Source: Actinomycetota bacterium | Lineage (GTDB): Bacteria > Actinomycetota > Aquicultoria > Aquicultorales > Aquicultoraceae | Direction of reading: 5' to 3' | DNA length: 64,000 bases | Assembly (NCBI GenBank): GCA_018333515.1 | Contig: JAGXSZ010000035.1 | Span: 1-64,000, forward strand | Part shown: positions 1 to 64,000 of the stretch, in pieces | How positions within the stretch are numbered: position 1 is the stretch's first letter | How the letters are laid out: each line of letters starts with the position of its first letter | The notes under the pieces: generated by a model | What the model saw: the letters and a program-made list of their open reading frames with translations, nothing else | Told to the model about the DNA's origin: nothing | Database searches by the model: none | Program-made: the position numbers and the translations under genes

Positions 1-369
1 GACAACGTGGGCGTCCTCCTTCGCGGGGTGGCCCGCGACGACATCGAGCGCGGCCAGGTCTTGGCGAAGCCTAAGTCCATCACCCCGCACACGGTCTTTA
101 CCGCCAAGGTATACATCCTAACCAAAGAAGAGGGCGGACGCCACACCCCCTTCTTCCAAGGATACCGCCCGCAGTTCTACTTCCGCACGACCGACGTGAC
201 CGGAGTCGCGACCCTGCCGGAAGGAACCGAGATGGTAATGCCCGGAGACAACGTCGAACTCTCGATAGAGCTTATCACCCCCATCGCCATGGAAGACGGC
301 TTGCGCTTCGCCATTCGCGAGGGCGGCCGCACCGTCGGCGCCGGCAAGATAACCGCTATTACGAAGTAG
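1..369 (+). CDS. tuf: Elongation factor Tu, 3' part
   Basis: The reading frame is open from base 1 and gives the last 122 residues of EF-Tu, the GTPase that brings aminoacyl-tRNA to the ribosome. The fragment covers the end of domain 2 and all of domain 3. Visible landmarks are [16 protein letters not shown] and the C-terminal [13 protein letters not shown]. The GTP-binding domain lies before the window. tuf directly upstream of rpsJ is the usual bacterial str-S10 junction. There is no sign of frame damage. Confidence 0.97.
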
Positions 370-383
370 GTTGAGCATGTACG

Positions 384-515
384 CCGCCGCGCGGAACTTT
401 CACAAGTCGATATCTGTGAATGAGCAGGTACCCGCGGCCCAGACGGATTTGTTTGCGCGGCGGTATTGAAAGATTTAAAAGGTCGGAGACGGAGCACCGG
501 GAAGGCCCCGGCTCC
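384..515 (+). other. Structured spacer/leader between tuf and rpsJ
   Basis: The 189-nt spacer between tuf and rpsJ has two pairing possibilities. A perfect 9-bp inverted repeat pairs 384-392 (CCGCCGCGC) with 455-463. A local hairpin pairs GGAGC/CGGG (491-501) with CCCG/GCTCC (507-515). Neither is followed by a T tract, so they are not clear terminators. A structured leader for the S10 operon is possible. I see no convincing promoter here. Confidence 0.35.
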
Positions 516-558
516 CAATCCGGCTCTGGGTCCCGGGATCGGTAAATATGGAGGAAGT

Positions 559-867
559 ATGGCAACACAGAAAATTCGTATCAGGCTGAAAGCTTATGAT
601 CACGAGGTTGTCGATCAGTCGGCGAAAAAAATCGTCGACACGGCTCAGAGGACCGGCGCTAGAGTAGCGGGCCCGATTCCTCTGCCGACTGAAAGAAGCT
701 TGTACACGGTGATCAGGTCGCCGCATGTCAACAAGGACTCGCGTGAGCATTTTCAGATGAAGACTCACAAGAGGTTGATTGACATTCTCGACCCGACACC
801 CAAGACCGTGGATTCGTTGATGAGGCTGGATCTTCCGGCCGGTGTCGATATCGAGATTAAGCTCTAG
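559..867 (+). CDS. rpsJ: 30S ribosomal protein S10
   Basis: This 102-residue protein is S10, part of the 30S head and, as NusE, of antitermination complexes. It shows the conserved [12 protein letters not shown] segment and ends in GVDIEIKL, the usual family length. The frame is open upstream to 466, but ATG 559 is chosen because GGAGG lies at 550-554 and the protein then begins [15 protein letters not shown] as in other S10s. It is the first gene of the S10 operon. Confidence 0.98.
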
Positions 868-982
868 AGCGGTTAGTAGTTAGTTGTTATCGATAGCGAA
901 GGCTTATGTTAACCACTAAGATACTAAAAGCCGTGAGTAATGGATGTTGTATGAGCGGATAAATATTGGTGCGAGGTAGAAG

Positions 983-1618
983 ATGAAGGCATTACTTGGA
1001 AAAAAACTGGGGATGACGCAGGTGTTTATCGAAGGTGACCGGTTGGTTCCGGTGACGGTAGTAGAATTGGGCCCGTGCGTTGTCACTCAGGTTAAGACAG
1101 AACAAAGCGATGGATATTCCGCGATTCAGATAGGATTTGAGGATATTCCGGAACGCAAGGCTAACAAGCCGCAAAAAGGGCACTTTGCCAAGCACAAATT
1201 GTCTCTAAAGCGCTACCTGGCGGAGGTCAGGGTCGACGACTCGACAGGATACAAGCCCGGCGCGATGTTGACAGCGGAGATATTCGAGGCCGGCGAGCGC
1301 GCCGATGTCGTCGGGGTCTCCAAAGGTAAAGGGTTTCAAGGCGTCATCAAGCGACACGGGTTTAGCGGAGGGCCCGCAAGCCACGGTTCGCACTTCCATA
1401 GGTCTGGGGGCTCCATAGGCGCCGCCGCCACACCTTCGCGTGTCACAAAGGGAACGAAGATGGCGGGGCAGATGGGAAACAAGAGGATTACCAGCATGAA
1501 CCTGGAGATTGTCAGGGTCGACCCGGAGCAGAACATAGTCCTGCTCAAGGGAGCCATTCCGGGCGCGAAAGGCAGCCTGGTCATGCTGAAGGAATCCGGG
1601 AAGTCGAAAAAGGAGTAA
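983..1618 (+). CDS. rplC: 50S ribosomal protein L3
   Basis: L3 has 211 residues and nucleates 50S assembly near the peptidyl transferase centre. It starts MKALLGKKLGMTQVF and carries the loop KGKGFQGVIKRHGFSGGP followed by SHGS, the region that reaches toward the catalytic centre and is often glutamine-methylated. A GAGG-type ribosome binding site sits just before ATG 983. A 115-nt spacer separates it from rpsJ. The rplD start follows after 2 nt, so the two are probably translationally coupled. Confidence 0.98.
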   Translation: MKALLGKKLGMTQVFIEGDRLVPVTVVELGPCVVTQVKTEQSDGYSAIQIGFEDIPERKANKPQKGHFAKHKLSLKRYLAEVRVDDSTGYKPGAMLTAEIFEAGERADVVGVSKGKGFQGVIKRHGFSGGPASHGSHFHRSGGSIGAAATPSRVTKGTKMAGQMGNKRITSMNLEIVRVDPEQNIVLLKGAIPGAKGSLVMLKESGKSKKE

Positions 1619-1620
1619 CG

Positions 1621-2244
1621 GTGAAGATACCAGTCCGTGATAAAGAAGGTAAAACGATAGAGGAACTCGATGCTAGTCCCGAGGTCTTTGAGGTAAAGCT
1701 CAACGAGGCTGTTGTCCACCAGGTCATCAGAGGACAGTTGGCGGGGGCTCGTAGTGGAACCGCTAACACTAAGACGAGGGCTGAGGTTCGCGGCGGCGGC
1801 CGCAAACCATGGCGACAGAAAGGAACCGGCAGGGCGCGTATCGGAAGCATACGGGCGCCTCATTGGGTAGGCGGCGGAACGGTCTTCGGGCCAAAGCCCC
1901 GCGACTATTCGTTTAATGTTCCGAAGAAGATGCGCCGCCTGGCTCTGAAATCGATTCTCTCGATGAAGGCCCGGGACGGCAAGCTCGTCATCGTCGATGA
2001 TTTTGGCTTGACCGGACCGAAGACCAAGGACGCGATCGAGATTTTAAAGAACCTTGAGATTAATGCGAAGACGACGGTCGTGGTCGGGCTTGACCAGGAT
2101 AACGAAGTCATGTCAATCCGCAACATCGAGGGCATGCGTGTCATCTACAGTTCGGAGATTAACGCCTACGACCTTCTCGACAACGAGTTTATCGTGATGA
2201 CGAGGGTCGCATTCAACGCGGTAGAGGAGGGTCTGGCTAGATGA
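1621..2244 (+). CDS. rplD: 50S ribosomal protein L4
   Basis: L4 (207 residues) is an early-binding 50S protein that lines the exit tunnel. In E. coli it also autoregulates the S10 operon. The tunnel loop is evident: RSGTANTKTRAEVRGGGRKP, then WRQKGTGRARIGS. Translation begins at GTG 1621, with AAGGAG of the rplC end acting as ribosome binding site. Its stop overlaps the rplW start in ATGA (2241-2244). Confidence 0.98.
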   Translation: MKIPVRDKEGKTIEELDASPEVFEVKLNEAVVHQVIRGQLAGARSGTANTKTRAEVRGGGRKPWRQKGTGRARIGSIRAPHWVGGGTVFGPKPRDYSFNVPKKMRRLALKSILSMKARDGKLVIVDDFGLTGPKTKDAIEILKNLEINAKTTVVVGLDQDNEVMSIRNIEGMRVIYSSEINAYDLLDNEFIVMTRVAFNAVEEGLAR

Positions 2245-2528
2245 AAGATCCACGAGATGTAATAATTCGCCCGGTAGTCTCCGAGAAGAGCTACGCTCAA
2301 ATCGAGAAGAACAAGTACACGTTCGAAGTAGCGAAGACGGCGTGTAAAGAGGAGATCAGGCAGGCGATGGAAGAGATATTCAAGGTCCATGTGACCGCGG
2401 TCAACACCGTAACGGTGCGGGGTCGCGTACGGCGCCAAGGCAGGACATTCGGCATGACGCGCGCGTGGAAGAAAGCGGTAGTCACCCTGCGCGAGGGTGA
2501 CGGCATCGAGATTTTCGAAGCACGTTAG
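2241..2528 (+). CDS. rplW: 50S ribosomal protein L23
   Basis: L23 (95 residues) sits at the tunnel exit and is the docking site for trigger factor and SRP. The N-terminal DVIIRPVVSEKSY is the family signature, and the AVNTVTVRGRVRRQG loop is typical. It overlaps rplD by 4 nt (ATGA), indicating coupled translation. Length is normal. Confidence 0.98.
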   Translation: MKDPRDVIIRPVVSEKSYAQIEKNKYTFEVAKTACKEEIRQAMEEIFKVHVTAVNTVTVRGRVRRQGRTFGMTRAWKKAVVTLREGDGIEIFEAR

Positions 2529-2597
2529 CTTCAAACTTCTAAGAAATATGCTATCGGCAAGCGATAAGTGCCGGTGAGAAATGAGGAGAAAAAAGCG

Positions 2598-3422
2598 ATG
2601 GGAATCAAGAAATATAAGCCTACCTCGGCGGGGAGACGGTTTCAGACGGTCTCCGATTTCGAGGAGATAACTAAGAGTAAGCCGGAAAAGAGCTTAGTGG
2701 TAAAGAACACGAAGAGTTCCGGTCGGAATAACAACGGTCGCATAACGACGCGCCACAAAGGCGGCGGCCATAAGAGGCGTTATCGGATTATCGACTTTAA
2801 GCGCAACAAGTTCGGCATACCGGCCAAAGTCGCCGCAATCGAGTACGACCCGAACCGCTCGGCCCGGATAGCCTTGCTATTCTACGCCGACGGCGAGAAG
2901 CGCTATATCCTCGCCCCGCTCAAGATAAAGGTCGGCGACGCGATAATGGCGGGTCCTGACGCGGATATCAAAATAGGGAATGCCTTGCCGCTGCGGAAGA
3001 TACCGCTCGGCACCATCGTCCATAATATCGAACTCAAAGCGGGCAAGGGCGGCCAACTCGCGCGTTCGGCGGGCTCATCGGCCCAGCTGATGGCGAAGGA
3101 AGGCGACTATGCCCACTTGAGACTGCCGTCGAGTGAGGTAAGGATGGTCCACCTCGACTGCTATGCATCTATCGGCCAGGTAGGCAATGCCGAGCACGAA
3201 CTTATTAGCATAGGAAAGGCCGGCCGTAATCGCTGGCTCGGAAAGCGCCCGACAGTTCGAGGGACAGCGATGAACCCGGTCGATCACCCGCATGGCGGCG
3301 GCGAGGGTAAGGCGACCTCGGGTCGCCATCCCGTAACTCCGTGGGGTAAGCCTACGCTGGGATATCGGACGAGAAGGAATACTCAGTCCGACAAGTATAT
3401 CATCAAGGGCCGCAAGAGATAG
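2598..3422 (+). CDS. rplB: 50S ribosomal protein L2
   Basis: L2 (274 residues) is a core 23S-binding protein needed for subunit association and peptidyl transfer. The protein begins [15 protein letters not shown] and contains the conserved C-terminal [11 protein letters not shown] with the functionally important histidine. An in-frame GTG lies at 2568, but ATG 2598 is preferred because AGGAG precedes it and family members start at this point. Confidence 0.98.
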
Positions 3423-3497
3423 ATCGCTAACTCCGGTGATTCGGCGGATAGCCGGGTGCCGGTAGCTAATTATGGTTGTATGATTGGAGGCTGAACA

Positions 3498-3779
3498 GTG
3501 GGAAGGTCACTTAAGAAGGGACCATATGTCGAGGCAAGGCTCTTCGGCAGGATTCAGGAGATGAACAAGAGGAACGAGAAGCGGGTCGTAAAGACCTGGT
3601 CGCGCGCTTCGACCATCTTTCCTGAAATGGTCGGCCACACCATAGCGGTTCATGACGGGCGTCGTCACGTGCCTGTCTATGTAACGGAGAGCATGGTCGG
3701 CCATAAGCTTGGAGAGTTTGCGCCGACGAGGACTTTTAGAGGCCATGCCGGCCAGGAGAGGTCGACGAGGTTAAGGTAG
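3498..3779 (+). CDS. rpsS: 30S ribosomal protein S19
   Basis: S19 (93 residues) binds the 30S head near the A site and forms intersubunit bridges. It shows [10 protein letters not shown] at the N-terminus and [17 protein letters not shown] near the end, both diagnostic. Translation starts at GTG 3498 with TTGGAGG at 3484-3490. The gene lies in the standard rplB-rpsS-rplV order. Confidence 0.98.
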
Positions 3780-3792
3780 GTAAGAGACGTTT

Positions 3793-3886
3793 GTTCATAG
3801 TTCATAGTTTACAGTTCATACTCCGCAATCCGGGGCTAATGAGCTAAGGATGAGGAGCTATGAATCGAGAACTATGAGCTATGAAC
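3793..3886. repeat. Imperfect inverted repeat in rpsS-rplV spacer
   Basis: The left arm 3793-3810 (GTTCATAGTTCATAGTTT) matches the reverse complement of the right arm 3869-3886 at 16 of 18 positions. The loop holds further copies of the same ATAG/TTC words (AGTTCATA near 3813, GAGCTATGAA at 3855). The RNA would form a long imperfect stem just before the rplV ribosome binding site. No U-tract follows, so it is not a standard terminator. Confidence 0.6.
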
Positions 3887-3902
3887 TTGTGTGGAGGTAA
3901 TA

Positions 3903-4268
3903 ATGGCGAAAGCGGCAGAAAACCAGGGTAATTCAACGAGAGCCGTCGCTAAATTCGTGAGGGTCTCACCCCTAAAGGCGCAGCAGGTAATCAGCCTTAT
4001 CAGGGGCAAAGATGTGGAGCAAGCATCCGCGATGTTGAGGTTCTCGCCGAAGGGTGCGGCACGTCTGATAAACAAGGTTTTGGATTCGGCTGTGGCGAAC
4101 GCGGAGAAAAATTTGCGCATAAGCCGGACGAGGCTATATGTCTCGGAAGCATATGCAAATCAGGGTCCCACCCTAAAGAGAATCAGGCCCAGAGCGATGG
4201 GCCGGGCATTTAGGGTCAGGAAAAGAAGCAGTCACATCACGGTAGTCGTGACGGAAAAGGAGGGTTAA
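3903..4268 (+). CDS. rplV: 50S ribosomal protein L22
   Basis: L22 (121 residues) extends a beta-hairpin into the exit tunnel. The core ARAVAKFVRVSPLKAQQV-type segment and the C-terminal RIRPRAMGRAFRVRKRSSHI are clear. The frame could begin at GTG 3891, but that GTG is part of the ribosome binding site GTGGAGG, so ATG 3903 is the start. About eight extra N-terminal residues (MAKAAENQ) are present compared with the shortest family members. It abuts rpsC with no gap. Confidence 0.97.
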   Translation: MAKAAENQGNSTRAVAKFVRVSPLKAQQVISLIRGKDVEQASAMLRFSPKGAARLINKVLDSAVANAEKNLRISRTRLYVSEAYANQGPTLKRIRPRAMGRAFRVRKRSSHITVVVTEKEG

Positions 4269-4985
4269 ATGGGGCAAAAAGTCCATCCTCGCGGGCTCAG
4301 AATAGGCATCACGGAGAATTGGCGCTCACGCTGGTTCGCAACGAAGGATTTCAACAAGTACCTCAGCGAGGACTTGAATATTAGAAAGATGTTGGACAAA
4401 AAGCTGGCACGCGCGGCGCTTTCAAAGATTGAGATAGAGCGCGCCGGAGACCGCGTAAAGGTCGACATCCATACGGCCAGGCCGGGTATTGTCATCGGCA
4501 AGCGCGGCGCGGAAGTCGATGTCCTCAGGGCCGACCTCGAGAAGTTGACCGGCAAGCAGATCCAAATCAACATCGAAGAGGTAAGAAGGCCGGAGCTGGA
4601 CGCGATACTTATCAGCCAGAGCGTGGCCGAGCAGCTCCAAGCCCGTGTAGGTTTCAGGCGCGCCATGAAAAAGGCGGTCACCCAGGCGATGAAGAGTGGC
4701 GCCCAGGGCGTTAAAATCCAGTGCGCCGGGCGGCTAGGCGGTTCCGAGATGGCCCGTACCGAGTGGTACCGCGAAGGCCGGGTGCCGCTGCACACACTGC
4801 GCGCGAACATAGATTACGGAGTTTCCGAAGCCAAGACGACATTCGGTCGCATAGGCATCAAGGTGTGGGTATACAAGGGCGATCTTTTGCCGGGACAGTA
4901 CGCTTCACAGGCGGAGAAGGAAGCGCCGGTCTCTCCGAGGCAGGAAAGGCCGCGCAGACCGAGAAAGCAAAGTCCAGCTAGGTAA
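4269..4985 (+). CDS. rpsC: 30S ribosomal protein S3
   Basis: S3 (238 residues) forms part of the mRNA entry channel. The KH domain is marked by [15 protein letters not shown], and the C-terminal domain by [10 protein letters not shown] and the GTIGIKVW-like [13 protein letters not shown] basic, proline-rich tail (about the last 25 residues) extends beyond the conserved core, as in many Gram-positive S3 proteins. ATG 4269 directly follows the rplV stop. Confidence 0.98.
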
Positions 4986-5007
4986 TCTGTTAAAGAGGGA
5001 TAGTATT

Positions 5008-5430
5008 ATGCTGTTACCAAAGAGGGTTAAACATAGGAAAGTTCACAGGGGTAGGATGAAAGGTCGCGCCAAAGGCGGCGACAAGATAAATTTCGGCGAT
5101 TTCGGATTACAGGCACTCGAGCCGGGCTGGGTCACAAATCGCCAGATAGAGGCGGCTCGTATCGCTATGACCCGCTATATCAAGAGGGGCGGTAAGGTCT
5201 GGATCAATATCTTTCCGGACAAGCCCGTGACGGAGAAGCCGGCCGAGACCCGCATGGGTAGCGGTAAGGGCTCGCCCGAGCACTGGGTCGCGGTTATCAA
5301 ACCGGGCCGGGTAATGTTCGAGCTGGCGGGTGTCGCCGAGCCGGTCGCGAAAGAGGCAATCAGGCTGGCGATTCACAAATTGCCGATCAAATGCAAGTTT
5401 ATCGTAAGAGAAGAGTTAGGTGGTGAATAG
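5008..5430 (+). CDS. rplP: 50S ribosomal protein L16
   Basis: L16 (140 residues) binds near the A-site tRNA elbow. It begins [15 protein letters not shown] and carries [35 protein letters not shown] and WVAVIKPGR, all family signatures. It ends 1 nt before the rpmC start, so translation is coupled. Confidence 0.98.
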
Positions 5431-5431
5431 A

Positions 5432-5641
5432 GTGAAGGCTGAGAAGTACAGAGATTTGACCGATGACGAGTTGGTTCAAAAGCTGAAAGACGCGAAGGAG
5501 GAGCTTTTCAACCTGCGCTTCCAGTTGGCCACCGGGCAGCTAGATAATCCGATGAAAATCAAAGATGCCAAGAGAGACATCGCGCGTATCCAAACAGTCC
5601 GTATGGAGCGCGAGATAGAGGCTAAGATAGCGGCGAGTTAA
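5432..5641 (+). CDS. rpmC: 50S ribosomal protein L29
   Basis: L29 (69 residues) is a helical hairpin protein at the tunnel exit. [19 protein letters not shown] is the hallmark. The frame contains GTG codons at 5420, 5423 and 5432. GTG 5432 is chosen because AGGTGG at 5418-5423 gives a proper spacing and the protein then starts [14 protein letters not shown] like its relatives. It lies just after rplP in the standard order. Confidence 0.95.
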
Positions 5642-5781
5642 GCCGTAGCTGTCGGCTTTGAGCGGTCGGCTTGCGGGCACATTGGACCGGCGATACGGTC
5701 GAACGACAAAGGAAGAGTTGCCTGGCGGCCGCAGGCTGAAAGTCCGGTAGATAAAGACAGATGTCTTATATGGAGGTTTTG

Positions 5782-6039
5782 ATGGAGGAAAGAGGAAGGC
5801 GGAAGGTTAGAATCGGCAAGGTCGTGAGCGATTCTATGGACAAGACCGCGACGGTAGCGGTCGAGGCGACGGTGAGGCATCCGCTGTACAAAAAGACTAT
5901 TAAACAAACGACCAAGTTTAAAGCGCACGACGAAGCGAATGAAGCAAAAGTCGGCGATACGGTTGAGATAATGGAGACGCGGCCGTTGAGCAAGACCAAG
6001 AGATGGCGGGTAGTCAATATTTTAGAGCGAGCGAAGTAG
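5782..6039 (+). CDS. rpsQ: 30S ribosomal protein S17
   Basis: S17 (85 residues) is a primary 16S rRNA binder with an OB fold. The stretch [20 protein letters not shown] and the C-terminal [14 protein letters not shown] identify it. The frame is open from ATG 5761. ATG 5782 is favoured because GGAGG lies at 5772-5776, inside the longer reading. A 140-nt spacer with several GTCGG-type repeats precedes it. Confidence 0.96.
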
Positions 6040-6127
6040 TTGTAAACTTGAGCCGCAGCCCTTGACCCGGACGCAGATACTGCGGAGATAAAGGTGGGCG
6101 GCGATTTGGAAGGAAGGAAATCCAAAG

Positions 6128-6496
6128 ATGATCCAACAGGAGTCGAGATTAAAAGTTGCCGACAACACCGGAGCGAGGGAAATCCTCTGCATCAGGGTTC
6201 TAGGTGGATCACGGCGTCGCTATGCGTCGGTCGGCGACATCATCATCGGCGCGGTAAAGGTTGCTATCCCCGGCGGTACGGTCAAGAAGGGTGAAGTAAT
6301 CAGGGCGGTCGTCGTACGGACAAAGAAGCCGATAGGCCGCAAAGACGGCAGTTATGTCAGATTCGACGATAACGCCGCGGTCATCATAAACGAAACGGGA
6401 AATCCCAAAGGAACCCGAATATTCGGACCGGTTGCAAGGGAGCTAAGGGACAGCAATTTTATGAAGATCGTCTCATTGGCGCCGGAAGTATTGTAA
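6128..6496 (+). CDS. rplN: 50S ribosomal protein L14
   Basis: L14 (122 residues) takes part in intersubunit bridges. It begins [16 protein letters not shown] and contains the [16 protein letters not shown] and FGPVARELR segments that define the family. GGAAGG upstream of ATG 6128 serves as ribosome binding site. Length is exactly the family norm. Confidence 0.98.
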
Positions 6497-6510
6497 AAGG
6501 AGAGGAAGAA

Positions 6511-6837
6511 ATGCCTAAGCTGCCTATAAGAAAAGGCGATAAAGTTCAAGTTATAACCGGCAAAGACAAGGGCAAAAAAGGCAAAGTTCTCTTCGCTTTG
6601 CCCGACGAAAACAGGCTCGTTGTCGAGGGCATCGCGATGATAAAACGCCACACGCGGCCGACGCAAAAGGTGCCGCAAGGCGGGATACAAGAGAGAGAAG
6701 CGCCTATTCACGTATCGAACGTGCAGATTATTTGCCCGAGTTGCGCTCAAGCGACCAGGGCTGGGGTGAGAGTCGCGGATTCCGGTAAAAAGGTGAGAAC
6801 CTGCCGGAAGTGCGAAGGGGACATAGATAAGGCATAA
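6511..6837 (+). CDS. rplX: 50S ribosomal protein L24, zinc-ribbon form
   Basis: L24 (108 residues) is an assembly initiator with an N-terminal KOW motif (KGDKVQVITGKDKGKKGKV). The C-terminal half has two CxxC pairs, CPSC near residue 75 and CRKC near residue 99, forming a zinc-ribbon pattern. Many bacteria have lost these cysteines. The gene follows rplN after a 14-nt gap containing AGGAGAGG. Confidence 0.97.
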   Translation: MPKLPIRKGDKVQVITGKDKGKKGKVLFALPDENRLVVEGIAMIKRHTRPTQKVPQGGIQEREAPIHVSNVQIICPSCAQATRAGVRVADSGKKVRTCRKCEGDIDKA

Positions 6838-6937
6838 CTAGTGATTGGCGACTAGTTTCTCGTGCCTGGTTAGGGCCGGTCGGAATCGGCTTGAACCGTA
6901 CGAGACAACAGGCTAGGAACCAGGAACCAGTGACTAG
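6838..6937. repeat. Imperfect inverted repeat in rplX-rplE spacer
   Basis: The spacer begins CTAGTGATTGGCGACTAG and ends with AACCAGTGACTAG. The right arm also has GGAACCA twice in a row (6916-6929), able to pair with CCTGGTT at 6865-6871. Pairing is imperfect but spans nearly the whole spacer and ends at the AGAGGAGAGG ribosome binding site of rplE. The design resembles the rpsS-rplV and rpsH-rplF spacers. Confidence 0.5.
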
Positions 6938-6950
6938 AGGAGAGGTATAG

Positions 6951-7601
6951 ATGGCAGAGCCAAAAAGCAAGAAGACAAAAGAAGAAAAGACAAAGGAAGA
7001 AAAACCGAAAGCGGCGAAGGCGAAAGCCGGCTCCGAGGTAGCGGCGGGCCCGAAGCCTATCCCGCGGATGAAAACATTCTATAAGAACGAGATACTCGCC
7101 GGCCTTCAGGAAGAGTTGGGCCTTAAGAACCCGATGGAGGTTCCGAAACTGGAGAAGATCGTTATCAATATGGGTGTCGGCGAGGCTACGCAAAACGCGA
7201 AAGCGATGGACGGCGCGATTGCGGACCTAACGATTATCGGCGGGCAAAAGCCCATAATCAGGAAGGCTAAGAAATCGATTGCCGGGTTTAAGCTCCGCGA
7301 GAACATGCCGGTCGGCGTAAAGGTAACACTCAGAGGCGACCGCATGTACGAGATGTTCGATAGGCTGCTTTCGACAGCGCTGCCGAGGATAAGGGATTTC
7401 CGCGGTCTTTCGCCAAAGTCGTTCGACGGCAGGGGGAACTACTCGTTCGGCGTAACCGAGCAGCTCATATTTGCGGAGATAGATTACGACCAGATAGATA
7501 AAATTCGTGGTATGGATATCACGATTGTGACTACGGCGACAACGGATGCGGAGGGACGAGCGCTCTTGAAGCGTTTCGGATTCCCGTTCCGAGAGAAATA
7601 G
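6951..7601 (+). CDS. rplE: 50S ribosomal protein L5 with lysine-rich N-terminal extension
   Basis: L5 binds 5S rRNA and contacts P-site tRNA. Residues from about 40 onward match the ordinary 179-residue protein ([41 protein letters not shown]-like, GRGNYSFGV). Ahead of that lies a 37-residue extension made almost only of K, E, A and T. It begins at ATG 6951, which has the GGAGAGG ribosome binding site at 6939-6945. No strong site precedes the internal ATG (residue 40), so the extension is probably translated. Confidence 0.95.
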
Positions 7602-7627
7602 AGAAACGTAAGGACGGAGGTCTTTCA

Positions 7628-7813
7628 TTGGCTAAGAAATCGATGATAGCGAAACAGCAGCGGAGGCAGAAATACAAAGTACGTGAGTACCATCGCTGTT
7701 CGAGATGTGGTAGACCGCGCGGATATTTCCGCAAGTTCGGGCTCTGCCGTATTTGTCTGAGAGAATTGGCCCATCAGGGTGAGATTCCAGGCGTGACAAA
7801 AGCAAGTTGGTAG
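7628..7813 (+). CDS. rpsZ: 30S ribosomal protein S14, type Z (zinc)
   Basis: This 61-residue S14 is the short zinc-binding form: CSRC at residues 24-27 and CRIC at 40-43. It ends [11 protein letters not shown], typical of the Gram-positive type. It starts at TTG 7628 with GGAGG at 7616-7620. In this form the protein depends on zinc; some bacteria carry a second zinc-free copy elsewhere, not seen here. Confidence 0.97.
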
Positions 7814-7927
7814 GATAACCGACCACAGTGGTCGGTAGAGAGTATGGTTGAAAGGTTGCAGTCGGCGAAAGCTACAAGGCAACAGTAACCCGATAGGTAG
7901 CTGCCGGTTGGATAAGGAGGAAGCAAT

Positions 7928-8326
7928 ATGACAATGACGGACCCTATTGCTGATATGCTGACACGCGTACGAAACGCAAACAGGGCCTATCATGAAGCCG
8001 TTGAGATTCCAGCTTCTAAGATGAAGAAAGAGATAGCCCGAATTCTCAAAGATGAGGGCTATGTAAAAGATTATGAAGTTGTTAAGAACGACGGTTTCGA
8101 TTTCATCAAAGTTAAGATGAGCTATGGGCCGGAACGTGAGCGCGTAATAACAGGCATTAAGCGCATTAGTAAGCCGGGTCTCAGGGTTTACTCTAAAAAA
8201 GAAGAAGTTCCGAGGGTGTTGGGCGGTCTGGGAATCGCGATTATTTCGACATCGAGAGGGATTATGACCGGGCGCGAGGCGAAAAAAGCGGGCCTGGGCG
8301 GAGAAGTCATCTGCTACGTCTGGTAA
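7928..8326 (+). CDS. rpsH: 30S ribosomal protein S8
   Basis: S8 (132 residues) binds the central domain of 16S rRNA and in E. coli represses the spc operon. [17 protein letters not shown] and the C-terminal [20 protein letters not shown] are diagnostic. ATAAGGAGG directly upstream of ATG 7928 gives a very strong ribosome binding site. Confidence 0.98.
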
Positions 8327-8345
8327 TAGCGGTGGTTGTGCTACT

Positions 8346-8431
8346 GTCCCGCGTCCCACGTCGCCGGTCGAGGCGTGGGTAAAAAACATAGTCCTTGAGG
8401 GACTGGGGACTTGCGACTAGCGACATGGGAC
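8346..8431. repeat. Imperfect inverted repeat in rpsH-rplF spacer
   Basis: GTCCCACGTCGC at 8353-8364 matches the reverse complement of 8420-8431 at 11 of 12 positions. A second GTCCC word starts the left arm at 8346, and GGGGAC/GGGAC words recur on the right side. The stem would end about 10 nt before the rplF ribosome binding site at 8441. Confidence 0.55.
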
Positions 8432-8451
8432 TATTTTGTTGGAGGTTAAAA

Positions 8452-8988
8452 GTGTCAAGGATTGGTAAAATGCCGATAGCCGTGCCGGCTGGGGTCGAGG
8501 TAAAGATAGAGCCGACAGAGGTCAAGGCCAAAGGGCCAAAGGGCGAGTTGTCAGAGAAGATCGCTCCCGGTATCAAGGTCGGTTTGGAAGATGGCGTGAT
8601 AACTGTTACAAGGCTGTCCGATAGCAAGCTGCACCGGGCGCTTCACGGATTGACCAGGACTCTCGTCTCGAATATGGTCGTCGGGGTAAGCGAGGGCTTC
8701 TCCAAGACGCTTGAGATAGTCGGTGTCGGATATCGGGCCACAAAAAAAGACGATGATGTAGAGCTTGCCATTGGATATTCGCACCCGGTCTTGATCAAAG
8801 CCGTCGATGGAATCGAATTCGAAGTGCCGGTTCCGACCAGGATTATCGTGAAGGGCCCAAACAAGCAGGTCGTGGGCGAGATTGCGGCCAATATTCGAAG
8901 CGTCCGTAAACCGGAGCCATATAAAGGCAAAGGAATCAAATACGAAGGCGAGTATATCAGGAGAAAAGTCGGTAAGACCGCTAAGTAG
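8452..8988 (+). CDS. rplF: 50S ribosomal protein L6
   Basis: L6 (178 residues) sits near the factor-binding site. [17 protein letters not shown] at the start and the C-terminal [20 protein letters not shown] are family signatures. The frame is open from 8395, but GTG 8452 is chosen because GGAGG occupies 8441-8445 and the protein then has the normal N-terminus. It belongs to the spc block rpsH-rplF-rplR. Confidence 0.97.
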
Positions 8989-9022
8989 GTAGCGATGTGT
9001 CGGCCGCCGGCCGCATAAAACG

Positions 9023-9043
9023 CCCGGCCCTTTGCGCGCCGGG
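9023..9043. other. GC-rich hairpin in rplF-rplR spacer
   Basis: CCCGGC (9023-9028) pairs perfectly with GCCGGG (9038-9043) across a 9-nt loop. Flanking GGCCGCC and GGCGGC words (9002-9008, 9055-9061) can extend the structure. No T tract follows, and an L18 ribosome binding site comes about 40 nt later. Confidence 0.45.
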
Positions 9044-9094
9044 TTCGCGGAAAAGGCGGCGGCACTGTAAGATAAAAATTCGTGGAGGCAGATA

Positions 9095-9460
9095 ATGGGC
9101 AAGACAGCAGAAAAGCTAATTGCGAGGTTGAGAAGACACCAAAGGGTGCGCAAGAACGTATTCGGCATGGAAGACAGGCCTCGTTTGGCGGTTTTCCGCA
9201 GCACCAACCATATATACACCCAGATTATCAACGATACGGAGGGTGTAACGTTGGTCGCGGCGTCAACGGCCGATAAGGAGTTGAAGTCGTTGAAGACCGG
9301 CGGCAATATAGAGGCCGCGAAGAAGGTCGGCGAACTCATCGCCAAGAGGGCGCTCGAAAAGAAGATCGAGACCGTCGTCTTCGACAGGGGCGGGTTTCTC
9401 TATCACGGCCGCGTCAAAGCGTTGGCGGATGCCGCCCGTGAAGCGGGCCTGAAATTTTAA
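9095..9460 (+). CDS. rplR: 50S ribosomal protein L18
   Basis: L18 (121 residues) binds 5S rRNA together with L5. [20 protein letters not shown] and the closing [21 protein letters not shown]-type stretch are characteristic. GTGGAGG precedes ATG 9095. It is placed normally between rplF and rpsE. Confidence 0.98.
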
Positions 9461-9541
9461 GAGGACTAGTTGGGCTATCTAGCAGTAAACGATTTACAAA
9501 TGCGACGATAGTGTGATTTCTGATAGGTAAGGGGGAAATGC

Positions 9542-10048
9542 GTGAAGAAGAAGATTAATCCGGAAGAGCTTGAACTCGAGGAAAAGGTAGTAAATATCAA
9601 CAGGGTCTCGAAGGTCGTCAAGGGCGGTCGCAGGTTTAGTCTGAGCGCGCTCGTAGTCGTAGGCGACCGCAACGGCCATGTCGGCATAGGTTTCGGCAAA
9701 GGCCGCGAAGTGCCGGTCGCAATCACTAAAGGCGTCCAGGATGCCAAAAAGAACCTCTTTCGCGTCCCGTTGCACGGCTCGACAATACCGCATGAGGTTG
9801 TCGGTGTCTTTGGGGCCGGGCGAGTCCTTCTCAAACCGGCTTCCGAGGGTACCGGTGTTATCGCGGGCGGCCCGGTAAGAGCCGTTCTCGAACTAGCGGG
9901 CATAGACGACATCTTGACCAAATCATTGGGTACGCAAAACCCGATTAACATGTTGCGCGCCACGGTAACGGGCTTGAAGTCTCTGAAGACCCCGAAAGAG
10001 GTCGCCGCATTGCGTGGAAAAACTCTCGATGAAATACTCGGAAAATAA
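9542..10048 (+). CDS. rpsE: 30S ribosomal protein S5
   Basis: S5 (168 residues) contributes to decoding accuracy and the mRNA helicase activity of the 30S subunit. The double-stranded RNA-binding segment ([16 protein letters not shown]) and the C-terminal [17 protein letters not shown] pattern are clear. Start is GTG 9542 after AAGGGGGA. Residues following GTG are KKKINPEEL, a short charged leader common in this family. Confidence 0.98.
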
Positions 10049-10090
10049 CGGAAGTAATTGGCGACACGAGGCCGATTGGGAGGAAGTACG

Positions 10091-10273
10091 TTGGCTAAAC
10101 TAAAGGTAACTCAGGTCAGAAGCGCGATTGGCCGTAACGTTATGCAAAAAAAGACGATTCGCGCATTGGGCCTAAAGAGGCTCAGGCACACCGTTGAGCA
10201 CGAGGACAGGCCGGAAATCAGGGGCATGATCAACAAAGTCAGGCATCTCTTGGAAGTAGAAGAGGTCGGCTAA
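10091..10273 (+). CDS. rpmD: 50S ribosomal protein L30
   Basis: L30 (60 residues) is a small 50S protein. LKVTQVRSAIGRNVMQKKTI and RALGLKRLRHTVEHED match the family well. The frame is open from TTG 10058. TTG 10091 is chosen because GGGAGG lies at 10078-10083 and the result is the standard length. It stands between rpsE and rplO as expected. Confidence 0.95.
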   Translation: MAKLKVTQVRSAIGRNVMQKKTIRALGLKRLRHTVEHEDRPEIRGMINKVRHLLEVEEVG

Positions 10274-10320
10274 TAGCCCTGCGCGAGAATTAGGTTACGC
10301 TGCGACCGGTTGACGGCATG

Positions 10321-10343
10321 GTTTTTGAAGGAGCTTCAAAAAC
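10321..10343. other. Perfect 10-bp hairpin in rpmD-rplO spacer
   Basis: GTTTTTGAAG (10321-10330) and CTTCAAAAAC (10334-10343) are exact reverse complements separated by GAG. The 192-nt spacer before rplO is otherwise AT-rich and has no gene. No U-tract follows the stem, so simple termination is unlikely. It may act on mRNA processing or stability. Confidence 0.6.
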
Positions 10344-10465
10344 GACAATTAGGCCTGGTAATAGAGTTTTAGTGCAATTATAATTACGTAATGGTGGTTA
10401 GCATAAAACCCGGCCGTAGCGTGCCGAGTTAAGTTTTGTGTCAAATTTTTAGGAGGATTACAGCG

Positions 10466-10912
10466 ATGCGGTTACACGAGCTGTCACCCGCTCCGGGTGC
10501 TGTGAAGAAGAAAAAAAGGGTTGGACGGGGTCCGGGTTCCGGGCACGGCAAGACCGCTACTCGCGGAACAAAAGGACAGAAGTCCCGTTCCGGCGGCGGC
10601 AAAGGCGCAGCCTTTGAAGGTGGTCAAACACCGATATATAGACGATTACCGAAATTACCCGGATTTAAGAACCGTTTTAAGAAGGTATATTCACTCGTCA
10701 ATATCGAACAATTGAATATATTCGAAAGCGGCGCAATCGTCGATGCGGCGAGTATGCAGCAGGCGGGATTAGTCAAAAAGGCGGATATGCCGGTCAAGGT
10801 ACTGGGGCGCGGGGAGATCACAAAAGCGCTGACAGTCAAAGCCAATCAATTTAGCGGCACAGCGATTACCAAAATTGAAAGAGCCGGCGGAAAGGCAGAG
10901 AGTCTCAAATGA
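10466..10912 (+). CDS. rplO: 50S ribosomal protein L15
   Basis: L15 (148 residues) is a late 50S assembly protein. The glycine-rich N-terminus (GRGPGSGHGKTATRGTKGQK) and FEGGQTPIYRRLPK are diagnostic. ATG 10466 follows AGGAGG at 10451-10456. The stop overlaps the secY start in ATGA (10909-10912). Confidence 0.98.
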   Translation: MRLHELSPAPGAVKKKKRVGRGPGSGHGKTATRGTKGQKSRSGGGKGAAFEGGQTPIYRRLPKLPGFKNRFKKVYSLVNIEQLNIFESGAIVDAASMQQAGLVKKADMPVKVLGRGEITKALTVKANQFSGTAITKIERAGGKAESLK

Positions 10913-12177
10913 TAGAAGCCGTAGCAAACGCTTTTAAAGTACCGGATTTAAAAAGACGCATCTATTTTACTCTGGCGATGATGGCCGTCTATCGTTTCGG
11001 CGCGCACATTCCGGTTCCCGGTGTCGATGTGGGCGCACTGAAGGACCTTTTTGCGCAGACGCCTCTCCTCGGGTTCTTGGATTTATTCGCGGGCGGCGCC
11101 CTATCGAATTTCGCCATCTTCGCGCTAGGCATCATGCCGTATATCACGGCCTCCATTATCATGCAGCTATTGACCATCGTCATTCCGACGCTTGGCCAAT
11201 GGGCGAAAGAGGGCGAGGTAGGGCAGCGTAAGATAACCCAGTATACGCGTTATCTTACGCTCGTTCTGGCAACGGTCAACTCCATAGGCTTAACGGTCTT
11301 CTTCGAGCGGGCGCTGAGGGATTTCGGCGCGCCGCCGTTTAGCTTCGGCGATAAAGCGCTGATAGTCATAACGTTGGTTGCGGGAACCGCTCTCGTCATG
11401 TGGCTCGGCGAGCTTATCACCCAGCGCGGCATCGGAAACGGCATGTCTATATTGATCTTCGCCAGCATCATCGCCCGACTGCCGGAAGGCATAGTCGCGA
11501 CGAGCCAGACCGGAGGCGCCTTAATGGTAATCGGGCTAGTCGTCATCTTGCTCGGCATCGTCGTCGGAATCATATTTGTCGAGCGCGCCCAGCGGAGAAT
11601 ACCGGTTCAATATGCCAAGCGAGTCGTGGGGAGAAAGGTATACGGCGGGTCGAGCACTTATATACCGCTCAAGGTCAATTCCGCCGGTGTTATTCCTATC
11701 ATCTTCGCCTCGTCGGTATTGTTGTTCCCGGCGACATTTACACAGTTCTTCCCAGGCGGCTTTGCGCGCACGGTGGACCGGCTGCTCGACCCGAACGGCG
11801 GGGTTTATCTGACCGCCTACGCGGTGTTGGTAATATTCTTCACCTATTTCTATACGGCTATCATTTTCAATCCGATAGACATCTCGGACAATATGAAGAA
11901 GTACGGCGGCTTCATACCGGGCGTTCGCCCCGGAAAGCCGACCGCCACATACCTCGACCGCGTGTTGACCAGAATCACGCTTCCCGGAGCGTTTTTCCTG
12001 GCGATGGTCGCGGTCGTGCCGACAATCATCGGCGGGTTATTTAACATACCGTTCTTCACCGGCCAGAATTTCGGCGGCACCTCGCTTTTGATTATGGTCG
12101 GTGTCGCGTTGGAGACGATGCGCCAGATAGAGTCGCAGCTTTTAATGCGGCACTATGACGGCTTCTTGAAGAAATAG
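10909..12177 (+). CDS. secY: Protein translocase subunit SecY
   Basis: SecY (422 residues) is the channel of the Sec translocon. It shows ten hydrophobic segments, the plug-proximal [12 protein letters not shown] region, the [14 protein letters not shown] cytosolic loop, and [23 protein letters not shown] near TM8. It is coupled to rplO by a 4-nt overlap and lies ahead of adk and map, the common Gram-positive spc operon ending. Confidence 0.98.
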
Positions 12178-12237
12178 CCGCCGCCGGCGGAGAGCGGCTA
12201 AAGGATAGCGGCTAGCTATAAAGAGAAAGGAGCAAAT

Positions 12238-12885
12238 GTGAACGTAATATTATTGGGACCTCCCGGAGCGGGAAAAGGAACGCAGGCCGAGGGAATCGTC
12301 AAGGAGTATGGTTTGGTCCATATCTCGACCGGCGACATGCTCAGGGCCGCTGTAAAAAACGGCACCGAGATGGGTCTTAAGGCGCAGGAATATATGACTA
12401 AAGGCGCGCTAGTACCCGATGAGGTCGTCGTTGGAATAGTCCGGGATCGTATCGTGGAGCCCGATTGCGAGAAAGGCTTCTTACTCGACGGATTCCCGCG
12501 GACGGTCGGACAAGCCGACGAACTCGACAAAGCGCTTAAAACGATGGGTAAAAACATCGACGCGGTTGTAAATATAGTCGTTGGGGACGAGGAGCTACTC
12601 GGCAGGTTGACCGGCAGGCGTATATGCAAGGCTTGCCAGCGTCCATACCATATGATGTTCAAACCCCCGGCGACCGAGGGCGTATGCGAGTGCGGCGGCG
12701 AACTCTATCAGCGCGCGGACGATAACGACGAGACGGTCAAGAATCGCCTCGATGTGTATCACAACCAGACCTCACCGCTTATCGAGTATTATTCAAAACA
12801 AGGTATCATCATCGACATCGACGGAGCAAAGTCGGTGAACGAGGTATTCGACCAGATAAACACCGCCCTTAAGGCGAAGGTATGA
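12238..12885 (+). CDS. adk: Adenylate kinase, zinc-type LID
   Basis: Adenylate kinase interconverts ATP + AMP and 2 ADP. The protein (215 residues) has the P-loop GPPGAGKGT, the AMP-binding STGDMLR and the DGFPRTVGQAD motif. The long LID has a zinc knuckle C-x2-C (CKAC), 16 residues, then C-x1-C (CEC), one residue shorter than the usual C-x2-C second pair. Start is GTG 12238 after AAAGGAG. The stop overlaps map in ATGA (12882-12885). Confidence 0.97.
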   Translation: MNVILLGPPGAGKGTQAEGIVKEYGLVHISTGDMLRAAVKNGTEMGLKAQEYMTKGALVPDEVVVGIVRDRIVEPDCEKGFLLDGFPRTVGQADELDKALKTMGKNIDAVVNIVVGDEELLGRLTGRRICKACQRPYHMMFKPPATEGVCECGGELYQRADDNDETVKNRLDVYHNQTSPLIEYYSKQGIIIDIDGAKSVNEVFDQINTALKAKV

Positions 12886-13628
12886 TCATAAAGAAAAGTG
12901 CGGATGAAATCGCTACGATGCGGCGTGCCGGCCGTATAGTCGCGAAGACCCTGGAGTTCATTGAAAAAAAGATAGAACCCGGAGTGCTGACGGAACAACT
13001 CGACGCGGCGGCGGAAGAGTTCATCCGCGAAAGCGGCGCGAGACCCGCTTTCAAGGGTTACAAGGGATTTCCCGCCTCTATCTGCGCCTCGCTCAATGAA
13101 GTCGTAGTCCATGGGATCCCCGGCAAGAGAAGGTTACAGGAAGGGGATATAATCAGCATCGACGTGGGCACGGAAGTCGATGGTTATTATGCCGATGCCG
13201 CCGCGACATTTCCGGTCGGCGAGATATCGGTCGAGGCGCGGAGACTGATAGACGTCACGAAGCGCTCGCTCGAAGACGCAATCGCGAAGTGCGTCGAGGG
13301 CAACTATCTCTATGATGTCTCGCATGCCATTCAGACGAGGGTCGAGGCGGCAGGGTATTCGGTCGTCCGGGAATTCGTCGGGCACGGGATTGGGCGCGAG
13401 ATGCACGAAGAGCCGCAAATTCCGAACTTCGGCTCACCGGGCAAGGGTCCGAGATTGCAGGCGGGAATGGTCTTTGCAATCGAGCCGATGGTCAATATCG
13501 GCGGTTACAAGGTCGAGATATTGCGGGACGAATGGACGGTCGTCACCGCCGACCGCACGCTCTCGGCGCACTTTGAGCATACGGTGGCGATTACGCGAGA
13601 AGAACCGGTCTTATTGACGGTACTGTAG
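12882..13628 (+). CDS. map: Methionine aminopeptidase, type I
   Basis: Map removes the initiator methionine from nascent proteins. The 248-residue sequence has the five metal ligands of the family: two Asp in DVGTEVDGYYADAA, His in GHGIGREMHEEP, Glu in FAIEPMV and Glu in HFEHTVAI. There is no N-terminal extension. It is translationally coupled to adk by a 4-nt overlap and is the last gene before the infA promoter. Confidence 0.97.
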   Translation: MIIKKSADEIATMRRAGRIVAKTLEFIEKKIEPGVLTEQLDAAAEEFIRESGARPAFKGYKGFPASICASLNEVVVHGIPGKRRLQEGDIISIDVGTEVDGYYADAAATFPVGEISVEARRLIDVTKRSLEDAIAKCVEGNYLYDVSHAIQTRVEAAGYSVVREFVGHGIGREMHEEPQIPNFGSPGKGPRLQAGMVFAIEPMVNIGGYKVEILRDEWTVVTADRTLSAHFEHTVAITREEPVLLTVL

Positions 13629-13654
13629 ACGGAGTAATTATCTTTTGATATAAT
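13626..13654 (+). promoter_or_regulatory. Sigma70-type promoter for infA-rplQ
   Basis: TAGACG (13626-13631, 4 of 6 to TTGACA) is separated by 17 nt from a perfect TATAAT (13649-13654), with the extended -10 dinucleotide TG at 13646-13647. It overlaps the end of map and would start transcription near 13661, giving a leader of roughly 185 nt before infA. Confidence 0.7.
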
Positions 13655-13675
13655 GTATTTTTGTGGTTAGACACC

Positions 13676-13800
13676 AAAGATAAACGATATCTTTCGTCTT
13701 ATCTTCGTGAGGATATATAGCTATAGCGGCGGCGGCTAATGACTCGCTGCCCCAAGCTAGCGATGTGAGGGCGGGAGCCCGGAGGGTAAACTAACCGGGC
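13676..13800 (+). promoter_or_regulatory. Structured infA leader with alternative pairings
   Basis: AAAGAT at 13676-13681 can pair with ATCTTT at 13689-13694. The overlapping AAGATAA (13677-13683) can instead pair with TTATCTT at 13699-13705. Farther down, GCCCGG (13777-13782) pairs with CCGGGC (13795-13800). Mutually exclusive stems in a long leader suggest post-transcriptional control, but no known leader class was recognised. Confidence 0.35.
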
Positions 13801-13845
13801 GGTCCTGTGAGTTGTAGCAATAGGCCCAGTGGGGGTAAGTAAGCG

Positions 13846-14067
13846 GTGCCAAGAAAAGAAGACGCGATAGAAGTCGAAGGCAAGGTAATCGAGCCTTTAC
13901 CAAATGCGATGTTTCGGGTCGAACTCGATAACGGCCATAAAGTGCTCGCGCATATCTCAGGTAAGATGCGAATGCATTATATCCGTATTCTGCCGGGGGA
14001 CCGGGTGGTAGTCGAGCTGTCGCCCTACGATTTGACCAGGGGGCGTATAGTCTATAGGTTCAAGTAG
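13846..14067 (+). CDS. infA: Translation initiation factor IF-1
   Basis: IF-1 (73 residues) is an OB-fold protein that occupies the A site during initiation. [32 protein letters not shown] and [17 protein letters not shown] are all conserved, and the overall form is closest to actinobacterial IF-1 as I know it. Start is GTG 13846 with GGGGGT at 13831-13836. It is the first gene of the alpha-type operon behind its own promoter. Confidence 0.97.
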
Positions 14068-14098
14068 TCGGTAGAACTCGTGTCGTTTGGAGGAAGAA

Positions 14099-14212
14099 AT
14101 GAAAGTAAGACCATCTGTAAAACGCATATGTGAGAAGTGCAAGATAATAAAGAGGCACGGCAGGGTTTTGGTGATTTGTGAGAACCCGCGCCACAAGCAG
14201 CGCCAGGGGTAA
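14099..14212 (+). CDS. rpmJ: 50S ribosomal protein L36, zinc form
   Basis: This short gene encodes 37 residues: [17 protein letters not shown], then [20 protein letters not shown]. Zinc ligands are C11, C14, C27 and H32, the C+ type of L36. GGAGG at 14089-14093 precedes ATG 14099. Its position between infA and rpsM is standard. Confidence 0.97.
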
Positions 14213-14305
14213 TTAGCTGCCGGGCAAGAGGGCGCCGTTTTCATGGCGGCGCCGGACGCATTTCGATATTTTAGAGTTTGAGCTGTTTGGAGGAGGTTTA
14301 AGGAT

Positions 14306-14677
14306 TTGGCACGTATAGCAGGCGTTGATCTGCCAAGAGAGAAGAGAGTCGAGATAGGCTTAACATATATTTATGGTATCGGTCTTTCGAAAGCTCGTGA
14401 GATTTTGGCGGGTTCAGCCATTAGCGTCGATACGAGGGTGCGCAATCTGACCGAAGAAGAGGTTATCAGGCTTCGTGAGTACATCGACAAGAACCTCAAG
14501 GTCGAGGGTGACCTGCGTCGCGAAGTGTCTCAGAACATCAAACGTCTTATGGAGATAGGATGTTATCGCGGCTTGAGACACCGCCGGGGTCTACCCGTTC
14601 GCGGGCAACGGACACATACCAATGCGCGCACTCGAAAAGGTCCGCGCAGAGCCGTCGGCGCAAAGCGTAAGAAATAG
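14306..14677 (+). CDS. rpsM: 30S ribosomal protein S13
   Basis: S13 (123 residues) forms intersubunit bridges at the 30S head. [24 protein letters not shown] and the C-terminal [20 protein letters not shown] are diagnostic. Start is TTG 14306 after GGAGGAGG at 14289-14296. It leads the rpsM-rpsK-rpsD-rpoA-rplQ block. Confidence 0.98.
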
Positions 14678-14766
14678 ATAGTGTAATAAAAGTGAGGGAT
14701 TCGGATATCGATGGTATTCGTTCCAAAATCGAATTTGTGATTCACACGTAAGGAGGTTAGAGCTTC

Positions 14767-15162
14767 TTGGCTAAGAAAAAGACGGTCACAAGAGTAAAGC
14801 GCAGAGAGCGCAAGAACATCGTACATGGCGCTGCCCATATACAGAGCACGTTTAACAACACGATTGTCACAATCACCGACCAACAGGGCAATACTATAGC
14901 TTGGCAGAGCGCGGGCGCCTCGGGTTTCAAGGGGTCTCGTAAGAGTACGCCGTTTGCCGCTCAGGTGGCGGCGGAAGCTGTCGCTAAAAAAGCGCAAGAG
15001 CACGGAATGAAGAGGGTGGATGTTTATGTGAAGGGTCCGGGCGCCGGTCGTGAGACCGCAATCAGGACCTTACAGGCGAACGGCTTGGAAGTCGCCGGAA
15101 TCACCGACGTGACGCCGGTGCCGCATAACGGCTGCCGCCCTAGAAAAAGGAGAAGAGTGTAG
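14767..15162 (+). CDS. rpsK: 30S ribosomal protein S11
   Basis: S11 (131 residues) lines the mRNA exit channel of the platform. [29 protein letters not shown] and the C-terminal [15 protein letters not shown] are family signatures. Translation starts at TTG 14767, with AAGGAGG about 10 nt upstream. It ends 3 nt before rpsD. Confidence 0.98.
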
Positions 15163-15165
15163 GCT

Positions 15166-15783
15166 ATGGCAAGATATACCGGTCCTGTCTGTAAATTATG
15201 CAGAAGAGAGATGCAAAAGCTCTTCTTAAAGGGCGATAAGTGTTTGACCGACAAGTGCGCGATCGAGAGACGCCCATATCCGCCGGGCGAGCACGGTCGC
15301 GGCAGGCGTAAAGATTCAGAGTACTATCTGCAGTTGCGCGAGAAGCAAAAGACAAAGCGGATATATGGCGTTTTGGAGAAGCAATTCCGCAACTACTATG
15401 AACTCGCCGCTAAGACCAAGGGCATCACCGGCGAGAACTTGCTCCAAATCCTTGAGAGCCGTCTCGACAACGTTGTCTATCGCATGGGATTTGCGTTTTC
15501 GCGCGCGGTATCACGTCAGGACGTGCGCCATGGTCACATCACAGTCAACGGCCGCAAAGTAGATATCCCTTCGTTCCGCGTAAAACCGGGCGACGTGATA
15601 GCCGTGGCCGGGAATATCGCGCGCATGAAAGACGCGGCGGAGTCGGTCAACAAGGCGGCGGTACCGCCGTGGCTCGACGTGGATTATAAGAACCTGACCG
15701 CAAAAGTAACCGGGTTGGCGACACGCCAAGATATCGATATTCCGGTTCAAGAGAAGATGATCGTCGAGCTTTACTCGAAGTAA
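15166..15783 (+). CDS. rpsD: 30S ribosomal protein S4, zinc form
   Basis: S4 (205 residues) is a primary 16S binder and assembly initiator. Cysteines at 9, 12, 26 and 31 give the C+ zinc form; these are lost in many bacteria. The S4 RNA-binding domain follows ([35 protein letters not shown]). ATG 15166 lies right after rpsK, consistent with coupling. Confidence 0.98.
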
Positions 15784-15971
15784 TCTTAAACCTACGGGAT
15801 GCCGGTCTACGGCTATAGGTAGGATCGCATGGTCTTGGGGTAAGAGACTTTTGACGGGACGCTGGTTAAGCAAATCGAAGAGCGCGGCAGCTCATTGCTA
15901 CGAGTGGATTGCCGGCAGCGAAAAGCAGAATGCTAATAATAAAGTGACGGTTGCTAAGGAGGAATATATTA

Positions 15972-16904
15972 ATGTTAGATATCCGTAAGCCGAGTATCTC
16001 CGCGGAAGAGGCGCGAGAAAATGCCGCTCGCTTTAGTGTCGAGCCGCTGGAAAGAGGCTTCGGTTATACCTTAGGCAATTCGCTAAGAAGAGTTTTATTG
16101 TCATCTCTACCGGGTGCCGCGATAACATCGGTGAAAATCGAGGGTGTGGCACATGAGTTCGGCACTATCAAAGGGGTAAGGGAAGATGTCTCCGATATCA
16201 TCCTCAATCTCAAAGAGACGGTGTTAAGGCTCCACGGCGATGGGCCGGCGACCCTGCGGATTAATGCGAAAGGTCCGAAGGAAGTAACCGCCGCGGACAT
16301 AGAATATCCGGCTGATGTCGAGGTCATAAATCCCGACCTGTATATCGCCACTCTTAACGATGACGGCAAATTAGAGGTAGAGATGGTTGTCGAGCACGGG
16401 CGCGGTTACGTATCGGCCGAGCGGAACAAGAGGGCGTCGGACGCGATTGGCGTATTGCCGGTAGACTCGATATTCAGCCCGACCAAAAAGGTGACCTACT
16501 CTGTCGAGAACACGCGCGTCGGGCAGCGGACCGATTTCGACAAACTCATCCTCGAAGTCGAGACGAACGGCAGCATATCGCCTTTTGAGGCAGTCAGTGT
16601 CGCCGCTAGAATCGTCAACGACCACATGAACCTTTTCATGGAGCAGGCCATCGAGTTCTCGTCCGCGCCGATTTTTGTGACCGATGTCAACGAGCGAGAC
16701 AGGACGCTCGACTCGCCCATCGAGGACCTCGAGCTGTCGGTGCGTTCATACAATTGCTTAAAGCGGGAGGGCGTCAACACGGTGCAGGGACTCGTCGAGC
16801 TGAATGAAGCCGATCTCGTTAAGATAAGAAATTTTGGCGCGAAATCGATCGAAGAAGTCAAAGAAAAGCTGAAAGACCTGGGTCTTGCGCTAAAGTCTAG
16901 CTAG
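15972..16904 (+). CDS. rpoA: RNA polymerase alpha subunit
   Basis: Alpha (310 residues) nucleates RNA polymerase assembly. Its C-terminal domain contacts UP elements and activators. The N-terminal dimerisation domain (PLERGFGYTLGNSLRRVLLSS) and the alpha-CTD (ELSVRSYNCLKREGVNTVQ, LVKIRNFGAKSIEEVKEKL) are complete. The frame is open from 15951, but ATG 15972 has AAGGAGG upstream. A roughly 190-nt spacer with no gene separates it from rpsD. Confidence 0.98.
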   Translation: MLDIRKPSISAEEARENAARFSVEPLERGFGYTLGNSLRRVLLSSLPGAAITSVKIEGVAHEFGTIKGVREDVSDIILNLKETVLRLHGDGPATLRINAKGPKEVTAADIEYPADVEVINPDLYIATLNDDGKLEVEMVVEHGRGYVSAERNKRASDAIGVLPVDSIFSPTKKVTYSVENTRVGQRTDFDKLILEVETNGSISPFEAVSVAARIVNDHMNLFMEQAIEFSSAPIFVTDVNERDRTLDSPIEDLELSVRSYNCLKREGVNTVQGLVELNEADLVKIRNFGAKSIEEVKEKLKDLGLALKSS

Positions 16905-16916
16905 TAGGAGATAGGA

Positions 16917-17267
16917 ATGAGACACGCGAAAAAGGGAAGAAAAATCGGAACCAGTGCTCGCCACAGAGAGGCGATATTATCCGGTTTGGTGCGACAAATC
17001 ATAATCCACGAGCGGATTCAGACGACCGAAGCGAAGGCGAAAGAGGTACGGCCGGCGGTTGAGAAGATGATCACGCTGGGCAAGCGCGGTGACTTGCATG
17101 CAAGAAGGCAGGCACTGGCGAAGCTCGGCGACAAAGACACGGTCCACAAACTCTTCGCGGAGGTCGGCCCGCGCTTCGCCGAGCGAAACGGCGGCTATAC
17201 GCGGATTCTAAAACTCGGCCCGCGCCAGGGCGACGCCGCTCCCATGGCCCTTATCGAATTGGTCTAA
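16917..17267 (+). CDS. rplQ: 50S ribosomal protein L17
   Basis: L17 (116 residues) lies near the tunnel exit. [36 protein letters not shown] and [20 protein letters not shown] identify it. It is 12 nt downstream of rpoA and is the last gene of the operon, with a terminator following. Confidence 0.98.
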
Positions 17268-17322
17268 CAGGGCGCGGATATATGATTTTGGACGTATAGG
17301 TTAATTCTAAATATGCTAAGGT

Positions 17323-17361
17323 AAAGGCAAGAGCGATAATGCTTTTGCCTTTGTTGTTTTG
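17323..17361 (+). terminator. Rho-independent terminator after rplQ
   Basis: AAAGGCAA (17323-17330) pairs with TTGCCTTT (17345-17352), and inner AGC/GCT pairs extend the stem. GTTGTTTTG follows. The T tract is interrupted but U-rich. It lies about 55 nt after rplQ and 24 nt before the next gene, so it probably ends the alpha operon transcript. Confidence 0.65.
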
Positions 17362-17384
17362 GGAGCGATTCCCGAGGTTAGGTA

Positions 17385-18203
17385 ATGGTCGAGTTCAAAA
17401 ACGTCTCGTTCGACTACGGCGATGATGAAAACAAAATAAACGCGCTAAAAGATATCAGCCTAACCATCGAAGACGGCGAGTTCGTCGCGATTCTCGGCCA
17501 TAACGGCTCGGGCAAATCGACCTTGGCGCGCCTGATAAACGGGCTCCTTGCGCCGTCGCGCGGCGAGGTGCTCGTCGACGGCATCTCGACCGTCGACAGG
17601 AGCGCCGTCTGGCGTATCCGCCGGCGGGTCGGCATGGTCTTCCAGAACCCGGACAACCAGATTATCGCGTCGCGGGTCGAGGAAGACGTCGCTTTCGGGC
17701 CGGAGAACCTGGGGTGCGAACCGGCTGAGATAAGGGCGCGCGTCGATGAGGCGCTCGCGGCCGTCGGCATGCGCGACTTCGCCCACTTCGACCCGCATCT
17801 CCTTTCCGGGGGAGAGAAGCAGCGCGTCGCCATCGCCGGAGCGCTGGCGATGAGACCTAAGTATCTCGTCTTCGACGAGGCGACTTCGATGCTCGACCCC
17901 AGGGGACGCGAAGAGATAGTGGGGACCACGCGGCGGCTCAATAGCGACTACGGGATAACCGTCATCTTCATAACACATATCCCCGAGGAAGCGGCGCTCG
18001 CCGGCAGGGTCGTCGTTTTATCCGGGGGCACTATAGCGATGGACGGAGCGCCGCAAGCGGTCTTCGCCGACGTCGATGCCTTAGCCTCCCTCGGCGTCGG
18101 TGTGCCGAAAGCGCGCCTGCTCGCGCGCGGGCTGGAGCAGGCCGGAATCGACATCCCCGACAGTATCCTCACTGTAGACGATTTGGTGGCCGCGTTGTGT
18201 TGA
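17385..18203 (+). CDS. ecfA1: ECF transporter ATPase A1
   Basis: This 272-residue ABC ATPase is the first of the two nucleotide-binding subunits of an energy-coupling factor (vitamin/cobalt uptake) transporter. Walker A is GHNGSGKST (38-46), the Q-loop is FQNPDNQI (typical of EcfA), the signature is LSGGE (140-144) and Walker B is LVFDEAT (161-167). The C-terminal EcfA extension is present. It overlaps ecfA2 by 7 nt. No substrate-binding S protein is nearby, so this is the shared (group II) kind of module. Confidence 0.93.
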   Translation: MVEFKNVSFDYGDDENKINALKDISLTIEDGEFVAILGHNGSGKSTLARLINGLLAPSRGEVLVDGISTVDRSAVWRIRRRVGMVFQNPDNQIIASRVEEDVAFGPENLGCEPAEIRARVDEALAAVGMRDFAHFDPHLLSGGEKQRVAIAGALAMRPKYLVFDEATSMLDPRGREEIVGTTRRLNSDYGITVIFITHIPEEAALAGRVVVLSGGTIAMDGAPQAVFADVDALASLGVGVPKARLLARGLEQAGIDIPDSILTVDDLVAALC

Positions 18204-19054
18204 TAGAGATGGCAAAGGTCACCTTTGAATACCTGCCCGGGACACCGCTGGCCCATACCGCGCTCACCGATATCAGCCTGACGATTGCCGAGGGTGATTT
18301 TGTCGCTCTGGTGGGGCCGACCGGCTCGGGAAAATCGACGCTCATCCAGCACCTCAACGGCCTGCTGACCCCCACATCCGGCTCTCTGTCGTTTCGGGGC
18401 AGACGCGTCGGTAGCGATGTGAGTCCCCTGGAGCTGCGCCGCGAAATCGGGCTTATCTTTCAGTTTCCCGAGAGCCAGCTCTTCGAGCATACGGTCGCCG
18501 ATGATATCGGCTTCGGCCCGCGCCGGCAGGGTTTGGCCGGCCCCGAGGTCGCGTCGCGTGTCGAGAATGCGCTAATCCAAGTCGGGCTCGATTACGCGCA
18601 TTATGCGCAAAGGTCGCCGTTTAGCTTGAGCGGAGGCGAGCAGCGCCTCGTCGCTATCGCGGGAGTGCTCGCGATGCGCCCGCGTTTTCTCGTCCTCGAC
18701 GAGCCGACCAGCGGCCTCGACGCCTGCGGCAAGGAGGCCGTCTTCGATTGCCTCGACCGTCTCAACAACGAAGGCGTCGCGATTCTCATGGTAACGCACA
18801 GCATGGATGAGGTGGCCGAATCCGCCCGCCGCATCATCGTCTTGAACGAAGGCAAGATAGTCCTCGACGATAAACCGGAGAGAATCTTTGCCCGTGCGAG
18901 CTTCTTGAGAGAGATCGGTTTAGATATCCCCAAAGCCGCGGAACTCGTCCTTAGGTTGCGCGAAAAAGGCTTCGATATCGAAGCCGACAGTGTCTCGATG
19001 CGCTCGGTCGTCGCAAGCGTCGCCGCCGCCGTCAAAGAGAGGTGTGCGAATTGA
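18197..19054 (+). CDS. ecfA2: ECF transporter ATPase A2
   Basis: The second ECF ATPase has 285 residues with Walker A GPTGSGKST, FQFPESQLFEHTV after the Q-loop, signature SLSGGEQR and Walker B FLVLDEPTSGLD. FQFPE...LFE is the usual A2 hallmark that distinguishes it from A1. The start may be GTG 18197 or TTG 18200; both overlap the ecfA1 stop. It ends in a TTGA overlap with ecfT. Confidence 0.92.
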   Translation: MLIEMAKVTFEYLPGTPLAHTALTDISLTIAEGDFVALVGPTGSGKSTLIQHLNGLLTPTSGSLSFRGRRVGSDVSPLELRREIGLIFQFPESQLFEHTVADDIGFGPRRQGLAGPEVASRVENALIQVGLDYAHYAQRSPFSLSGGEQRLVAIAGVLAMRPRFLVLDEPTSGLDACGKEAVFDCLDRLNNEGVAILMVTHSMDEVAESARRIIVLNEGKIVLDDKPERIFARASFLREIGLDIPKAAELVLRLREKGFDIEADSVSMRSVVASVAAAVKERCAN

Positions 19055-19854
19055 GGTTCGGCCTGACCATCGGTGAATACTACCCGGTCGACTCGCCGGT
19101 CCACGCGCTCGACCCCAGGGTTAAGATATTGTTGGTGCTCGTATTTACGATAGCGGTATTTGCGGTTGTCAATTTTTCGGGTCTCGCCGCCGCCGCCGCT
19201 CTCATCGTGGGGGTGGCCTTGGTGAGCAAGGTGCCGATTCGGCTCGCCGTCAAAGGGGTGCGCCCGCTTCTATATCTGCTCGCGTTCACCTTCATCATAC
19301 ATCTGTTCACCGGGGCTAAACCCTGGATAGAGTTGGGCCCGCTCCATATCAGCTTGCCCGGCGCGCGCTCGGGTGCGCTCGTCGGCATCAGGCTGGTAAT
19401 CCTGGTCGTGGGCGCCGCGTTTCTCACCCTGACCTCGACCCCTATCGAGCTGACCGACGCCATCGAGTCGCTGCTCGCGCCGCTGAAAAAAGTTCGCGTC
19501 CCCGCGCATGAGATAGCGATGATGATGACGATTGCGCTTCGCTTCATTCCGACGCTCGCCGCCGAGACCGATAAAATCGTCAAAGCCCAGGCATCCCGAG
19601 GCGCGCGCTTCGAATCATCCAACCCGGTCACCAGGGCGAGAAGTTTCATCCCGGTCTTGGTCCCGCTCTTCTTAAGCGTCTTTCGCCGCGCCGACGAACT
19701 CGCCGAAGCCATGGAGGCGCGCGCCTATCGCGGCGGTGAAGGTCGCACGAGGATGCGCCGGCTTGAGATGAAGGGGCGAGATGTGCTGACCCTGATATCT
19801 GTGACAGCCGTTTTTGTGGGCCTGGCCTGGTTCGGACGGCTTCCGCTGGTGTAG
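19051..19854 (+). CDS. ecfT: ECF transporter transmembrane subunit EcfT
   Basis: EcfT (267 residues) is the membrane coupling subunit linking the two ATPases to exchangeable S components. It begins RFGLTIGEYYPVDSPVHALDP, the family N-terminus, and has five or six membrane segments. The coupling helices show AQASRGARF and AMEARAYRGG, the two A-R-G-type motifs that contact the ATPases. TTG 19051 overlaps the ecfA2 stop and has AGAGGTG at a suitable distance. GTG 19042 is the alternative start. Confidence 0.92.
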   Translation: MRFGLTIGEYYPVDSPVHALDPRVKILLVLVFTIAVFAVVNFSGLAAAAALIVGVALVSKVPIRLAVKGVRPLLYLLAFTFIIHLFTGAKPWIELGPLHISLPGARSGALVGIRLVILVVGAAFLTLTSTPIELTDAIESLLAPLKKVRVPAHEIAMMMTIALRFIPTLAAETDKIVKAQASRGARFESSNPVTRARSFIPVLVPLFLSVFRRADELAEAMEARAYRGGEGRTRMRRLEMKGRDVLTLISVTAVFVGLAWFGRLPLV

Positions 19855-19925
19855 TTGAGACTTGCTATTCTGAGTCGGTCTCCTCCCCGATAGTAGTGGC
19901 CCCGGCAGGCATGATATTATTATGA

Positions 19926-19945
19926 CCAAGCGAATCCAAGCGAAT
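19926..19945. repeat. Tandem 10-bp repeat upstream of truA
   Basis: CCAAGCGAAT occurs twice in a row (19926-19935 and 19936-19945) in the spacer between ecfT and truA. One copy each lies about two turns of helix upstream of the TTG start. It could be a regulator-binding repeat or a slippage product. Confidence 0.6.
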
Positions 19946-19979
19946 CACGTCATAGTCAAACCGATATCAGGGGTCACAA

Positions 19980-20756
19980 TTGCGAAACATCAGGCTCACA
20001 CTCGAATACGACGGGGGCGGCTTTAGCGGCTGGCAGAAACAAGCCAAGCAAGAAGTACGAACGATCCAGGGCGAACTCGAGCGCGCGATTCAGACCCTTC
20101 TCGGTGGGGCGGTCGAGACGAACACCGCCGGGCGCACCGATACCGGTGTCCACGCCTTCGGCCAGGTGGTCAACTTCACCACCGAATCCGATATGTCCAT
20201 CCGCCGCATCCCATATTCGCTCAACGCCATTCTCCCGGACGACATCGTCATCAAGGACGCGGCTGAAGTCTCCGCTGATTTCGACGCGCGCCGCGACCCC
20301 AAATGGCGCGAGTACCACTACTATGTTCTCAACCGGCCCTACCGCTCAGTCTTCTTCGACCGGTTCGTCTGCTATGAGCCGCGCCAACTCGATGTCGCCG
20401 CTATGGACGAAGCGGTCGCGCAGCTCAAAGGTCGCCATGATTTTACGAGCTTCTGCAATACCTTGAGCGCGTCCAAGCTCGACAATCCCGTCCGCACCAT
20501 CCTCGATATCTCGTGCGCGCGCTCCGACAATATCGTCTGGGCGGGGGAGCCGCTCGATGGGCTGGTCATGCTGCGCGTGCGCGCCCACGCGTTCTTGCAC
20601 AACATGGTGCGAATCATCGCCGGCACCGCCATCGACGCCGGCCTCGGCAATATCTCGCCGCAAGATATTCCCGCGATACTCGAAGCCAAAGAGCGCGCCA
20701 GGGCGGGGCAAACCGCCCCCGCGAAAGGTCTCACGTTGGTGAGAGTGGAATACTAA
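19980..20756 (+). CDS. truA: tRNA pseudouridine(38-40) synthase
   Basis: TruA isomerises uridines 38-40 in the anticodon arm. The 258-residue protein begins MRNIRLTLEYDGGGFSGWQ and carries the catalytic Asp54 in AGRTDTGVHA. The substrate-binding REYHYYV and ARAFLHNMVR-like AHAFLHNMVRII motifs are present. It starts at TTG 19980. truA following an ECF module after rplQ is a recurrent Gram-positive arrangement. Confidence 0.95.
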   Translation: MRNIRLTLEYDGGGFSGWQKQAKQEVRTIQGELERAIQTLLGGAVETNTAGRTDTGVHAFGQVVNFTTESDMSIRRIPYSLNAILPDDIVIKDAAEVSADFDARRDPKWREYHYYVLNRPYRSVFFDRFVCYEPRQLDVAAMDEAVAQLKGRHDFTSFCNTLSASKLDNPVRTILDISCARSDNIVWAGEPLDGLVMLRVRAHAFLHNMVRIIAGTAIDAGLGNISPQDIPAILEAKERARAGQTAPAKGLTLVRVEY

Positions 20757-20815
20757 ACCCGGGCGACATGGATATCCTGGTTCCCAAGCGCCTTTACAGC
20801 TGATGAGGGCGCAAC

Positions 20816-21214
20816 TTAGGGAATACACCTAAACCCCTGCTCTTTAAAGTGGCGGTCAAAGGTAAACGCTACATTGATTCCGAGCTTGCGCATAACAGAA
20901 AAGCTTACGCAATCGACAAGACTTAGCCTTTTTCGCCTTGTAGCTAAAACAGCCGCTACCCCGGATAAATGGCTTAATTCATCCACCCACTCTATGGTAA
21001 GGATGGGGAACACGTCATTTTGGAAAGTTATTACCGCTTCAATTCCCAGACGATGTTGAACTAAAGCAAAGGTTTCAATTAAAACGTAATTGCTGCATAC
21101 AAGGGCTTCTTTTCGACCAACAAGATATTTCCAAGCTTCTTTGGACTTTTCGTGGTTTAAATCGTCGGCGCCGAGGATAGCTAGAAATGCCGAGGTATCG
21201 ATAAAGGTGCTCAT
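20816..21214 (-). CDS. vapC: PIN-domain ribonuclease, VapC-type toxin
   Basis: This 132-residue PIN protein has the acidic residues expected for a VapC endoribonuclease: D6 in FIDTSAF, E47 in LIETFAL, D101 in SLVDCVSF and D120 in TFDRHF. VapC toxins cut tRNA or rRNA to halt translation. It overlaps the upstream RHH gene by 4 nt, the classical antitoxin-toxin order, and runs opposite to truA and hrcA. Confidence 0.9.
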   Translation of the reverse strand: MSTFIDTSAFLAILGADDLNHEKSKEAWKYLVGRKEALVCSNYVLIETFALVQHRLGIEAVITFQNDVFPILTIEWVDELSHLSGVAAVLATRRKRLSLVDCVSFSVMRKLGINVAFTFDRHFKEQGFRCIP

Positions 21215-21459
21215 GAGTCAAGCGCCTCGGCAAGGTATTCATCATGCTCGGTCGATAAGTCGGGTTTGCCCGATCTGAACTTTCCGGCTGCGGAAATTGC
21301 TCGTTGTCTCAATTCTTCGCCCGAGACCTCTGCTTCTGATCGAATTACGATGTCGACACCCCGGCGAACCAGCTCGGCAACGGAGACATGTTTCTTGCCC
21401 GCAAGCTTTTTTAGAGCCTCTATTTGTTCTTTCGTTAATTGAACTTGTGTTCTAACCAT
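21211..21459 (-). CDS. Ribbon-helix-helix antitoxin
   Basis: The 82-residue protein begins MVRTQVQLTKEQIEALKKLA and continues VSVAELVRRGVDIVI, a classic ribbon-helix-helix DNA-binding fold. The C-terminal tail (KFRSGKPDLSTEHDEYLAEALDS) would neutralise the toxin. The frame is open further upstream, but the ATG at 21459 has AAAGGAT as ribosome binding site. The 10-bp palindrome ATGATATCAT at 21495-21504 lies in its promoter region and may be its operator. It corresponds to VapB by position. Confidence 0.85.
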   Translation of the reverse strand: MVRTQVQLTKEQIEALKKLAGKKHVSVAELVRRGVDIVIRSEAEVSGEELRQRAISAAGKFRSGKPDLSTEHDEYLAEALDS

Positions 21460-21577
21460 CGCATATCCTTTCTCATGACAGCACATTATGCATCATGATA
21501 TCATATATTCAGTTTGGCTTACCAGCTAATCAGCCTTGCTTCTACTTGACGTGCAAAATTGATGCCGCCTCTTCACC

Positions 21578-21607
21578 TTGACATCCCTCCTCGTCAGGTG
21601 GTACGTT
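21578..21607 (+). promoter_or_regulatory. hrcA promoter
   Basis: A perfect TTGACA at 21578-21583 is followed after 18 nt by TACGTT (21602-21607), a weak -10. The CIRCE operator begins 5 nt later, so HrcA would block the start of transcription. The weak -10 lowers confidence in the exact position. Confidence 0.5.
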
Positions 21608-21611
21608 CTTT

Positions 21612-21638
21612 CTAGCACTCTGTGTCTTAGAGTGCTAG
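21612..21638 (+). promoter_or_regulatory. CIRCE operator (HrcA binding site)
   Basis: CTAGCACTC (21612-21620), nine bases, then GAGTGCTAG (21630-21638) form a perfect 9-N9-9 inverted repeat. It differs from the consensus TTAGCACTC-N9-GAGTGCTAA only at the outermost base of each arm. It lies 11 nt before the hrcA start codon, indicating autoregulation of the heat-shock repressor and the following dnaJ. Confidence 0.95.
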
Positions 21639-21649
21639 GAGTGATTGAA

Positions 21650-22672
21650 ATGCTCGATGCAAGAAAGAAAGCCATCCTCTACGTCGCCGTACAGGAGTAC
21701 ATTCTCACGGCCGAGCCCGTAAGCTCGCAAAAGCTTGTGGAGAAGTACCAGCTCGGGGTCAGCTCCGCCACGGTCCGAAACGAGCTGGCTACGCTCGAGG
21801 CTCTCGGGTACCTCCACCAGCCGCATACGTCCGCCGGGCGCATCCCGACCGACATGGGCTACCGGTACTATGTCGACGGCATAACCGATAAGCCGGGTCT
21901 GACCCACCAAGAGGAAAACTCTATCGTTAAGCTCTTCTCGTCCATCAATATGGAGATGGAAGAGCTTATGAAAGAGACGACCCATATACTATCCAACGTG
22001 ACCAGCTATATAGCGGTCACGCTCGCCCCGTCGTTTAAGAAGAGCACGCTCAAGCACATCGATCTCGTCTCGCTTTCGCCGCGGCATGTGCTGCTGGTTC
22101 TCATAACCGACAAGGGCCAGGTTTTGAAACGAACGGTGAGCATGGAGCCTTTTGCCGGGGAGATGGGCGAGATAGAGCGTTTCTTAAATGAGAAGCTCCA
22201 GGGACTAGACAGTACCGGCATCTCCGCGCTGAAGGATACTTTGACCCTGCCCGACCGGGACGCGTTCCGTACCGCGTCGACCGTGATAAACGCGATACTC
22301 GATATCATCGAGAGCGATGAGCGCGAACGCGTCTTTTTGAGCGGGACGGCCGGCATCTACGGGCAACCCGAGTTTGAAGAACTGTCGAAGGTCCACTCGC
22401 TGCTCAACGCCATCGAGCAGGGGTATCGTTTGATGCAGTGGCTGGAAGACTCGGTCAGGACGCGCAAGGTGCTCGTTAGAATCGGCTCCGAGAATACCGA
22501 CGACGATATGCGGGGCTGCAGTATTATCACGAGCGGCTACCAGCTCGACAACGAGACCCAGGGCACGCTCGGCATCATCGGCCCGACCCGGATGAATTAC
22601 TCGCGGGCCATATCGGTCGTCGAGTTGATATCCGATAAACTCAGCAAGGCTCTCGTCGAGCTGAGGTCGTAA
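21650..22672 (+). CDS. hrcA: Heat-inducible transcription repressor HrcA
   Basis: HrcA (340 residues) represses class I heat-shock genes through CIRCE. The N-terminal winged helix is seen in LVEKYQLGVSSATVRNELATLE and HTSAGRIPTDMGYRYYVD. The C-terminal dimer domain ends TRMNYSRAISVVELISDKL. ATG 21650 follows AGGAG at 21637-21641; an upstream in-frame start at 21578 would read through the operator and is rejected. grpE and dnaK do not follow it here. Confidence 0.96.
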   Translation: MLDARKKAILYVAVQEYILTAEPVSSQKLVEKYQLGVSSATVRNELATLEALGYLHQPHTSAGRIPTDMGYRYYVDGITDKPGLTHQEENSIVKLFSSINMEMEELMKETTHILSNVTSYIAVTLAPSFKKSTLKHIDLVSLSPRHVLLVLITDKGQVLKRTVSMEPFAGEMGEIERFLNEKLQGLDSTGISALKDTLTLPDRDAFRTASTVINAILDIIESDERERVFLSGTAGIYGQPEFEELSKVHSLLNAIEQGYRLMQWLEDSVRTRKVLVRIGSENTDDDMRGCSIITSGYQLDNETQGTLGIIGPTRMNYSRAISVVELISDKLSKALVELRS

Positions 22673-22752
22673 GGGGCGCGCGGCGAAATCCCTCCCGGCT
22701 GAAATATCCGCCCGAAAGGGCAAAAGTTCGAGATAGAACGCGCATTTTGCGC

Positions 22753-22758
22753 TATAAT
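22753..22758 (+). promoter_or_regulatory. Possible -10 element of a dnaJ promoter
   Basis: A perfect TATAAT lies 72 nt before the dnaJ start, immediately after the small palindrome GCGCATTTTGCGC (22740-22752). No good -35 is present at 16-18 nt upstream. Transcription from the hrcA promoter could also supply dnaJ. Confidence 0.35.
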
Positions 22759-22830
22759 AAGAAGTTGCGAATAGCTTCGATATAGATAACGACGTTAAAT
22801 TATTAGATTATGACGAGTGATGAGGTAGGT

Positions 22831-23970
22831 ATGTCCCAAAAAGATTTTTACGAGATGTTAGGTGTGTCGCGCAACGCGACGCAGGACGAGATAAAGAAAG
22901 CCTATCGCAGGCTGGCCAGGAAGTATCATCCCGACGTAAACAAGGACGAGCCCAATACCGAGGCGATGTTTAAAGAGGTCAATGAAGCCTACGAGGTTTT
23001 GAGCGACCCCGATAAGCGTCGTAATTACGATATGTACGGCTCCGCCAAAGGCGGCCCGGCGTTCGGCAACGCCGGTGATTTTAGCGGTTTCGGCGATTTC
23101 GAATCGGCTTTCGGCGATGTTTTTGGGATGTTCTTCGGGGATTGGCAGCGCAATACGGGCGGGGCCAAGACCGGCGCCCAGCGCGGGTCTGATTTAAGTC
23201 TCGAGATGACCGTCGATTTCGAGGAAGCGGTATTCGGCGCCGACAAAGAGGTCGAAATAGCGCGGCTCGTATCGTGCGATACTTGCGGCGGCAGCGGCGT
23301 CAAGGCGGGGACCTCTCCCGAGACGTGCGCGAGCTGCAACGGTTTAGGCGAAATCCGCAGCGAACAGAGGACCGTTTTCGGCACGTTTGTCCGCTCGGCC
23401 CCGTGCGCTAAGTGTAAAGGCGCCGGCAAGATAATCACCAACCCCTGCGGCGATTGTAACGGCCAGGGTAGAAAACCGGTCCATGAGAAGTTAAAGGTCG
23501 AGGTTCCGGCGGGCATCGACAACGGTATGACGATGAAACTCTCGGGCAAAGGCGAGGCGGGCGTGCGCGGCGGCCGCGCCGGCGACCTCTATGTAATGAT
23601 AAACGTTAGGCCGCACTCGATATTCGAGCGCCAGGGTAACAACCTCTTCTGCCATTACCCGATTACCTTCCCGCAGGCCGCTCTCGGAACCGATGTTCAA
23701 ATCCCGACCCTGGAAGGTTTTGAAACACTCAAAATACCGGCGGGCACCCAGACGGGGAGCACCTTTAAGCTCAAGGGCAAGGGTGTGCCGTCCCTAAGGA
23801 ATCATGTTCGCGGCGATATAATAATCCAGGCCGTCATCGAGACGCCGCACAAGCTCACCGACCGCCAGAAAGAGCTTCTCCACGAGCTTGCCCGCGAACT
23901 CGGCCACGATGTCCAGGAGTCGTCGGGCGGCATTCTCGGGCGCATAAAAGACGCGTTCGGCGCAAAGTAG
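22831..23970 (+). CDS. dnaJ: Chaperone DnaJ
   Basis: DnaJ (379 residues) is the Hsp40 cochaperone that stimulates DnaK. The J domain has HPD at residues 33-35. A Gly/Phe-rich linker follows ([15 protein letters not shown]). Then come four zinc repeats: [32 protein letters not shown]. The substrate-binding C-terminal domains are complete. ATG 22831 is preferred over ATG 22810 because AGGTAGGT lies just upstream and the family begins at this point. It corresponds in context to the second actinobacterial DnaJ, the one next to hrcA. Confidence 0.96.
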
Positions 23971-23980
23971 GCGCGCGCGG

Positions 23981-24844
23981 ATGGATTGGCTCAAAGTCGA
24001 CATAAAGACGACCCCGGAGGCCGTAGAGGCCCTCAATGAGATCCTGCTCGCCCTAAGCCCCTCCGGTTTTGTAATCGGCGACGAGGAAGAAGACGTAACC
24101 GCGACCGTCTTTCTCGCGGGCTCCATATCACCGGAGAGCGCACGGGCCGTGCTCGGGCACGCGCTGGATAACGCGCGCGCAGCGGGTTTAAACGTAAGGC
24201 CGGCGACTATCGACTTCTCCTTCATCAACGATGAGGATTGGGTCGATAATTACCGGAAATTCTTTCACGTCATCCGAATCGGCAAACTCGCCATCAAGCC
24301 CTCGTGGGAGGAGGTCGACCTCAATCCGGGTGAGGTGGCGGTCGAACTCGACCCGGGTCTCGCGTTCGGAACCGGCGCCCATCCGACGACCGCCGGGTGC
24401 CTCCGCTTTATCCAGGAGACCATAGCAGGCGGCGAGGTCGTCTTCGACCTAGGAACCGGCTCCGGTATTCTCGCGATTGCCGCCGCCGCGCTCGGCGCGT
24501 CCCGCGTCATAGCCATCGACGACGACGCCGAAGCTATCGAGGTGGCCGGGGACAACGCGCGCAAAAACGGCGTAGGCTCGCGCATACGTTTTATCATCTC
24601 CGACTTCTCCGATATCGAGCCGACGGAAGTCGATATCCTGGTCGCTAACCTCACCGCGCCGCTTATTATACGGTTGTCGCCGGAGTTCGCGCAAAGGCTG
24701 GTCGGCCTCAAAACGGTGATATCCTCGGGTATTACACGCTCGCAGTTGGCCGATGTGGTAGCCGCGCTCGATGACAACGGCTACCGGGTCGAAAAGACCT
24801 TCGAGGAAGGCGACTGGGTGAGCGTGGTGAGCCGGCGTGTCTAA
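23981..24844 (+). CDS. prmA: Ribosomal protein L11 methyltransferase
   Basis: PrmA (287 residues) trimethylates L11 with SAM. The motifs are FGTGAHPTTAGCLRF, the SAM-binding DLGTGSGILAIAAAALGA and NLTAPLI. The N-terminal substrate-recognition domain is present. It follows dnaJ after 10 nt and overlaps rsmE by 8 nt, an arrangement common in Firmicutes and some early-branching lineages. Confidence 0.95.
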   Translation: MDWLKVDIKTTPEAVEALNEILLALSPSGFVIGDEEEDVTATVFLAGSISPESARAVLGHALDNARAAGLNVRPATIDFSFINDEDWVDNYRKFFHVIRIGKLAIKPSWEEVDLNPGEVAVELDPGLAFGTGAHPTTAGCLRFIQETIAGGEVVFDLGTGSGILAIAAAALGASRVIAIDDDAEAIEVAGDNARKNGVGSRIRFIISDFSDIEPTEVDILVANLTAPLIIRLSPEFAQRLVGLKTVISSGITRSQLADVVAALDDNGYRVEKTFEEGDWVSVVSRRV

Positions 24845-25586
24845 GGCGCGTTTCTTTATTACTGAAAAAGCGGGCGAGAGCGTCACTATTACCGGGCCCG
24901 ACGTAAAACACATCAAGGATGTTTTGCGCCTCGGCGCGGGCGCTGTGATAGAGGTCGTCGATAGCACGCCCTCGCTCTGCGAGGTCGAGGTAGAGCATGT
25001 CTCGCGCGACGCGGTCACCGGCAGAGTTCTCGCCCGGCATGAGCCGGTAATGACTGCGCCGCAAGTATATCTCTTTCAAGGGCTGCCGAAAGCGGGAAAA
25101 ATCGATGTCGTCGTGAGGCAGGCGACCGAGCTAGGCGTGGCGGGCGTGACCCCCGTACTCACCGAGCGCGTAGTCGTTGAATTCGAGTCCGGCAAGGCCG
25201 AGAAAAAGAGTATCCGCCGGCAAAAGATAGCCGAAGAGGCCGCCAAACAGTCCCATCGCCTATTAGTGCCAAAGGTCGGCGCACCGCTCGACTGGGAGAG
25301 CGCCCTGCGGGAGCTGGCCGGTTTCGACCAGGTCGTGGTCTTCTGGGAAGGGGAGCGCGACAGGCTCTTGTCCGAGGTGCTGAAACCGGAAGCCGCGCGC
25401 ATCGCGCTCGTCGTCGGCCCGGAGGGGGGCCTATCCGAGCGCGAGATAGTCGACCTGAAAGCGCTCGGCGCCGGCGTCGCGTCGATGGGCGAATATACTT
25501 TGCGTACCGAGACCGCGGGGCCCATCGCGGTCGCGTTGACCCTGTATGAGTACGCCCGCACCCGCCGGGATAGGCGAAAACCATGA
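24837..25586 (+). CDS. rsmE: 16S rRNA m3U1498 methyltransferase
   Basis: RsmE (249 residues) methylates U1498 of 16S rRNA. The N-terminal PUA-like part (RFFITEKAGESVTITGPDVK) and the SPOUT knot (VVGPEGGLSEREI and GEYTLRTETAG) are clear. GTG 24837 overlaps the prmA end, and the stop overlaps mtaB in ATGA. Confidence 0.95.
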   Translation: MSKARFFITEKAGESVTITGPDVKHIKDVLRLGAGAVIEVVDSTPSLCEVEVEHVSRDAVTGRVLARHEPVMTAPQVYLFQGLPKAGKIDVVVRQATELGVAGVTPVLTERVVVEFESGKAEKKSIRRQKIAEEAAKQSHRLLVPKVGAPLDWESALRELAGFDQVVVFWEGERDRLLSEVLKPEAARIALVVGPEGGLSEREIVDLKALGAGVASMGEYTLRTETAGPIAVALTLYEYARTRRDRRKP

Positions 25587-26869
25587 ACGCTCAAAACAAA
25601 ATCGCGTTTGCAATCCACACGCTGGGATGCAAGGTAAACCAGTATGAAAGCGAGCGGATTGCCGCCGAACTCGGTGCTTTCGGTTGGGAGATGGTCGCTT
25701 TTTCGAGCCGCGCGGATGTCTATATCATCAACAGCTGTACCGTCACGGCGGTCGCCGGGCACAAGTCTCGCCAATTAATAAGGCGTGCCGCGCGCAATAA
25801 TCCCGGCGCGCGCGTCGTCGTGACCGGCTGCTACGCCGATTCCGACCGCGCCGTGATAGAGGCGATCGAGGGCGTAAGCCTTGTCCTTGGAAACGATGAC
25901 AAAGACCGCCTGCCGCTACTGGTTGCGCGAGAACTCGGCGTCGTCGAGCCGAGTACGCGCGCCACCGGCGAGTCCGCGCCAAGCCCTGTGCCGCACACGC
26001 GCGCCCTGGTCAAGATACAAGACGGCTGCGACCAATATTGCAGTTATTGCGTCGTGCCGCACGTGCGCGGCGAACTCTGGAGCAGGCCCGAAGCCGAGAT
26101 AATCGACGAGGTCGCGCGGCTGGCGCGCGAGGGGGCCCCCGAGATAGTTTTGACCGGCATTCACCTGGGGCTCTATGGGGCGGGCCGCGACACCGGCCTC
26201 GCGCAGTTGCTCGCCGCGCTCGTTGAAATCGACGGATTGGGTAGGATTCGCCTAAGCTCGATAGAGCTTCGTGAGGTGACACCCGAGTTGGTCGAGCCAA
26301 TCGCGACCTCCCCGAAGCTCTGCAAGCACCTCCATATCCCGCTCCAGCACGGCAGCGACGCCGTGCTCGCCGCGATGAACCGGCAATATAGCGCGGAAGA
26401 GTTCGCGGAGCGCGCCTATTACCTGACGTCGTCCATCGACGACATCGCGCTCACGACCGACGTTATCGTCGGGTTTCCCGGCGAGACCGACGCCGATTTC
26501 GAGCGGACCATGGATATCGTCGGCAGTATCGGTTTCAGCCGGCTCCATGTCTTTAAGTTTTCTCCCAGGAAAGGGACGGCGGCGGCAGGTCTCGGCGGCC
26601 GGATACCGAAAGATGTAAAAGAGAAGCGCTCGGCGGCGCTCATCGCGCTCGGCGAGGATTTGGCGGCGCGGTTTGCCTCCCGCTATATAGGGAAAGAACT
26701 GATTGTTTCCATAGAGCGCCGGCAAGGTGCGTATCTCTCCGGGATGAGCGACAACTACATCCGTGTGATGTGCGCCGGGCCCGATGAGCTTATGGGAAAA
26801 CTCGCGCGAGTGCGCGTCGAGCGGCGAGAAGACGCGACTCTTTATGGAAGAGTCGTGGGGCCAAGGTAA
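25583..26869 (+). CDS. mtaB: tRNA t6A37 methylthiotransferase MtaB
   Basis: MtaB (428 residues) converts t6A37 of tRNA to ms2t6A using two [4Fe-4S] clusters. The N-terminal cluster cysteines lie in HTLGCKVNQYES, INSCTVTA and VTGCYAD. The radical-SAM motif is CDQYCSYC (CxxxCxxC). A C-terminal TRAM-like region ends the protein. TLGCKVNQYE marks the MtaB branch rather than MiaB. It is coupled to rsmE by a 4-nt overlap. Confidence 0.95.
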   Translation: MNAQNKIAFAIHTLGCKVNQYESERIAAELGAFGWEMVAFSSRADVYIINSCTVTAVAGHKSRQLIRRAARNNPGARVVVTGCYADSDRAVIEAIEGVSLVLGNDDKDRLPLLVARELGVVEPSTRATGESAPSPVPHTRALVKIQDGCDQYCSYCVVPHVRGELWSRPEAEIIDEVARLAREGAPEIVLTGIHLGLYGAGRDTGLAQLLAALVEIDGLGRIRLSSIELREVTPELVEPIATSPKLCKHLHIPLQHGSDAVLAAMNRQYSAEEFAERAYYLTSSIDDIALTTDVIVGFPGETDADFERTMDIVGSIGFSRLHVFKFSPRKGTAAAGLGGRIPKDVKEKRSAALIALGEDLAARFASRYIGKELIVSIERRQGAYLSGMSDNYIRVMCAGPDELMGKLARVRVERREDATLYGRVVGPR

Positions 26870-26940
26870 TAAGTATACCGATAACCGACGACCGACTAAG
26901 ACAGACCACCTATCGACCGTGAACGATTGAGGAGGTCCAT

Positions 26941-27294
26941 ATGGATCAAGATTGCTTGTTCTGCAAGATAATCGCGGGCAAGATTCCGGCGACTGTTGTC
27001 TATGAGGACGATGATGTAGTGGCGTTTAAGGATATAAGCCCCCAGGCGCCCGTCCATATCCTGGTCGTGCCAAGGGTTCATATCGAGCGGCTTTCCGACG
27101 CGACCGAGGCCGACGTCAACCTGCTCGGCAAAGTAGTTCTCGCCGGAAACCGGGTGGCCTCGCTGGCCGGCGTGGCCGAGAGCGGCTATCGTCTCATCGC
27201 AAACACCGGGCCCGATGGCGGCCAGGAGGTATTCCACATCCACTTTCATGTCTTAGGCGGCAAGGCGCTCGGACGAATGGTGCCGTCGAGATAG
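26941..27294 (+). CDS. HIT family nucleotide-binding hydrolase
   Basis: This 117-residue histidine triad protein starts DCLFCKIIAGKIPATVVYED and has the active-site HIHFHVLGG. HINT-type members hydrolyse adenosine phosphoramidates; the true substrate is unknown. GAGGAGG precedes ATG 26941. In mycobacteria and other lineages related HIT genes sit near rsmE and phoH as well. Confidence 0.95.
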   Translation: MDQDCLFCKIIAGKIPATVVYEDDDVVAFKDISPQAPVHILVVPRVHIERLSDATEADVNLLGKVVLAGNRVASLAGVAESGYRLIANTGPDGGQEVFHIHFHVLGGKALGRMVPSR

Positions 27295-27363
27295 TTAAGA
27301 AAGACAGCCCCGCGGACGATGAAGTCATAATGGGTCGATGAAGTCGTTGCGGAACCTGGGATA

Positions 27364-27372
27364 TGGTATAAT
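27364..27372 (+). promoter_or_regulatory. Extended -10 promoter for phoH
   Basis: TGGTATAAT (27364-27372) is a perfect extended -10 element. No good -35 lies upstream, as is often tolerated with an extended -10. Initiation near 27379 would fall after the first in-frame ATG (27338), which supports a downstream start for phoH. Confidence 0.5.
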
Positions 27373-27403
27373 TTTCTCACCTAAAGGAGTGAAAGAGCCG
27401 AAA

Positions 27404-28384
27404 TTGGCGGATATCGTGGAAATCAAAGTCGTGGTGCCGGGCGACATATCGATGGTCGATTTGTTGGGCCACCATGATCAATTATTAAAAATAATCGAGG
27501 GCAAGTTTCAAAGCACCATCCTGGTCAGAGGCAACGAAATAATGATCAAGGGCGACGCTGTGGAAGTAGACGACGTAGCGACTATCTTTAAGGAAATGTT
27601 GAACATCGTGTCGCATGGTCAACAATTGACCCCGCAAAAAGTGGAGCACACCATCGACATCACCGTCGACGGCAACCGCATTACACCTTCGAGCATCTAT
27701 TCCGACGTCATTGTAACGCATCGCAGAAAAGTAATCGGACCGAAGACCGCGGGGCAAAAGGAGTATATCGACGCGATCCGCAACCACACAGCGACCTTTG
27801 CGATAGGCCCAGCGGGGACCGGCAAGACCTATCTGGCGATGGCGATGGCGGTGCGCGCGCTCAAGGACAAGACGGTGGGAAGGATTATTTTGACCCGCCC
27901 GGCCGTTGAGGCAGGGGAGAAGCTCGGATTTCTCCCCGGCGACTTACAGCAAAAAGTCGACCCGTATCTGCGCCCGCTCTTCGACGCGCTCTACGACATG
28001 ATCGACGCCGAGCACTTCCGGCACTTACTCGACCAGGGCACGATTGAGATAGCGCCGCTCGCTTACATGAGGGGCCGCACGCTCAACGACTCCTTTATAA
28101 TATTGGACGAAGCCCAAAATACCTCGCAAGAGCAGATGAAGATGTTTTTGACGAGGCTCGGGTTCGGCTCCCGCATGGTAGTCACCGGTGACAGTACCCA
28201 GATAGACCTGCCCAGCGGGCAGCACTCCGGCTTGCTCATCATCGAGAACATATTGAGAGGGCTTGACGATATCGCGTTCGTCCATTTGACCTCGCGCGAT
28301 GTAGTTCGCCACAAGCTCGTCCAGAAGATAGTCGAAGCCTACAAGCGCCATGATGAGGAGAGAGGTTCGAAGAGACAGCTATGA
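27404..28384 (+). CDS. phoH: PhoH-like ATPase
   Basis: PhoH family proteins are P-loop ATPases, often linked to ybeY and RNA metabolism. The Walker A is GPAGTGKTY and Walker B is FIILDEAQN, with TGDSTQIDLP farther on. The frame is open from ATG 27338. TTG 27404 (326 residues, close to family length) is preferred because an extended -10 and an AAAGGAG lie between the two candidates; GTG 27389 is an alternative. The stop overlaps the next gene in ATGA. Confidence 0.9.
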   Translation: MADIVEIKVVVPGDISMVDLLGHHDQLLKIIEGKFQSTILVRGNEIMIKGDAVEVDDVATIFKEMLNIVSHGQQLTPQKVEHTIDITVDGNRITPSSIYSDVIVTHRRKVIGPKTAGQKEYIDAIRNHTATFAIGPAGTGKTYLAMAMAVRALKDKTVGRIILTRPAVEAGEKLGFLPGDLQQKVDPYLRPLFDALYDMIDAEHFRHLLDQGTIEIAPLAYMRGRTLNDSFIILDEAQNTSQEQMKMFLTRLGFGSRMVVTGDSTQIDLPSGQHSGLLIIENILRGLDDIAFVHLTSRDVVRHKLVQKIVEAYKRHDEERGSKRQL

Positions 28385-30504
28385 CTCCGAACTTTGGCCT
28401 CGATAAAATCAAAGACATGCCTGTAATAGTGGACTGGAAGGGCAAGAGCCTGCGCCGGTCGCTTCTAGCTTTGCTCCTATTTACCGTGATTTTGGCGATT
28501 CTAGTCGTCGATTTTATTCCGGATAGGCTGACCGGTCTGCAGGTTGGTAAGCCAAGCCCCGAAACGGTTAAGGCGACGCGCGACATCGAGTTCGTCGATT
28601 TCGAGAGGACCGCGGTCTTGCGAAACGAGGCGTCGTCGCATGTCGAAAAGGTCTACAATCGTGATTGGAGCGTCGAGCCGCAGGTAATCGACTCGGTTCA
28701 TAAATTTTTCGGTCTTGTAAGGCAGGTGCGCTCAAACGAAGTGCTGACCGCCGACGCTAAGCTGGATTTGCTCGTCAAAGAGGTCGACGCAAGCTTTGAC
28801 AAGAGCGTGCTCAAGGCGGTGCTCCGGATGCCCGACACAGAGCTTAATTCGACCGAAGCGCTCGTGGTAAGCAATATCAATCGTGTCTACAGCTACAAGA
28901 TAACCTCCGAAAACATCGGCGAGAGAAGGATAGACTTTGCCGAGATGGCGCGGAGCCTGACCAGGGACCCCGGCAAGAACGCGCTCATCGCCGAGATCGG
29001 CGCGTATTACTTCAAACCGAACTACTTCTACGACGCGCAGGGAACCGAGAAGCTTAAGAGAGAAGCGGCGTCCGGTATCTCTTCGGTTCTCGTTAACAAA
29101 CAAAAAGGAGAGACCATCATCCGCGAGGGCGAGATAGTCTCAAGTTTGCAGGTCAAGATATTGAAAGAACTAGGCCTGCTGAAGAGGGGTATCGACCTGG
29201 CCCGTATCGGCGGCCTGGCGCTCTTCGCGGTAGTCTCGTTTATCGCGTTCGGCCTCTATCTACTTAACTACCAGCCAAAGATACACCGAAGCAACCGGCT
29301 GATAGGAGTGCTCGCGCTTATCTTCATTGCGACGATTCTAATAGCGAAATTCGTCGGTCCTTACTATGCATATTTCCTTATTCCTATCGGCGCGGCGGCG
29401 ATGCTGACCGCGCTTCTCTTTAATATCGAGACGGCCATCATCATGGTCTTGAGTCTGAGCCTTTATTCCGGTCTTATCGGCGGGCAGAACTACCAATATA
29501 CGCTATACGGCGTCCTGACCGGGCTTTTCGCGATATATGCCATCTATAATATCCGGCATCGCACGGATTTGGCTATAGCCGGGGCGTGGGTTACGCTCGC
29601 CTCGACCATCCTAGCTATAACCACAACGCTTTTGAGCGGGGCCGGGCTGGTCGAGATAATGAAAAACCTCGGCTGGGGATTGCTCGGCGGTATTTCAATG
29701 GCGGTGTTGACCATCGGGACTCTGCCGTTCTTGGAGAAGGTCTTTGGAATCACGACCGACATCAAGCTCGTCGAGCTTTCCTACGCCAACCAGCCGCTCT
29801 TGCGCGAACTCATGATGAAGGCGCCGGGAACGTATAACCACAGCATCATGGCGGGGAACCTCGCCGAAAACGCCGCCGAGGAAATCGGCGCGAACCCGCT
29901 CCTGGCAAGAGTCGGCGCATACTACCACGATATCGGAAAGATAAAACGGCCGCTCTTCTTTGTCGAGAACCAGATAGGGTGCGAAAACCCACACGACCAC
30001 ACCAATCCGAGCCTCAGTTGCCTGATAATCACCTCCCACGTCAAGGAAGGTATCGACCTGGGGAAGAAATATCACCTGCCGCCGGAGATACTCGATATAA
30101 TAAACGAGCATCACGGGACGAGCATCGTGGCGTATTTCTATCACAAAGCAAAAGAGAGTGTCGTCAAAGAGACCATCAATGAAGAGAATTACCGGTATTC
30201 GGGGCAGCGCCCGAAATCGAAAGAGGCGGCGCTCGTCATGCTGGCCGACTCGGTCGAGGCCGCTGCGCGCACTATCGCTAAGCCGACGCCCGGACGTATC
30301 GAGCAGCTCATCAAGAGGATAGTCCAGAGCAAGCTCGACGATGGACAGCTAAACGAGAGCAATCTGACTCTTAACGATATCGAAAAGATAATCAGAAGCT
30401 TCACCCAGTTGTTGACAAGCCTATATCATACGAGGGTCGAGTACCCGACGGTACCCGTACCGCAAGCTAGGAGCCTCGCGGCGCATGGTGATTCGAATAA
30501 GTAA
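28381..30504 (+). CDS. pgpH: 7TM-HD domain protein, PgpH-type c-di-AMP phosphodiesterase
   Basis: This 707-residue membrane protein has one N-terminal helix, a large extracytoplasmic 7TM-HDED domain (about residues 50-270), seven membrane segments (about 275-460) and a cytoplasmic HD domain. HD residues are seen in GTYNHSIMAGNLAE, YYHDIGKIKRP, ITSHVKEG and INEHHGTS. PgpH of Listeria with this architecture hydrolyses c-di-AMP. It is coupled to phoH by ATGA and overlaps ybeY by 20 nt, the standard phoH-yqfF-ybeY order. Confidence 0.92.
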   Translation: MTPNFGLDKIKDMPVIVDWKGKSLRRSLLALLLFTVILAILVVDFIPDRLTGLQVGKPSPETVKATRDIEFVDFERTAVLRNEASSHVEKVYNRDWSVEPQVIDSVHKFFGLVRQVRSNEVLTADAKLDLLVKEVDASFDKSVLKAVLRMPDTELNSTEALVVSNINRVYSYKITSENIGERRIDFAEMARSLTRDPGKNALIAEIGAYYFKPNYFYDAQGTEKLKREAASGISSVLVNKQKGETIIREGEIVSSLQVKILKELGLLKRGIDLARIGGLALFAVVSFIAFGLYLLNYQPKIHRSNRLIGVLALIFIATILIAKFVGPYYAYFLIPIGAAAMLTALLFNIETAIIMVLSLSLYSGLIGGQNYQYTLYGVLTGLFAIYAIYNIRHRTDLAIAGAWVTLASTILAITTTLLSGAGLVEIMKNLGWGLLGGISMAVLTIGTLPFLEKVFGITTDIKLVELSYANQPLLRELMMKAPGTYNHSIMAGNLAENAAEEIGANPLLARVGAYYHDIGKIKRPLFFVENQIGCENPHDHTNPSLSCLIITSHVKEGIDLGKKYHLPPEILDIINEHHGTSIVAYFYHKAKESVVKETINEENYRYSGQRPKSKEAALVMLADSVEAAARTIAKPTPGRIEQLIKRIVQSKLDDGQLNESNLTLNDIEKIIRSFTQLLTSLYHTRVEYPTVPVPQARSLAAHGDSNK

Positions 30505-30964
30505 TGAGCGGGAATTAGCGGTGGACGAAGAGTCATTGGTCGAGCTTGCCGGTTATGTTCTAGCCGCGGAGCGTGTCGAAGAGGACGCGGAACTGAGCAT
30601 AGCGCTAGTCGGTGAAGAGACCATGCTCGACTTGAACGCGAATTATCGCGGCAAGGATTACCCCACCGACGTCTTATCCTTCGAAGCGGGCGGCGACATG
30701 CCGACCGCCGAGAACCTCCCGCGACTACTGGGCGATGTCGTCATCTGCCCGTCCGTCGCCGAGAAGCAAGCGCTCGAATTCGACCAGACCCTAAACCAAG
30801 AACTCTCGCTCCTCTTAGTCCACGGCATTCTCCATCTCCTCGGTTACGACCACGACGATGATGAGGACGCCGAGTGCATGGAGGCTCGCGAGCGCCTGAT
30901 ACTCACCTCTTTCTCAGACGGAGTAAGCCCCGATGAACTAGCGAAGGGGGGTTTTGAGCGTTAA
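30485..30964 (+). CDS. ybeY: Endoribonuclease YbeY
   Basis: YbeY (159 residues) is a zinc endoribonuclease for 16S rRNA 3' maturation and ribosome quality control. The metal site is HGILHLLGYDHDDDE (H-x3-H-x5-H). YRGKDYPTDVLSF is also typical. The ATG at 30485 lies inside the end of pgpH, so translation is coupled. Confidence 0.95.
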   Translation: MVIRISNERELAVDEESLVELAGYVLAAERVEEDAELSIALVGEETMLDLNANYRGKDYPTDVLSFEAGGDMPTAENLPRLLGDVVICPSVAEKQALEFDQTLNQELSLLLVHGILHLLGYDHDDDEDAECMEARERLILTSFSDGVSPDELAKGGFER

Positions 30965-31030
30965 ATACGCCGGTAGCAGCTCTTTAGAGAGCCGTCCGCG
31001 TGACGGGATTTCGACGTTCATACGCGCCCG

Positions 31031-31735
31031 ATGAAAAGCAAGTCGTTGCTGAAAAGCTTCAATTACGCAATCGATGGCCTGATCTATGTATTGCGCACCC
31101 AGCGCAATATGCGCATCCATTTTGCGGCCGCGGCCGCGGCGCTCACACTCGGCCTCTTCTTAAAGATAGAGTCCTGGGCTTTTGTCGCTTTGATCTTTGC
31201 GGTATCGCTGGTAGTCGTCGCCGAACTCGTAAACACGGCTATCGAATCGACCATCGACCTCGTCACGACAACCTTCGACCCGGTGGCGCAGATAGCAAAG
31301 GATGTAGCAGCCGGCGCCGTCCTTCTGGCGAGCATCAACGCCGTCCTGGTGGCATACTTCATATTCTTTTCGCGGGTCAACCCGCTGGCGCTGGGCTTGC
31401 TTGAGCGGATTCGCCAATCGCCGGCGCACCTCACCGTCATTTCGCTCTTAATCGTGGCGATATTGGTCGTTTCGGCCAAAGCATGGGTGGGCGGGGGAAG
31501 TTTTTTGCGGGGCGGGTGGCCGAGCGGACACAGCGCCCTGGCGGCCGCGCTCTTTACCGCGATAGCCTTTATAAGCCAATCGCCGCTCGTCGCCACGCTC
31601 GGTTTGGGCCTGGCGCTGCTCGTCTTTCACAGCAGGTTCGATGCGGGCGTCCACACTATGCTCGAGATAGTCTCCGGCGCGACACTCGGCATTCTCGTGA
31701 CCGTTCTTATCTTTCAGGTATTCTATACTTGGTAA
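31031..31735 (+). CDS. DgkA-PAP2 fusion: undecaprenol kinase with lipid phosphatase domain
   Basis: The 234-residue membrane protein combines two domains. Residues 1-110 are a DgkA-type lipid kinase (ELVNTAIESTIDL and AKDVAAGAVLLASI hold the acidic active-site residues). Residues 130-234 look like a PAP2 phosphatase: WPSGHSA and HSRFDAGVHTMLE. In the last motif the usual Asp is replaced by Glu, and the first PAP2 motif is weak. Gram-positive DgkA enzymes phosphorylate undecaprenol. No clear ribosome binding site precedes ATG 31031. Confidence 0.85.
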   Translation: MKSKSLLKSFNYAIDGLIYVLRTQRNMRIHFAAAAAALTLGLFLKIESWAFVALIFAVSLVVVAELVNTAIESTIDLVTTTFDPVAQIAKDVAAGAVLLASINAVLVAYFIFFSRVNPLALGLLERIRQSPAHLTVISLLIVAILVVSAKAWVGGGSFLRGGWPSGHSALAAALFTAIAFISQSPLVATLGLGLALLVFHSRFDAGVHTMLEIVSGATLGILVTVLIFQVFYTW

Positions 31736-31836
31736 ACGAACCGGGTCAGGCGTGTTGATTTGTCGATAATTTATAACTTTTGCGCGAAGCGTCCGATATA
31801 ATGTAGGTAGGAATACAGCTAGGGAGGGATTGTCGC

Positions 31837-33111
31837 TTGCCGGATTGGTTATACGCGATACTTATCATAATTCTAGTCGGTTTGTCGGCCGGCTTAACGG
31901 CGGTCGAGAGCGCGATATCGTCTATGAGCCGGATTCGGCTTAGATATCTTGTCGAGCTGGAGGCCCCGGGCGCCGACGCGCTCGAGTCGCTGATGTCGCA
32001 CCCCAGCCGTCTGATGACCGCAATAATATTATTGGATAACAGCGCCAACATCGCCGCGGTCTCTATCGCGACGTTGCTGGTGAGCAGATATCTGGATGGT
32101 TTTGTCGTGGTCGTCTCGACCGTTTCGATGCTCTTTGTGATTCTGGTCTTCGGCGAGATAATACCGAAGACCTTTGGAGCCCGGCGCACGGAGTATCTCT
32201 CGTTGCGCGCGGCAATCGCCCTAAACGTGCTCTCGAAAGCGCTCGGCCCTATTGCCCGGATGTTCACGTCTGTGGCGAATATCTTCATCCGCATCTTCGG
32301 CGGTCGGCCAATCAAAGAGCTTCCCGTAGCAAGCGAGGAGGAGATAACAGGCACGGTCGGCGCCGGCGAGGAGGAAGGCGCCATCGAAGAGGAAGAGCTG
32401 ATTCACAGCATCTTCGAGTTTGGAGACACGATAGTGCGCGAGGTAATGGTGCCTCGGATGGATATGGTGACCGTCGGCGCGGACGCGCCCATCGAGGAGG
32501 TCCTCTCGCTGGTCATCAAAGAAGGGCACTCCAGAATACCGGTCTACGAGGAGACGGTCGACAACATAATAGGGATAATCTACGCCAAAGACCTCCTTGT
32601 GCTGATGCACAAAGGCAAGATAGACGTCCCTATCAAGCGGCAGATGCGCCCGGCCTACTATGTCCCCGAGCTGAAAAAGGTCGACGACCTCATGCGTGAG
32701 CTGCAGAAGAAACGTTTGCATATGGCCATCGTCGTCGATGAGCACGGCGGCACCGCGGGCCTTGTCACCATCGAAGACCTGCTCGAAGAGATTGTCGGCG
32801 AGATATTCGACGAGTACGACCTCGAAGAGACGCTCATCGAGTTTGTCGATAATCACTTGGTGCGGATGGATGCCCGCGTTCATATCGACGAGGCGAACGA
32901 ACTGCTGGGCGCGACTTTCTCGCGCGCCGATATCGACACTATCGGCGGGTTTGTCTACTCGCTTATCGGGCGCACCCCGAACGCGGGAGAAGAGGTACGT
33001 TTCGAGGGGTTCGTATTCAAGGTCGAGAAGGTTATCGGTCGCAGGATATCGAAGATTTTAATAAGCCGCGAAGAACCGGAAGAAGAAACGGAGAACCCGG
33101 AAGTCGGATAA
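31837..33111 (+). CDS. CNNM/CorC (HlyC) family transporter-associated protein
   Basis: The protein (424 residues) has an N-terminal CNNM/DUF21 membrane domain (about 1-150), a CBS pair ([14 protein letters not shown] onward, about 195-320) and a C-terminal CorC_HlyC domain. Relatives are linked to Mg2+/Na+ transport. It starts at TTG 31837 with GGGAGGG at 31822-31828. A perfect TATAAT occurs at 31797-31802 without a matching -35. In mycobacteria the related gene also lies between ybeY and era. Confidence 0.92.
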
Positions 33112-33150
33112 AAACGTCGGTCGGGTATCTTGGGTTTGGAGGTTGGCGAC

Positions 33151-33555
33151 ATGGACGAAGTAGAGCTGATACGAGCGGCGTCCGAGGCCCGGCAAGAGGC
33201 CTACGCGCCGTACTCGGGCTTTAGAGTAGGCGCGGCCGTTATCTGCGATGACGGGCGTATTTTCACCGGGGCCAATGTCGAGAACGCCGTCTACGGCCTC
33301 TCTATCTGCGCCGAGCGCGTCGCGATCGCTAAAGCGGTCTCCGAGGGCTGCCGACGGTTCGAGGCCCTCGCGGTCATCGCCGACGGCCCGACGCCTTGCC
33401 CGCTTTGCGGTACTTGCAGGCAGTTTCTCGCCGAGTTCGGCGCCGAATCGCTGGTCATCATGGCAAACACGAAGGGCGAGACAAAGAAAGCGCTCATTAA
33501 AGAGTTGCTACCCTATGCCTTTACCAACGAGCGGTTGTTTGGAGAAAAAGGATAA
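33151..33555 (+). CDS. cdd: Cytidine deaminase
   Basis: Cdd (134 residues) deaminates cytidine and deoxycytidine. Zinc and catalytic residues are in ENAVYGLSICAERVA (C-A-E) and PCPLCGTCRQ. YAPYSGFRVGAA is the N-terminal family motif. ATG 33151 has TTGGAGG at 33136-33142; TTG 33130 upstream is rejected. It fits with deoC nearby as part of pyrimidine salvage. Confidence 0.95.
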   Translation: MDEVELIRAASEARQEAYAPYSGFRVGAAVICDDGRIFTGANVENAVYGLSICAERVAIAKAVSEGCRRFEALAVIADGPTPCPLCGTCRQFLAEFGAESLVIMANTKGETKKALIKELLPYAFTNERLFGEKG

Positions 33556-33582
33556 GTCCCGGCATCACAGGGTGTGACGACG

Positions 33583-34041
33583 ATGGATTATGAATTGGCG
33601 CGCTTGACGGAATTCGATACCGATCTGATACGGGAGCTGACCATGATGGAGGCGGAAGCCTTTGGTGACGGCGGCTTGAATCATTGGACCTTTCCGGTCT
33701 TTATCAAACACGGCGCGGTATACGTATTAAAAAAGGATGGCGCAATCTGCGGGATTGCGGATATCATAAGGGATTGGCGCGACCCGGGACTCGTTTTCAT
33801 CGTCGGTTTTCTTGTGAGAAAAGAACTTAGAGGAAGGCGCCTAGGGTCGAGGTTTTTGGGTGGGCTGCTCACGGCGCTCGAGCACGACGGCGCTAGAGTA
33901 GTGCGGCTCACCGTTGGAGACAAGAACAGTCGGGCATTGGAACTCTACAAGAGAGCGGGTTTTAAAAACATCGCGGAGTTACCGGACGAGTATGGCCCCG
34001 GAACAGACCGGATTCTCCTCGAGCTTGGATTGGAAGGGTGA
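33583..34041 (+). CDS. GNAT family N-acetyltransferase
   Basis: A 152-residue acetyltransferase with the acetyl-CoA motif A KELRGRRLGSRFL and the closing NSRALELYKRAGF. It is similar in layout to RimI-type enzymes, but no substrate can be assigned. ATG 33583 is taken; GTG 33574 is an alternative. The stop overlaps a GTG of the era reading frame, so the two genes are coupled. Confidence 0.85.
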   Translation: MDYELARLTEFDTDLIRELTMMEAEAFGDGGLNHWTFPVFIKHGAVYVLKKDGAICGIADIIRDWRDPGLVFIVGFLVRKELRGRRLGSRFLGGLLTALEHDGARVVRLTVGDKNSRALELYKRAGFKNIAELPDEYGPGTDRILLELGLEG

Positions 34042-34043
34042 TC

Positions 34044-34958
34044 ATGGACGAAAGCGACAAACGCAAGGAGAGCTTTAAATCGGGATTTGCGGCGATTGTG
34101 GGACGACCCAACGCCGGGAAGTCGACGCTATTGAATTATCTGGCAAAGGAGAAGGTCGCGATAATCTCCGATAAACCTCAAACCACGCGTCATACTATCC
34201 GTGCGATTTTAAATCTCGAGAATGCGCAGGTAGTCTTGGTGGATACGCCCGGCTTGCACAAGCCGAAGGATTCGCTCGGCGAGCACATGAACAAGAGCGT
34301 TCGCAACGCATTGAGCGACGTCGACGCCGTGATATTTATGGTCGATGCCTCGCAGGTAATCGGCTCCGGCGACCTCTATATCGCAAATGAACTCGCGTTG
34401 CTAAACACGCCTAAAATAATGGTCTTAAGTAAGATAGATAAGTTGGCGCCGGGCGATATCGAGGTTCAGCTGGAAATCGCCGGGCAGCTCGGAAAGTTCG
34501 ACGAGATAATCCCGCTATCCGCCGCGAAGGGCCAAAACGTCGAGACCCTCGTCGAAAAGATGGTCGAGCTGTTGCCGGAGGGACCGCAATACTATCCGCC
34601 GGATATGACGACCGACCAGCCTGAACGGGTAGTGGTCGCGGAGTTTGTCCGGGAGAAAGCGCTCCTTTTGACCAGGGAAGAGGTTCCTCACAGCATAGCG
34701 GTCGAGGTGCAAGAGATGAAACCGCGCAAAGACGGCGAGATAGTCGATATTTTTGCGACCATCTTCGTCGAGCGGGAATCGCAGAAGGGAATCCTTATCG
34801 GCAAGGGCGGGCGTGTCCTCAAAGAGATAGGTTCCAAAGCGAGAGTGGATATCGAACATCTCTTGGGCAGTCACATATTTCTCGACTTGAGGGTTGGCGT
34901 TAAGAAAGACTGGCGCAAAGAAGAGCGCTATATAAAACAATTCGGTTATACGGAATAG
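34044..34958 (+). CDS. era: GTPase Era
   Basis: Era (304 residues) couples GTP hydrolysis to 16S rRNA maturation. G motifs are GRPNAGKST, TTRHT, DTPGLHKP and SKIDK. The C-terminal KH domain shows IGKGGRVLKEIGSKARVDIE and LRVGVKKDWR. ATG 34044 follows AAGGG; GTG 34038 overlaps the upstream stop. It is placed next to ybeY/cdd as in many Gram-positive bacteria. Confidence 0.97.
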   Translation: MDESDKRKESFKSGFAAIVGRPNAGKSTLLNYLAKEKVAIISDKPQTTRHTIRAILNLENAQVVLVDTPGLHKPKDSLGEHMNKSVRNALSDVDAVIFMVDASQVIGSGDLYIANELALLNTPKIMVLSKIDKLAPGDIEVQLEIAGQLGKFDEIIPLSAAKGQNVETLVEKMVELLPEGPQYYPPDMTTDQPERVVVAEFVREKALLLTREEVPHSIAVEVQEMKPRKDGEIVDIFATIFVERESQKGILIGKGGRVLKEIGSKARVDIEHLLGSHIFLDLRVGVKKDWRKEERYIKQFGYTE

Positions 34959-34967
34959 GGTCGGCGG

Positions 34968-36320
34968 ATGCGGGAGCGCAATAAAATACTTCAGGCAGCA
35001 GCGGAGAGCCTACTAAAAAAAGAAGAACTCGAAAAAGCGATAGGCCTCTTCGAGAAGGTACATCCCGCCGACGCCGCGGAGATCATCGGGGATCTTTCCG
35101 ATGAGTTTCAAAAGATGATCTTCGAGACGTGGGACATCCCGAGAGCGGCCGATACCTTCCAGGAGATGGACGAGCAAGAGCAGATGGACATCGTCGAGTT
35201 GCTCAGCACGCCGCTCATCTCCGACATCCTCGAAGAGATGGACGCCGACGACGTCGCCGACCTGCTCGGCGCTATCGACAAGAAAGACGCCGAGCGAATT
35301 CTCGCCGCCATGGACAGGGAGGACGCGCAAGAGGCGCTCCGTTTGATGGAGCACGGCGAGGACACGGCCGGCGGTATTATGACCCCGGAATTCGTCGCGC
35401 TCAGGAAGGATATGACGGCCCAGGAGTCGATCGACCTGCTGCGCGCACAAGCCCCCGGCGCCGAGACGATTTACTACGTCTTTATAGTCAACCGCGACGA
35501 CCAATTGGTCGGCGTCATCTCGCTTCGGGACCTTATCATCAGTCAGCCGGACCGGCTCGTCGAAGAACTGATGAACCCCGGCGTCATATACGTGGACGTC
35601 GATACCGATCAGGAAGAAGTCGCGCGCATCATGTCGCGGTACGACCTTCTGGCCCTGCCGGTCGTCGACCGCGAGCACCGTCTTCTCGGTGTCGTCACCA
35701 TCGATGACGTCGTCGACGTCATCGAAGAAGAGGCCAGCGAAGACATATATCGCCTCGGTGGTGTCATACGCGAAGAAAGGCTCGACAGTCCGGCGCTGGA
35801 ATCGATTAAGAACCGTCTTCCCTGGATGGCATTTAATCTCGGGACTGCTTTCTTGGCGGCAGGGGTTGTCTCCTTGTTCCAGAGTTCAATCTCCAAGGTC
35901 GTGATTCTCGCCGCGTTCATGCCGATAGTCGCGGGCATGGGCGGCAACATGGGCACTCAGACCCTGACCGTCACGACAAGAGGAATCGCTTTGGGTCAGC
36001 TCGAGTTTAGAGAAGGCGTGCGTGTTGTCGCCCGTCAAGTCGGCATAGGCATCACAATCGGCGCGCTCACCGGTCTCCTTGCCGGTCTGGTCGCTTATCT
36101 CGCGAGGGGTAATCCTTACTTGGGCTTAGTCTTGTTCTTGGCGATGACGGTCAATATGGGCGTCGCGGGTTTGGCCGGGGCGGGCATCCCGATTGTTTTG
36201 AGGCTTCTCCGCCAAGACCCGGCCTTGGGCTCAGGGGTTATAGTCACCACCTTCACCGATATCTTCGGTTTTCTGGCTTTCTTGGGCCTCGCGACTATGA
36301 TGCTGAGATTCCTGATTTAG
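34968..36320 (+). CDS. mgtE: Magnesium transporter MgtE
   Basis: MgtE (450 residues) is a Mg2+ channel gated by cytosolic Mg2+. It has an N-terminal superhelical domain with acidic residues (about 1-130), a CBS pair (about 135-260) and five membrane helices. The pore region shows MPIVAGMGGNMGTQ, and ALGSGVIVTTFTDIFGF is near the end. It begins 9 nt after era. No Mg2+ riboswitch is seen upstream. Its lodging between era and recO is unusual. Confidence 0.94.
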   Translation: MRERNKILQAAAESLLKKEELEKAIGLFEKVHPADAAEIIGDLSDEFQKMIFETWDIPRAADTFQEMDEQEQMDIVELLSTPLISDILEEMDADDVADLLGAIDKKDAERILAAMDREDAQEALRLMEHGEDTAGGIMTPEFVALRKDMTAQESIDLLRAQAPGAETIYYVFIVNRDDQLVGVISLRDLIISQPDRLVEELMNPGVIYVDVDTDQEEVARIMSRYDLLALPVVDREHRLLGVVTIDDVVDVIEEEASEDIYRLGGVIREERLDSPALESIKNRLPWMAFNLGTAFLAAGVVSLFQSSISKVVILAAFMPIVAGMGGNMGTQTLTVTTRGIALGQLEFREGVRVVARQVGIGITIGALTGLLAGLVAYLARGNPYLGLVLFLAMTVNMGVAGLAGAGIPIVLRLLRQDPALGSGVIVTTFTDIFGFLAFLGLATMMLRFLI

Positions 36321-36404
36321 ACTATCCGCAACGGCGCCTAGAGACTAATATGTAACCAAACCCGGTTAGGCCGCTTACAACTGGGGAATGTTGCTCAAGA
36401 ACAT

Positions 36405-36433
36405 TTGGTTGCGGATGCCGGTGGCGGTATAAT
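36405..36433 (+). promoter_or_regulatory. Sigma70-type promoter for deoC
   Basis: TTGGTT (36405-36410) is followed by 17 nt and a perfect TATAAT (36428-36433). Transcription would begin near 36440, about 40 nt before the deoC start. A small TAACC/GGTTA hairpin lies just upstream, after mgtE. Confidence 0.65.
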
Positions 36434-36479
36434 TGATTGACCTTTTCAGCGGCTGTCTAGATGACTGGGGGGAACAATT

Positions 36480-37205
36480 GTGAAACAAGAAGAGCTGGCG
36501 AAAAGCATCGACCACACCAACCTTAACCCGGATGCCACAGTCAAGGATATCGAGCGCTTGTGTGTCGAGGCGCACAAATACAATTTCGCGTCGGTCTGCG
36601 TCAATCCCTGCAACGTAAATATCGCGCACCGTCTTTTGCATGATTCAGCTGTAAAGGTATGTACGGTCGCGGGGTTTCCGCTAGGGGCTACGACGAGTGG
36701 CGCCAAAGCCCATGAGGCGCGCGAGGTTATCGAACTCGGCGCGGACGAAATCGACATGGTAATGAATATCGGCGCCTTAAAGTCGGGCCTCTACGACGAG
36801 GTCTATACCGATATGCGGGCGGTGGTCGAGGCGGCTCGTATCGGCGAGGTGAGAGCCGGCCGCGACATCATAATCAAAGTCATCATCGAGTGCGGGCTCC
36901 TCACCGACGAGCAAAAAATCCGCGCTTCGAAAATAGTTCAGGAGGCCGGGGGAGACTTCGTTAAGACCAGCACCGGCTTTGCCGGTAGCGGGGCGACAAT
37001 CGAAGACGTCGAACTCATCCGGTCGAACGTCCCTTTCGATATGGGCATAAAAGCATCGGCGGGCATCAAGACGGCAGACCAAGCCGTCGCGCTTTTGAAC
37101 GCGGGCGCCGGCCGCATCGGCACCAGCAGCGGCGTTAAGATAATGGAGGAGGCTCTCGGGGAGCGGGCTTTTAACTCTAAGGGAAGCAATGATTTAATTA
37201 GATAA
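36480..37205 (+). CDS. deoC: Deoxyribose-phosphate aldolase
   Basis: DeoC (241 residues) splits 2-deoxyribose 5-phosphate into glyceraldehyde 3-phosphate and acetaldehyde. The Schiff-base lysine is in DFVKTSTGF. KSIDHTNLNPDATVKDIE and the phosphate-binding GAGRIGTSSG are typical. GTG 36480 is preceded by GGGGGGA. It has its own promoter. Confidence 0.95.
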   Translation: MKQEELAKSIDHTNLNPDATVKDIERLCVEAHKYNFASVCVNPCNVNIAHRLLHDSAVKVCTVAGFPLGATTSGAKAHEAREVIELGADEIDMVMNIGALKSGLYDEVYTDMRAVVEAARIGEVRAGRDIIIKVIIECGLLTDEQKIRASKIVQEAGGDFVKTSTGFAGSGATIEDVELIRSNVPFDMGIKASAGIKTADQAVALLNAGAGRIGTSSGVKIMEEALGERAFNSKGSNDLIR

Positions 37206-37457
37206 TGCTTTAATGAGTTACATTATTGAGGTAAATGCGCTACAATACAGGATGTGCGGGCGTGTGCGGACCGTCTCGTTTCGGGTTAAACCGGCAACCC
37301 GGCATCTTGCGCTGCGTTATGTTTGGAGCGTTAGGGGTGTAAGGACGTTTCTCCACTTGTCTCTTTAAAATCGTTGTGTTTGCTTTACAATATTTTTAAC
37401 GTCATTTTAAACTGATACGGCCAATGAACTTGAAATATCTGTGCTATCGGGGGACGA
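37206..37457. other. deoC-recO spacer
   Basis: This 252-nt AT-rich spacer has no gene. A CGGGTT-AAACCGGC-AACCCG hairpin lies near 37282-37302. TACAAT elements occur at 37241 and 37386, but neither has a good -35 box, so no promoter is called. Confidence 0.4.
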
Positions 37458-38207
37458 ATGTCTTTATATAAAACGCGCGGCATCGTTTTAAGAACCCATA
37501 AACTAGGCGAGGCCGACCGCATCGTTACGATTCTTACAGCAAACCACGGCAAGGTTAGGGCCGTCGCCAAGGGCGTGCGCAAGACCAAGAGCAAGTTCGG
37601 CAGCCGGCTCGAGCCGTTCACCAATGTCGACTTGGTTCTTTATAAAGGTCGAAATCTCGACATTGTCACACAGGCCGAAATCATCGACTCACTATCGGAG
37701 ATTCGCGACAACTTCGATCGTATCACCTACGGTTCGGCCATGCTCGACCTCGCCAATAAAGTCTCGGTCGAAGGGGAGCGCGATGTCTCGCTCTATAACC
37801 TATTACTAAGAAGCCTCGATGTTATCTCTAAGACCAGAAAGAATTTCCGGCTGCTCCTCATCGCGTTCGATATCAAACTAATGGCTATCTCGGGGTACAT
37901 GCCTAAACTAGAGCGCTGCGTGATCTGCGAGAAGAAAACGGGCGTGAAGATGCGTTTCAGTTTTGAATGGGGCGGCGTCATGTGCGAGGAGTGCTCTATC
38001 GCCGACAGAAACAGTGCCGCAGTCGGCTCGGCGACGATTGAGACGTTTATAAGATTGATGAGGTTGCCGCTGAGCGACGTCGTCGCCCTCGATGTTATCG
38101 CGCGCTTAGAAGACGACCTCTATCTCATGGTTAGGGATTACGTCGACTACTATATCGAGTCGAAGCTCAAGAGCAGGGACTGCTTGGGTCGTTTTACGTA
38201 CAACTAG
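37458..38207 (+). CDS. recO: DNA repair protein RecO
   Basis: RecO (249 residues) loads RecA on SSB-coated DNA with RecR. The N-terminal OB fold (YKTRGIVLRTHKLGEADRI, LTANHGKVRAVAKGVRK) and a four-cysteine zinc finger (CVIC and CEEC) are present. ATG 37458 follows GGGGGA. It keeps the era-recO neighbourhood despite the inserted mgtE and deoC. Confidence 0.95.
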   Translation: MSLYKTRGIVLRTHKLGEADRIVTILTANHGKVRAVAKGVRKTKSKFGSRLEPFTNVDLVLYKGRNLDIVTQAEIIDSLSEIRDNFDRITYGSAMLDLANKVSVEGERDVSLYNLLLRSLDVISKTRKNFRLLLIAFDIKLMAISGYMPKLERCVICEKKTGVKMRFSFEWGGVMCEECSIADRNSAAVGSATIETFIRLMRLPLSDVVALDVIARLEDDLYLMVRDYVDYYIESKLKSRDCLGRFTYN

Positions 38208-38560
38208 TTTTCGGGGATGAGGTGTGAGCAGCGGGCATGAGACGGCGGAGCACACTTGTCGAGGAGTAAAAAGTATAGCGCTTGCATAGTGTTGTTGTTA
38301 CAATAGGTGGGGGATGTGTCCGGGTGGGGGATGTGCCCGAAAATACTAGTCTTTGTAGGTTATGCGCGTGAGGGATGCTCTGTCCGGCACGCGTATGAGT
38401 TTAACTTTTTCAAACACAGATACATTTGCAGTCATTAATCGGACTCTAGTCGTCGACCAATCGTTACCTGATAATTTAATAGCTCGTGCAGCTTACCACA
38501 GCGCAAAACCCGCGTGTGAGCCATCAAATATGAGGTAACAGACAAGGAGAGGTTGGGTTA
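38208..38560. other. 353-nt leader region of glyQS
   Basis: No gene is seen. The region carries a 17-bp tandem repeat (38307-38340) and a hairpin of ATGCGCGTG near 38363 with CACGCGTAT near 38389. An AT-rich stretch runs toward glyQ. No T-box core (AGGGTGGTACCGCG type) is present, although glyQS genes are often T-box controlled. No clear promoter is found; TACAAT at 38299-38304 lacks a good -35. Confidence 0.5.
38307..38340. repeat. 17-bp tandem repeat
   Basis: GTGGGGGATGTGTCCGG (38307-38323) is followed directly by GTGGGGGATGTGCCCGA (38324-38340), identical at 15 of 17 positions. It lies 220 nt upstream of glyQ. The G5 runs could bind a regulator or form a G-rich structure. Confidence 0.8.
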
Positions 38561-39448
38561 GTGAATTTCCAGAAATTAATGTTGACGCTCCAGTCGTTCT
38601 GGGCCGAATACGGCTGCTTGATAGTCCAGCCTTACGATATCGAAGTAGGCGCCGGAACCTTTCATCCGGCGACCTTTTTGCGCTCGCTCGGGCCTGAGCC
38701 GTGGAACGTAGCCTACGCGCAGCCCTCGCGGAGGCCGACCGACGGGCGCTACGGGGATAACCCCAACCGGCTCCAGCACTATTACCAATATCAAGTCATC
38801 TTAAAACCTTCTCCCGATGATGTGCAGGATGTATACCTTAGGAGTCTCGAGCGCCTCGGCTTCGACCTCTCCAAGCACGATATCCGCTTTGTGGAGGATG
38901 ATTGGGAGTCGCCGACGCTCGGCGCCTGGGGGCTTGGCTGGGAGGTCTGGCTCGATGGAATGGAAGTCACGCAATTCACCTACTTCCAGCAGGTGGGCGG
39001 CGTCGATGTGAAGCCCGTCTGCGCGGAGATAACTTACGGGCTAGAACGTCTCGCCATGTATATCCAAGAAAAAGAAAGCGTCTACGACCTCGAATGGGTC
39101 GACGGCATCTCCTACGGTGAAGTCCATCACGAAAACGAGGTCCAGGGCTCTAAATACAACTTTGACGTCGCCAACGTGGCGATGCTCTTTACGCTCTTCG
39201 ATACCTATGAGGCGGAGGCGAAACATATCCTCGATAACGACCTGGTCTTTCCGGCTTACGAGTATGTGCTGAAGTGCTCGCATGCGTTCAACTTGCTCGA
39301 CGCGCGCGGCGCGCTCAGTGTTACCGAGCGAACCAGGTTTATAGGAAGGGTTCGCGACCTGGCTCGTCTGGTCGCCCACGCATATTATGAGCAAAGAGAA
39401 GCACGGGGCTTTCCGCTCTTGAAAGAGGCGGTGGCGCCGGGTGAGTAA
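38561..39448 (+). CDS. glyQ: Glycyl-tRNA synthetase alpha subunit
   Basis: GlyQ (295 residues) is the catalytic class II subunit of the alpha2beta2 enzyme. [29 protein letters not shown] and [17 protein letters not shown] are characteristic. Start is GTG 38561. It overlaps glyS by 8 nt. The two-subunit enzyme differs from the single-chain GlyRS of typical Actinobacteria. Confidence 0.97.
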
Positions 39449-41516
39449 GCACGACCTCCTTCTGGAAATCGGCACCGAAGAGATACCTGCGGCATCTGTC
39501 GTTATCGGAAAAGACCAGCTCAAAGAGAAGGCCGAGGCGCTACTCAAACGGCACCGGCTAAATTTCGATGTCATCAATGCCTTTGGCTCGCCGCGCAGGC
39601 TCGCCATCATGGCCGTCGGCCTCGACGAAAAACAGGAGACGGTCACTATCGAGGCAAAGGGTCCCGCGAAGAAGGCGGCCTTTACCGACGACGGCCAACC
39701 CACCAAAGCCGCCATGGGTTTTGCAAAATCACAAGGGGTCGATGTCGAGTCGCTGACCGTAAAATCGGTCGAGGGCAGGGAGTATGTCTTCGCCGTCAAA
39801 GAGGAGGAAGGCCAAGACGCGGTCGAGATATTGCGCGAAATTCTGCCCGAGCTTATCAAGTCGCTATCGTTTCCTAAAGCGATGCGCTGGGGAGATGGCG
39901 ACATGAAATTTGTCCGGCCTATTCGCTGGATACTGGCGCTCTTCGGCGCGCGGGCCATCGAGTTCGATGTGGCGGGTATCGCGGCCGGCAAACTAAGCAT
40001 GGGGCATCGTCGGCGTGCCGAGAACCCGGTAAGAGTCGAGGCGCCTTGCGATTACTTCGAGATGCTCTTCAATAACTTTGTCATAGTCGACCAGGATAAG
40101 CGCGCGCTCCTCATCCGCGAGGAGATAGAGAGCGCCGTGCGGACTATCGGCGGGCGATCCGTTATTCACCAGCATACATTCGACGAGGTCGTCGAGCTTG
40201 TCGAGTTTCCCCACGCTGTCGTGGGAAGCTTTGCGGGCGATTTCGTCAGTCTCCCGCGCGACGTTTTAGTCACGGCGATGGAGTCGCACCAACGGTATTT
40301 TCCGGTTGAGGATGCGGATGGAAAATTGCTCCCTAACTTCATAGTGGTACACAACGGTGACCCCAAGTTCACCGACATAATACAAAAGGGCCATGAGCGC
40401 GTCATCCGGGCACGCCTCTCCGACGCCAAGTATTTCTTCGAGTCGGATAGCGCCAACCCGCTCGACAGTTATGTCGAGAAGTTAAACGGCGTCGTTTTTC
40501 AGGTCAAGCTCGGTACGGTCTATCAGAAGACGCAGCGTGTGGTGCGCCTCGCCGAGGCTATAGCCAAATCGTTGGCCCTGGCCCCGGACGAGATGGGCTA
40601 TGCGGTGCGCGCGGCGTACCTATGCAAAGCCGACCTCGTAACCGAGATGGTCGGCGAGTTTCCGACGCTCCAGGGGGCGATGGGGCGCGATTACGCCCAA
40701 GTTTCCGGCGAGCCGCCGGCGGTGGCGACAGCCATCTTCGAGCACTACCTCCCGCGGTCGGCGGGTGACAGCCTGCCGGAGACGGTCAGCGGGCAGGTAG
40801 TAAGTATTTCAGACAAGCTCGACGCGGTCGCCGGCATTTTAGCCGCCGGCCTTATCCCGACCGGCTCCGAAGACCCCTATGCGCTTCGCAGGCAAGCACA
40901 CGGCATCGTGTCGATAATTCTCGAGAACGACTTGGATATATCGATGGACTCGCTGGTCGAACTCGCGCTCAAACTCTACGCGGACCAGGGTATCGACTTC
41001 GATGTCGAGGCGACGAGCGATATCGTCGACGAGTTTTTCCGCGCAAGGGTACGCGCTTATCTGCAAGGCCGCGAGTTTTCGCACGATATAGTCGAGGCGG
41101 TCACGAGCGGTTCCATCGACGACATCGTCGATATCATGAGGCGCGCCCAGGCACTCCAAAGCATATATAAATCGGATGACCTCGAAGATGTGCTCGTTGC
41201 CTTCATAAGGTGTAAAAACCTGGGCAGGGCCGAACTCGGTACGGTCGTAGATGAGAGCCTTCTGGTGGAAGAAGCTGAGAAAGCGCTCTACGCGAGCGCT
41301 GTAAAGATAGATAGAGATGTCGGGCAAGCCGGCCGTGACTATGCCGCCGTAATCGGCCTTCTTGCGGGTTTGCGCCCCGCCGTCGACCGGTTTTTCGATG
41401 ATGTGCTGGTCATGACCGAAGACGAGAGCGTGAAGGACAACCGGATAAGGCTCTTGAATCTTTGCTACAATGCTTATCGCAGGCTTGCGGATTTCGCATA
41501 TATCAGCTCCCGATAG
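39441..41516 (+). CDS. glyS: Glycyl-tRNA synthetase beta subunit
   Basis: GlyS (691 residues) provides tRNA recognition. It begins [15 protein letters not shown] and carries [30 protein letters not shown] and the HD-like and anticodon-binding C-terminal regions ([29 protein letters not shown]). Length is normal. GTG 39441 lies within the end of glyQ. Confidence 0.97.
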
Positions 41517-41651
41517 GCGCTAAGGCGGCCACCACCCGCACGGGTGATTCCGCCCCGATGCGGCCTGCTATCCGATAAGCACGTGATGGTGCGTTTTACT
41601 GGACTATTGTCCGGTTTAAAAATAGAAGATGATTATTTTGGGGGGAATATA

Positions 41652-44306
41652 ATGTCAGGTAGCAAAAAGTATGTCTACGATTTTAACGAAGGCACGGCTG
41701 AGATGAAGTACATTCTCGGTGGGAAGGGCGCGAACCTCGCCGAGATGACACGGATTGGCCTGCCGGTTCCGCCGGGCTTCACAATAAGCACCGGAGCATG
41801 TAACGAATACTACCGGACCGGAGCATTTCCCGATGGGCTTCCGCAAGAGATCGATATGCACCGTGAAGCACTTGAGCGGAAGATGGGTAAGAAGCTTGGA
41901 GACCCGGATGACCCGTTGTTGGTCTCTGTCCGCTCCGGAGCCGCGTTTTCTATGCCCGGCATGATGGATACGGTTCTAAACCTGGGCCTGAACGATGAGG
42001 CTATCAAAGGATTGACCAAGCAGACCGGCGACGAGCGCTTCGCTTATGACTCTTACCGTCGTTTCATCCAGATGTTCGGCAAGGTGGTCCTGCGCATCGA
42101 GGGCGGGCTCTTCGAGGATGCGATAAATGAACTAAAAGAAAAGAAGGGCGCGAAACTCGATACCGATCTGACCGCGAACGATCTAAAAGCACTCGTCCGA
42201 ATGTTCAAGGATATCGTCCGCGAACATACGGGCCGCGAATTCCCGACAGACCCAAAAGAGCAATTGATCTTGTCAGTCGAGGCTGTCTTTAAGAGCTGGG
42301 GCAATAAGAGAGCCGTTGATTACCGCAAGCTATATAAAATACCGGATGACCTCGGGACCGCGGTCAACATCCAGACGATGGTCTTTGGAAACAAAGGTGA
42401 TGACTCGGCGACCGGCGTCACTTTTACGCGTGACCCCGCGACCGGCGAGGACGTGCCATACGGCGACTACCTGATCAATGCGCAGGGCGAGGATGTCGTA
42501 GCGGGGATAAGGGTCACCGAGCCGCTCCTCAACCTTAAGGCGGAAATGCCGGCGCTCGCCGATGAGCTGCTGAAGAATATGGACATACTCGAGAAGCACT
42601 ATCGGGATATCTGCGATATAGAGTTCACAATCGAGCAGGGTAAACTCTGGATGCTCCAGACCAGAATCGGTAAGAGAACCGCAGCGGCGGCCTTGAGAAT
42701 AGCCGCTGAGATGGTCGAAGAGGGCCTTATCACCAAGAGAGAGGCCGTCCAAAGAATCGACCCCGAGCAACTGGACCAGCTGTTGCACCCGCAGTTCGAC
42801 CCGAAAGCCAAAATCGAGGTTCTAACGAAAGGGCTTAACGCTTCACCGGGCGCCGCGGTCGGCAAGGTCGTCTTCGACGCCGACACCGCGGAGGAGATGG
42901 GCCAAAACGGCGAGAAAGTCATCCTCACACGCTGGGAGACGACCCCGGACGACCTTCACGGCATGGTCGCCGCGCAGGGTATTCTCACCAGCCACGGCGG
43001 CAAGACCAGCCACGCGGCGGTCGTCGCCCGAGGCATGGGCAAACCATGCGTGTGCGGTGCGGACGCGATTAAGATAGACTCCAAGAACAAAGTATTCACC
43101 GTCAACGGTGTTCAGGTAAGAGAGGGTGACATAATATCTATCGACGGCACTACCGGAAGCGTGGTGGTCGGCGCGGTGGGATTAGTGCCTCCGAAACCGA
43201 CCAAGGAATTCGAGCTCATATTGGGTTGGGCGGACGAGATTAGGACGCTCGGGGTTCGCACTAACGCGGACACGCCGGAGGATAGTGAAAAAGGGCGCCA
43301 ATTCGGCGCCGAAGGAATCGGCCTGGCCCGCACCGAGCACATGTTTCTCGGGGACCGTTTGCCCATCGTCCAGCGGATGATTTTAGCCAAGAACGAAGAT
43401 GAGGAAAAAGACGCGCTCGCCAAATTATTAAAAGTGCAGAGAGATGACTTTCTCGGCATCTTCAAGGCAATGGACGGCTTGCCGGTGACCATAAGATTGC
43501 TCGACCCGCCGCTCCACGAGTTTTTGCCGCGACAAATCGACCTGAAGGTCGAAATCACCAAGATGGAGATGAGCGGCGCGACAGACGCCGAACTCGCCCC
43601 CAAGAACGAGCTTCTCGACGCGGTCGAGCGGATGGCCGAGATGAACCCGATGCTGGGCTTGCGCGGCTGTCGTCTGGGTATCACGCACCCCGAGATATAC
43701 AAGATGCAGGTACGCGCGATTATGGAGGCCGCTTGCCGGCTGAAAAAAGAGGGCGGCGACCCGAGGGTCGAGATAATGATACCGCTCGTGGCGCACGTCA
43801 ACGAACTCGACATCTTGCGCAAAGAGAGCGAAGAGGTAATCGCGGAAGTCATCGCCGGCAGCGGTGTCGATGTCGAATACAAGATAGGTACGATGATTGA
43901 GATACCGCGCGCCGCTGTTACGGCCGACGAGGTCGCGACTGTCGCGGACTTCTTCTCATTTGGTACGAACGACTTGACGCAGATGGCCTTTGGTTTTAGC
44001 CGCGACGATATCGAAGCGAAGTTTCTCCCGCGCTATCTGGAGAGAAAGATATTGCCGAGCAACCCGTTTGAAACAATCGATGACGGTGTCGCCGCGCTGG
44101 TCGAGATGGGGTGCCGTAAGGGTCGCGCCACCAAACCCGAGCTTAAGCTCGGCGTCTGTGGCGAGCACGGCGGCGACCCCGAATCGGTCAAGAAGTTCCA
44201 CGCGATGGGCCTGTCGTATGTGAGCTGTTCTCCATACAGGGTTCCGCTCGCACGCCTCGCGGCCGCCCAGGCGGTTCTGGGCGACAGCTCTTCGAGTTCT
44301 AAGTAG
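41652..44306 (+). CDS. ppdK: Pyruvate, phosphate dikinase
   Basis: PPDK (884 residues) interconverts pyruvate + ATP + Pi and PEP + AMP + PPi. The ATP-grasp domain (KYILGGKGANLAEM, VSVRSGAAFSMPGMMDT), the phosphohistidine domain (TSHGGKTSHAAVVARGMG) and the PEP/pyruvate barrel (FFSFGTNDLTQM, GVCGEHGGDP) are all intact. ATG 41652 follows GGGGGGAA; the frame open from 41544 is not used. A reversible PPDK is common in anaerobes. The window also holds a divergent relative at 57.5 kb. Confidence 0.97.
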   Translation: MSGSKKYVYDFNEGTAEMKYILGGKGANLAEMTRIGLPVPPGFTISTGACNEYYRTGAFPDGLPQEIDMHREALERKMGKKLGDPDDPLLVSVRSGAAFSMPGMMDTVLNLGLNDEAIKGLTKQTGDERFAYDSYRRFIQMFGKVVLRIEGGLFEDAINELKEKKGAKLDTDLTANDLKALVRMFKDIVREHTGREFPTDPKEQLILSVEAVFKSWGNKRAVDYRKLYKIPDDLGTAVNIQTMVFGNKGDDSATGVTFTRDPATGEDVPYGDYLINAQGEDVVAGIRVTEPLLNLKAEMPALADELLKNMDILEKHYRDICDIEFTIEQGKLWMLQTRIGKRTAAAALRIAAEMVEEGLITKREAVQRIDPEQLDQLLHPQFDPKAKIEVLTKGLNASPGAAVGKVVFDADTAEEMGQNGEKVILTRWETTPDDLHGMVAAQGILTSHGGKTSHAAVVARGMGKPCVCGADAIKIDSKNKVFTVNGVQVREGDIISIDGTTGSVVVGAVGLVPPKPTKEFELILGWADEIRTLGVRTNADTPEDSEKGRQFGAEGIGLARTEHMFLGDRLPIVQRMILAKNEDEEKDALAKLLKVQRDDFLGIFKAMDGLPVTIRLLDPPLHEFLPRQIDLKVEITKMEMSGATDAELAPKNELLDAVERMAEMNPMLGLRGCRLGITHPEIYKMQVRAIMEAACRLKKEGGDPRVEIMIPLVAHVNELDILRKESEEVIAEVIAGSGVDVEYKIGTMIEIPRAAVTADEVATVADFFSFGTNDLTQMAFGFSRDDIEAKFLPRYLERKILPSNPFETIDDGVAALVEMGCRKGRATKPELKLGVCGEHGGDPESVKKFHAMGLSYVSCSPYRVPLARLAAAQAVLGDSSSSSK

Positions 44307-44312
44307 TTTACC

Positions 44313-44390
44313 GTCGGCCTTAAGCCGACAGGTCTATAAAAACAACAAAGGACGAACAAAGGACGAGAGTTATCTCGTCCTTTGTTCTGT
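44313..44390 (+). terminator. Double-hairpin terminator after ppdK
   Basis: GTCGGC (44313-44318) pairs with GCCGAC (44324-44329). Farther on, AACAAAGGACGAGA (44355-44368) pairs perfectly with 44373-44386 across the loop GTTA, giving a 14-bp stem that ends in TTTGTTCTGT. AACAAAGGACG is also present as a second copy immediately before (44344-44354), an alternative left arm. It probably ends the ppdK transcript. Confidence 0.65.
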
Positions 44391-44456
44391 GTATAAGTTA
44401 TTGCCGGCATATGCCGATAGTCTTTTAGAATCGCACTATTATAGGCAGCGGAGAAT

Positions 44457-45326
44457 ATGATCAAGAATTCGCGAGACCACCAAACACCCATACCCGTGCG
44501 CAAACCGCGGATGACTACGGAACAGATTAGAACGATTATTAAAACGACGAAAGATTTTAAAAATCGTAATCTGAGCAGGTTCAACATGCGCAATTTTAAG
44601 CTGCAAGGTTGCAATTTCCACGGCGCCGACCTTTCCGGCGCGAACCTCAGCGGGATGAACTTGAGCGAAATAAATTTTCGCGAGGCCAACCTTTCAGGCG
44701 CGGATTTAAGTAAAAGCGAATTTCGTAAAGCTGATTTCAGAAAGGCTAACTTTAGCGAAGCCGAGATGTCGGGCGCGGTCTTAATCAACGCCGACCTGCG
44801 TCACGCCAACCTTTGCGGGGCCAACCTGCGGCGGGCTAATCTGAGCGACGCCGACCTGCGTCACGCATCTCTCACCGAATCAGACGTAGTAACCGATGAG
44901 GGCAAACAGAAAGTGACCGATTTGAGCTGGGCCAACCTCGAAGATGCCTATATAAGCGGGGCCGACCTGCATAAAGCCGACTTAAGCAACGCGAAATTGA
45001 GCGGTGCTCGCCTGTACCGTTCCGTACTTACGGGAGCGAACTTAAGCCAAGCGGATTTACTCGGCGCAAATCTTACCCAAGCCGACTTAGCCCAGGCAAA
45101 TCTTTCGTTCGCTGACTTATCGCATGCGAAGCTAAACGGGGCGAACCTGCGCTACGCGAACCTGACCGGCGCCAACCTGCGACACACCAAGATGAGCGAT
45201 ACCAAGGTGACGCAGACCGATGTGTGTAATGCTAATTTCGAGGGCACGGTCCTGACCAACGTCAAGATAAGCTACGCAATCAATCTCGACCAGGCGAAAA
45301 ACCTACATACCGCGCTCGGGCTCTAG
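44457..45326 (+). CDS. Pentapeptide-repeat protein
   Basis: This 289-residue protein is mostly tandem A(D/N)LxX pentapeptides from about residue 50 to 275, predicted to form a right-handed beta-helix. A short break (VVTDEGKQKVTD) interrupts the repeats near residue 145. The N-terminal 45 residues are basic. Family roles range from gyrase protection to unknown structural functions; none can be assigned. The ribosome binding site GGAG is close to ATG 44457. It stands alone between terminators and a repeat-rich spacer. Confidence 0.88.
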   Translation: MIKNSRDHQTPIPVRKPRMTTEQIRTIIKTTKDFKNRNLSRFNMRNFKLQGCNFHGADLSGANLSGMNLSEINFREANLSGADLSKSEFRKADFRKANFSEAEMSGAVLINADLRHANLCGANLRRANLSDADLRHASLTESDVVTDEGKQKVTDLSWANLEDAYISGADLHKADLSNAKLSGARLYRSVLTGANLSQADLLGANLTQADLAQANLSFADLSHAKLNGANLRYANLTGANLRHTKMSDTKVTQTDVCNANFEGTVLTNVKISYAINLDQAKNLHTALGL

Positions 45327-45353
45327 GGGACGTTGCTACGGCTGTTACGGATA

Positions 45354-45446
45354 CCCACTCTCTATGCGCGCGGCATTCCCAAACAGGACGGTAGATGATA
45401 ACGCGTGTCCCACTCTCTATGCGCGCGCGGGCGGCATTACGCTAAA
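45354..45446. repeat. Direct repeats in the pentapeptide-flavoprotein spacer
   Basis: CCCACTCTCTATGCGCGCG occurs at 45354-45372 and again at 45409-45427, each followed within a few bases by GGCATT. About 20 nt later comes AATAAAGACCTGACCCC (near 45448). Phrases of that last kind are common at the ends of REP-like or transposon-derived repeats in other genomes as I recall. A decayed mobile repeat is possible. Confidence 0.55.
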
Positions 45447-45481
45447 AAATAAAGACCTGACCCCTTTCCCCTGTCTTATAG

Positions 45482-45510
45482 TCGAATTTAAGGGTCATAA
45501 ATGCTAGAAT
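45482..45510 (+). promoter_or_regulatory. Probable promoter for the flavoprotein-dgt operon
   Basis: TCGAAT (45482-45487) lies 17 nt before TAGAAT (45505-45510), with an extended TG at 45502-45503. The match is moderate. It would drive the flavoprotein gene and probably dgt, dnaG and rpoD. Confidence 0.4.
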
Positions 45511-45613
45511 CAAAAAAAGTTCCGCGCCTGCAGGAAAAAACTGGTATGTGTCGAATACCGATGTAGAAGTAAACCCTCCCGAAAATTTTGGAAACCAACT
45601 TTGAGGTGATTTT

Positions 45614-46210
45614 ATGGAAGATATCCTTGTTGTCGGCATCAACGGAAGCCCGAATGAAGATGGTAACACGGCTTTTCTGATAAGGGAAGTTTTGCGCTCT
45701 GCCGCGAAAGCGGGCGCCAAAACCGAGCTGCTCCATTCGATGGAGGTCTTGGAGGACCAGGATAAACCGTATTGCGACGCCTGCAGTTCGCCGTGTGATG
45801 AGAGTTGCTATGTCGGCACCAGGCTCGAGTCGGCCCTGGATGCGATGGCTGGGGCCGATGCTATCGTCGTCGGCAGCCCGGTCTATTTCGGCACGGTATC
45901 GGCTCAATTAAAGGCGATTTTCGACAAGAGCCGGGCGCTCCGCGCTAAAAAGGCTTTAGTCGCGAAAGTAGGCGCCGGCGTTTCGGTGGGAGCTTCGCGT
46001 TTCGGCGGGCAAGAAACGACGATTCGCGCCATACATGATATTATGATGGTCCACGGTATGACGATAGTATCGGACTCTTCCGCCACCGAGACCATCGGCC
46101 ACCACGGAGTCTGCGCTCAAAGGCCTGCCGAGAGTGACGCCGATGCTCTAAAAAGCGCAAGAGTTACCGGCAAACGATTAGTCGAAGAAATCAAGATAAA
46201 TAGACGGTGA
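45614..46210 (+). CDS. Flavodoxin-family NAD(P)H-dependent FMN oxidoreductase
   Basis: This 198-residue protein begins VVGINGSPNEDGNTAFLI, the FMN phosphate loop, and has GSPVYFGTVSAQLKAI. A cysteine cluster (CDACSSPCDESC, about residues 54-66) lies where iron-sulfur flavoproteins hold an Fe-S cluster, although spacing differs from the classic pattern. It may be an iron-sulfur flavoprotein or an FMN reductase. TGAGG precedes ATG 45614; dgt follows after 4 nt. Confidence 0.85.
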   Translation: MEDILVVGINGSPNEDGNTAFLIREVLRSAAKAGAKTELLHSMEVLEDQDKPYCDACSSPCDESCYVGTRLESALDAMAGADAIVVGSPVYFGTVSAQLKAIFDKSRALRAKKALVAKVGAGVSVGASRFGGQETTIRAIHDIMMVHGMTIVSDSSATETIGHHGVCAQRPAESDADALKSARVTGKRLVEEIKINRR

Positions 46211-46214
46211 TAAT

Positions 46215-47261
46215 GTGGAACAACAATTTATAGTCCCCCGGGAGATATTCGAAGAACGCGAAGTCCAGACCCTGTCGAAGTTGGCGATGCGAAGCATCGA
46301 CAGCCAAGGGCGGGCGAAGCCGCTGCAACCGTGTCCGCTGCGCACATGCTACCAGCGTGACCGGGACCGCATCATCCACTCTAAAGCGTTCAGGCGCCTC
46401 GTCAACAAGACGCAGGTCTTTCTGAGCCCGGAGGGCGACCACTATCGCAACCGGCTTACGCACACCATCGAGGTCAGCCAGATATCGAGAATCATAGCCC
46501 GGGCGCTGGCGCTCAACGAAGACCTGGCCGAGGCGATAGCGCTCGGCCATGACCTGGGCCACACCCCCTTCGGCCATGTCGGCGAAGAAGCGATAAACGA
46601 GATTTTTCAAGAGTTGAAGGCCGGAGGCGCGGATAATCTCCCCGACGGGTTCAACCATAACGAGCAGAGCCTGCGCGTAATCGATATCCTCGAGTACGGC
46701 GGCAAAGGGCTCAACCTGACATGGGAGGTGCGCGACGGCATTCTGCACCACACGGGCGAGAAAGACCCGCGGACGCTAGAAGGTCGGATAGTCAAGATTT
46801 CCGACAGGATAGCCTATATCAACCACGACATCGACGACGCCGTTCGCGCCGGCATTCTTAAGACAGACGACATCGATAAAGAGTCAATCGAGTTGTTCGG
46901 CAGGTATTCGGGCGTGCGCATAAACGCTATGGTCTGCAATCTCGTCGAATATAGCCGGGACAAGAATACCATTTCGATGAGCCCGGACCTCATGAAGGCC
47001 ATGCATGAACTGCGCGAGTTCTTGTTCGCACGCGTCTACCGAGGCTCGGCGGCGAAGTCGGAGAATGAAAAGGCCAAGAACGTCTTGAAGAGCCTCTACT
47101 TCCTGTTCCTCGACAAACCGGAGTTGCTGCCCGAGGAGTTCAGAACCGAGGAGTCGGGTACGCGCGTCGTTCGCATCTGTGACTACATAGCGGGCATGAC
47201 CGACCGTTACGCTATCAAGATGTATGAAGAGCACTTCGTTCCAAAAGTATGGATGGTTTAA
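46215..47261 (+). CDS. dgt: dGTP triphosphohydrolase-like HD protein
   Basis: The 348-residue HD-domain enzyme resembles the deoxynucleoside triphosphate triphosphohydrolases next to dnaG in many bacteria. It has KAFRRLVNKTQVF, RLTHTIEVSQISR, GHDLGHTPFGHVGE and SDRIAYINHDIDDA. These contain the metal ligands. Start is GTG 46215. Physiological substrates (dGTP or other dNTPs) are inferred from the family. Confidence 0.93.
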   Translation: MEQQFIVPREIFEEREVQTLSKLAMRSIDSQGRAKPLQPCPLRTCYQRDRDRIIHSKAFRRLVNKTQVFLSPEGDHYRNRLTHTIEVSQISRIIARALALNEDLAEAIALGHDLGHTPFGHVGEEAINEIFQELKAGGADNLPDGFNHNEQSLRVIDILEYGGKGLNLTWEVRDGILHHTGEKDPRTLEGRIVKISDRIAYINHDIDDAVRAGILKTDDIDKESIELFGRYSGVRINAMVCNLVEYSRDKNTISMSPDLMKAMHELREFLFARVYRGSAAKSENEKAKNVLKSLYFLFLDKPELLPEEFRTEESGTRVVRICDYIAGMTDRYAIKMYEEHFVPKVWMV

Positions 47262-47285
47262 CAGCAAGCCGGAGAGACGGATTTA

Positions 47286-49100
47286 GTGACCGAATTTAAA
47301 GGCAGGATCAAAGAGAACGATATAGACGCCGTCCGAGAGCGGAATAACCTGGTCGATGTGGTCTCGGAGTACGTGACGCTCAAGAAAAAAGGCAAGCTTT
47401 TTTGGGGCCTATGTCCATACCACCAAGAGAAGACCCCCTCATTCAAAGTCGACGCCGCGTCGCAGCTTTTTCATTGCTTCGGCTGCGGCGAGGGCGGCAA
47501 TGTCTTCAACTTCGTCATGAAAGTCGAACACTTGGAGTTTCCCGAGGCGGTCGAGTTCTTGGCCGCGCGCGTGGGCTACCAGCTGGAGTACGAAGCGGGC
47601 AAGAGCCGGGAGCTATCCAAAAGAGAGCGTCTTTATGAGGCGAACAGCCAGGCCATGCTCTTCTACCAGCACATACTTCTCAAAACAGCCGAAGGGGAGC
47701 CTGGGCGCGCGTATTTAAAGAAAAGGGGACTGGGCGCCGATATAGTCAAAGGGTACGGTATCGGACTCGCGCCGCAAGGGTGGAACTCACTCGGGAATTA
47801 CCTCGCCAAGCGTAAGTTCTCAAAAGAGGAGCTGGTCGAGGCGGGACTTATCATAAAAAGCGCCAAGGGCCACTATGACCGGTTCCGTTCCAGGATCATC
47901 TTTCCGATTGCCGATATGAGGGGGCGCACTATCGCTTTTGGTGGCAGGGTGCTCGATGGCGGACAGCCGAAATATATGAACTCCCCGGAGACGCCGACAT
48001 ATCATAAGAGTTCAACCTTGTACGGGCTCCATTTGGCCAAGAACGATATAACGAGAGAGGGCTCGGTGGTCGTTGTCGAAGGTTACACAGACGTTCTTGC
48101 TCTGGCCCAGGCGGGCGTACCAAACGTTGTCGCAACGCTCGGTACGGCGTTCACCGGCGAGCACGTCGAACTTCTCAAACGATTCGCCAATCGGGCGATC
48201 TTAGTCTTTGACGCGGATGCCGCGGGTACGAAAGCAGCGGAGAGTGCCGGCGCATATATGTCCGAATTTCGTCCGCCGAAGATGAAGGCTCTCCGCGACT
48301 TCGAGGGACGGAGTGCCGAGTCGGGGATAGATGTGAGGGTGGTCGTGCTTCCAGACAACCTCGATCCCGCGGACTACATCGCAAACCAAAGTATCGACTC
48401 TTTTCGAGAGTTGCTCGACGACGCGGAGCCGTTCTATGATTTTTACTTGACGCGCGAGCTGGAAAAATATACTATCAGTGAGACTCAGGAAAAAGAAAAA
48501 GCCGCACTAGCAGGTCTAAGGTTCATCGCAACGCTCGATCCCATAACGCACGAAGAATATATAGGAAAAATCGCCCAAAGACTTGGGCTCGATGCGCGGG
48601 TTCTTGCTGTCAGATTTAGGTCGTTGCTCGGTAAGAGCGCCCCTAGGCGCGGCGCGGCGCTCAAAACGTCGCTCGACCCGCAAGAGAAGACGGAACGGAC
48701 TTTTCTTCATCTCGTCATGAAATATCCTCGGCTGCGGGGCAGCCTGTCGGCCGACATGGAGGGTGACTACTTTGTTTCCCCGGCTCACGCTAAGCTTCTC
48801 GCAGTTTTAAAGGGAATAGGTGCGGGTAAATTCGACACAAAGACACTGGATGATCTTGACAATAGCTTAAAAGCCAAGGCCACAGAGGTGTATTTGACGG
48901 AGGCCGAATACGAAGAGGAAAATTTAGCAAAATATTTTGAGGATATTTCGCTATCTCTCAAGGATTTTTATTATAAGCGTCAAATTAGTAAACTAAAACG
49001 GGAACTCGAGTCCCCGAAGGCGCAGCGGGATCAGACGCGTTACGATGCTTTGTTCGGAGAACTAATCGAGCTTGAGGCAAAGCGAAGAGATTTGCGCTAG
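47286..49100 (+). CDS. dnaG: DNA primase
   Basis: DnaG (604 residues) makes RNA primers for replication. It has the CHC2 zinc finger (LCPYHQEKTPSF and FHCFGCGEGGN), the RNA polymerase core, the TOPRIM motif (VVEGYTDVL, FDADAAGTKA) and a helical C-terminal helicase-interaction domain. Start is GTG 47286. It is followed by rpoD after 28 nt, the macromolecular-synthesis arrangement without rpsU. Confidence 0.97.
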   Translation: MTEFKGRIKENDIDAVRERNNLVDVVSEYVTLKKKGKLFWGLCPYHQEKTPSFKVDAASQLFHCFGCGEGGNVFNFVMKVEHLEFPEAVEFLAARVGYQLEYEAGKSRELSKRERLYEANSQAMLFYQHILLKTAEGEPGRAYLKKRGLGADIVKGYGIGLAPQGWNSLGNYLAKRKFSKEELVEAGLIIKSAKGHYDRFRSRIIFPIADMRGRTIAFGGRVLDGGQPKYMNSPETPTYHKSSTLYGLHLAKNDITREGSVVVVEGYTDVLALAQAGVPNVVATLGTAFTGEHVELLKRFANRAILVFDADAAGTKAAESAGAYMSEFRPPKMKALRDFEGRSAESGIDVRVVVLPDNLDPADYIANQSIDSFRELLDDAEPFYDFYLTRELEKYTISETQEKEKAALAGLRFIATLDPITHEEYIGKIAQRLGLDARVLAVRFRSLLGKSAPRRGAALKTSLDPQEKTERTFLHLVMKYPRLRGSLSADMEGDYFVSPAHAKLLAVLKGIGAGKFDTKTLDDLDNSLKAKATEVYLTEAEYEEENLAKYFEDISLSLKDFYYKRQISKLKRELESPKAQRDQTRYDALFGELIELEAKRRDLR

Positions 49101-49128
49101 CATGTGATTTGATTGGAGGAAACACTGG

Positions 49129-50379
49129 GTGAATACCCGCATTAACGAGTTCGAAATTCCAGAGGTAAAAATGCTGATCGCGAAGGGGCAAGGGAAAGGC
49201 GTGCTCAGCTCCGATGAGATTAACGACGCGCTCCAAGCCGTCGATCTTACGAGTGAGCAAATCGATAATATATATTCCTACCTGTTCAATGTCGGGGTCG
49301 AGATTGTGGATACGGGCGATGACGGTGCCGCCGATGAGGACGTCGATTTGGGAGTCGACGAGCTTGACGTCGACGAGAAAATCGTTGCTGAAGATGAGGC
49401 GGACGTCGACGACGAGGAGGGCGCCAAGGCGAAATTCAGCCGTGAACTCGATCTGTCGGTGAAATCGCCGATAAACGACCCTGTGCGCATGTATCTTAAA
49501 GAAATAGGCAAAGTGCCGCTCCTTACCGGCGACGAAGAAGTAAGATTGGCCAAAAATATCGAAGCCGGCGAAGAAGCCGCCGGGCGTCTCGAGCGCGATG
49601 AGGACAATCTAACGAAAGAAGAGATTCGCAAGATACGCCGGATAGAGCGCGAAGGGATGACGGCGAAGAAAAAGCTGGTCGAGGCGAATCTGCGTCTCGT
49701 GGTAAGCATCGCGAAAAGATATGTCGGGCGGGGCATGCTCTTTCTCGACCTGATTCAGGAAGGCAATCTCGGCTTGATTCGTGCTGTTGAGAAATTCGAT
49801 TATCGCAAAGGCTATAAATTCAGCACCTACGCGACATGGTGGATTCGCCAAGCCATCACCAGGGCGATTGCCGACCAAGCTCGGACGATACGTATTCCGG
49901 TGCACATGGTGGAGACGATAAACAAGCTCATCCGCATTCAGCGCCAGCTTTTACAGGAGCTTGGTCGCGAGCCGTTGCCCGAGGAGATAGGCGAAGAGAT
50001 GGGCTTGACCCCCGAGCGAGTGCGCGAGATTCTCAAAATATCACAGGAGCCGGTCTCTCTTGAGACACCTATCGGCGAAGAAGAAGACAGCCAGCTTGGC
50101 GATTTCATAGAAGACCAGGAAGCCGAGGTGCCATCGGATGCGGCGTCATTCTCACTTCTGCAGGAACAGCTCCAGGAAGTTCTCGACACGTTAAGCGAGC
50201 GCGAGCGCAAGGTCATCGAGTTACGCTTCGGCCTTATCGACGGGCATCCCAGAACATTAGAAGAAGTCGGTCGCGTCTTTGGCGTCACCAGGGAGCGCAT
50301 CCGGCAAATCGAGTCGAAGACGCTGAGCAAACTGCGCCACCCGAATCGCAGCGCGAAGCTCCGGGACTATCTGGAATAG
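49129..50379 (+). CDS. rpoD: Primary sigma factor RpoD/SigA
   Basis: The housekeeping sigma factor (416 residues) has an acidic N-terminal region (about 55-105), region 1.2 ([11 protein letters not shown]), region 2 (KYVG-type [40 protein letters not shown]), region 3 and region 4 ([34 protein letters not shown]). It begins at GTG 49129 with GGAGG upstream. The end ([16 protein letters not shown]) is similar to actinobacterial primary sigma factors. The promoters called in this window fit its expected specificity. Confidence 0.97.
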
Positions 50380-50405
50380 TTGCCGGAACCGCACAAGCGC
50401 TGCGC

Positions 50406-50495
50406 TCAGGGCTTTAGCCCTGACAATGCTCTCTGTGCCTCGACAGAAAAACAATAAGCTGATGACGCGCCGGTTCTTGAGCCGGCGCTTTGTTG
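50406..50495 (+). terminator. Terminator between convergent rpoD and polyferredoxin genes
   Basis: The palindrome TCAGGGCT-TT-AGCCCTGA lies at 50406-50423. A second hairpin, GCGCCGG (50467-50473) with CCGGCGC (50482-50488), is followed by TTTGTTG. The second is the more likely rpoD terminator. The region separates two genes that face each other. Confidence 0.65.
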
Positions 50496-50505
50496 CATGT
50501 GGGCC

Positions 50506-52053
50506 CTAACCCATGCCATCTCTATTGTCGAGCGTGTAGAAGAGGTCTTGACCGCCTTCGAATTTCGTCGGGAAGACCTTGATGGCTTTTCGGCGCGGCA
50601 GCGGACACTTCTTCTCGCATATGCCGCAGCCGATGCATTTATCTTTGACAACGATAGGCAGAACCGCCATCTTTCCGTAGTTCGTGGGCCGCTCTTCGAT
50701 GATTATCGCTTTATCCGGCAGCGGGCAAAGCTCCACACAAATCCCGCAGCCGTGACCGGCTATCCAGGGGATACACTTGCCCCGGTCGATTTCGGCCACG
50801 CCCAAGACAAACTTCTGCTTAGCCTTGAGTTTTAAGTGCTCGATGGCGCCTGTCGGACAGGCTTTGCCGCAAGCGTTACACGACCAGTCGCAGACACTCA
50901 AATTAAAATCGAGGTACGGTGTCCAGACGGCCTCAACGCCATACTGGAGGAGCGCCGGCTGAAGGACATTAGTCGGGCAGGCCTTGAGGCATGCACCGCA
51001 GCGCACGCATTTATCGAGAAACGCCGGCTCCTTGAGCGCGCCGGGCGGCCTGATAAGAGTCAACTCGTCCGGCTCGGGCCATTTATTCAACGGCACCGTG
51101 TAGGCGGCGACCATCGTCGCGCCGACTGTTGCGATGGCCGTTCTCCTAGAGGGCATCGGGTTAGATAACTCCGGCTTCAAATCGACCGATATGGCTTCTT
51201 GCGGGCAGTTGTTCCTGCACTTGAGGCAGAGCACGCAGCTCGCAGCGTTGGTTTTTAAGCCATCGTCGGATATTGCTTCCATGTTGCAGTTATTGGCGCA
51301 TTTCAGGCAATTCGTGCATGATTCTACCGCGACTTTTCGCCTATAGAGCGGCGCCCGTCCGATAATTCCGAGCAGGCCTCCGAGCGGGCAGACGTAGCGG
51401 CACCAGAACCTATTGCCGAGCGCGTTAAGGCTTACGACGAACGCGAAGAGGGCGATCATCCACTGCGCGGAAAGAAACGCCCGTTGGTCGTCGTAGATTA
51501 GTATTCCGGAGAGCTTCCAAACCGTCTTATCGACGAGCGGAGCTATGTTTCTGTTGGTATAAAGAGAGTCCGCAATCGTCGAAAGGACATAATCGATTCC
51601 GGGGAAGACGGCTACCGTAGTCGTTCGTGTAAGCATGGCGAGGGGGTCGAGAAGCATTAGGATATTGATACCGAAGATACTCATGATCAGGATGATTGTC
51701 AATGTTATGACCGGAAGCGTCTTCAGCCGCGCAAAAGACCCCCGCTTTATCTTCAGAACCCTTGAGAGCGGGGCGAAGAGGTCGAGAAGAGCGCCCATCG
51801 GACAGGCATATCCACAGAAGACCCTCCCCAACATAAGGGTTACGGCTACCGTTATTAGAGCGAAGAGCATCTCATGTCTGAAAGGCACGCCGGACAGGAG
51901 AGAGACGAGTGCTATAAGCGGGTCGGCGACGAGAAAAAGCTCAGTCGGAAACGGCAGGCTAATCTGCTTTGAGGTGATAGCGAGGAGCACCAGGAAGAGT
52001 GAGAAGAAAAACGCTTGAATTACCCTTCGATAATTGGACAATCTTACACCCAT
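50506..52053 (-). CDS. NapH/NapG-like membrane polyferredoxin
   Basis: This 515-residue protein joins two parts. Residues 1-260 are a NapH-like membrane domain with about five helices and the CGYACPMGAL and CRYVCPLGG motifs. After two 4Fe-4S sites (CTNCLKCANNC, CVLCLKCRNNC) comes a twin-arginine-like stretch, SRRTAIATVGATMVAAY. The C-terminal NapG-like module has four more cluster motifs (CVRCGACLKACP, CNACGKACP, CGICVELCP, CIGCGICEKKCP). Six clusters are therefore expected. It probably passes electrons between quinols and a partner enzyme, but no oxidoreductase is next to it. It has AGGGTAA as ribosome binding site. Confidence 0.88.
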   Translation of the reverse strand: MGVRLSNYRRVIQAFFFSLFLVLLAITSKQISLPFPTELFLVADPLIALVSLLSGVPFRHEMLFALITVAVTLMLGRVFCGYACPMGALLDLFAPLSRVLKIKRGSFARLKTLPVITLTIILIMSIFGINILMLLDPLAMLTRTTTVAVFPGIDYVLSTIADSLYTNRNIAPLVDKTVWKLSGILIYDDQRAFLSAQWMIALFAFVVSLNALGNRFWCRYVCPLGGLLGIIGRAPLYRRKVAVESCTNCLKCANNCNMEAISDDGLKTNAASCVLCLKCRNNCPQEAISVDLKPELSNPMPSRRTAIATVGATMVAAYTVPLNKWPEPDELTLIRPPGALKEPAFLDKCVRCGACLKACPTNVLQPALLQYGVEAVWTPYLDFNLSVCDWSCNACGKACPTGAIEHLKLKAKQKFVLGVAEIDRGKCIPWIAGHGCGICVELCPLPDKAIIIEERPTNYGKMAVLPIVVKDKCIGCGICEKKCPLPRRKAIKVFPTKFEGGQDLFYTLDNRDGMG

Positions 52054-52211
52054 GTATTACCCTACGTCCTCCTCTATAAAGCGACTCTTATTATATCTGA
52101 TTTTTCTAAATCGTGCGAGTATCAATAATCGGGCGAGGTTGGGTTTTCGCGGCGCAAGGGATTTGGCCGCAAATCCGCATATCGCATGCGCTGTCGGCGC
52201 AGACAATTATC

Positions 52212-52240
52212 TTGAAAGTTAATGGGATATCTTTTATAAT
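52212..52240 (+). promoter_or_regulatory. tRNA-Asn promoter
   Basis: TTGAAA (52212-52217) is followed after 17 nt by a perfect TATAAT (52235-52240). Transcription would start near 52247. The leader then has the palindrome TGCGAGTTGAACTCGCA (52251-52267) before the tRNA at 52293. Confidence 0.75.
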
Positions 52241-52292
52241 TCAAAAGGTGTGCGAGTTGAACTCGCAAATTGCATAGCGCGAAGGACAACAT

Positions 52293-52367
52293 TCCTCGGT
52301 AGCTCAATGGTAGAGCATTCGGCTGTTAACCGAAGGGCTGTAGGTTCGAATCCTACCCGGGGAGCCA
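52293..52367 (+). tRNA. tRNA-Asn(GTT)
   Basis: The sequence folds as a full tRNA. The acceptor stem is TCCTCGG/CCGGGGA, the D arm GCTCAATGGTAGAGC, the anticodon arm TTCGG-CTGTTAA-CCGAA with anticodon GTT, and the T arm GTAGG-TTCGAAT-CCTAC. Discriminator is G, and CCA is encoded. A T6 run follows at 52372. It stands at the left edge of an AT-rich accessory region, a common integration site. Confidence 0.97.
52344..52358 (+). repeat. Candidate att-like repeat, left copy (in tRNA T arm)
   Basis: GTTCGAATCCTACCC in the tRNA-Asn 3' half matches GTTCGAATCCAACCC at 55371-55385 in 14 of 15 positions. The pair could be left and right core sites of an integrated element spanning 3.0 kb. T-arm sequences are widely conserved, so the second copy may simply be a tRNA relic. 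Confidence 0.3.
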
Positions 52368-52481
52368 AATGTTTTTTCATGTGTCAACCAACCCATAAAT
52401 TATGCCTTTAAACAGGCATGTATTAATATCTGCCTACAGTTATGGGGTACGGTAACAGCTTGGACGAGGAAACAAAAACCC

Positions 52482-52532
52482 TTGACCCCGCTTTATGTTC
52501 TAATATATTAGACATAAGTCCAATATATTAGA
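52482..52532 (+). promoter_or_regulatory. Twin palindromes and promoter upstream of the MNT/HEPN pair
   Basis: TCTAATATATTAGA (52499-52512) is a perfect palindrome. TCCAATATATTAGA (52519-52532) follows exactly 20 bp later with one change. TTGACC at 52482-52487 and TATATT at 52504-52509 make a promoter whose -10 lies inside the first palindrome. The same architecture is found at 55424-55457 before the AbiE pair, which points to a common repressor. Confidence 0.65.
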
Positions 52533-52569
52533 ATCCTTTGCTGCCTGAAATAGGGTTTTGAAAATAGTA

Positions 52570-52597
52570 TTGACCAATATCTATAATTCAATATAAT
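52570..52597 (+). promoter_or_regulatory. Proximal promoter of the MNT/HEPN pair
   Basis: TTGACC (52570-52575), 16 nt, then TATAAT (52592-52597). The expected start near 52604 coincides with the first possible ATG, so that ATG would be leaderless. This favours the internal ATG at 52634. Confidence 0.65.
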
Positions 52598-52633
52598 GAA
52601 CATATGCATCAAAATAATGAATTTAAGGTTATT

Positions 52634-53182
52634 ATGCTAAAAGATATTCTTTTAAACACCGCCGCCAATAAAGTCCTTGGCTTCCTAACGTTACACCAAG
52701 ACGCTTCTTTTTATGATAAAGAAGTTTCCGAGAAAACGGGTGTCAGCCGTGGTATGACCAACATGGTTCTTCGCCAGTTTTTTGATGCCGGTCTGCTTGA
52801 GAGAGAGAAGCGGGGCCGGATGTGGTTTTACACTCTATCTACTAATCCACTTTTTAAGTATTACAGGGTCTATGAAAATCTTGTGAATTTAGAGAACCTT
52901 GTTAAGGCTCTAAAACCAATCTCCCAAAGAGTAATTCTGTTCGGAAGTACCGCCAAAGGAGAAGATACCGCCGAGAGTGATATTGACCTCTTTATCCTTA
53001 CAACCCATAAAGACGGAGTGTTAAAAGCAATTCGTGAATATGATATTGAACGAGAAATCAAGCCGGTGCTGCAGACTCCGTCAGAATATGCGGTATCCAG
53101 AAAAAAAGACAAAGCTTTCTATGGCGAAGTGGCAAAAGGAATAGTTTTATTTAATAAGGAACCAGATGAACAAAGACTTTGA
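52634..53182 (+). CDS. MNT-type nucleotidyltransferase with N-terminal winged helix
   Basis: The 182-residue protein has a winged-helix domain (about 1-85: YDKEVSEKTGVSRGMTNMVLR) and a minimal nucleotidyltransferase domain (about 90-165). The latter holds FGSTAKGEDTAESDIDLFI, which is GS plus D-x-D. MNT proteins pair with HEPN toxins and in studied cases AMPylate them. The HTH suggests autoregulation. ATG 52634 is preferred over ATG 52604 because of the promoter position and AAGG upstream. It overlaps the HEPN gene by 17 nt. Confidence 0.85.
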   Translation: MLKDILLNTAANKVLGFLTLHQDASFYDKEVSEKTGVSRGMTNMVLRQFFDAGLLEREKRGRMWFYTLSTNPLFKYYRVYENLVNLENLVKALKPISQRVILFGSTAKGEDTAESDIDLFILTTHKDGVLKAIREYDIEREIKPVLQTPSEYAVSRKKDKAFYGEVAKGIVLFNKEPDEQRL

Positions 53183-53603
53183 GAAATGCTTAAAAAAGAA
53201 AAGCATCGTTAAACAGCCACACGCCGAAGCTCTAATTGGCGATGAACTTAATGCGGCAATTAGGGATTTAAAAAGAGCCAAAAGAACCTATGACGAGTTT
53301 CTGGATGATTTAGATTACAAATGGGCAACAATTCAAGCCTATTATTCCATGTTTCATGCGGCAAGAGCTTTGCTGTTTAAAAAAGGCTACCGCGAGAAAA
53401 GCCACTACTGCTTAAAAATAGCTATCCAGGCACTTTATGCTGATGAAAAAATAATCGACCAGAGTTTCGTGGATGATTTTGATACAACCATACTCCTTCG
53501 AGAAACAGCAGATTATAAATCCGATTTCTCAAAAGAAGGAGCCGAATCTGCACTCGAAAATGCTGAGGAGTTTTTAAGAATTACTGAAGAACTCTTAAAA
53601 TAA
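53166..53603 (+). CDS. HEPN-domain protein, probable toxin partner
   Basis: This 145-residue helical protein has the HEPN core YYSMFHAARALLFKKGYREKS followed by HYC, giving an R-x3-H pattern close to that of PF05168-type HEPN proteins. HEPN proteins are often metal-independent RNases. The start lies within the end of the MNT gene, so the two are co-translated. Base composition is AT-rich compared with the housekeeping genes, suggesting transfer. Confidence 0.85.
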   Translation: MNKDFEKCLKKKSIVKQPHAEALIGDELNAAIRDLKRAKRTYDEFLDDLDYKWATIQAYYSMFHAARALLFKKGYREKSHYCLKIAIQALYADEKIIDQSFVDDFDTTILLRETADYKSDFSKEGAESALENAEEFLRITEELLK

Positions 53604-53794
53604 AGCTTTAAAGTCTTAGTTAAGCAATCAAACGGATAGTCTTACGATGCATATAAGCACAATTGCTCCAAAAGCCTGCGGTATAAATGTCAAGCGCATG
53701 TTTTTAGTAAAAATCCTCAAGAAGTGAATGCTCAACTAAGCCCATACAACAAAACATCTGCAAGGGCTATGTGCAAGCATATAACCATCAATTA

Positions 53795-55030
53795 CTATCT
53801 AAAGACACCTACCTTAGGCTCGTAGAGCCTCTTAGATTGCAGCAGTGAAAAAACGAGCCGCACGAGTTTTCGTGCGGTCAGTGCGGTCGCTCGGCGATGG
53901 TGGTGCGTCTTAGCCTCAGCATACTTTCTCTCATAGTAGGCGCGGTACTCGTCGTTGTGTACGCGAAGCGAGTTGGCCGCCTCATAGAGATAGTAGCGAA
54001 GGTACGGGTTGCCGGTTTTGCTCATGTGCGTCTCTTCGGCTTCAAATTGGCCGCTTCTTCGCACATGCCAAGTGAGACCGGCATACTTTGCCAGTGCCGC
54101 CTGGTCCTTAAACCGCGTGACATCGCCCACCTCGGCAATAATGCCGGCACACAGTACTGGACCTAAGCCCTTGACGGTGCCCAGGGTATGAGGAATATGA
54201 GCGATCTCTTTTGCAATGGCGAGATCGGTGATTTTTACCTGGGCTTGTAGCGCCTGTATGTTTCTCAATGTTGTCGCCAGGATGAAGTTGATCGGCTCAA
54301 GGATCTTTTTATCTAGCCGGTAAGCATCCCTGGCAGCCTGCTTAACACTTTCTGCTACCTCTACTGGGTCTGTAATTGTATTGTTACTGCTTTTCTGCAC
54401 AAAAGCGGCGAGTTCATCGATATCCGTCTCTGCGATCTCATCAACCGAGTAGAACTCAGTAAGAATCGCTGTGCTCGTGGCGCCAAAGGTATTAGTGATG
54501 ATGCCTCTTGGCTTAAAGGTGTTAAATTTGAGCGACAGATACGAGAGGAAATAGTTCTTCTCATCGGTGATCTGCTTGATGAGCCGATACCGAAATCTGG
54601 TTAGTCTTTGCAGTGGCTGATACCTCTCATCGTGGTAGCACTCTGCCGGGAGCCTCCCAAAGCGAAGCCTATCAGCGATAACCCACGCATCGATTCGATC
54701 CGTCTTTGGCAAAAACGGGTACGACTTCTTAAAACCTTTAACGATTTTTGGATTGATGCTGTAGACCTTGGGATACAGGTGGGAAAGTTCAGCTTCCGTC
54801 GAAAGGTACACTGACAAGTGCCACCAGTAGGTAGCTGTTGCCTCCATGCCGACAAGTAAGCTATCTATACTGTGTTGAGCTGCGAGTGCAAGGCATTTGT
54901 CTTTCAGGCCGGTAGCACCGGTGAGATCATTTGAAAATGAAAACGTTGAAAGCTCATCGCCAGTGCTATTCATGAGACAAGCCCAGTTCTCTTTTTGGGC
55001 CACATCGATGCCAACGTAGAGCGGATTCAT
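53795..55030 (-). mobile_element. IS110-family transposase gene
   Basis: The transposase has 411 residues. The N-terminal RuvC-like DEDD domain shows YVGIDVAQKEN, VGMEATATYWW and KTDRIDAWVIAD. The C-terminal Transposase_20 domain shows VKGLGPVLCAGIIAEVGD and LAKYAGLTWHVRRSG. The start on the minus strand is ATG at 55030, with GGAGG about 10 nt before it; the frame is open farther upstream but that part is non-coding leader. No stop or frameshift interrupts it, so it may be active. IS110 recombinases use a bridge RNA encoded in the element; element ends were not found with confidence. Confidence 0.93.
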
Positions 55031-55370
55031 AGCATACACCTCCTTCATTGGGTATAAAGAGCTTAGGGTGCCCGAGCTTTTCGGTGCCAACAGACTCGCC
55101 GATAAGAATTTTCCAAGAGGTGGCGTATTCCTTTTACCTGCTGCGACCATAAAAGGGCTACCATCTTGGGTAAAACATCCTGCGGTTAGAAGTATGCAAC
55201 CGGAAAGCTTCAGGCGGACACGCTTTTGTAGAAGTCCAAACGGCAACAAGTTCGAAAAAGTCCTGTCCCTTAGCGCTTAAGATATATACTTCCCGCACGG
55301 GCACCCTAACTATTAATTTACTGGTTGATTATTCACTCTTAAAGAATGGTCCCTTGAGGTATTTATACGA
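55031..55370 (-). ncRNA. IS110 5' non-coding end, likely bridge RNA region
   Basis: Upstream of the transposase start (read on the minus strand) is a gene-free stretch. It contains a perfect 12-bp inverted repeat, TTAGGGTGCCCG at 55063-55074 and its complement at 55298-55309, enclosing 223 nt. In the IS110 group the bridge RNA that pairs with donor and target DNA is encoded at this side of the gene. Exact RNA ends and guide loops cannot be fixed by eye. Confidence 0.45.
55063..55309. repeat. 12-bp inverted repeat flanking IS110 leader
   Basis: TTAGGGTGCCCG (55063-55074) and CGGGCACCCTAA (55298-55309) are exact reverse complements. Both arms lie on the same side of the transposase gene, so they are not conventional terminal inverted repeats of the whole element. 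Confidence 0.85.
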
Positions 55371-55385
55371 GTTCGAATCCAACCC
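55371..55385 (+). repeat. tRNA T-arm-like sequence, right copy
   Basis: GTTCGAATCCAACCC resembles a tRNA T arm and matches the tRNA-Asn copy at 52344 with one mismatch. No intact tRNA surrounds it. A second tRNA-like piece (GCTCAAGGGGTAAGCA, 55514-55529) recalls a D arm. These may mark a former integration boundary. Confidence 0.35.
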
Positions 55386-55423
55386 CCTGGTTTGTGTTAA
55401 AAACTCATAACTCAGTCTCATCG

Positions 55424-55457
55424 TCTAACATAATAGATAGTTGTCTATAATATTAGA
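55424..55457 (+). promoter_or_regulatory. Twin palindromes upstream of the AbiE pair
   Basis: TCTAACATAATAGA (55424-55437) and TCTATAATATTAGA (55444-55457) lie 20 bp apart, start to start, and match the pair at 52499-52532 in spacing and sequence. A TATAAT sits inside the second copy (55446-55451). They are about 170 bp before the AbiEi start. Confidence 0.6.
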
Positions 55458-55624
55458 TTGCAGATTTCTCAAAACCTTTCTACAAATAATGATAATACCA
55501 AAGCCCCTCTGTTGCTCAAGGGGTAAGCAATCGTATACCGGTTTTGCGTTAAAAACTCTTGCAATATGTTCCGATTAGTATAAAGTATGTTATGAAAGTG
55601 TCTATAAATGGGTCCCTACATGTT

Positions 55625-56392
55625 ATGAAAAAGACAATATTATCGAAAAAAGACTTGGAAATACTGGAAGAGATAATCTCACGGTACGGCTACGTCGTGA
55701 GCTTTGATGGTCTGCGGGCGTTACTCAAAGACGTCTCTTATGATGCGCTTAAAAAAAGGATTGGACTTTTAGTTCAAAGAGGCTGGTTGATTCGCATCAA
55801 ACGAGGGGTTTATGCTGTTGCCAATCTTGAGTCTCACAGCTTCTCAAATATTTCCCCCTTGGTGGTCTCTCAAGTTCTTGTTCCCAATTCCTATGTGTCG
55901 TTTGAGTTTTCCCTGAATTACTACGGGCTTTTTGATCAGTTACCTCGCAAGGTGACGGCGGTATCTACCGCAAACCCCAAGATGTATAATTTCCAAAACC
56001 TTGAATACCAATTCGTAAAAACAAAACCTGAAATGCTGACCGGCTTTATCCAAATAACGGTTGATAATCAGCAAGCGAAAGTTGCTGAGCTTGAAAAGGC
56101 CTTGCTTGATTTTCTTCAGTTTAGAAAGGATAGCTATACAGTCGACCTGATCCTGGAGAAATTAAAAGAAGCTAATGGCGAAATCAATCCCCAAAAAATG
56201 GCCGACTATGCAAGTCTCTATCCGATCACCATTCAAAGAAGAATCGGTTTTCTTTTGGACATCTCAGGCATTGATTCAAGCCGGCTTTTCGAGAATATAA
56301 AAAACACGCCTGGGTTTGCAAAGCTCACAAAGAATTCTACCAAATTTAATTCCAAATGGAGACTCTACTATGAAGATCGATTTGTTAAGTAA
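55625..56392 (+). CDS. AbiEi-type antitoxin (winged-helix regulator)
   Basis: The 255-residue protein has an N-terminal winged helix (LSKKDLEILEEII, ALKKRIGLLVQRGWLIRIKRG) and the AbiEi body with SFEFSLNYYGLFDQLP and VAELEKALLDFL. AbiEi is the antitoxin and autorepressor of the type IV AbiE system. The frame is open from 55559 with ATG also at 55592. ATG 55625 gives the family start, but no clear ribosome binding site decides it. It overlaps the toxin gene by 23 nt. Confidence 0.85.
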   Translation: MKKTILSKKDLEILEEIISRYGYVVSFDGLRALLKDVSYDALKKRIGLLVQRGWLIRIKRGVYAVANLESHSFSNISPLVVSQVLVPNSYVSFEFSLNYYGLFDQLPRKVTAVSTANPKMYNFQNLEYQFVKTKPEMLTGFIQITVDNQQAKVAELEKALLDFLQFRKDSYTVDLILEKLKEANGEINPQKMADYASLYPITIQRRIGFLLDISGIDSSRLFENIKNTPGFAKLTKNSTKFNSKWRLYYEDRFVK

Positions 56393-57125
56393 ATCCCAGC
56401 TCTCCATTGCAAATAAGAATAACTTTCGCTATCCCTTAGCCATTGCCGAAAAGGATTATCTTTTGGCGGTTGTTTTGCAAATAATCTACAATTCACCACT
56501 CAAAGACACGCTCATCTTTAAAGGCGGCACGGCGATTCACCATCTCTACCTTAACCAGCTGAGGTTCTCCGAAGACCTTGACTTTGCGACAGCTCAAGCT
56601 TTAACTATCGACGATATAAAAGAGGTTTTTGAGCCATATGATTTTTTGGAGGTCGTGAAATTCTATCATTCAGATTTTGCCTTAAAGATTGAGCGATTAA
56701 AGTTTACCGGTCCTCTGGAGCAGCCCAACTCAATAAAAATCGACATCGACTTAACGCAAAGACTCATTCTGCCAGCTCAAAAAAGAGCGTACCGAAATAT
56801 TTATGGGGTGTCGGCCACGGTTTTAAGCATGGATTTAAAAGAAATTTGTGCCGAGAAAGTGCGGGCCATTAATGAGCGGGCAAGATATCGAGATTTTTAT
56901 GACCTGGCTTTAGTTTTAAAAGAACACAATATTGAAGCAAAAGAGATCGTTGAGATACTAAAGCAAAAAGAACTAAGAAAGCCATTAAGTAAAAACTCGA
57001 TTCTAGGGAATCTGCAAATAACCGAAGAAGCAAGGCAATCCGGCGCTGAGAATCTTTATTATAGGGAAGAGATTGCTTTGAATGAGATAAAGAAGGCATT
57101 GGATGGGCTTCTTTATCGTCTTTAG
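56370..57125 (+). CDS. AbiEii-type nucleotidyltransferase toxin
   Basis: This 251-residue protein carries the AbiEii/DUF1814 nucleotidyltransferase signature: FKGGTAIHH, then RFSEDLDFA, a later DIDLT acidic site and AEKVRAINERARYRDFYDL. AbiEii-like toxins (for example MenT-type enzymes) transfer nucleotides to tRNA and stop growth. ATG 56370 lies inside the antitoxin gene. The frame is intact and AT-rich like its neighbours. Confidence 0.88.
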   Translation: MKIDLLSKSQLSIANKNNFRYPLAIAEKDYLLAVVLQIIYNSPLKDTLIFKGGTAIHHLYLNQLRFSEDLDFATAQALTIDDIKEVFEPYDFLEVVKFYHSDFALKIERLKFTGPLEQPNSIKIDIDLTQRLILPAQKRAYRNIYGVSATVLSMDLKEICAEKVRAINERARYRDFYDLALVLKEHNIEAKEIVEILKQKELRKPLSKNSILGNLQITEEARQSGAENLYYREEIALNEIKKALDGLLYRL

Positions 57126-57180
57126 ACAAGACACCCCCATGCATTACCGGTATCCATGCTTAAAGAAAGGGTTTTAGGAC

Positions 57181-57504
57181 ATGCAAATATCTATCAACGA
57201 CTTGGAAAGTCTGATAGATCCGACAATCCTTCAAAGAGGCAAGGATTATTTTAGGCGGGGCCTGGTGACAGACCTAGAAGAGGTTGAAGAAGATAGATGG
57301 TCGGCTTTGGTTGAGGGCACCGAAACCTATGAGGTTGCTGGTCGGCTCATCGAGCACGAGTATCTTCGGGTTCATAAAATAAATCTTCCTCTGCCTGCTT
57401 TATTGGCGGCACTGTCTGTCAAACCGAATAGTAGTGATCTCAACACTTTTTCAGACCCTTTCTCATTTGCTATACTTGATGGAAAACGGTGTCCTCTGTT
57501 ATGA
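57181..57504 (+). pseudogene. Truncated SWIM zinc-finger-type gene
   Basis: The first 60 codons (LESLIDPTILQRGKDYFRRG, VTDLEEVEEDRWSALVEGTE) match the N-terminus of SWIM zinc-finger proteins. The sequence then leaves the family just before the expected CxC...CxH finger and ends after 107 codons. The last codons overlap the next gene in ATGA (57501-57504). It is probably a remnant left by recombination, although a short coupled protein cannot be excluded. Confidence 0.6.
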
Positions 57505-60500
57505 AAAAATTTCGGTCGCTTTTATCGAAAAAACGTGTTTGCGAGCCATTGGTGAACCTGCAGGGTTCGCATGTCAGGAAATACCGAGCTTTTAGAATAT
57601 TTCTTGACCATAACCATACCGCGCTTTCCGCCATTGCGGATCTCGAACAGGCCTACTACAGCGGCAAGCCTTTTTCCTTATCCTGGGCAGGCTCGCGCTA
57701 TGAAGCCCTGCTGGAAGCGGCTCTCGGCGTTGTGTACGCGCTTGCGTCGCTCGAGGGCAGGTCGGTTTCGGTGCTCGAAACGACTCTTTCCGGAATCGAC
57801 ACGCTGATCACGAAAGAACTCACTTCCCGATACTCCGCCGGGCCAAGTGACCCGGTCATCCCCTTTGAGCGAATCAAAAGGGATGATGTTCGCATAACGG
57901 GCGCAAAGGCCGCGAATCTGGCAAGGATCGGTAATAAGCTTAGCCTACCGGTTCCGGTCGGCTTCAGTATTACGACTGTCGCCGCCGAGAGGTTCCTATC
58001 GGAAAACGGCCTCAATCAACTTATCGCGAAAAACCTCGCGCAGGTGTCACCGGACCAGCCTGAGGCGTTCGAGCGTCATGCGGAGACCATCCGTGCCGCG
58101 ATCATCGCAGCGGACGTTCCCCCGGACATTGCCGACCAGATCATCCGGGCCTACCGGGATCTGGAAAAAAAGACCCAGCCCGGGGTTCGCGTCGCGGTGA
58201 GGAGCAGCGCCATAGGAGAAGATACCGAGGCCACGTTTGCCGGCCAGTATGAGACCGTGCTGAATGTAGCGGAAGGCGACATTCTCGATGCCTACAAGCG
58301 CGTGCTCGCGAGCAAGTACTCCTCCCACGCCGTCGCCTACCGCCTGCGCTACGGTCTTTCCGACCGGGAAACCCCCATGGCTGCCGGCGTTGTGGCCATG
58401 ATCAATCCTAAGGTCAGCGGCGTAATGTACACCAACTCGCTTTTCGGCGGCATCGGCGATATCGGCATCAGCGCGGTACGCGGTCTTGCCGGACGGCTTG
58501 TCGACGGCAGCGCCTCGCCCGACCTTTTTGTTGTTGATCGCGAATCGCGGCGGATCAAGGAGCGTAGGTTGACGAGACAGGAAATCCGTATGGTGAACCT
58601 TGAAGCAGGCGGCACCGCTCTTCAGTCGGTACCCGAACCCGAACAGAACGTTTCATCGCTCGACGATGATGCCGTGCAAAGGCTCGCGGAGTACGGCGTC
58701 AAGCTCGAAGCGCTTTTCGGAGTTGCCCAGGATGTGGAATGGGCCCTCGATCAATCGGGAGACATACTTATCCTTCAGTCGCGGCCCCTCGGTGGAAGCC
58801 CTTTATCCGGCTCCGTCGCGCCGGCCGGGGAAATCAGCGGTTACTCAGTCCTGTTATCCACCGGAAAAACCGCCTGTCCCGGTATGGCCGCGGGCCCGGT
58901 CTTTGTCCTGCGTGAGGGCGTTCCCGCCGAAAGCGTTCCGGAGGGGGCGGTGCTCGTGGCGCGGACCGCCTCGCCGAACCTCGCGAAGCTCGTCGGCAAA
59001 GTAGCCGCGATCATCACCGACATCGGCAGCGCCGCAAGTCATCTTGCGTCGGTCGCGCGTGAGTTCGGGATACCCATGATTGCGGACGCGGGAAATGCCT
59101 CTACGACTCTGAAGACCGGGGACTTAGTAACCCTGACAGCGGAGCCTCCGAGGGTTTATGCAGGCATCGTCGAAGAGTTGACCGCACTGATACGGCCCAC
59201 GAAGAAGCAGGTCTTCGACAGCCCCATACACCGCAAGATGCGCCGCGTTCTCGACTCGATCTCTCCGCTCAATCTTACCGACCCCGCCGACCCTTCCTTT
59301 TCTCCCGAGGGGTGCAAAACAGTCCACGACGTCATCCGGTATACCCATGAGCAAGCCGTCCGATCGATGTTCGGCTTGACTGACGAGGCTAAAGTAGTGC
59401 GTTCGATCGAACTCAAGGCGAAAAGTCCCTTTGAACTGCGGCTGATCGACTTGGGTGGCGGGTTGAAACAGGGGCTTACCACCTGTCATGAGGTCACGCC
59501 CGACGATGTCGAGTCCTTCCCGTTTAGGGCGATCTGGAAGGGATTCACCCATCCGGGCGTGAGCTGGGAGGGTTCTATCGGCCTGAACATGAGCAAAACG
59601 CTGACGCTCCTGTCTGCGAGCATGACATCGGAATTCGGCCCTTCTTTGGGAGTGGTCAGCTACGCCGTCCTTACCGGGGAGTACATGAACCTCGCCGCGA
59701 AGTTCGGCTACCATTTCGCGACGGTCGATGCCCTGGTCGGCGACAACAGCAGCCAGAATTACATATCGCTCCAGTTCTCCGGTGGCGCGGGGAGCTACTA
59801 CGGCAAGTCGCTCCGTATTGCCTTCCTCGGCAGCGTCCTCGGAAAACTTGGCTTCCAGGTCAAGATGCGCGGCGACCTGATCGAGGGGTCGATCACGGGC
59901 TATGACCGGCCGTCGCTTGAGGAAAAACTCGACCAGACAGGACGCCTATTTGCGTCCTCGCGCCTTTTGGATATGGCGCTTTCGAATCGGTCCGACGTGG
60001 AGCGATTAACCGAGGCATTCTTCAAAGCCGATTACGACTTCCTCGAGTCCGGGCGGGACAAAGGATTAGCAAATTTCTATACGCATGGCGGATCATGGAA
60101 AGAAGCAAACGAGGCCGGCCGGCAGGTCTGTATACAGGACGGCTCTCGCGCCGGGTTCACGATCTCATCAGGCGTGGCGGGCGCCATGAACAGGCTTGTG
60201 GGGCAGGCGTTGCAGGAGTTTCTCGACAACGTCGAGGCCTACTACTACTTCCCTTTGGCAATCGCGAAGGACATTCAACTGTCGAACGGCGCGGTGCGCG
60301 TCCGCGTGAGGCCGGTGAGCGGCAACATCGATCGGGCAGGGGGGCTCGTCTTTGGTATGAGAAACGTGAGCAATTATTTCGTCTTCCGGATCAACGCTCT
60401 GGAGGACAACGCCATCCTCTTCGAGTTCATCAACGACAAGCGCGTAGAGCGGGCAAGCGCCCGTGAAAAGATTACCCCGGGCCGATGGCGCGATCTCCGC

Positions 60501-60677
60501 GTCGAGGTCAAGGGGCACGGCATTCGCTGTTTTCTGGACGACCGTGTAGTGCTGGAATATGAGGCCGATAAACCGGTCCAGGGCTATGTCGGCTTCTGGG
60601 CCAAGGCGGATTCCGTAACGCTCTTCGACGGACTGGCCATTGAGACCGAAACCGGTTCAACGAAGATCGGCTGCTGA
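57501..60677 (+). CDS. PEP-synthase-like phosphotransferase with LamG-like C-terminus
   Basis: The 1058-residue protein has five parts. Residues 20-115 are helical. Residues 125-430 are a PPDK/PEPS ATP-grasp domain (TGAKAANLARIG, VAVRSSAIGEDTEATFAGQYETVLNV, DVEWALDQSGDILILQSRPL). Residues 445-550 are a phosphohistidine domain (PGMAAGPV, TDIGSAASHLASVAREFGIP; likely catalytic His514). Residues 590-850 are a domain I do not recognise. Residues 890-1050 are a LamG/concanavalin-like jelly roll. The C-terminal PEP/pyruvate barrel is missing, so the acceptor is probably not simply pyruvate. ATG 57501 is used; GTG 57489 is an alternative. A PP2C phosphatase follows. Function unknown. Confidence 0.8.
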   Translation: MKKFRSLLSKKRVCEPLVNLQGSHVRKYRAFRIFLDHNHTALSAIADLEQAYYSGKPFSLSWAGSRYEALLEAALGVVYALASLEGRSVSVLETTLSGIDTLITKELTSRYSAGPSDPVIPFERIKRDDVRITGAKAANLARIGNKLSLPVPVGFSITTVAAERFLSENGLNQLIAKNLAQVSPDQPEAFERHAETIRAAIIAADVPPDIADQIIRAYRDLEKKTQPGVRVAVRSSAIGEDTEATFAGQYETVLNVAEGDILDAYKRVLASKYSSHAVAYRLRYGLSDRETPMAAGVVAMINPKVSGVMYTNSLFGGIGDIGISAVRGLAGRLVDGSASPDLFVVDRESRRIKERRLTRQEIRMVNLEAGGTALQSVPEPEQNVSSLDDDAVQRLAEYGVKLEALFGVAQDVEWALDQSGDILILQSRPLGGSPLSGSVAPAGEISGYSVLLSTGKTACPGMAAGPVFVLREGVPAESVPEGAVLVARTASPNLAKLVGKVAAIITDIGSAASHLASVAREFGIPMIADAGNASTTLKTGDLVTLTAEPPRVYAGIVEELTALIRPTKKQVFDSPIHRKMRRVLDSISPLNLTDPADPSFSPEGCKTVHDVIRYTHEQAVRSMFGLTDEAKVVRSIELKAKSPFELRLIDLGGGLKQGLTTCHEVTPDDVESFPFRAIWKGFTHPGVSWEGSIGLNMSKTLTLLSASMTSEFGPSLGVVSYAVLTGEYMNLAAKFGYHFATVDALVGDNSSQNYISLQFSGGAGSYYGKSLRIAFLGSVLGKLGFQVKMRGDLIEGSITGYDRPSLEEKLDQTGRLFASSRLLDMALSNRSDVERLTEAFFKADYDFLESGRDKGLANFYTHGGSWKEANEAGRQVCIQDGSRAGFTISSGVAGAMNRLVGQALQEFLDNVEAYYYFPLAIAKDIQLSNGAVRVRVRPVSGNIDRAGGLVFGMRNVSNYFVFRINALEDNAILFEFINDKRVERASAREKITPGRWRDLRVEVKGHGIRCFLDDRVVLEYEADKPVQGYVGFWAKADSVTLFDGLAIETETGSTKIGC

Positions 60678-60701
60678 GGGATGACAGAGAAGGGAAGTTC
60701 A

Positions 60702-61415
60702 ATGCGCGCGGTATGGAAGACGGACAAGGGGAGACGCAAGAGGGTGAACGAGGACGCCGTTCTTGTCGATGAGGACGCCGGTCTTTTTCTTCTTGCCGAC
60801 GGCATGAGCGTTCCCCGTGCCGGGCGTGTAGCAAGCCGCCTGGCTGTACGAAAAGCCCATGCGTTCTTAAAGGAACGGCTTGCAAAAATGCCTGGTGCCG
60901 ATATCCCGCCCCTGCTGAGCCAGGCTGTCGAGTATGCCCATGAGGCTGTGCGGGAAGCGTCCGCGCGGCGTCATCTGCTCTGGGGCATGGGAACGACGCT
61001 CCTGGTCCAGCATATCAGGGGTGAAACGGCCTGTATCGGCCATGTCGGCGATAGCAGGGCGTATCTCCTCCGGAAGGGGCTGGAACTTATCACGAAAGAC
61101 CATATCTTGGAGATCCGGGTTGACCAGGACGTGATGATACGCGAGCTTTTCTTCTTCCATAGGACACGCGTGCTCAGCCGGTCTCTCGGGTCGTCGGAGG
61201 GCGTCGTCGGCGATATACATGTTCGCGAGCTACAGCCGGGCGACATAATGCTCCTCTGCTCCGACGGACTGACCGATATGTTGTCTGATGAGACGATCGG
61301 GGAGATTATGGTGAGCTTTGGAAGTGATATAAATGCTTCCGCCGAGGCTCTGATCGACGCGGCTAACCGCATGGGTGGCCGCGACAATATTTCAGTCGTG
61401 CTAATCATGGTATAA
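60702..61415 (+). CDS. PP2C-family serine/threonine phosphatase
   Basis: This 237-residue metal-dependent phosphatase shows RKRVNEDAVLVDED, LLADGM, GHVGDSRAYLL, LLCSDGLTDML and GGRDNISVVLI, with all the metal-binding Asp residues of PP2C. ATG 60702 is preferred because GAAGGGAAG precedes it; ATG 60681 is an alternative. It follows the PEP-synthase-like gene by 24 nt and probably acts with it, for instance by controlling its phosphorylation. No kinase is adjacent. Confidence 0.9.
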   Translation: MRAVWKTDKGRRKRVNEDAVLVDEDAGLFLLADGMSVPRAGRVASRLAVRKAHAFLKERLAKMPGADIPPLLSQAVEYAHEAVREASARRHLLWGMGTTLLVQHIRGETACIGHVGDSRAYLLRKGLELITKDHILEIRVDQDVMIRELFFFHRTRVLSRSLGSSEGVVGDIHVRELQPGDIMLLCSDGLTDMLSDETIGEIMVSFGSDINASAEALIDAANRMGGRDNISVVLIMV

Positions 61416-61641
61416 GAGGAATCCGATAAAGGGTGGGTGCGGTGAATGCTTTAGGGATACCCCGGCAAACCATCAGGGGATTTCTTAGTACGGCACTCGT
61501 CATATTGACATAAGCATGTAACCAATCGAGCCCGCAAGCAGGATATTGCGTAAGTTAAAAATTACTTAAAGAATTTACGGAAGAATTGAGGCTTGACCGT
61601 GCGCGCACTATCGAAAATTCCGCGTTATTGGACTGACACTA

Positions 61642-61693
61642 TTGACCGATGGCCCCGTTTTAGATATTATATCAATGTTTATTGATATAATAT
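61642..61693 (+). promoter_or_regulatory. ars promoter with embedded ArsR operator
   Basis: TTGACC (61642-61647), 17 nt, then TATTAT (61665-61670) forms the promoter. The -10 lies in the left arm of a perfect 13-bp inverted repeat: ATATTATATCAAT (61664-61676), GTTT, and its complement (61681-61693). Repressor binding would block RNA polymerase directly. The ATCAA...TTGAT core is typical of ArsR/SmtB operators. An extra TTGATAT lies at 61697-61703. Confidence 0.85.
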
Positions 61694-61712
61694 CCATTGA
61701 TATGAGGAACCT

Positions 61713-62069
61713 ATGGAAAAGTGCTGCCTTGAAGGGTCTAAAGAATTCAGCAGGCTCGAACAACTTTCAGACTATTTAAAGATTATCGCCGACACCAATC
61801 GCCTGCAGATTCTCTGCCTGCTGAAGAAGGGTGAGCGATGTGTCTGCAATATCCACGAACCGCTGGGTATGCCGCAAAATCTTGCCTCGCACCACTTAAA
61901 GATCTTGCGTGACGCCGGCCTGGTTATCTCCCGCAGGGAGGGCAAGTGGGTTCACTATCGTATTGATGTCGAGAAGTTCGACTACTTGACCAGTCTATAT
62001 AACGAAGTAATCCTGGGCGGCTTAGACGAAGAACAGAGTACCGAGTTTTTTAAGAATAATTTAGGCTAA
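61713..62069 (+). CDS. arsR: ArsR/SmtB-family arsenic-responsive repressor
   Basis: ArsR (118 residues) is a winged-helix repressor released by arsenite. [13 protein letters not shown] holds the C-x-C metalloid-binding pair at the start of a helix, and [19 protein letters not shown] is the recognition helix. Two more cysteines (CC at residues 4-5) could be the third ligand. It follows its operator and precedes acr3 by 13 nt. Confidence 0.95.
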
Positions 62070-62082
62070 TTGGAGACATGGG

Positions 62083-63168
62083 ATGGAGACCGATATTAAG
62101 ACCTGCAATCCGGCGCGAAGCGGGCTTTCTTTTCTCGATAGGTTTCTGACTCTTTGGATATTCTTAGCGATGGCCGTCGGCGTCGCCATGTTTTTTGTAG
62201 CACCGGGCGTCATAGACGTCATTACCAGATTCCAGGTGGGGACGACCTCGATTCCGATTGCCGCCGGCCTCATCCTTATGATGTATCCGCCGCTTGCCAA
62301 GGTGAAGTATGAAGAGTTAGGCGAGGTTTTTCGAAACCGAAAAGTTCTTGGTCTATCGCTGGTTCAAAATTGGGTCGTCGGGCCTATTCTTATGTTCGCG
62401 TTGGCGATAATATTCCTGCGCGGCTATCCCGAGTATATGGTCGGCCTCATCATGATCGGGCTGGCGCGCTGCATCGCTATGGTCATCGTCTGGAACGAAC
62501 TGGCTAAAGGCGATACCGAGTACGCGGCGGGCCTCGTAGCCCTTAATTCTATCTTTCAGGTTCTTTTCTATTCGGTCTACGCGTACGTCTTCATAACCGT
62601 CCTGCCGCCGTTCTTCGGCCTTGAGGGCATCGCGGTCGACGTCGGCATCGGACAAATCGCCGAGAGCGTCTTTGTATACCTCGGTATTCCGTTTATCGCC
62701 GGTATGCTGACACGCTTCGCGCTCCTTCGGGTAAAGGGAAGCCGGTGGTATGAGACGAAGTTTATTCCGGCGATTAGTCCGATAACCCTGATTGCGCTGC
62801 TCTTTACGATAGTGGTCATGTTCTCGCTCAAGGGCGAGACGATCGTTCGTATCCCGCTCGATGTCGTGCGCATAGCCATACCGCTCTTTATCTACTTCGT
62901 CCTCATGTTTCTCGTCTCGTTTTACATGGGCAAGAAAGTCGGCGCCGACTATTCGAAGAGCTGCACGCTCTCGTTCACGGCGTCCGGCAACAATTTTGAG
63001 CTGGCGATAGCGGTAGCGATTGCGGTCTTCGGTATCGACTCAGGAGCCGCTTTTGCGGCCGTTATCGGGCCATTGGTCGAGGTACCGGTCCTCATCGGCC
63101 TCGTAAATGTCGCGCTCTATTTTCAGAAGCGCTACTTTACGGTAGACGAGGTATGCCCGGTTAAGTAG
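62083..63168 (+). CDS. acr3: Arsenite efflux transporter ACR3
   Basis: ACR3 (361 residues) exports arsenite. It has ten hydrophobic segments, the conserved cysteine in [12 protein letters not shown] and the C-terminal [20 protein letters not shown] motif. It is co-transcribed with arsR. No arsenate reductase (arsC) follows in this window. Confidence 0.95.
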
Positions 63169-63248
63169 TCCAGCCCCACAAAAAGACCGCGCCGCGCTAA
63201 CAATACCGCGCAAGTAACCACTTAGCGTATTTTACCAAAAGGCGATAA

Positions 63249-63397
63249 CTCACGCGCGAAAAGTGAGGCGGGTTCGGCTCATGTTGCATCGACGGGCCGT
63301 TGGGGAATTGCCCAACCACCTTAACCCTGGTAATATTCGAGTAGGGCGGGAAACCCGCCAAGGCATAGAAACCATAACCGGTTTGACACGCTCTTGG
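63249..63397 (+). ncRNA. Structured RNA candidate downstream of acr3
   Basis: Five stems lie within 150 nt. They are CTCAC/GTGAG (63249-63253 with 63263-63267), CGGC/GCCG (63275-63278 with 63296-63299), GTTGGG/CCCAAC (63299-63304 with 63311-63316), GGCGGG-AAA-CCCGCC (63345-63359) and AAACC/GGTTT (63369-63373 with 63380-63384). CCAAG/CTTGG (63358-63362 with 63393-63397) encloses the last stem; it shares 2 nt with the GGCGGG stem. The single-stranded joins (ACCTTAACCCTGGTAATATT) look conserved-RNA-like. The layout recalls raiA-motif RNAs of Firmicutes and Actinobacteria, a memory-based guess. It is not a known riboswitch I can name. Confidence 0.4.
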
Positions 63398-63417
63398 ATG
63401 TAAGGCAATGGGCGCTA

Positions 63418-63855
63418 ATGGGTATGACGATTGGCCAAAAGAATAAATTTTATAGCCTGGTCGCAAGCGTGCTTGCGGTAGTCATCGGCTTGGTGGCCTC
63501 TGTCGACCTGCCCGAAGGTTTTGAGAACGCGCTCCAGTCTAAGCAGCGAGTCGTGGTCGATCGCCCTCAGGGCTCAATCTTATTTGGGCGGCAAGACGCG
63601 CTCGCCAGAGCAGACAGCGTTTTTATCGGCGCAATAAAACGCAAAAAAGCGTTTTATGATGAAGATTTTATTATTTTCTCACTCGGCGTTTCTCGGCCCG
63701 GCCCGTCGCTTATACAGCGTATCAACGATGCCTCGGCCGGCAAATATCGTTCCTTTTACAGCCGGGGTACTTTAAGCCGTCGTCATCTTGTTCTTACGAA
63801 ATACCGCGATTTTGTCGACCTCAACACCCAGCAATACGGACGTTCCCTCCATTGA
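63418..63855 (+). CDS. Hypothetical protein with N-terminal membrane helix
   Basis: The 145-residue protein is not recognised. A hydrophobic stretch (SLVASVLAVVIGLVASV, about residues 13-29) suggests a membrane anchor or signal peptide, followed by a mostly soluble, basic region without cysteines. ATG 63418 has TAAGG about 11 nt upstream; ATG 63424 is possible. Its context after a structured non-coding region and before another membrane-anchored protein may mean a shared role. Confidence 0.55.
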   Translation: MGMTIGQKNKFYSLVASVLAVVIGLVASVDLPEGFENALQSKQRVVVDRPQGSILFGRQDALARADSVFIGAIKRKKAFYDEDFIIFSLGVSRPGPSLIQRINDASAGKYRSFYSRGTLSRRHLVLTKYRDFVDLNTQQYGRSLH

Positions 63856-63897
63856 TACGCGTTTGCTTTTTGAAACGTCATATCGAAGGAGGAGAAG

Positions 63898-64000
63898 ATG
63901 GAGTTATTTTCTGTCGCCGGAAGGCGCAAGTATATCATGCCCGTGGCCATTATTCTACTGGTGGTGCTTGGTTTTATTGCGTATAAGGCGACGACGAAGC
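63898..64000 (+). CDS. Hypothetical membrane-anchored protein, 5' part
   Basis: ATG 63898 follows AAGGAGGAG. The 34 visible codons read MELFSVAGRRKYIMPVAI, then ILLVVLGFIAYKATTK. That is a short basic N-terminus with one membrane helix, like a signal anchor. The window ends before any domain can be seen. The positive residues before the helix place the N-terminus in the cytoplasm. Confidence 0.6.
   Translation, partial: MELFSVAGRRKYIMPVAIILLVVLGFIAYKATTK

Follow-up and report, generated by a model that had tools for sequence, protein, structure and literature searches.

A dikinase-like protein with an undescribed domain in place of the PEP/pyruvate barrel and a LamG-like tail, encoded together with a PP2C-type phosphatase on a genomic island of an Actinomycetota bacterium

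The window, i.e., the whole stretch of 64,000 nucleotides analysed here, contains two adjacent genes, one encoding a dikinase-like protein and the other a PP2C-type phosphatase, at the coordinates that the earlier note had given for the pair (57501-61415). The longest reading frame of the first gene begins with GTG 57489 and encodes 1062 aa. Residues are counted from this codon throughout; the numbers used in the earlier note are 4 lower (its His514 is His518 here). The ATG at 57501 is the likely start of the dikinase, because the DNA of the closest relative is homologous from precisely this position onwards. The features of the locus are listed in Table 1.

Table 1. Features of the dikinase–PP2C locus and its surroundings (positions in the window)
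Feature	Position	Strand	Basis or remark
ppdK	41544-44306		
tRNA-Asn (GTT), left boundary of the island and probable integration site	52293..52367	+	ARAGORN; G160 homology ends just past the tRNA
Genomic island, ~9.3 kb	52368..61660	.	blastn against the same-genus genome G160; composition
Barrel-less dikinase with LamG-like tail	57501..60677	+	Longest ORF from GTG 57489
N-terminal helical domain, residues 1-122	57489..57854	+	AlphaFold secondary structure and homologues
ATP-grasp domain (PPDK_N), residues 136-434	57894..58790	+	Pfam; K140, R238, E417, Q430, R432 conserved
Swivelling phosphohistidine domain, residues 484-550	58938..59138	+	Pfam; His518 at 59040-59042
Undescribed domain, residues 566-860, where the PEP/pyruvate barrel would be	59184..60068	+	Profile, fold, conservation
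LamG/CBM66-like tail, residues 861-1062	60069..60674	+	Foldseek, profile; occurs on its own, too, in chromate-resistance clusters
PP2C-type phosphatase, likely start ATG 60702	60681..61415	+	Pfam; intact metal-binding Asp motifs
Native ArsR-type repressor, adjoining the island on the right	61713..62069	+	G160 comparison
Native ACR3 arsenite efflux transporter	62083..63168	+	TIGR00832 equivalog, over the cut-off

A helical domain, which is common to the long and short family members according to the homologue comparison, is followed by the two domains of the dikinase that were recognised by Pfam. These are the ATP-grasp domain (PPDK_N, E 1.8e-78) and the swivelling phosphohistidine domain (PEP-utilizers, E 5.6e-18), both of which had been read correctly from the sequence in the earlier note; no other Pfam family reaches the cut-off over the whole dikinase. 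At least 75 of 76 relatives share the residues K140, R238, E244, D245, E407, D415, E417, Q430, R432, and H518. We take these positions to include the ATP site and the phospho-carrier histidine, as is established for PPDK. Judging from the conserved catalytic residues, the engine for ATP-to-histidine phosphotransfer is intact, and the protein very probably works by the same swivelling-histidine logic as the rest of the superfamily.

The similarity to known enzymes stops with this half. The comparison of the family profile with true PEP synthases gives a probability of 100% over 436 columns and ends at residue 562. The PEP synthase models give the best scores for the ATP-grasp and His halves; however, the equivalog model covers residues 123-563 only (to 563-565) with 300 bits, which is below its cut-off of 739.75 bits. 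The rifampin phosphotransferase (RPH) model NF041857 matches the ATP-grasp and His parts only (203 bits against a cut-off of 999), and the PPDK models cover little beyond the His part (41.7 bits for TIGR01828 against a cut-off of 843). By the features tested, the dikinase is not a PEP synthase, PPDK, or RPH.

The presence of a remote PEP barrel in residues 566-860 was ruled out by profile, fold, and Pfam tests on relatives. The level of probability in the profile comparison of this region with true PEP synthases is 0.3%, the AlphaFold model of the dikinase contains no TIM barrel, and the Pfam barrel is absent from 54 of 54 relatives, in which no other Pfam family is convincing either. The lack of a barrel, which had been suspected from the missing motifs, is thus confirmed, as is the unrecognised nature of the domain following the His domain. 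A PDB profile search with the third domain revealed nothing below E 0.1, and a Foldseek search against solved structures revealed nothing below E 0.015. AlphaFold predicts a mixed alpha/beta fold with modest confidence (mean pLDDT 74, pTM 0.69). The 290-residue domain matches no Pfam family or solved fold, and the family is uncharacterised as far as we could find. All long and short members contain this domain, and among the ORFs examined, only evident fragments carry it without the ATP-grasp half. Eight of its residues (H613, D614, R617, H620, H742, R776, D796, and D828) are kept in 74-76 of 76 relatives. These near-invariant charged and His residues, unchanged across all genomic contexts, look like a putative catalytic or binding site.

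Like PEP synthase and PPDK (TIGR01418, TIGR01828), the family has an ATP-grasp domain and then a swivelling His domain with the catalytic residues kept; it differs from them in having an unrelated domain instead of the C-terminal barrel and, in the tailed branch, an added LamG tail, and its scores are far below the equivalog cut-offs. RPH reportedly has the order ATP-grasp, acceptor domain, His, whereas in the family the order is ATP-grasp, His, acceptor domain, with the His domain preceding the new domain. No homology to the acceptor domain of RPH was found in any test made. The phenolic dikinases HpeHI, CreHI, and PpsAB, as well as RPH, combine the dikinase logic with a non-pyruvate acceptor (PMC12167813), and a similar combination is proposed here for the family. 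VadK (Rv1127c) of Mycobacterium is a barrel-less PPDK relative, which undergoes autophosphorylation on His and has a regulatory function (PMC13400623). Both VadK and the family have the ATP-grasp and His unit and lack a pyruvate/PEP-binding domain; however, VadK has no third domain at all, whereas the family has a conserved new domain in that place. The protein is a variant of the PEP synthase/rifampin phosphotransferase dikinase superfamily with a new acceptor domain, which agrees with the rewired dikinase envisaged in the earlier note. Known relatives in which the acceptor domain has changed serve in antibiotic inactivation, in the initiation of aromatic degradation, or in metabolic regulation; the new domain therefore probably represents new chemistry or signalling of a new type. 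In many genomes, members of the family probably bear the name PEP synthase or pyruvate, phosphate dikinase, and metabolic models would be misled by such annotations.

The tail is similar to the CBM66 of levanase and to LamG-like domains in both fold and sequence profile. The Foldseek TM with the beta-sandwich of levanase CBM66 is 0.85 on the target, the profile match to CBM66 has E 1e-8, and Pfam gives a weak sub-threshold LamG-like match near residues 957-1033; the jelly-roll C-terminus was therefore correctly recognised from the sequence. In contrast to CBM66, the tail is part of a protein that has to encounter ATP and that has no obvious signal peptide. Also unlike levanase CBM66, its nearest stand-alone relatives belong to chromate-resistance clusters. 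One of them, for which a signal peptide appears likely on inspection by eye, shares the chromate cluster of the L074 locus with the dikinase, and others are adjacent to ChrB in L009, L010, and L093. Plasmid-borne stand-alone tails are accompanied by ChrA and/or ChrB in the respective clusters of Cupriavidus metallidurans, Burkholderia vietnamiensis, Sphingopyxis, Methylobacterium, and Pedobacter. Thus, even with the dikinase left aside, the tail is indicative of oxyanion resistance. The tail match in Nocardia has a DUF1259 neighbour and no chr gene in the stretch seen. The plasmid matches are to the tail domain only, and spread of the whole dikinase by plasmids was not seen among them.

A search with the C-terminal half of the protein gave matches in 160 of 396 sampled genomes from the phylum of the Nitrospirota locus L013, in 122 of 297 from the phylum of the Desulfobacterium locus L019, and in 7 of 297 from the window's own phylum, several of the latter being tail only; since a few tail-only matches occur in all three samples, these counts slightly overstate the dikinase itself. 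Among the 11 genomes of the window's family, the tailed form is present only in this genome.

The genomic contexts of 39 LamG-tailed and 37 tail-less members were compared within a range of 6 kb, with neighbours called by a simple longest-first ORF script and labelled using phmmer. Genes encoding ChrA, ChrB, ArsC-like proteins, or ACR3 were found near 25 of the 39 tailed members versus none of the 37 tail-less ones; in the locus sequences of 14 tailed members, no resistance gene was found within 6 kb. Two-component genes (response regulators or sensor kinases) accompany 34 of the 37 tail-less members. The L015 member, whose locus is clipped, was reassigned by hand to the tailed group, which makes the contrast stronger. 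The raw Fisher p of 1e-8, computed with L015 among the tail-less members, should be used as a guide only, because the loci are mainly best-scoring matches and are related by descent. Receivers without output domains adjoin many short forms, and the phospho-acceptor motif pattern is present in 21 of 22 receivers located beside short forms. The literature searches made revealed no paper on ars or chr operons with a PEP-synthase-like gene, and we know of no activity, acceptor, or phenotype for any LamG-tailed member. The two-component, chromate/arsenic, and phosphatase links make the role of this widespread PEP-synthase-like annotation a testable question.

The products of the nitrate cluster in Desulfovibrio vulgaris and D. 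alaskensis include a protein resembling PtxB, a sensor kinase together with a CheY-like receiver, a ‘pyruvate phosphate dikinase’ in which ATP-grasp and mobile domains are present, and a phosphatase of the dual-specificity type (PMC4001038). The order of genes in DVU0245-DVU0251, which is PtxB-like, sensor kinase, receiver, dikinase-like, dual-specificity phosphatase, recurs in the locus of the family member L094, where the third reading frame at about 5400-5745 encodes the receiver; the same genes are divergent to the tailed member L081. The Desulfovibrio dikinase-like gene is 2235 bp in length with no LamG tail reported (PMC4001038). The membership of this gene (DVU0246) in the family is assigned by synteny only, and as such it may provide the one phenotype found for the family. 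In D. vulgaris, transposon insertions in four genes, including those encoding the dikinase-like protein and the receiver, left growth in 100 mM nitrate normal, and the phosphatase mutant was inhibited (PMC4001038). The D. alaskensis phosphatase mutant behaves like the other cluster mutants (PMC4001038), so the opposition between dikinase and phosphatase is not consistent.

The phosphatase of the window exceeds the PP2C_2 cut-off of Pfam (53.6 bits against 24) and contains the metal-binding Asp motifs NED, ADG, SDG, and RDN. It is Stp1/IreP-like (E 9e-54), with a score of 182 bits, which is below the equivalog cut-off of 230 bits. PP2C genes adjoin five of the 39 LamG-tailed members (the window, L013, L014, L074, and L075), always 3' of the dikinase, on the same strand, and 4-55 bp apart; none was found near tail-less members. 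A PP2C match in L155, located 2.9 kb from a family member in a different setting, was left out of this count. On the tree, the five PP2C-linked members fall into one supported group of ten and not into a single clade, and the presence of PP2C changes at least twice. Of the PP2C-regulated phosphotransfer proposed in the earlier note, the recurring partnership is supported, since PP2C is kept in some relatives; together with the lack of a barrel, this means that neither of the two outcomes named there as refuting came about. PDRP/PSRP-like control by PP2C through the residue adjoining the catalytic His, which would have to be Thr, is disfavoured: of the five PP2C-linked members, only L074 has Thr there, and the other four (the window, L013, L014, and L075) have Ala. 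The interpretation of the earlier note is, overall, partly supported.

Phosphatases of three unrelated types, i.e., PP2C, ArsC-like, and dual-specificity, are located beside the family. An ArsC-like LMW-PTP gene lies immediately upstream of eight tailed members, often overlapping them; the three such neighbours tested resemble thioredoxin-type arsenate reductases with scores below the NCBIfam equivalog cut-offs. The dual-specificity phosphatase gene is present in the L081, L094, L146, L147, and L159 loci and adjoins the dikinase in all but L081.

In this genome, the dikinase and PP2C pair belongs to a recent, horizontally acquired island. In the G160 genome of the same genus, the tRNA-Asn is followed by ~340 bp and then by the arsR region, whereas the window contains 9.3 kb in this place. 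A chimeric contig was ruled out: on either side of the island, the window is collinear with G160 at 89-91% DNA identity. In addition to the pair, the island contains a HTH/nucleotidyltransferase-like gene pair, an IS110-type transposase, and an AbiEi/AbiEii-like pair (named by eye). The window and the Nitrospirota locus L013 share one 3.8 kb block (57501-61306) with a DNA identity of 76%, consisting of the two genes and little else; the reading frames of both genes are kept, and the level of protein identity of the PP2Cs is 65%. On the tree, the dikinase of the window pairs with a sequence from a Nitrospiria genome from Hainich as its sister (support 100); the two proteins are 78% identical. 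The dikinase and PP2C genes were transferred jointly as one unit. Both the ArsR gene and the ACR3 gene belong to the native gene set of the genus (ACR3 is 88% identical in G160); therefore, the proximity of the pair to ars genes in the window reflects the landing of the island beside a native operon. The arsenic link in this host could be due to chance, and the link between the family and oxyanion resistance rests on the donor-side relatives. A genome search revealed no ChrA in the recipient. The genome also has a normal ppdK and a second, barrel-bearing PEPS-like gene; the view that the role of the dikinase is not simply gluconeogenesis, which the earlier note based on ppdK, stands. Beyond the view given by a single window, the comparison brought in the three phosphatase types, the chromate/arsenic loci, the two-component systems, and the recent island.

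We consider it about an even chance (approximately 0.5) that the protein is a stress-regulated dikinase with a non-pyruvate acceptor, the tailed branch being specialised for toxic-oxyanion stress and PP2C being a dedicated partner. The ATP-grasp domain would charge His518 from ATP, with AMP and Pi as the expected products; the charged His domain would then swing to the 566-860 domain, and the phosphoryl group would pass to a non-pyruvate acceptor held by it. Given that the charged residues of the third domain are the same in every context, one acceptor common across the family is favoured, and a small molecule seems more likely in this role than a protein specific to one context. The family may serve as an output module of stress signalling, with output-less receivers as partners of the tail-less branch and with a specialisation of the LamG-tailed branch for chromate/arsenate stress. 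The phosphatase neighbour in the tailed branch (PP2C in the window) would control or reverse the phosphorylation.

The VadK precedent and the output-less receivers keep a protein acceptor well alive. A VadK-like regulatory protein kinase, in which the charged His phosphorylates a partner docked on the new domain (such as a receiver or a resistance protein) and PP2C, ArsC-like, or dual-specificity phosphatases reverse this, seems to us a somewhat unlikely but serious candidate. It would fit the three unrelated phosphatase families and the output-less receivers beside many short forms; however, the constancy of the charged third-domain residues across partners suits a common small acceptor better, and to our knowledge, PP2C enzymes dephosphorylate Ser/Thr, not His or Asp. 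The autophosphorylation of VadK on His and its action as a regulator (PMC13400623) also argue for a kinase. So does the phenotype shared by the D. vulgaris dikinase-like and receiver mutants, with the opposite one in the phosphatase mutant, whereas in D. alaskensis, the phosphatase mutant does not differ in sign from the others (PMC4001038).

The PP2C might also be a passenger carried along downstream of a dikinase that acts alone. Its scarcity among the tailed members (5/39) and the two or more changes on the tree are consistent with this; the close same-strand spacing in 5/5 pairs, the zero count near tail-less members, and the transfer in one block with both frames kept and 65% PP2C protein identity make it unlikely.

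The preferred reading of a stress-regulated dikinase can be extended, as a speculation of low probability, to two-component systems that end in a dikinase and not in DNA binding. In this previously unrecognised route, the output-less receiver would control the His domain or exchange phosphate with it, the His domain would phosphorylate a common acceptor in the new domain, and the tailed branch would connect the route to toxic-oxyanion stress, the phosphatase (PP2C, ArsC-like, or dual-specificity) being exchangeable.

That the new domain is a second, independent solution for pyruvate binding, making the protein an unusual PEP synthase or a PEP sensor, agrees with the ATP-grasp and His halves scoring best against the PEP synthase models but is very doubtful, since the genome already has ppdK and the barrel-bearing PEPS-like gene, the barrel is absent by profile, fold, and motif, and the contexts of the family are those of stress and signalling, not of carbon metabolism.

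The barrel-less dikinase and its PP2C neighbour lie in a genomic island of low GC content (0.42), from which these two genes stand out with 0.58–0.59. The island also encodes an IS110-type transposase as well as two gene pairs named by eye, one AbiEi/AbiEii-like and the other HTH/nucleotidyltransferase-like; no integrase was identified within the 9.3 kb. At the left edge of the dikinase/PP2C unit, a 107-aa ORF overlaps the start of the dikinase ORF and is probably a truncated remnant.

Features of the island, its right flank and related loci
Feature	Location	Remark
Genomic island, 9.3 kb	window 52293-61660, including tRNA-Asn	starts directly after tRNA-Asn
107-aa ORF	window 57181-57504	resembles the N-terminal part of SWIM zinc-finger proteins (by eye)
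Palindromic repeat	window 61660-61720; G160 (same-genus genome), L172 8190-8620	AT-rich, ATATCAATG...ATTGATATAAT, just 5' of arsR
Permease gene, 317 aa	G160, L172 7051-8004	between arsR and ACR3; absent from the window (62070-62083)
Second PEPS-like protein, 736 aa	G000 (genome of the window):C35:78870-81100 (L002, L072), outside the window	barrel present

The repeat preceding arsR in both genomes is likely an ArsR operator.

The second PEPS-like protein of the same genome is kept across the genus, and its motifs are changed: SIGMSDLVM is found instead of SIGSNDLTQ, and VAGESA instead of ICGQA. Possibly, it is another rewired dikinase.

Among the dikinase family members lacking the C-terminal LamG/CBM66-like domain, tandem pairs of diverged paralogues are frequent (L095, L101, L102, L105, and L108), and these pairs adjoin a receiver and sensor kinases. 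One member possessing this domain (L088, G392:C30) is divided into two ORFs of 664 and 283 aa, probably as a result of a frameshift or decay of the copy. As a stand-alone protein, the LamG-like domain is common to the chromate-resistance clusters of several bacterial groups (plasmid loci L178, L179, L181, L182, and L183), several of which also carry an ABC transporter and a DUF1259 (LppY/LpqO) protein.
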